Positions 1 through 21,005 of a DNA stretch of 21,005 nucleotides are shown one piece after another. Origin of the DNA: a virus. Each line of letters opens with the position of its first letter. Position 1 is the stretch's first letter. The stretch spans positions 1,892-22,896 of the IMG/VR virus record IMGVR_UViG_3300030104_001960. One strand, 5' to 3'. Position numbers and translations under genes: made by a program. A model generated the notes under the pieces. It ran no database searches, was not told the DNA's origin, and saw only the letters and a program-made list of their open reading frames with translations.

Positions 1-141
1 ACCATTGTTCTGAAATTGGACAGCTTGATTTGTCACATTTCCAGTCGCTGCAGCAACGGGATTAGAGGTGTTATTAACCTCTGGATCCGATGCCTTAGCT
101 GGTGCTATTGAGAGAAGACTGATAAGGAGACAGTAGTAGAC
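1..141 (-). CDS. Partial secreted-type protein, start codon not identifiable
   Basis: An open frame runs to the window edge in the -1 frame relative to the 123-residue gene. It reads YYCLLISLLSIAPAKA, a good signal-peptide core with AKA cleavage, then SDPEVNNTSNPVAAATGNVT and NQAVQFQNNG at the edge. I recall the ATGNVTNQAVQ motif from cyanophage proteins located just after the 123-residue type. Yet no ATG, GTG or TTG exists in this frame between about base 300 and base 100; an AGGAG at 145-141 sits just before YYC. The start could be a rare codon, a frameshift from the upstream gene, or a sequence error. The true 5' boundary is therefore unknown, and 141 is a guess. Confidence 0.55.
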
Positions 142-476
142 TCCTGAGCGATAGTTCGGTCTATCTCTGTCTTTTCTATTATCTGACTTGCTTCTCTCGA
201 CACTACTTCTAGTGAGAAGTCTGAGCCAGCTGTTGTAAGAGTGAAGATTGAATCGCTGTCTACTATTCCTCCAGAGGTTGCTGAGGTGTGGGTTATGTTG
301 TCCCCAGACCATTTGTTTAACGCTGCTCCATAGGTTGTTGTTACGATCTCCTCTTCTATATCTACTGTTGTAGTTGTTGTACTGTTCATCGAACCCTGGG
401 TGAAATTTGGGGTTACTATTTCCGCGCTTGCTACCGTGGGTGATGCCAGTAGAAAGACTAAAAGCCATTTCTTCAT
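105..476 (-). CDS. Secreted protein of unknown function, 123 residues
   Basis: A 123-residue protein with an N-terminal signal peptide (MKKWLLVFLLASPTVASA, cleavage near residue 18) and a mature part rich in Thr, Ser and acidic residues (MNSTTTTTVDIEEEIVTTTY), ending TTVSLSVFSQ. It has no further membrane helix or cysteines. It looks like an exported beta-rich protein; I recall related sequences in other marine cyanophages but no known function. The ATG overlaps the holin-like gene's stop (ATGA). Its 3' end overlaps, in another frame, the start region of the reading frame that runs off the window at base 1. Confidence 0.82.
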   Translation of the reverse strand: MKKWLLVFLLASPTVASAEIVTPNFTQGSMNSTTTTTVDIEEEIVTTTYGAALNKWSGDNITHTSATSGGIVDSDSIFTLTTAGSDFSLEVVSREASQIIEKTEIDRTIAQESTTVSLSVFSQ

Positions 477-772
477 TGTTTTGTTTTTAATTCGCTGTTA
501 CCGTTTTTTTTGCCGTTACCACTACCAGTGGATAAGCCAAAAGTTGCAAGTGCTCCTGTAAAAATCGAGGCAGGGAACGTGATATCCCCACCTGGACTCT
601 TCTTAAACATTGGAAGCTCAACGTAATTTAAAGTGATGATAAATCCACTCCAAATGACAACTCCTAAACGCACCATTGCGCCTAAGATCACCATCTGTTC
701 TTCATGATCATCTACATTCTCTTTTAACTTTTGTAAGAGGTTTTTTGGTTTTTCTTGCGCTGTTCCTTCCAT
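473..772 (-). CDS. Two-helix membrane protein, holin candidate
   Basis: A 99-residue protein: charged N-terminus (MEGTAQEKPKNLLQKLKENV), a first membrane helix (about 28-50, MVILGAMVRLGVVIWSGFII), a short loop with LPMFKKSPGGD, a second hydrophobic stretch (about 65-82, ITFPASIFTGALATFGLS) and a Lys/Asn-rich polar tail. Small size, two helices and charged ends fit a class II holin, and phages of this type need one; homologous small proteins are widespread in cyanophages. No endolysin is visible beside it. It starts within the 3' end of the previous gene (49-base overlap, different frame) and its stop overlaps the next ATG (ATGA). Confidence 0.8.
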   Translation of the reverse strand: MEGTAQEKPKNLLQKLKENVDDHEEQMVILGAMVRLGVVIWSGFIITLNYVELPMFKKSPGGDITFPASIFTGALATFGLSTGSGNGKKNGNSELKTKQ

Positions 773-1134
773 TTATCAATTTTCTTTTGTAAGAATTTCT
801 GAACTTGTTTTTTAATCTTGTCAAAGAAAGGTGTTGCTAAGGTGGTAGTGGCTACAGCTGCGACAGCAGCATACGTAGCAGTAGCTACAACTTCTGCTGT
901 AGGCATAGGTAATTCTATATCTACAACAGGTAAGTTTAATTTAGGTTGTTCTGTCTGTACTTCATCCTTCTCTTTCTTCATCTCTACTCCTTCTGGAGCC
1001 TCTAAATTACTGGGAGGTATGACAATGGGTGGGAATATTGGCATATCTGCAGTAGGTGGTTTTAGAGGGATGCTAGGCATCTCTAAAGCTTCAGGAAGAT
1101 TAGAACCAGCCAGACGTATGGATGGTAAGTCCAC
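724..1134 (-). CDS. Pro-rich membrane-tethered protein (GTG start)
   Basis: A 136-residue protein with a Pro-rich N-terminal half (SLPEALEMPSIPLKPP-like segments and MPIFPPIVIPPSNLEAPEG, residues 1-50), an acidic/basic linker, one Ala/Val/Thr-rich hydrophobic helix (about 80-103) and a strongly basic C-terminal tail (KKIDKWKEQRKKNQK). This layout recurs in cyanophages near the fibre genes; I do not know a proven function. The start is GTG at 1134-1132, overlapping the preceding stop as TAGTG; no in-frame ATG exists near. A Pro-rich periplasmic stretch with one membrane helix loosely recalls spanins, although the helix is C-terminal. Its last 49 bases overlap the next gene in another frame. 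Confidence 0.82.
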   Translation of the reverse strand: MDLPSIRLAGSNLPEALEMPSIPLKPPTADMPIFPPIVIPPSNLEAPEGVEMKKEKDEVQTEQPKLNLPVVDIELPMPTAEVVATATYAAVAAVATTTLATPFFDKIKKQVQKFLQKKIDKWKEQRKKNQKTSYKS

Positions 1135-1403
1135 TACGCTATACGAGCCTTCCCTGCAGCTATTGCTGCATTAATTGGGGCTAGATCTTCCGTAGTCCAA
1201 ATAGATGTGGTTTTATCTGCTTTTTTATGACCTAAGATATGTTCTAAATGCTCAACATACGCACGTGTACGTTGTTTAAAATGATCAGAAGTTTCCCAGT
1301 CCAATTTTTCAGTATCTCGATTTATAGTAGCTACTTCACCATTGATCGCTTTATTATAGATATCAAGTTTTTCTCCATCAGTAAAATCCTTATACTCAGG
1401 CAT
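1134..1403 (-). CDS. Hypothetical protein, 89 residues
   Basis: An 89-residue hydrophilic protein starting MPEYKDFTDGEKLDIYNKAI and containing a short conserved-looking stretch (HFKQRTRAYVEHLEHILGH) and an Ala-rich C-terminus (INAAIAAGKARIA). There is no signal peptide, membrane helix or recognisable enzyme motif. I do not know its function; similar small proteins occur in the fibre/lysis region of marine cyanophages. Its start overlaps the coiled-coil gene by eight bases, and its TAG stop overlaps the next gene's GTG start by one base (TAGTG). It is thus part of a tightly coupled cluster. Confidence 0.82.
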   Translation of the reverse strand: MPEYKDFTDGEKLDIYNKAINGEVATINRDTEKLDWETSDHFKQRTRAYVEHLEHILGHKKADKTTSIWTTEDLAPINAAIAAGKARIA

Positions 1404-1548
1404 CAGTTTCTTCCTCCGTTGTAGTTTCGTTAAGTTCTTTTGCTTGACGTTCTAGTTCTTGAAGAGCACCGTTGATTTCGTTAACACGTGCAACAGCTTT
1501 TTCTCTTTCTTGTAAAAGTTCGTTTGCTCTTTCTTGAAGTTTTTCCAT
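1396..1548 (-). CDS. Small coiled-coil protein, 50 residues
   Basis: A 50-codon ORF from the ATG at 1548 to TGA at 1398-1396, starting 18 bases after the fibre stop. The product is one amphipathic helix with heptad spacing of Leu, Ala, Val and Ile (MEKLQERANELLQEREKAVA and onward), followed by a Thr/Glu-rich tail. It has no signal peptide or membrane helix, so it is not itself a spanin. Short coiled-coil proteins of this sort recur beside fibre genes of cyanophages; they may help fibre assembly, but I know of no proof. Its end overlaps the next start by eight bases, which together with high helical regularity supports a real gene. Confidence 0.75.
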   Translation of the reverse strand: MEKLQERANELLQEREKAVARVNEINGALQELERQAKELNETTTEEETDA

Positions 1549-1566
1549 GTTTAATTAGGTGAATGT

Positions 1567-3684
1567 TTATTTTGCCTCTAAGGCTTTTACTTTTGCTGAT
1601 AGTTCTTTAACGGCTTGAACAAGCATTGGAACAAGTTTTCCATAAGAAGCTTCTAATCTATCTGGATTTTCATCCATTACTAAACCAAGGTAATCAGCAT
1701 CATTATCTTTTTGTATTTGCTGGAAGTCTTGTGCTATAAAACCAGCTTCATAAGTACCATCTTTACCATTACCATCCCTTGTCTCCCATTTGAATTTAAC
1801 AGGATTTAAAGCGTTAATAAAACTTAGACCTAAATCTAAGGTATTGATATCTGTTTTATCTCTTCTATCTGATAAGGAGCTAATAGTTTGAGTATTGCAA
1901 CGTAAAGTAGAGCTTGAAGTATTACCTAAAGTTATCTCGTTATTAACTGTTGATGATGAAGGTGATGTCTGATACCCTACTATAACATTATTATCACCTG
2001 TTGTTAAATCATTTGTTCCAGTGTATCCAGCGTTATAACCTACACAAGTATTGTTTGCACCAGTAGTAATTTCCATGCCTGCCTGTCCACCTAGACAGGT
2101 GTTTTTTTCAGTAGTTGTAATTTTTTGACCAGCAAAATGACCAAAACATGCGTTGGCACCACCAGTAGTTATATCATTACCTGCATATCTTCCTACTAAA
2201 GTATTGTTACTTGCTGTAGTCGAGTTCTCACCAGCTACAGTACCAATAGCAACATTATTCTCACCACTAGTACATTTCTTTAATGCACCGTTTCCCATAG
2301 CTACATTATCAGCACCAGTAACAGTACCTTCCTTCATACACCAAGGTCCGATAGCTATGTTACGGCTTCCAGTATTAACACCATCTCTATAAGATTGATA
2401 ACCCACCGTTACGTTATAACTACCTGTAGAAACTAAACGAGAACTTTCATATCCAACAGCGGTATTATAGTTACCAGTAGTCATCTCAAAGAAATTCTGC
2501 CAACCTAAACATGAGTTTCCTGTTGCCGTTCTTGATGCTGCTGCCGTTCCACCACCATAAATACTTTGAGGTCCAATCAATACATTATAACCAGCACTAC
2601 CTCCAAGTGTTGCTCCACAATAAGATCCTAAAAATATATTATTCTGACCAGTTACAGAACTACCACCTGCGTTTGATCCTATGGCTATACTATGTGATCC
2701 AGAAGTAAGTGCATCTAGAGATTGTTGACCGATAGCAATATTATTATTACCAGAGGTTATATTAAAACCAGCGTAATATCCGATACCAACGTTGTGTTGA
2801 CCTGATGTAACTTGAAATAAGGAAGACTCTCCCAATGCAGAGTTATAAGTTCCCGAAGTCAGACTTCTCATACTCATATACCCTACAGCTGTATTATCAG
2901 TTCCTGTAGCTCCAGATGAAGCCCCCATAATAGCCTCCGGTCCTATAGCTGTATTAGCTCCACCTGTCGTATTATAGAGTGCCTTATAACCTATTGCTGT
3001 TGACATATTTGATGTCGTGTATTTGTAACCAGCTTCTGAACCTATAAAAGTATTGTGATCACCTGTTGTTAGTTCGTAACCTGCTAAATTACCAATTAAA
3101 GTATTGCGATCTGCTCCAGAGGCTAAGTTATAGCCACTAAAACCATAGTTCTCACCACCATGTATGTTTGTGCCAAAACTTTTTACAAGACCAGTAGGTA
3201 AATTAGTTAGTGAACTACCATCACCTTCAAAATAAGTTGCATATAACTTTTGAGTAGTTTTATTAAACCTTAAAGCCCACTCCCCACCAAAACTACCATT
3301 ATCATTAAATTGTACGGTCGTACTACTACCATCAGGACTGGCAGAAGCATCAGCCCACGTCAACCCACCTGTGTTACCAGACTGAGCAGATAAGAACTGA
3401 CCATTAGTAGGTGAATTAGATACTTTTAAATTAGCTTCATCAACTATGTTATCTGCTATAACAGTTGCACCATCACCAGTAGATGTTACTTCTCCAGAGT
3501 GATTGGGGTGTGTATATCCAGATGGTATATCTGATTCTTTAGCTAAAGGTGTACCTCCAGCTGTACTGCCATCATGTACAACAAGTGTATCTTTCGTTGT
3601 ATCTACAGTGACTTCGCCTTCTGCACCAGTGAAGCTACTGTGTTGTGAGGTTGTACCTCTTCTTAATTTTAATTGTTTAGCCAT
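1567..3684 (-). CDS. Second fibre/adhesin: YadA-head-like repeats plus S74 intramolecular chaperone
   Basis: A 705-residue fibre. Residues 1-50 are the LRRGTTSQHSSFTGAEGEV domain seen at the start of many cyanophage fibres. Residues about 193-573 hold some 22 copies of a roughly 17-residue repeat (NTAIGYxAGxxxTTGxx), the pattern of YadA/trimeric-autotransporter head domains, which fold as left-handed beta-helices and bind surfaces. Residues about 603-700 are a peptidase S74 (endosialidase-type) intramolecular chaperone: SLSDRRDKTDI with the expected self-cleavage before or at Ser605, then FINALNPVKFKWE, EAGFIAQDFQ and a final coiled coil (VQAVKELSAKVKALEAK). S74 domains assemble trimers and then cut themselves off. 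Position right after the gp17-like fibre suggests it attaches to that fibre as the distal receptor-binding part. Confidence 0.93.
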   Translation of the reverse strand: MAKQLKLRRGTTSQHSSFTGAEGEVTVDTTKDTLVVHDGSTAGGTPLAKESDIPSGYTHPNHSGEVTSTGDGATVIADNIVDEANLKVSNSPTNGQFLSAQSGNTGGLTWADASASPDGSSTTVQFNDNGSFGGEWALRFNKTTQKLYATYFEGDGSSLTNLPTGLVKSFGTNIHGGENYGFSGYNLASGADRNTLIGNLAGYELTTGDHNTFIGSEAGYKYTTSNMSTAIGYKALYNTTGGANTAIGPEAIMGASSGATGTDNTAVGYMSMRSLTSGTYNSALGESSLFQVTSGQHNVGIGYYAGFNITSGNNNIAIGQQSLDALTSGSHSIAIGSNAGGSSVTGQNNIFLGSYCGATLGGSAGYNVLIGPQSIYGGGTAAASRTATGNSCLGWQNFFEMTTGNYNTAVGYESSRLVSTGSYNVTVGYQSYRDGVNTGSRNIAIGPWCMKEGTVTGADNVAMGNGALKKCTSGENNVAIGTVAGENSTTASNNTLVGRYAGNDITTGGANACFGHFAGQKITTTEKNTCLGGQAGMEITTGANNTCVGYNAGYTGTNDLTTGDNNVIVGYQTSPSSSTVNNEITLGNTSSSTLRCNTQTISSLSDRRDKTDINTLDLGLSFINALNPVKFKWETRDGNGKDGTYEAGFIAQDFQQIQKDNDADYLGLVMDENPDRLEASYGKLVPMLVQAVKELSAKVKALEAK
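1966..3108 (-). repeat. About 22 YadA-head-like repeats within the second fibre gene
   Basis: This segment codes for consecutive units of about 51 bases with consensus N-x-x-hydrophobic-G-x-x-A/S-G, then a turn rich in Thr, Ser and Gly. Unit length varies from roughly 15 to 25 residues, unlike the rigid decapeptides of the neighbouring fibre, and DNA identity between units is lower. Four units contain cysteines near the repeat core (around residues 356, 392, 513 and 530-547). Confidence 0.85.
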
Positions 3685-3687
3685 GGT

Positions 3688-5901
3688 TTAAAGTGTTCCG
3701 AAGTCGATTTGTAAATTATTTCCACTGACAGTTCCTACTTCAGTGAGGTTTTTATCATTGCAATCTAGGTGTCCTCCTAGCTCTGGAGTCGTATCAGCTA
3801 CTACGTCTGTTAGACCACTAACAATTCCTGAGAATGCACTGCCTGTATAGTATTTAAGTATGTTATTAATACCGTCATACCATAAGTCTCCTGCTGATGG
3901 ACTGCCTGGAGATGAGTTAGAAATAGTGTATTCATTAGCGTAACGGTTAACGTCAGCTATTGAACCTGCAACTGTATTGATATTAGAGTTAGCACCAGCA
4001 ACAGTATTTATATTTGTATTGTTACCAGCTACCGTATTTATATTGGTATTGTTACTTGCAACTGTATTGATATTTGAGTTATTACCAGCAACAGTAGCAA
4101 TGTTTGCATTAGCTGCAGCTACAGTAGATATGTTTGAGTTAGCTGCTGCTACAATATTTATATTAGTGTTATTACTATTAACAGCATTGATATTCGTTGC
4201 ATTACCTGCAACTGCATTGATGTTAGTACTATTACCAGCTACCGATGTTATGTTGCTAGATATACCAGCTACAGTAGAAATGTTGCTAGACATACCAGCT
4301 ACTGTATTAACGTTAGCTATATCATCAGCAACCGTACTTATGTCACCACCTGTACCTGTTGCTATATTCTCTGTTACGAGACCTAAATCATTAGAATAGG
4401 TAATATCACCAGAGACAATAGCTATATCAGTTAATTGAGATTGATTTGGACTTGTAGATGAGAAACCATCACCTGATGATGAATCATAAACCATCATCAC
4501 CTTATTAGATGATGAGTCAAACCATAGGTCTCCATTCTGCAATGCAGTACTATCTGCTCTTGCTGTAGGAGCTGAAGTGCTTATCTGATAGACATCAGAG
4601 AAGTTATTTATATCAGCAACATTAGTAGCTGTAGTACTGATAGCACTGGCAATACCAGCAACTGTAGTTAACTCAGTAGCTTTAGGTGTAAGTCTATGGA
4701 ATGTATAAGTATTAAGTGTAGATGTTGTCTCTACAATCATTCCAAAGGTAGATGAATATGTTGTGCTATTAGCTAAACCAGTAATGGTGACTGTTGAGTT
4801 ACCGACAGTGCCGTTAGTAATTGTCGCAACTCCAGATCCATTGGAGGTAACGTTTGCGCTGAGAGCTTTAATAGATACAAGAGTTCCAGTGCCGTTATTA
4901 ACGTCAGGGTTAGCGTTAGGAAAAGATGTTTCATTATCTATGGGTACAAAACCGCCTACGTCATCAACAAGATCAACAATTCGTGCATCAATAGCTGCTG
5001 TAGTAGCAATCTTATTATCAGCTGCAGCCCAAGTCTCACCTGATTGGATTTCACCTAAGCTGCCTAACTTATAGAAGTTAGCGTCAACCTCAGTTTCCGT
5101 ATAATATCTATTATCTAATTGACCAGCATTTAGCTCTGTCTCCGTATAATACCTACCATCTAGATCCGTAGATCCAACAGCAGTTACGTGACCCTGAGCA
5201 CTGACAGTAATATCCTGTAAGACATTACCATTGCTATTATTAACTGTTGAGTTAGCTCCAGTAACGTTGTGGTTGATCGTAACCTGACCACTTGACGTAC
5301 TCTTAGATAAATCAGTACCAGCCAGCACATCAGTACCTAAAGCTATATCAACCTTGTTATCTATACGTGCATCTATTGCACCTGATGTAGCGATAGTTGT
5401 ATTGTTACCTGTCCAAGTTTCTGAACTTGTATAGGTTTCTGTTCCTGTATCCCATGTATTAGTATCTACATAGGTTTTATTAACTCCATCAGTACCTGCT
5501 GTAGGAGTTCCAACATTGGTTAGTTTGTTATTAGCTACATCAAAGTCTGTCTGCATCGGTGTACCACCTAATGCAGTTAATGCGTTATTATCAATCTCTT
5601 GAGCTGTATATAATATCTGGTCAAAGTCATTATTCAGGTCTTCCGCTTTGATAGCAGAACCAGGGTAAAACGTTGCCTTCTTGGAGTCATTGTTTGTATC
5701 CCTATAAATGATCACACTAGCTCCATTAGCAGGAGCTGTGTTCATCTGTACCGTTGTTGCGTTGGCTAAAGAGTATGCAGTTGTTGCTTGATCAGTACCG
5801 TTAATTTTTACCTTAACGTCTGTAGTAGCTAAATATGGAAATGTAAATGAAAAAAGAACGGTTGATCCGTTCCCTGTAAAGTTATTTTGTGTGACAGCCA
5901 T
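3688..5901 (-). CDS. Tail fibre protein with T7 gp17-type attachment domain
   Basis: A 737-residue tail fibre. Residues 1 to about 110 are the T7 gp17 N-terminal attachment domain, which docks fibres on the tail nozzle (VLFSFTFPYLATTDVKVKI, then VIIYRDTNND and the DLNNDFDQILYTAQEID helix). Residues about 122-145 carry the common fibre motif NKLTNVGTPTAGTDGVNKTYVD. The middle has short repeated units (YYTETELNAGQLDNRYYTETE; AAIDARI) typical of trimeric shafts. Residues 521-650 are 13 decapeptide repeats, flanked by two copies of a GDLWFD/GDLWYD module (about 455-470 and 668-690). The C-terminus (SGNNLQIDFGTL) is short and has no clear receptor domain, so receptor binding may rest with the following gene. 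Its stop precedes the next fibre's ATG by three bases. Confidence 0.93.
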   Translation of the reverse strand: MAVTQNNFTGNGSTVLFSFTFPYLATTDVKVKINGTDQATTAYSLANATTVQMNTAPANGASVIIYRDTNNDSKKATFYPGSAIKAEDLNNDFDQILYTAQEIDNNALTALGGTPMQTDFDVANNKLTNVGTPTAGTDGVNKTYVDTNTWDTGTETYTSSETWTGNNTTIATSGAIDARIDNKVDIALGTDVLAGTDLSKSTSSGQVTINHNVTGANSTVNNSNGNVLQDITVSAQGHVTAVGSTDLDGRYYTETELNAGQLDNRYYTETEVDANFYKLGSLGEIQSGETWAAADNKIATTAAIDARIVDLVDDVGGFVPIDNETSFPNANPDVNNGTGTLVSIKALSANVTSNGSGVATITNGTVGNSTVTITGLANSTTYSSTFGMIVETTSTLNTYTFHRLTPKATELTTVAGIASAISTTATNVADINNFSDVYQISTSAPTARADSTALQNGDLWFDSSSNKVMMVYDSSSGDGFSSTSPNQSQLTDIAIVSGDITYSNDLGLVTENIATGTGGDISTVADDIANVNTVAGMSSNISTVAGISSNITSVAGNSTNINAVAGNATNINAVNSNNTNINIVAAANSNISTVAAANANIATVAGNNSNINTVASNNTNINTVAGNNTNINTVAGANSNINTVAGSIADVNRYANEYTISNSSPGSPSAGDLWYDGINNILKYYTGSAFSGIVSGLTDVVADTTPELGGHLDCNDKNLTEVGTVSGNNLQIDFGTL
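3952..4341 (-). repeat. 13 tandem 30-bp repeats coding INTVAGNNTN-like decapeptides
   Basis: Thirteen uninterrupted 30-base units code for ten-residue repeats with consensus I-N/S-T-V-A-G-N-N-T/S-N. Hydrophobic residues are fixed at positions 1 and 4 and a small residue at position 5. Units 10 to 13 (nearest the gene's 3' end) are closest to each other, those at the 5' edge (ISTVADDIAN, VNTVAGMSSN) most diverged. The phase is constant over 390 bases with no indel. This regularity suits a trimeric fibre shaft, and the DNA similarity gives a substrate for recombination that would change fibre length. Confidence 0.93.
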
Positions 5902-5903
5902 TA

Positions 5904-5920
5904 CGCTATAGTTAGTGTTG
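5904..5920 (-). promoter_or_regulatory. T7-promoter-like element before the tail-fibre gene
   Basis: The 29-base gap between the gp16-like and tail-fibre genes reads CAACACTAACTATAGCG on the minus strand. Its ACTAACTATAG core matches the T7 promoter core ACTCACTATAG at all but one base, and T7 has promoter phi17 at this same place. If the G at 5906 were the start, the leader would be only five bases, and no ribosome site is visible. The cyanophage polymerase may have different specificity (the Syn5 polymerase does). One site of this kind can arise by chance. Confidence 0.25.
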
Positions 5921-5930
5921 ACTGAGTGGA

Positions 5931-8900
5931 TTATTTAGGTAGGTTTTTTATTACTTCTACTTCTCTTCTTACTTGAGCTTCATTACCATAATCACCTTCA
6001 CTTCTAAATTGATTTTCAAGTTTACCTAATGAATGTAAGGTATCTATTTGTTGAGCCTCACCTCCTAACTCTGGATCTTGTAGTAGTAAGTCCCAAGCTG
6101 TTTGTTTAGCTGTTCGGAATATAGGCATGATCATTCTCCCGTGAACTGTATCCTTAGCTTCATAATCTTTCTTACCTCTCTCCATTCGTTGAATTGAATC
6201 AATAATTTCAGGAGTCATTACTTCGGTAAGCTGTGCCTCTATATTCTGTTGACCCATATAGAACTGATACTTAGATTTAAGATCAGGTCTGTTTTCAAGT
6301 AATTGTCCATTTGGACCTGTATTAAATGTTTGAGTTAAGTTAAGACCACTTCTCATTAATAACTCTCTAGTTTCATTAGTTGTACCTATGTTTAAATTAA
6401 TAGGTAGAAGAGCATTCACTAGACGTGTCATTGGATCCCAGTCTCTAAGTTTCTCACCACTTAAAATGTCATATCTATAAGGCATGAACTGATCTTCAGT
6501 AACTAAGTCAGCCCAAAGGTTTCTATTACCTATACTTTGCCAGAAACCAGATTCAAGCTCTCTCATACCAGGAGAGAAGACTTTACCTATCTCATTTCTA
6601 AGTCCAGCTAAAGGTATTTGGTTATTAACTATGTTTGCTGCAGCTCTAGGTGCATCTGCAAATTGACTTGTGAATAGATCAGAGAGTTGTAGTAAACCAG
6701 CCATAAAGGATTTATTAACTACATTGGCTCCAACTAAATGAGCCATACGTCCGAACCAGTTACCAACCCATTCTTCACCCATTACTTTTTGTGAATCTAC
6801 TATGTCAGCAGCTACACTAAAGAATGCATTAAATGGTTCTAAAGCTTCATAACTAATATAAGAGTTACCTATTTTAATTGATCTAGGTTGCCATCCTTGT
6901 TGTATCCAAGAGGTTCTTAATTGTCTATCAGGTGGTCCATTTCCAGTGATAGTACCATTCAGTGCCATTGTTGTTGCCATAGCAGTGAAGCCATAACCAA
7001 TAGCCATACGTCCTCTAGCAGTAGCCTTAGCTACGTTTAAATCAGCTTGACTCTTAATACCGTATTGCAACATCTCAGGATCATCCCAAGCTTTTGTGAA
7101 TATATCGGTATGTTCCTTGATAGCTAAATTTAAACCTGGAGTGTATTTAGAAGTCATCACCAAAGCATTTACCCCTGTTCTTGCAAACAAGAAGTAAGGC
7201 TTAAGGAATGGCATCTTATCAAATAGGTTATCTATATCTTTAGCTCTACCTGATAGTGCTTTAGTCAGCTTTGCTTCATCAGATGCAAATAAAGCCATCT
7301 CATCTGTAACTTGTCCATCAGCTGAGAAGACCTTAGATTCAAAGTCTTGTTCAACTTTCCTAAGTAGATCTGGCATATCCTTATCACTAACAATAAGACC
7401 TTGATCAGTTAGTTTTTGATAAACATCGTCAAAGGCAAGTTGTCTTTGTCTACCTCTACCAATGATTTGTGTAAAGAAGGTATCCATTGCTTTCATGGTA
7501 CGTGGACCATAATTAAAGAATGGTAACTTATTAAGACTCCTTAAGTTATCAGCAATATGTGCAGCAGTTTTATCACCTAATGTACCGTTCTGATCGAAGT
7601 GAGACATCATTGCTCTCCATTCTTGATCAGCTGTTGTTTCAGTAAATCCTCTAAAGCCTTTCTCATCTAAGTTGTAGTTTTGGAAGTCAGCTACAGCTTT
7701 TCTCCAAGCCTCAGTCTGTGCTTCCATCATCCCTCCAAGGGATGCAGCTGCACTTCTAAAGGTCTGTCCATCTACGTCTCCTAAAGCACCTATCATGGTT
7801 GCTACAGGTCTCATAGCTGTACCTAAACCAGTACCAACTAATGCTCTAGCTACAGTCTTAGGACCAGATAGTATTGAGTTAATACCCATTACCATCATTT
7901 CATTTAGTATGGCATTTCTTTGGTACTGACTACCGTTCTTATAACCATGTAGTTTGTTTTTAAAGAAAGCATCTAAGTCTTTCCAGGTCTGCTTATTACC
8001 GTTACCAGTAGCTGTAAAGTGTATGAATGATTCTAATAAGTCGTTATCTACATCACCTTTTAGAAGTTGTTTAAATGTAGCAACTTCACTAGCTGCAGCA
8101 TCAGAAGCTTGAGATATTATTTGTTTAGTATCAAATTGACTAGGCTTCTTACCATCTCTAAACCTTCTTAGGTTATAAGATGAAGCAATACTGGTTTCCT
8201 TTCTTAAACGAGCTATAGCTGAGTATCTAGATAGTATTCCATCTAATAAACCTCCAGGTGATGCAGGACTAATTTGATCAGCAACACTTAAACTAGCTTT
8301 AGCTAAATCTCTAGCTTCAAATAAAAGCTGACCAAGTACTACATCAGTAGCATTTAACTGAGCTTTGTTAAGTATTGGTAAACCTTCAATCAAAGATGGA
8401 TTGGTATCTACATTTTTGATGTAGTTAATTACATCTTCTTCAGGGATATCTATTAACCGACTATTACCTGAATCACTAATAAATTGAAATACATCAGTAG
8501 CAGCATTTTTTAAATCTTCCTGTAGAACCTTTGCATTGGATCCTTCATATAGAAGATTGTATGCAGGACTTGCTTGTAATTGTTTTGCTAAAGCATTTGA
8601 CTCTGCAAGCATCATACCTGGAGCTGTGTATTCAGCTCTTCGTATGTTTGCCTCAGTGATAGTTCCCTCTGGTGATCCGTACTTTTGAGTAGGATTATTC
8701 CTGATCTCTATCATGTCTCTAACACCTTTAACAGGGTTAGATGTACTAATTAAAGCTTGGTTGTCAGAGATGTCACCACCCTTGTAGTAAGCAGGGTTTT
8801 GGCGTTGAATGTTAGTGTTTAAATCAAATTCTAGTTGCTCTACAGCTAGATCCTTATTTGCATCACCTTGTTTACGAGAGTTAAGAGTAAAGTCTCTTTC

Positions 8901-10070
8901 ATCTCCCCAATCAAGGTTATTCTTTTCAGCATAGATCTTTCTAAAACCTTCTTTCTGCTCATCAGTTAGAGCTTCCCAAGGTTTGTTCTTAGTTCTCCAG
9001 TCAGCAATAGATGGGACTTCGCCACCTCCTATTTGTGTTAGCTGTCCTTTATCGAAAGGTACTACAGCTGCTTTTTTTGTTTTGGGATTGACAAATCTAA
9101 CCTTAGCTTTACCTTTCTCAAAACCTACGATTGTTCCGTAGTTATCTCTGTCAGCTGCTTTAACTCTAGTTCCTTCAGTAAGTTTAGTAGCTTCGTTTTT
9201 AAACTTTCTATAAAGACTCTTTTCAAAAGTAGCCTTAGCTCCTTTATCAACTTGATTAGTTAAACCTTCATAGTCAAGATCACTACTATCATTAATAGCT
9301 TTATAGAGTTTATCAACATCTCCACCTGTGATCTTCTTAGCAGCTTTCTTCTTTTGTTTACCAAGGTTTTTAAGACCTAAACCCATACCTTCAAAGGCTA
9401 AGTCAAAGAAAGAACCAATACCTAAACCTTCACCTATATTATAAGCTGACTTCATAGCTGGAGACATAGTGTCTTGTGTAGCTACTGGCTCAAGTAATCC
9501 AGACCATTCAGGTTTTATATTAATAAGAGTTCTAGCTAGGTTTGCTTCTTGGGATTGATTACTTACAAAATCATAAGCTCCACCTTGAGCAGCTCCTAAA
9601 GCTAGACGACCTTTTCTAGTTAATTTAGCTGTGGTTGCTAAACCTTTGAGACCTTTTACTCCCCAAGCTACTTGACCTACTCCTGCTGTACCAGCAGCGA
9701 ACTCAACACCACCTCTGATAAATCCTCCCCATGCTGTATGAGTTATTGGTTTGTTTTTAATTAACCAAGGTGCATCATATGTCCAGGGGTTTTCAGGATC
9801 AGTAGGTTGATAAAATCTTTTGTCTAGTAGTTTAGGTAGAGAACCAACACTGTTGTATAGATCTACAACACCACCAGCTACAGCATTAGTAAGTTCTTTT
9901 GCTTTGTTAACCTTTTTAGGTGGTGGAGTAGTTGGTGCAGCGGCTGCCTCTTGTGCAGCTGCCTGTTGTTGTTGTATCTCATTCTGTGCTTTCTCTTCCT
10001 CTATAGCATCTAAGCTTTCTTGTACTGCTCTATTTCGAAGCCTAGTATCGAAATCATTGCTCCGATCCAT
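5931..10070 (-). CDS. Internal core (ejection) protein, gp16-like
   Basis: A 1379-residue protein, the largest in the window and similar in size to T7 gp16 (1318), which spans the inner membrane during genome entry. In order: a Gln/Ala-rich coiled start (residues 1-50); a hydrophobic Gly-rich stretch (114-140); a Lys-rich patch (238-248); a small KOW/SH3-like beta segment (GTRVKAADRDNYGTIVGFEK, about 300-345); then a long helical body with several amphipathic or hydrophobic segments (for example AIGYGFTAMATTMALNG). T7 gp16 opens with a lytic transglycosylase domain; here I find no Glu-centred ES/GLMQ-type motif at the N-terminus, so wall-cutting activity may be absent or elsewhere. It ends 29 bases before the tail-fibre start. 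Confidence 0.9.
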   Translation of the reverse strand: MDRSNDFDTRLRNRAVQESLDAIEEEKAQNEIQQQQAAAQEAAAAPTTPPPKKVNKAKELTNAVAGGVVDLYNSVGSLPKLLDKRFYQPTDPENPWTYDAPWLIKNKPITHTAWGGFIRGGVEFAAGTAGVGQVAWGVKGLKGLATTAKLTRKGRLALGAAQGGAYDFVSNQSQEANLARTLINIKPEWSGLLEPVATQDTMSPAMKSAYNIGEGLGIGSFFDLAFEGMGLGLKNLGKQKKKAAKKITGGDVDKLYKAINDSSDLDYEGLTNQVDKGAKATFEKSLYRKFKNEATKLTEGTRVKAADRDNYGTIVGFEKGKAKVRFVNPKTKKAAVVPFDKGQLTQIGGGEVPSIADWRTKNKPWEALTDEQKEGFRKIYAEKNNLDWGDERDFTLNSRKQGDANKDLAVEQLEFDLNTNIQRQNPAYYKGGDISDNQALISTSNPVKGVRDMIEIRNNPTQKYGSPEGTITEANIRRAEYTAPGMMLAESNALAKQLQASPAYNLLYEGSNAKVLQEDLKNAATDVFQFISDSGNSRLIDIPEEDVINYIKNVDTNPSLIEGLPILNKAQLNATDVVLGQLLFEARDLAKASLSVADQISPASPGGLLDGILSRYSAIARLRKETSIASSYNLRRFRDGKKPSQFDTKQIISQASDAAASEVATFKQLLKGDVDNDLLESFIHFTATGNGNKQTWKDLDAFFKNKLHGYKNGSQYQRNAILNEMMVMGINSILSGPKTVARALVGTGLGTAMRPVATMIGALGDVDGQTFRSAAASLGGMMEAQTEAWRKAVADFQNYNLDEKGFRGFTETTADQEWRAMMSHFDQNGTLGDKTAAHIADNLRSLNKLPFFNYGPRTMKAMDTFFTQIIGRGRQRQLAFDDVYQKLTDQGLIVSDKDMPDLLRKVEQDFESKVFSADGQVTDEMALFASDEAKLTKALSGRAKDIDNLFDKMPFLKPYFLFARTGVNALVMTSKYTPGLNLAIKEHTDIFTKAWDDPEMLQYGIKSQADLNVAKATARGRMAIGYGFTAMATTMALNGTITGNGPPDRQLRTSWIQQGWQPRSIKIGNSYISYEALEPFNAFFSVAADIVDSQKVMGEEWVGNWFGRMAHLVGANVVNKSFMAGLLQLSDLFTSQFADAPRAAANIVNNQIPLAGLRNEIGKVFSPGMRELESGFWQSIGNRNLWADLVTEDQFMPYRYDILSGEKLRDWDPMTRLVNALLPINLNIGTTNETRELLMRSGLNLTQTFNTGPNGQLLENRPDLKSKYQFYMGQQNIEAQLTEVMTPEIIDSIQRMERGKKDYEAKDTVHGRMIMPIFRTAKQTAWDLLLQDPELGGEAQQIDTLHSLGKLENQFRSEGDYGNEAQVRREVEVIKNLPK

Positions 10071-10076
10071 AATTCA

Positions 10077-12821
10077 TCATTTTGTTATTCGTTTGAGTGG
10101 TTGTACAGTTCGAGCTATGAACTCGTTATAAACAGCAGCAGGTATCTTTGTTAAATCGAGACGAGTGCTTAATGCAGCTGCCATCTCTTCATCTAGTTCA
10201 CCTTTCTGTTCTTTAGCTGATGTAAACCAATGCTGTCCTATGCCTGGTATAGGTTCGAACATATCATCATTGGCATATAAAGTAGATGTCTCTTGATTTA
10301 CCTTCTCTCTGTAAAATAGTTTTTGTAGTTCAGGCGAAAAGAAATCAGTTGGTGATGCCATACCTGTACCAATTAAACGTAGTAGATCGTTCTTAGTTGT
10401 TTTAAACGCACCAACTTCTGAGACAATACCTTTGCTCTGAGCATCAATAATATTCTTTAGTGGTACAAACTCTATCTCAGCACCAAATATATTAGTACCT
10501 ACATTTAAACCATTACCAGAGAATGAACTACTAACTACATCATATGGATTATCAGGAGCATAGTTATAGACATCTTTAGGTATGAAAGAAGTTATCAATG
10601 CATCTTCTTGTTCTGGATCTGTTGCAGCTGCTGTCCATGTCTTTGCTGTAGATCCTCTATCAGTTATAAGCTTTCTATTTGCAGGTGGTATAACTCTAAG
10701 TAATCCTTCATGTCCTCTAGGTTCAAGGATACCGCCTTTAGTTTCAGCTGCTACAAGAGCTTCAGCCATTTCAAATGGAGTTCTATTTGGATCAACTGCA
10801 GCCATACCTTCTAAAAACAAAGGCATTCTACCTACTTTGTTTTGGTAGTTAACTAGTTGAGTTCTGTCGTGTTCTGTCAGTACTCCAGTTAGATCTTGCT
10901 TTTCTATAACAGCTTGTTGATAACCTCTAAGTATTGATGTTGGATCATGGTCATTAACAAAACCAGCACCATTACCATATTTAATGTTGCCACTGGTGGC
11001 ATCTACAGCTCTTTCGTAGATAGTACCTGGGGTGTTGTTATTTAATAATTGGATCTCGTTATCAATTATCTTTTGGTAGACATCTGTTGCAGTATTACCT
11101 GTTTGGCTAATTAAAGCAGGTTCGATTAATTTGGCTACTTTCTGTTTTGCTCTATCAATAACTCTCTGTGCTTCAGCTCTAACTTCAAACTTTGATTTGG
11201 CACTCTTACTAGCAACAGCAACTATAGACTTTTCTAGCTGACTGAAAATATCATCTTGACCAACAATTGCATGTATGCCATCTTTAGCTTTCTTACCATA
11301 TTCATCCCATAAGTCTTCAGGAACTAAATGAAGGTGCATCATCCTTAGTTCGTTATTAGCTACCTTTCCATCTAAATATTGTCTAGCTGCCTCAATCTCC
11401 ATAGGTTCTCTATTCTCTGCAGCTTTAACCCAAGGTGCATACTTTTCATAATCCCATTTGTTATAATTGTTTTCAGACTTCAGCCAATCTTTTATTCTGG
11501 TAAATTCAGCTTTATTCATATTTCTACCATGGTTATCTACATGTTGTTCATATAACTGAAGAGCTTTAACAGAAGCATTCCTTTTTTCCTCTACATATCT
11601 TGTTCTGTTTCTATTGTTGAACTCATGTATTTCCTTATTGACAGGTTTTAGTAATTCTTTTTTACTTTCACCTATGGTTGTTAATTTACCATTGATCTCT
11701 ATTTCTGTGGCTTCTATTCTTTCTAATACATCTGAGGTAAGTTCACCACTCGTTGCCATAGATGTTAGAACTTTAGATAAGGTTCTCCATTTACCTGCTC
11801 TACTTGGATCACCAGCACTATTTACAAAATCACTAATCCATTGAGTACCATCTGGGTCCATAGCCATGTAACGTTTAACACCAGCTATTTCTTCTTCGTG
11901 GTCTATTCTTGTTCTATTGTTGTTTAAAGTAGTGTTTAAATCTGCATTAAATTCATCAGCTTTCTTATCTAAAAAAGGTTGGAAATATCTCTTAACAAAT
12001 TCAGGGTTATCTTCCATGAAGTACATTTGTTGAAAGTCACGCTCAGCCATTGCTCTCATGGCTTTTGCTTCACTACCAACTTGTAAATCAGGGTTAGATA
12101 ATATCTCATCAAGTGTATTACCTGACTGACTTACATTCTTTTTACTTTTTTTCCACTGAGAAAAGAAAGGTTCCCAATGATTTTTAATAACTTCTTGACC
12201 AGCTACAGCTCTCAGAGCCATTTTGTTGTAGCCACGAAGATCTAGTAACTGACGGCGTTGTAAGCTAGACGCATCTGGAAAGAATTTATCAGCAGCTGCA
12301 CCCAAGCCTGCATCACCATATTTTAATGCTTCAGTCTGTTGTAAAAATGAAATAAGTTCTTCACCACTTGCTCCTAATTGATTGACTACTGTCTTTTTCC
12401 TTTCAAGCGCACTTTTCCATCTAGCCTGATCAAATTCACCATAAGCTTGAATTGCTTTAGGTATCAATTCAGCCAGCTCTTTCATCTGATTATGCTTACG
12501 TTCAGCTTCTAAAGCTCTGGTACCTGCATCAGATATCCTTGTTTCATAATGCTGCAGTTCAGCGGCATGAAAGGCATCAGCAAATTCTCTATCTAAAGAT
12601 TTCATCTCAGTTCTATGAGATGATTCTTTAAAATTCTTTTCCTTTATTGCAGCTAACTCTTCATTTCTATTCTGTATGTTTTGACTCCTGACCTCTCGCA
12701 TACCACTTAAGGTACGCTCTGTTTCTTGTTGTAGTTTGAGGGTCTGGTCAGGGACATCGAACGGGTCAAACGAACTTTGTCTACCTCTCTTCGCTGACCC
12801 TCTAAAAGTTAAATTTGCCAT
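10077..12821 (-). CDS. Internal core (ejection) protein, gp15-like
   Basis: A 914-residue protein at the T7 gene 15 position, longer than T7 gp15 (747). It starts MANLTFRGSAKRGRQS and DPFDVPDQTLKLQQET, a common opening in cyanopodovirus gp15 proteins. It continues as a charged, largely helical protein with many Glu/Lys/Arg heptad-like stretches and no signal peptide. In T7, gp15 joins gp16 in the internal core stacked on the portal and is ejected to form the periplasmic tunnel for DNA. The C-terminal part has more mixed segments (SFSGNGLNVGTNIFGAEIEF). The start follows the gp14-like stop by four bases, and the stop lies six bases before the gp16-like start. The call rests on order, size and general composition. 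Confidence 0.88.
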   Translation of the reverse strand: MANLTFRGSAKRGRQSSFDPFDVPDQTLKLQQETERTLSGMREVRSQNIQNRNEELAAIKEKNFKESSHRTEMKSLDREFADAFHAAELQHYETRISDAGTRALEAERKHNQMKELAELIPKAIQAYGEFDQARWKSALERKKTVVNQLGASGEELISFLQQTEALKYGDAGLGAAADKFFPDASSLQRRQLLDLRGYNKMALRAVAGQEVIKNHWEPFFSQWKKSKKNVSQSGNTLDEILSNPDLQVGSEAKAMRAMAERDFQQMYFMEDNPEFVKRYFQPFLDKKADEFNADLNTTLNNNRTRIDHEEEIAGVKRYMAMDPDGTQWISDFVNSAGDPSRAGKWRTLSKVLTSMATSGELTSDVLERIEATEIEINGKLTTIGESKKELLKPVNKEIHEFNNRNRTRYVEEKRNASVKALQLYEQHVDNHGRNMNKAEFTRIKDWLKSENNYNKWDYEKYAPWVKAAENREPMEIEAARQYLDGKVANNELRMMHLHLVPEDLWDEYGKKAKDGIHAIVGQDDIFSQLEKSIVAVASKSAKSKFEVRAEAQRVIDRAKQKVAKLIEPALISQTGNTATDVYQKIIDNEIQLLNNNTPGTIYERAVDATSGNIKYGNGAGFVNDHDPTSILRGYQQAVIEKQDLTGVLTEHDRTQLVNYQNKVGRMPLFLEGMAAVDPNRTPFEMAEALVAAETKGGILEPRGHEGLLRVIPPANRKLITDRGSTAKTWTAAATDPEQEDALITSFIPKDVYNYAPDNPYDVVSSSFSGNGLNVGTNIFGAEIEFVPLKNIIDAQSKGIVSEVGAFKTTKNDLLRLIGTGMASPTDFFSPELQKLFYREKVNQETSTLYANDDMFEPIPGIGQHWFTSAKEQKGELDEEMAAALSTRLDLTKIPAAVYNEFIARTVQPLKRITK

Positions 12822-12825
12822 AGTA

Positions 12826-14571
12826 TTAAAGTTGGCTTAAGAAGGTTAAAAGACCAATACCGAGACCAATAGGACCACCAGCCAGTGCACCTAATGATGT
12901 CATGTTTGCAGTAGCTGCAGCTGCTCCCAAACCAGCAACAGTACCGCTTAAAGCAGCTCCAGCAAAGCCAGCTGCACCAGTACTTGAATCCATCATCGCA
13001 CCTTCCATAGGAGCTGGTGGTAAACTAGGCTCTTGTACGGGTTGATACTGAGGTGTAGGTAGATTTACAGGTTGGAATCTATCTAGGTTCATTGCGTCTC
13101 TACCAGCAGAAGGATCAAGCATACGTTTTGCTTCAGCTTCTAAATTGGCTTGTCTCAAATCTCTAGCTATATCTTTTCTACTCATTGTAGAAGCTTCTAC
13201 TGCACTATCTAGATTGGCTTTTAAGATGTCTTGATTTGTTTTAAATCTAGATCCTAGATTATCTATATCCCAATCAATCTTTTTAAGATTTAAACCAGTT
13301 TCAGATTGAGCATGTCTTAGATTACTTTCTAGAGTTTTAACATCTAGAGTTGTACTTTCAATGTTGTCATAAACTTGTTTTCTTATTTGATCAAGATTAA
13401 GTTCACCTTTAGCATTACCAATCTTTAAATTTCTTTCTGTTTCTTCTAAGTTTAATAAAGTCCTTTCAATATTCTGTCCTGTATCTTCAGCTATTTGTTG
13501 TAGGTTTAATTTAGCCTTTTGTTTAAATGTAGCAGTATTAGCTATGTTCTGTTTCATCCTAGCTTCAGCAGCTCCAGAGCCACGCATTAAAGACTCTGCT
13601 ACATAGGCGTTCTGTCTGCCTAATTCAGCTAATACCATTTGAACAGCCTTACCTTGTGATCTACCAGCTTGTGTTAAAGCTGCTTGACCTTGGGCTTTTA
13701 ATGCTTGAAGATTACGTTCTGTACTTTCATGTGCAGCTTTAGCATATGTATTTTTATTCTCTCTACGAATCAGATCATTTTGAAATTGTGCTACACGATC
13801 TTGAGTATCAGCATCCATTAATAATGAAGCTTTCTTAAATCTATTAGCAGATTCCTTAGCAAATAAATCTTGGACAATACCAGCTTGTTGAAATTCAGTC
13901 TTACCAGCTTGATCTAACATCCCGATTTTTGTACCAGCTTGAGAGTATTTAGCACCCTCTGTACTTTGTCTAAGATTAGTTAGATGTTTCTGTGATTGAC
14001 TTTCAATTAATTCTTCTTGCTTAAGTATTCCTAATTTATGAGCAGCTTGATCAAAACCTTTTGTACCAGTAGCCTCATATAAGTCAGCTATTAATCCTTG
14101 ATTCTCAAATGCTGCACTAATGAATTGTTCATTTAGTACAGACTGTTCTCTTTCAATAGCGTCGTTATATTCAATCTGATTGAACTGCAATACATCGTTG
14201 TATTGATTTTCCGATTTCTGGTAGACAGCATCTTGTTGATCCCACTGGTACTGCTGTTGGGATTTACCCATTTCCCAGTTTTGTCTAGCTGTCTCTTCTT
14301 GATAAGTCCGTGACTCTTGATCAGCAGCTTTCTTAAGTCTTAAAGATTCGACACTGTTATAGTAGTTTTCCCAGTATTTCCCTTTCTTTGTACCATCAGC
14401 ATTACGGAGCTGTGCGTCGTCAGGAACTGTACCATCCGCCTTGATTTTAGTTCGATCAACACCCCAATTATATTCGTAGTTCTTTTTATCGTATTCCCAT
14501 TTCTTTTTGATCTGATCATTCTGATGATCGATCATATCGTCTGATCCTCCTCCTCCAGATCCCCATGACAT
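12826..14571 (-). CDS. Internal virion/core protein, gp14-like, enlarged
   Basis: A 581-residue protein at the T7 gene 14 position, between the 150-residue gene and the gp15-like core gene. It begins MSWGSGGGGSDD, then a long Gln-, Glu-, Asn- and Lys-rich region predicted to be almost wholly helical or coiled coil (residues about 10-480). A segment rich in Ala, Gln and Arg (AALTQAGRSQGKAVQMVLAE, about residue 295) is the part most like gp14 core proteins. A Pro/Gln linker follows (LPTPQYQPVQEPSLPPAP), then a Gly/Ala-rich hydrophobic C-terminus (residues about 535-581) able to insert in or cross a membrane. T7 gp14 is only 196 residues and forms the outer-membrane pore during DNA ejection. The gp14 role here rests on synteny, composition and the hydrophobic tail. 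Confidence 0.8.
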   Translation of the reverse strand: MSWGSGGGGSDDMIDHQNDQIKKKWEYDKKNYEYNWGVDRTKIKADGTVPDDAQLRNADGTKKGKYWENYYNSVESLRLKKAADQESRTYQEETARQNWEMGKSQQQYQWDQQDAVYQKSENQYNDVLQFNQIEYNDAIEREQSVLNEQFISAAFENQGLIADLYEATGTKGFDQAAHKLGILKQEELIESQSQKHLTNLRQSTEGAKYSQAGTKIGMLDQAGKTEFQQAGIVQDLFAKESANRFKKASLLMDADTQDRVAQFQNDLIRRENKNTYAKAAHESTERNLQALKAQGQAALTQAGRSQGKAVQMVLAELGRQNAYVAESLMRGSGAAEARMKQNIANTATFKQKAKLNLQQIAEDTGQNIERTLLNLEETERNLKIGNAKGELNLDQIRKQVYDNIESTTLDVKTLESNLRHAQSETGLNLKKIDWDIDNLGSRFKTNQDILKANLDSAVEASTMSRKDIARDLRQANLEAEAKRMLDPSAGRDAMNLDRFQPVNLPTPQYQPVQEPSLPPAPMEGAMMDSSTGAAGFAGAALSGTVAGLGAAAATANMTSLGALAGGPIGLGIGLLTFLSQL

Positions 14572-14574
14572 AGT

Positions 14575-15027
14575 TTATTCTCCAAGTTGTTTTTTAAATA
14601 GTTTTCTAACCTCCAGCGATATAGGTGGCATCGCATTATAACCTTGAGTTAGTAAGGCTACTATTGGTATGACTTCATGTAAGGTATCTCTCCAGACATG
14701 TGCATAGATTTGATCTGTATCGTCTCCTTTCTCAGCTACATTCGCAGCCATCCATGCATTAAACATTGAAAGATGTTGAGATAATAAAACATCTTGATGT
14801 CTAATAAAAAAAGGATTAGTTGGTAATCTGACGAATAAATATTCAAGAACATCTAAGTGCTCCTCTCTAGTGATTACTTGATCGTTATCAAATACATCGT
14901 CTAGTACACGTGTAATACGTGCAAGCATATAAAGATATTGAGCAGCATCGGTGTCTCCACCAGCTGCTAACTCAATAATCTTTTTTGACTTTTCTTCTAT
15001 AACTTCTCTTTCCTGTTGGGTGGTCAT
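14575..15027 (-). CDS. Unrecognised 150-residue protein at the T7 gene 13 position
   Basis: A soluble, mostly helical and acidic protein of 150 residues with no signal peptide or membrane helix. Visible features are an N-terminal charged helix (EREVIEEKSKKIIELAAGG), a central segment with Leu and Phe spacing (LDVLEYLFVRLPTNPFFIRHQD), a FNAWMAANVAEKGD stretch and a His/Trp-containing part (HVWRDTLHEVIPIVALLTQGYN). It sits between the tail nozzle and the gp14-like core protein, where T7 has gene 13, a virion-morphogenesis protein of similar size. I see no sequence resemblance to T7 gp13, which looks acetyltransferase-like. Translation is coupled to tail tubular B by an ATGA overlap. A role in core or tail assembly is inferred from position only. 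Confidence 0.85.
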   Translation of the reverse strand: MTTQQEREVIEEKSKKIIELAAGGDTDAAQYLYMLARITRVLDDVFDNDQVITREEHLDVLEYLFVRLPTNPFFIRHQDVLLSQHLSMFNAWMAANVAEKGDDTDQIYAHVWRDTLHEVIPIVALLTQGYNAMPPISLEVRKLFKKQLGE

Positions 15028-17417
15028 GCTCTCCTATAAAAACGTGGTGAATAATATCCCTCCCACATCATTGAAGATAATGAGACAGGGAATGGTGAAT
15101 CGCTAAATGCCTTTAGTGTAAAGTTTGTGTTTTTTTGATGTATTGGTATTTGAGCTACAGTCTCATTAGATAATGCAACATCATTAGCTACATAATCATT
15201 TGCTATAACCATAGCTATAACATCATCAAAATCTGTTGATCCTTTTTTCTGTAGTTTAAAACCTATAACTCCTGATAATCCTACTGAGAATTTAACTCTA
15301 GCTACTGTTAAAGTAGAAGTATAATCAGCTCTTGTACCTTGCTCATTTAATGAGTAATAGATAGTGGGTAGTTCAATATCATAGGTGTATTTAAAACCTA
15401 CGATAACCTTACTAGCTACACTAGTTAAGTCTTTAAATGGAACCTTATAATAAGTACCAGTACCATCTGTAGCTATTGTTGGAGTAATGGTAAAACCTGA
15501 TTCAACAAACGTAGGGTTAGTTAAGTCAGAAGCATCACTACCAATAACAAGTACAGGTGTTAAACCAGTTACATTATTAAAAGGTATATAACACTTAGAG
15601 AAAGGGTTAACAGGATCAGTCTGGTCATAAACTACAGAACTAGCCGTTGCATATAAATCCATACAAGGGTTCATCTTTTGACCATCTGAGTTAACCAAGA
15701 TAGTTTCCTCTGGTGTTTGGTTTAAACTTGCACTAACTAATGTATATTGACCACCTTGCATAGTGACCGCATACATAACATCAGAATCAACTGCTACTGT
15801 TTGTACTAATCCAGGGAGTTGCCACTTAAACCAAGCTTGCATAATCTCCCTCTCTCCATCACTATAAGTTCTATAGAAATAGATATCGTTTTTACTAGAA
15901 CCCCACATTGCTATGAATGAGTTCTGTGGGCTAGCTATAAGATCTGTTATAGAACTTGGTATGTATTCAGATACAACCTTACCTATGTCAAGTACAGTTG
16001 GGTTCATTTCTTGACCCGCTGTTCTCATCTGATAGATCCTTGTATATCCAGGTGTCTTGCTTAAGAAAATGAGATTACTTCCATTATCAACTGGGTCAAT
16101 GTTAATGTCCATCTCATAGTTAGAGATACCACGAATAATTGTTGCAGTAGGGGTAAAGATACCATTAGGAGCAAACATCAAGAACTGTTGGTTCTTACTG
16201 AATAGGATTAAACCCTGTGCAGTAGGTAATACACCTGTAAGTAATGTAGGTCTAATACTTGACGTACTTAGATCAACTGGGTCAGACGCTATCTGAGTCA
16301 TTGCTGACACATGATAGAAGTTATAAAACTCATTAGCCTGACTCATTGAAACATTATCGTTAGTCAGGAACCCTAAACGACTACTGTGGAAGAACGATTG
16401 TTGAATCTTTTTACCTACAAAACTCGGATGACTATTTGTTGTATCATCTCCAGTAAGTCTATCCGTCCAAGATATAGCTCTAAATGTAAAAGCATCAGTT
16501 CCTGTATTAACTAGCTCATGAGGCATAGTTGATGCAGTCAAACCTACAGACACATCAGGTGCTATATATTCTTCCCAATAACCAGCTCCAGATGTACTAT
16601 TATCAGCTATGAATCTTGAGTAGTAAGTATCGTTAGCTGAACTAGTGTTTAGTACCTTAACTACACGATGATGTAGAGACCTGTCAGGAAGGGCTGTAAC
16701 GTTAGCAACTTGGTTCTGATATGTATCTAGTCTTTCGTTGTCTGCACCACCCTTACCAGTCAATGTGAAGGCACTAGAGCAGCTTAATTCAAGTGATGAG
16801 TCAAGCTGAGTGACAGTCATTCCAGATATGCTTAAACCATTAATACTGTTCTTTAAGCTTGTTAAGATACCATCTGCATTTGATGCATCTCCTGTAGTAA
16901 ATGTCACCGTAGTTCCATTAACTGTGACGCTATACGTTGTATTGGGAGTAATAGCTCTGAGTCGTACAGTTCCTACTTTGTTAGCAGTGAATGAAGGAGC
17001 TGTTTGAGTTGTTATAGTCTTGGTTTTATTAGTAACTATAGTTGTATCTTGTACAGTTAGAATGTCATAGTCATTAGCTGTAGTGCCTGTTAGGTAGGAG
17101 GTATTAGCATTTGAGGTGTAAGTTATAGTTGCTGCTACACCTGACGTAGCATTCCAAATATATATAACTGTACCTTTAATACACCCAACGTACTTCTCAT
17201 CATTATCTCTATGTATATAAAACCATTTAGCATTTGCATAAATGTTTTCATTACCTAGATTTTTAAGATACTTAAATCCAGGTCTTTTAGTTAAACCAAA
17301 AGTAGGGTCAGGGTAGGCATTAATACAATCAACTAATTGTCCTGGTAGCTTCTTAGTATCTGGTTGTTTAGATACACCACCTAAGTAGTTTGGAATAGTT
17401 TGTGTGACATTTGTCAT
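15024..17417 (-). CDS. Tail tubular protein B (T7 gp12-like nozzle)
   Basis: A 797-residue protein, essentially the length of T7 gp12 (794), which forms the hexameric tail nozzle to which fibres attach. The N-terminus carries the family signature: QTIPNYLGGVSKQPD, then a Gln/Leu-Val-Asp segment (LPGQLVDCINAYPDP) and LTKRPGFKYLKNLG. The remainder is beta-rich, with repeated short Thr/Ser/Asn-rich strands, an FSKNQQFLM segment and a C-terminal MMWEGYYSPRFYRRA ending typical of this family. Its start overlaps the stop of tail tubular A by one base, and its TGA overlaps the ATG of the next gene (ATGA). These two genes are almost certainly translated together and assemble in sequence below the portal. 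Confidence 0.96.
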   Translation of the reverse strand: MTNVTQTIPNYLGGVSKQPDTKKLPGQLVDCINAYPDPTFGLTKRPGFKYLKNLGNENIYANAKWFYIHRDNDEKYVGCIKGTVIYIWNATSGVAATITYTSNANTSYLTGTTANDYDILTVQDTTIVTNKTKTITTQTAPSFTANKVGTVRLRAITPNTTYSVTVNGTTVTFTTGDASNADGILTSLKNSINGLSISGMTVTQLDSSLELSCSSAFTLTGKGGADNERLDTYQNQVANVTALPDRSLHHRVVKVLNTSSANDTYYSRFIADNSTSGAGYWEEYIAPDVSVGLTASTMPHELVNTGTDAFTFRAISWTDRLTGDDTTNSHPSFVGKKIQQSFFHSSRLGFLTNDNVSMSQANEFYNFYHVSAMTQIASDPVDLSTSSIRPTLLTGVLPTAQGLILFSKNQQFLMFAPNGIFTPTATIIRGISNYEMDINIDPVDNGSNLIFLSKTPGYTRIYQMRTAGQEMNPTVLDIGKVVSEYIPSSITDLIASPQNSFIAMWGSSKNDIYFYRTYSDGEREIMQAWFKWQLPGLVQTVAVDSDVMYAVTMQGGQYTLVSASLNQTPEETILVNSDGQKMNPCMDLYATASSVVYDQTDPVNPFSKCYIPFNNVTGLTPVLVIGSDASDLTNPTFVESGFTITPTIATDGTGTYYKVPFKDLTSVASKVIVGFKYTYDIELPTIYYSLNEQGTRADYTSTLTVARVKFSVGLSGVIGFKLQKKGSTDFDDVIAMVIANDYVANDVALSNETVAQIPIHQKNTNFTLKAFSDSPFPVSLSSMMWEGYYSPRFYRRA

Positions 17418-18031
17418 TATCTTTGTAAGGCGTGGTATGGTTTGTAGCTGTTGTAATAGTTACCGCCTTGGGGGTGTCCAAAGAATGTAAACTGACCTTG
17501 ATTACATTCATACTCAAGTGCTAAAGCTCTAGCGTAAGCCTCCTTCTGTTGCATCATTTGGTATAAATTCTGATCACCTACTATCTTTGAGACAGTAATA
17601 CTTGCAGCTCTAGCTGTTATATAATCTTGTATTGGTCGGGGTAAATCAATCCAATCAAATAACCAAACGACATCACATTCTACTTCTTCTGTGAATGTAC
17701 TTGTATGCTCCTCTTTATCATATAATTTACCATTACGTCTAACAACATCCATATGGTTATAGTCGCCTTTCTCAGCCATATCTATCTGTAAAACATTGGT
17801 TGGTATAACTATTTCATTGTCAGTATTTGGTGTGAATGGATAATGATATTCTTTATTAAATGTCCATCCTTCTGCCTGGACTTCTCTTGACACCTGTGTA
17901 AGTGTATCGTATGCAATCGCAACGTCTGGGTTGGTTTGATCGAGAGTTGTCACAGGAGCTTGACCAACTGACGCTAATATTTCATTAACCGCTGGTAATT
18001 CTTCTGCAGCGTTAGTGGTAGGGAGTGCCAT
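17417..18031 (-). CDS. Tail tubular protein A (T7 gp11-like gatekeeper)
   Basis: A 204-residue protein, near the length of T7 gp11 (196). It belongs to the ring that joins the portal to the nozzle in short-tailed phages. The typical family start ALPTTNAAEELPAVNEILAS and the following segment (TLTQVSREVQAEGWTFN) are clear, as are the DLPRP-like stretch (WIDLPRPIQDYITARAA) and the C-terminal Tyr/Asn-rich tail. The reading frame is open farther upstream to 18145, but that extension would run through the capsid 3' end and the terminator hairpin. The ATG at 18031 is therefore chosen, and it gives the family length and N-terminus. Its stop overlaps the start of tail tubular B by one base (TAATG). 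Confidence 0.95.
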   Translation of the reverse strand: MALPTTNAAEELPAVNEILASVGQAPVTTLDQTNPDVAIAYDTLTQVSREVQAEGWTFNKEYHYPFTPNTDNEIVIPTNVLQIDMAEKGDYNHMDVVRRNGKLYDKEEHTSTFTEEVECDVVWLFDWIDLPRPIQDYITARAASITVSKIVGDQNLYQMMQQKEAYARALALEYECNQGQFTFFGHPQGGNYYNSYKPYHALQR

Positions 18032-18041
18032 AATTATATAT

Positions 18042-18069
18042 AAAAAAAAAGGGAGCCATATAGACTCCC
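18042..18069 (-). terminator. Rho-independent terminator after the capsid gene
   Basis: On the minus strand, GGGAGTC (18069-18063) pairs with GGCTCCC (18057-18051) around a TATAT loop. That is seven pairs including one T-G, followed at once by nine T residues (18050-18042). The gap between the capsid stop and the tail tubular A start is only 59 bases and the hairpin fills its centre. It occupies the position of T7 terminator Tphi, where partial readthrough lets tail and core genes be expressed below capsid. Structure is seen directly; partial readthrough is inferred from the T7 parallel and from the absence of an obvious promoter after it. Confidence 0.93.
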
Positions 18070-18090
18070 GATATGTATAAGAAAAAATCT

Positions 18091-19239
18091 TTAGAATGCA
18101 GCTGGTGCTGATGATGTTGCCACACCTGCATAGAGTTCTACGCAAGCAGCTGGATTAACATAATCTGCTCCACATGCTAAACGTCCAAGTATTACATCAC
18201 CTTGGTAAATGACTGAAACGTCACCCTTGGTTACTTGTACTTGAGGACCGATAGCCTCAACGATACCTGCGCCTTCACGTTGTCCGATAATACCGCAAGT
18301 ATTAACGAAGTTAGCATTAGCACCGTAGTCGTTGTTGATACCTGTATCTGAATCTTCTGCGTCCTCAATTGTTTCACTTACGAATGTACCTGTGTTACCT
18401 GGATCGGTTACACCTGGGTTCGTAGCACCTGCAGTACCATACTTAGTACCATAAGAACCAAAGAACGGAATATTCATTGACTTGTAGATCTTGATACCAG
18501 CGATCTCCACAATTCCATTACCAGACTGTCTGGATGTACCTTGTGCGTCTCTGTTAACTAGACCATTTTCACCAACCTGTTGGATTAGTTCATAGTACTG
18601 ACGTGGGTTTAGTACACCAAACCTTCCATCTGTACTTACTCCTTTCTCATCCATAGCTGCTGCTGCATCATAGAATGCATTAACCAACTTAGTTGGATCA
18701 TAAGCATCTGCAGCTGCAGTACTTGCAGCAGTACCGACTTTAATCTGAGTACCGCCTGGTTCTACAAAGTTAGACTTAGTGATAGGTGAAGCTACACGAG
18801 CACCACGTACCAAAGCTCTGAATACAAGACGATCATACTTTTGAGCTAGAGCATAGCCGATTTTACGAGAGACTTCTGATCTCAAATCATAATGAGCCAA
18901 TGTCTCATCCAGCTCGTAAAGAAATGCTGAACTGATAAGTAGATCATCAACTGTGATGGTCTTCTCAGCTACTGGAGGTGCTCCATCGGAGTTACCTAGT
19001 ATGCTGTTGCCTGGTGTATGAAATTCTGCTTTTGTGCGACCTGTATAGATGAACTGTAAGGACTTACCGTTCTTTAAGGTACGCTTCATAACAAGATCCC
19101 TAGCTATTGCGTTGTGCTGGAATCCTTTGAACATCTCACCTGAGAATAATTTCAGGTAAAGAGCTCTTACGTCACCTGTACTATTTGATTGACCCTGACG
19201 GGTTAATGAAGCCTGGTGAGCTGTTGACTGTTGAGCCAT
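18091..19239 (-). CDS. Major capsid protein (T7 gp10-like)
   Basis: A 382-residue protein that matches T7-like cyanophage major capsid proteins, which form the HK97-fold icosahedral shell. Recognisable parts are the Gln/Ser-rich start, the N-arm region (ALYLKLFSGEMFKGF), the AEFHTPG segment, the helix-rich DELDET-type region (FLYELDETLAHYDLRSEV) and the central GVSTDGRFGVLNPRQYYELI segment. It is slightly longer than T7 gp10A (345 residues). I see no slippery run before the stop, so no T7-style gp10B readthrough form is predicted. The start at 19239 is the only plausible ATG, though it lacks a ribosome site. A strong terminator follows closely, as after T7 gene 10, so capsid mRNA should accumulate above downstream tail mRNA. 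Confidence 0.95.
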   Translation of the reverse strand: MAQQSTAHQASLTRQGQSNSTGDVRALYLKLFSGEMFKGFQHNAIARDLVMKRTLKNGKSLQFIYTGRTKAEFHTPGNSILGNSDGAPPVAEKTITVDDLLISSAFLYELDETLAHYDLRSEVSRKIGYALAQKYDRLVFRALVRGARVASPITKSNFVEPGGTQIKVGTAASTAAADAYDPTKLVNAFYDAAAAMDEKGVSTDGRFGVLNPRQYYELIQQVGENGLVNRDAQGTSRQSGNGIVEIAGIKIYKSMNIPFFGSYGTKYGTAGATNPGVTDPGNTGTFVSETIEDAEDSDTGINNDYGANANFVNTCGIIGQREGAGIVEAIGPQVQVTKGDVSVIYQGDVILGRLACGADYVNPAACVELYAGVATSSAPAAF

Positions 19240-19365
19240 TTATCTATGTTTTAAAATGTTTGAAGGTATAAATCGTCTCTGTGCACAAATTAAATTAAAG
19301 GTTTTTGTGGTCTTTCCCACCGTCTAGACGGCTAATAGGTATCCTCGTAAGGGCTAAAAGCCAAA
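19240..19365 (-). promoter_or_regulatory. Untranslated capsid-gene leader with inverted repeats
   Basis: This 126-base interval is the longest non-coding stretch in the window. It contains a perfect 12-base palindrome, CCGTCTAGACGG (19320-19331), directly next to a GTGG/CCAC hairpin with a six-base loop (19307-19320). A weaker GGCTTTTAGCC hairpin lies just after the preceding stop. The segment nearest the capsid ATG is AT-rich and has no Shine-Dalgarno site (ATAGATAA precedes ATG). In T7 this interval carries the strong late promoter phi10 and the capsid-gene leader, so a promoter here is expected from synteny. I cannot name its sequence because the phage RNA polymerase specificity is unknown. 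Confidence 0.4.
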
Positions 19366-19488
19366 TTACAGAGAGGTCCGACACTGAGGTGCCTCTCTGC
19401 TATGGAAGTTAACGTGTAGTACTTCCACGTGAATGAAGAAGGCTAGAGCCAAAAAGACTACTAGCCATAATTCATTTATCTTTTTCAT
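19366..19488 (-). CDS. Small single-pass membrane protein, 40 residues
   Basis: A 40-codon ORF that starts inside the stop of the preceding gene (ATGA). The product opens with MKKINE, continues with a hydrophobic helix (LWLVVFLALAFF, residues 7-18) and ends in a polar, His- and Arg-containing tail with a single Cys. This is a signal-anchor-like layout, N-terminus probably inside. It has no chlorophyll-binding motif of high-light-inducible proteins, and I recognise no family. Its coding DNA contains two perfect inverted repeats, so constraint may act on the RNA as well as the peptide. A small holin or membrane accessory factor are possible roles, neither demonstrated. No gene follows for 126 bases. 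Confidence 0.6.
   Translation of the reverse strand: MKKINELWLVVFLALAFFIHVEVLHVNFHSREAPQCRTSL
19368..19427 (-). other. Two tandem RNA hairpins inside the 3' half of the 40-codon ORF
   Basis: Transcribed on the minus strand, TGGAAGT (19427-19421) pairs perfectly with ACTTCCA (19409-19403) around an 11-base loop. CAGAGAGG (19399-19392) pairs perfectly with CCTCTCTG (19376-19369) around 15 bases, extendable by a G-U pair. The second ends at the stop codon of the small membrane-protein ORF. There is no T-tract, so this is not a typical intrinsic terminator. Placed just before the capsid leader, they could be RNA-processing or stabilising structures such as the RNase III sites of T7 late mRNA; that is inference. 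Confidence 0.45.
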
Positions 19489-19613
19489 AAGGTAGATAGA
19501 GCTTCTTCTAATGAGATGTCCTCATCGAAAGTCTCTTTCTTTTCCTCTTTGATTTCTGGCTCAGGGGTCAGTGAAGTAACTGAAGCCCTAGCCTGATCGC
19601 TTTGTTGAGACAT
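19485..19613 (-). CDS. Small acidic protein, 42 residues, unknown function
   Basis: A 42-codon ORF whose ATG shares one base with the stop of the barrel-like gene (TAATG) and whose TGA overlaps the next ATG (ATGA). The product is hydrophilic, with a Ser/Gln-rich start and a strongly charged centre (EIKEEKKETFDEDISLEE) that may form a short helix. It has no signal peptide or membrane segment. I do not recognise a family. The double stop/start overlap is the best evidence that it is a real gene, since it would be translated by re-initiation from its neighbour. It lies directly upstream of the capsid leader; a link to capsid assembly is possible but not supported by sequence. Confidence 0.65.
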   Translation of the reverse strand: MSQQSDQARASVTSLTPEPEIKEEKKETFDEDISLEEALSTL

Positions 19614-19975
19614 TAGAAACTATACTTAGCTCCAATTTTTGTTCCATAGTTACGATCCTCATCACCATTAGTGGCTGTAGAGATCTCACCATAAAGTGCA
19701 ATCTTCTCCTTTACTTGAAAAGTTCCACCGAACTTACCAGACAATTCTGTATCAGTACCATCAACATCAGCTACTGCTGTGAGAGATGGACCGCCTTGAA
19801 TGTAATAGCTGAACTTATCTTTTGAACCTTCATAACCGATGTGTAGGTCTACTGTTCTTCCTAGATATTCAGAACCTGTGTAACCATCATTCACTTCAGC
19901 ATTGATATAAGTTCCAGCGAATGCAGGTGCAGACGCTAATGAGGTGGCTGCGAGAGCAAGTGCAATTGTTTTCAT
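19613..19975 (-). CDS. Secreted outer-membrane beta-barrel-like protein
   Basis: A 120-residue protein with a textbook signal peptide: MK, a hydrophobic Ala/Leu stretch and an AFA cleavage motif at about residue 20. The mature part consists of alternating polar and hydrophobic segments rich in Gly, Tyr, Thr and acidic residues (for example YIQGGPSL, GKFGGTFQV, ALYGEIST). It ends in KYSF, with the terminal Phe typical of proteins inserted by the BAM machinery. I infer a small porin-like or OmpA-like barrel in the host outer membrane; similar short exported proteins occur in cyanophages but I know of no proven role. It starts four bases after the riboswitch-controlled peptide and has no clear ribosome site, suggesting coupled translation. 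Its stop overlaps the next start (TAATG). A virion protein is the main alternative. Confidence 0.8.
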   Translation of the reverse strand: MKTIALALAATSLASAPAFAGTYINAEVNDGYTGSEYLGRTVDLHIGYEGSKDKFSYYIQGGPSLTAVADVDGTDTELSGKFGGTFQVKEKIALYGEISTATNGDEDRNYGTKIGAKYSF

Positions 19976-19979
19976 TAAA

Positions 19980-20042
19980 TTAAATAGTTTTTGATTTTGT
20001 GTAAGCGATGCCGCGATACTTGTAAGTAACTTTAATAGTCAT
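19980..20042 (-). CDS. 20-residue DUF4278-like peptide downstream of the riboswitch
   Basis: A 20-codon ORF with an ATG seven bases after GGAG (20053-20050), one of the clearest Shine-Dalgarno sites noticed in this window. The product contains VTYKYRGIAYTK, resembling the TYRGxxYxK start of DUF4278 small proteins found in cyanobacteria and cyanophages. Known Downstream-peptide RNAs precede ORFs of about 17 to 100 codons, so length and position fit. In Synechocystis the DUF4278 protein PirA interacts with the PII nitrogen-signalling protein; this peptide is far shorter than that 51-residue protein, so shared function is only a possibility. It ends four bases before the next gene, so it may also couple that gene's translation to the riboswitch. 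It could be a shortened remnant that works as a leader peptide. Confidence 0.7.
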   Translation of the reverse strand: MTIKVTYKYRGIAYTKSKTI

Positions 20043-20057
20043 TGGAAATCTCCAAGT

Positions 20058-20113
20058 ACCTCAGACCCCGTTCCATGTCTAAGGTTTCATGCGTCCCATA
20101 GGGATGAACGGAA
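20058..20113 (-). promoter_or_regulatory. Glutamine riboswitch, Downstream-peptide (glutamine-II) type
   Basis: A compact RNA begins seven bases after the psbA stop. P1 pairs CCGTTC (20111-20106) with GAACGG (20073-20068), and flanking TT/GG wobbles can extend it. Within it, CCC (20103-20101) pairs with GGG (20097-20095) around a TAT loop, followed by ACGCATGAA. A pseudoknot helix then pairs ACCTTAGAC (20085-20077), inside P1, with GTCTGAGGT (20066-20058), beyond P1, giving nine pairs with one U-G. This topology and the CGTTCATCCC...GGGACGCATGAA signature match what I know of the Downstream-peptide RNA of marine cyanobacteria and their phages, a relative of the glnA glutamine aptamer. The distal pseudoknot strand ends five bases before a GGAG ribosome site for the following 20-codon ORF, so ligand-dependent folding could control its translation. 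Pairing is seen directly; the family assignment is from memory of the consensus. Confidence 0.82.
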
Positions 20114-20119
20114 GTATCG

Positions 20120-21005
20120 TTAGGCGATTGGTGTGATCTCTTTAGCCGCTAGATCAAGCGGAAAGTTATGTGCGTTTCTTTCGTGCATTACTTCCATACC
20201 TAAGTCAGCCCTGTTAAGAACGTCAGCCCATGTTGGAATAACTCTGCCATTGGTCGCTGTGACGGATTGATTAAAATTGAATCCGTTGAGGTTAAATGCC
20301 ATCGTAGAGATTCCCATGGAGGTAAGCCAGATACAAACCACTGGCCAAGTAGCAAGGAAGAAGTGAAGACTGCGACTATTATTGAAAGAAGCATATTGGA
20401 ATATCAATCTTCCGAAGTAGCCATGTGCGGCTACGATGTTATAGGTTTCATCCTCTTGTCCAAACTTATATCCATAGTTCTGCGATACAAGTCCAGTCGT
20501 CTCCCTAACAAGTGAGGAAGTAACCAGACTTCCATGCATAGCAGCGAATAAAGCTCCACCGAATACCCCTGCAACGCCGAGCATGTGGAAAGGATGCATG
20601 AGGATATTATGTTCTGCCTGAAAGACAAACATAAAATTGAAAGTCCCTGAAATACCAAGAGGCATACCATCACTGAAGCTCCCCTGTCCGAATGGATACA
20701 CGAGGAAGACAGCAAAGGATGCTGCAACTGGTGCTGAATAAGCTACACATATCCATGGTCTCATTCCTAATCTGTAGCTAAGTTCCCACTGCCGTCCCAG
20801 GTAAGCTGAGATACCAATAAGAAAGTGGAAGACGATGAGTTGGTAGGGTCCACCGTTGTATAGCCATTCATCGAGATTGGCTGCTTCCCAGATGGGGTAG
20901 AAGTGTAGTCCGATTGCGTTTGATGACGGGACAATCGCTCCCGATATGATGTTGTTTCCATAGAGTAGTGAGCCAGCTACGGGTTCACGAATACCATCTA
21001 TATCA
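20120..21005 (-). CDS. psbA: Photosystem II reaction centre protein D1 (5'-truncated by window edge)
   Basis: Encodes D1, the photosystem II core subunit that carries the water-oxidising cluster and the QB site in the host thylakoid membrane. The frame is open to the window edge; the first complete codon is D59 in standard D1 numbering. All key residues I checked are present: D61, Y161, D170, E189 and H190, H198, H215, S264, H272, H332, E333, H337, D342 and A344. Position 130 is Gln, as in the low-light D1:1 form of freshwater cyanobacteria. After A344, the mature C-terminus, only eight residues follow (AKEITPIA), so the precursor would be 352 residues rather than about 360. Phage psbA genes replace fast-turning-over host D1 during infection (known for cyanophages). 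It lies upstream of the capsid gene, where T7-like cyanophages usually carry it. Identification is certain; the missing 58 N-terminal residues lie outside the window. Confidence 0.98.

Follow-up and report, generated by a model that had tools for sequence, protein, structure and literature searches.

Putative receptor-binding tip protein with an Mtd_N plug, a 17-residue-repeat solenoid and an S74 domain behind the T7-type tail fibre of an apparent cyanopodovirus

The window analysed here is a stretch of 21,005 nucleotides (positions 1,892 to 22,896 of IMG/VR virus record IMGVR_UViG_3300030104_001960) and covers most of the 22,896-base record. Read inward from psbA at the right end, Pfam assigned a Gp10A-like major capsid protein, the tail tube, the nozzle and a T7-type tail fibre; psbA and the capsid, tail and fibre genes all lie on the minus strand. 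The virus seems to be of the T7-like cyanopodovirus type, infecting ocean cyanobacteria. The psbA (photosystem II D1) coding piece (20120-21004, minus strand) is open at its right end and has its best phage match in Cyanophage NATL2A-133. Between it and the capsid gene sits an ORF (19613-19975, minus strand) matched by Pfam Phage_OMP with 131.3 bits, a cyanophage outer-membrane-protein-like beta barrel. In the part of the record to the left of the window, an ORF (L162:391-720, minus strand) with an HNH-like CxxC...CxxC pattern was noted by eye. The fibre region contains the following features:

1567..3684, minus strand: P0001, putative distal receptor-binding tip protein (complete ORF, 705 aa, ATG start)
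3541..3684, minus strand: plug, Mtd_N-type N-terminal domain of P0001, residues 1-48 (Pfam, phmmer to Mtd 1yu0-1yu4, alignment)
3130..3519, minus strand: linker, residues 56-185, starting YTHPNHSGEVTSTGDG; runs on from the shaft in one-piece fibres
1939..3105, minus strand: 17-residue repeats, about 22 in number (residues 194-582), modelled as a left-handed beta solenoid with YadA-type heads as nearest folds
1570..1872, minus strand: S74 intramolecular chaperone/autoprotease, residues 605-705 (Pfam, dyad, profile and fold matches)
1870-1872, minus strand: Ser605 codon
1855-1857, minus strand: Lys610 codon
3688..5901, minus strand: P0002, T7 gp17-type fibre shaft, 737 aa, directly upstream of P0001 in transcription
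5458..5886, minus strand: virion anchor domain of P0002, Phage_T7_tail, residues 6-148 (Pfam and fold)
3691..3705, minus strand: latch DFGTL, C-terminal end of P0002 (..NNLQIDFGTL-stop)
3682..3690, minus strand: junction TAA ACC ATG (shaft stop, 3-nt spacer, tip start)

A preliminary description of this DNA had placed a repeat and S74 protein at 1567-3684, and this was confirmed for the minus-strand ORF of P0001, which consists of four parts: Mtd_N, linker, long repeat region and Peptidase_S74. Its domain reading held for the repeats and S74 and overlooked the N-terminal Mtd_N (PF18454), which was matched at residues 6-41 with 56.7 bits (Pfam gathering cut-off 26.3). The significant phmmer match to Mtd (1yu0-1yu4) is limited to residues 4-88, and the C-type lectin domain of Mtd was not matched in P0001. 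A search of NCBIfam gave no match for P0001 or P0002. In the predicted model of P0001, residues 1-180 mostly have a pLDDT below 60, and the model is therefore silent on docking.

The C-terminal domain was assigned by Pfam Peptidase_S74 (residues 605-660; 48.6 bits, gathering cut-off 22), with the serine exactly where the preliminary description had put it. A Ser-Lys dyad with a spacing of five stands at the domain start, and Ser605, Asp606 and Lys610 are invariant in 23/23 and in 15/15 aligned relatives. Phage endosialidases and MYRF also use Ser and Lys as catalytic dyad, with a spacing of five in MYRF (S578/K583), according to PMC3742443. Among the PDB profile matches are MYRF and a chaperone of a phage neck appendage; in a Foldseek search with the long P0001 model, the best four rows were S74/ICA structures at probability 1.00, but with E values of 0.055 to 0.14. 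Pfam match and dyad spacing are common to P0001 and endosialidase-type S74/ICA proteins (PDB 3gw6, 3gud, MYRF 7dc3), which also supply the best Foldseek rows; in P0001 the domain comes after a 17-residue-repeat solenoid, not after an endosialidase or a transcription factor. The claim of a self-cleaving chaperone is thereby supported at the level of sequence, by the Pfam match and the Ser605/Lys610 dyad, and by analogy P0001 would cut itself before Ser605, leaving about 604 residues. A count of S-D-x-x-x-K in the tips was set aside as confounded by an unrelated SDLFLK string.

The repeat region has a clear period. The lag-17 self-identity of P0001 is 0.281, whereas 500 shuffled versions reached at most 0.151 at any lag; 20 repeat units exceed the shuffle-derived threshold and two degenerate units (residues 349 and 566) lie in register, so that the earlier count of about 22 was borne out. 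The P0001 model reaches a 10-residue mean pLDDT of 65-91 at residues 191-340 and 441-590 and is poor in the other repeats. When this model was compared by using VIA-align, the top eight rows were trimeric autotransporter heads (Z 14.1-15.2), among them BpaC (7o23; Z 15.2, rmsd 10.8, 302 residues), UspA1 (3pr7; Z 15.2, rmsd 3.0, 193 residues), YadA (1p9h; Z 14.7, rmsd 2.5, 145 residues) and EibD (2xqh; Z 14.1, rmsd 2.2, 123 residues). The left-handed helices of the acyltransferases GlmU/LpxD come next, from Z 13.6; because this lies so near the 15.2 of the best adhesin head, the fold class of the repeats is no proof of adhesion. By sequence, EibD gave a marginal match to P0001 (E 0.011).

Membership of the YadA_head family found no support by sequence: Pfam YadA_head did not match P0001 up to an E value of 10 (the HMMER filters drop weak matches), and a six-sequence repeat profile searched against the PDB found no adhesin, its sole match being chain 7ar9_z (named CA3; E 0.049). 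YadA repeats have a period of about 14-15. YadA-type heads (YadA, BpaC, UspA1, EibD) are the best fold matches of the P0001 repeats, whereas P0001 has a period of 17 and showed neither a Pfam YadA_head match nor a YadA membrane anchor. P0001 as a trimeric autotransporter (type Vc secretion) was rejected as well, since its C-terminus is S74 and Pfam gave Mtd_N and S74 only, with no YadA-type C-terminal membrane anchor. What stands of the proposed "YadA-like adhesin" is the fold resemblance and not the sequence match; judged from the model, the solenoid resembles a YadA-type head and may function likewise, family membership not being established. The viral fold library contains comparable repeat and S74 proteins from T4-like cyanophages and from giant viruses, and the architecture of repeats plus S74 tip is therefore widespread.

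The neighbouring fibre had been described as gp17-like, and P0002 bears this out. Phage_T7_tail (PF03906) was matched with 64.9 bits (Pfam cut-off 25.2), phrog_1640 with 8.4e-10, and in the VIA fold comparison, which tested mainly residues 1-111, the best row for the model up to residue 111 was the resolved N-terminus of gp28 of cyanophage P-SCSP1u (8i4m; Z 12.2, rmsd 2.5, 110 residues). The mean pLDDT of the whole P0002 model is 51.8, and nothing is claimed for the fold of its middle and C-terminal parts for this reason. The view that P0002 is without a receptor tip of its own is accordingly supported by the comparative loci described below and gains no fold proof from the poor model.

The stop of P0002 and the start of P0001 are in frame with one codon between them. 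This arrangement, together with the existence of one-piece relatives, might indicate that shaft and tip are made as one protein by stop-codon readthrough, or that they are a recently broken single gene. Yet the junction is in frame in only 11/37 deduplicated plug loci; readthrough was rejected, most homologous junctions being out of frame. As for a broken gene, the new N-terminus carries a conserved plug that the one-piece forms do not have, so the split form is not merely a broken one. Taken together, we regard these two accounts as extremely unlikely.

To place the P0002/P0001 pair among its relatives, a first set of loci was assembled from viral contigs (80/175 and 80/85 relatives of the two proteins taken in). 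Fibre ORFs entered the count if their 3' end was complete and the contig left space for a following gene, which gave 72 rows, or 52 after removal of those at least 90% identical over the last 100 residues; the latch was defined in this count as DFG followed by one to three residues at the fibre C-terminus. Of the 52 deduplicated loci, 36 had latch and plug together and 15 had neither, while the plug stood alone in one and the latch in none (Fisher p 3.6e-12); before deduplication the figures were 54, 17, 1 and 0, respectively. A stricter first latch pattern (both 17, plug only 20, neither 15) was dropped because it missed LTLDFG endings. Looked at from the other side, this set contains 1400 complete ORFs no shorter than 100 aa, of which 56 end in the latch. 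A plug was detected next to 54 of these; in the remaining two cases the contig breaks off there, but a plug was visible on translation. Eight further cyanopodovirus isolates (8/183 records) showed neither a latch nor a plug in the next gene, which is consistent with a latch-plug rule.

The C-terminal D-F-G-T/S-L/I could conceivably be a by-product of the ribosome-binding site of the next gene or of translational coupling: in most loci the two genes overlap or abut (offset -1 in 25/37 and 0 in 10/37 deduplicated loci) and a GGN codon lies at a possible Shine-Dalgarno position. Against this, the motif is kept at gaps of 15, 17 and 49 nt, and of 46 nt in L028; its codons are used synonymously (n=78: GAC 46, GAT 31; GGA 43, GGT 19, GGG 13, GGC 3), and it occurs in 0/15 of the fibre homologues without a plug. 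As latch codons vary and latch-to-plug gene gaps range from -4 to +49 nt, a mere ribosome-binding site is disfavoured, and we consider this origin of the motif very unlikely.

Three relatives (L084, L085 and L151; L085 and L032 are the same contig) are of one piece: the shaft runs through a THPNH linker into S74 within one ORF, with neither plug nor latch. Plug and latch thus belong to fibres made in two pieces, which is what one would expect if they form a joint. Because these relatives join shaft and tip in one polypeptide, P0001 is better seen as a distal segment than as a second fibre. The preliminary description had spoken of a "second fibre"; from many loci the tip does appear to be carried by the gp17-like fibre, while the one-piece relatives speak against a separate one.

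An independent second fibre or spike, attached elsewhere (tail, branching site or capsid), has nevertheless to be weighed, since the end-to-end docking of P0001 on P0002 is something that we infer. The fibre that precedes the plug protein of L118 is latch-less, and S-SSM7, S-CAM3 and Vibrio K437b have Mtd_N proteins without an upstream latch. KP32-type podoviruses (Klebsiella) mount RBP2 on a side branch, according to PMC13082707; there, as in P0002/P0001, an anchored first protein bears a second one with a conserved N-terminal part, but the first protein has an enzymatic domain of its own and holds the second by a branching domain, whereas the attachment in P0002/P0001 appears end-to-end. No T4 gp10-like branching domain was recognised in P0002, the model of which is mostly of low confidence. 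An independent fibre is opposed by the almost constant company of plug and latch in P0002-type fibres, by the fusion of shaft and tip in the three one-piece loci and by the distal position of Mtd on the BPP-1 fibre. On balance this alternative is unlikely, and P0001 is probably a distal tip mounted in series on P0002, with the Mtd_N domain as plug and a C-terminal D-[FLWY]-G-[STG]-aliphatic motif as latch.

In the single plug-only locus, L118 (L118:3-5543), the fibre itself ends in an S74 domain, and the next gene encodes another S74 protein, this one headed by a plug; it is perhaps a double tip.

The tip varies as a module. In comparison with the closest relative, L081, the fibre is 90% and the plug 96% identical, while residues 56-185 fall to 43%, the repeats to 34% and S74 to 40%; it is the contrast between fibre and plug and the repeats that indicates that the tip was swapped as a module. 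The genes after the tip are 50, 92 and 94% identical, and the upstream partial internal core protein 47%. The first of these genes, P0014 (1134-1403, minus strand), lies directly after the tip and has no Pfam match; as it is 50% identical to its L081 counterpart and the next two genes 92 and 94%, the exchanged segment may include it.

The same modularity is seen in 30 complete plug proteins of 225-705 aa. Their plugs could be matched over at least 80% of the length in 435/435 pairs, with a median identity of 83%, and by the last 110 residues the proteins form six unconnected groups (11, 8, 5, 3, 2 and 1 members), the group of eight being the S74 group that includes P0001. Several tip types hence stand behind the same plug. 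The one-piece fibre of isolate P-GSP1 ends in EGESDLFLKNNRSGKKYKFNLTEVS, a string that also ends one class of plug proteins. The many loci and the L081 comparison thus uphold the proposal that the gp17-like fibre carries P0001 as its putative receptor-binding, variable part.

In ten records of isolates that encode an Mtd_N protein, the end of the protein upstream was inspected; it was a latch in 7/10:

S-TIP37: IDFGTL
CRP-3: DFGSI
BPP-1, Bbp9: DLGGIA (directly before mtd)
Pseudomonas phage AH02: NLGGLA
Syntrophomonadaceae phage: DWGSLT
Pelagibacter phage HTVC008M: DLGSVA
Vibrio phage 1.021: DYGSVA

The latch was not found upstream of Mtd_N in the myophages S-SSM7 and S-CAM3 and in Vibrio phage K437b. 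The isolate CRP-3 has the same pair of fibre and plug protein as P0002/P0001. In the Synechococcus T7-like phage S-TIP37 (STIP37_39, STIP37_40) a T7-type fibre ends in NLTIDFGTL and an Mtd_N protein starts 2 nt on; unlike P0001, this tip is of the tail-collar type, ends in PPYYALCYIMKT and has no S74 match.

A second set of loci combined isolates, bacterial genome contigs and viral contigs, the viral part being the best 80 matches. The latch was present in 48/67 deduplicated upstream ORFs (isolates 7/11, genome contigs 4/13, viral contigs 37/43, again from the best 80 matches) and in 0/519 other ORFs that served as control, with the same limit on the viral part. K437b and some of the genome contigs contributed two ORFs each, and for seven plugs on genome contigs there was no ORF within range upstream; the 9/13 genome-contig rows without a latch include near-misses and short, probably spurious ORFs. 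The isolate rows are no independent test of the broader pattern because it was set after the ten isolate sequences; the genome and viral rows come closer to one, the viral rows over-representing cyanophage-like plugs because the best 80 matches were kept. In four loci (L173, L174, L176 and L168) the protein before the plug carries a doubled D-aromatic-G motif near its C-terminus, for example LDYGLVSSSPSSAADYGSIA; this may be a latch in two parts.

Mtd is the classic self-diversifying tropism protein, and the BPP-1 tip decides which cells are infected. As in P0002/P0001, an Mtd_N-headed tip gene stands in BPP-1 directly behind a fibre-like gene with a latch end; the N-terminus of the latter, Bbp9, matches tail and tail-fibre PHROGs, including phrog_1640 at 4.9e-30. 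P0001 differs from BPP-1 Mtd in having a repeat solenoid and S74 instead of the C-type lectin part. According to PMC10743442 and PMC3567102, Mtd is located at the distal end of the BPP-1 tail fibres and is held there presumably through its N-terminal beta-prism. Judged by gene order and domain matches, the BPP-1 fibre/Mtd pair is the closest precedent, and the P0002/P0001 pair appears to be a variant of that arrangement. A description of the latch was not found among the open-licence papers listed, from which absence from print is not claimed, and the word "Bbp9" did not occur in those listed for that name.

From these comparisons the following assembly is proposed. The gp17-type N-terminus of P0002, recognised by sequence and by the fold of its model, would anchor the fibre to the tail, and its DFGTL would dock the Mtd_N domain of P0001, as suggested by their co-occurrence in many loci and the BPP-1 precedent. 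P0001 would trimerise on its C-terminal S74 chaperone, which, given the conserved Ser-Lys dyad, would then cut itself off at Ser605, so that each chain of the remaining trimer has about 604 residues. The 17-residue-repeat solenoid would be the exposed receptor-binding part, and P0001 is likely to be the host-range determinant, as far as its sequence can tell. With plug and latch constant, tips of different kinds can be swapped as whole genes.

Beyond this locus, we lean towards D-[FLWY]-G-[STG]-[LIV] followed by at most two residues as a general docking latch for Mtd_N in podoviruses, a Pelagibacter myophage and others, including BPP-1, by which unrelated tips can be fitted to one shaft; P0001 would in that case be one of such plug-in tips. 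The paired conservation of latch and Mtd_N points to a small, precise and testable interface, the fixing of Mtd being otherwise presumed in PMC10743442. It also shows that marine cyanophages swap putative receptor-binding tips as complete plug-headed genes. For marine phage contigs a practical rule follows, by which a candidate receptor-binding protein is recognised as an Mtd_N gene behind a fibre with D-[FLWY]-G-[STG]-aliphatic at its C-terminus. Plug-headed tip genes can be overlooked because of their labels, the tip gene being annotated as a hypothetical protein in S-TIP37 and as a putative structural protein in CRP-3.
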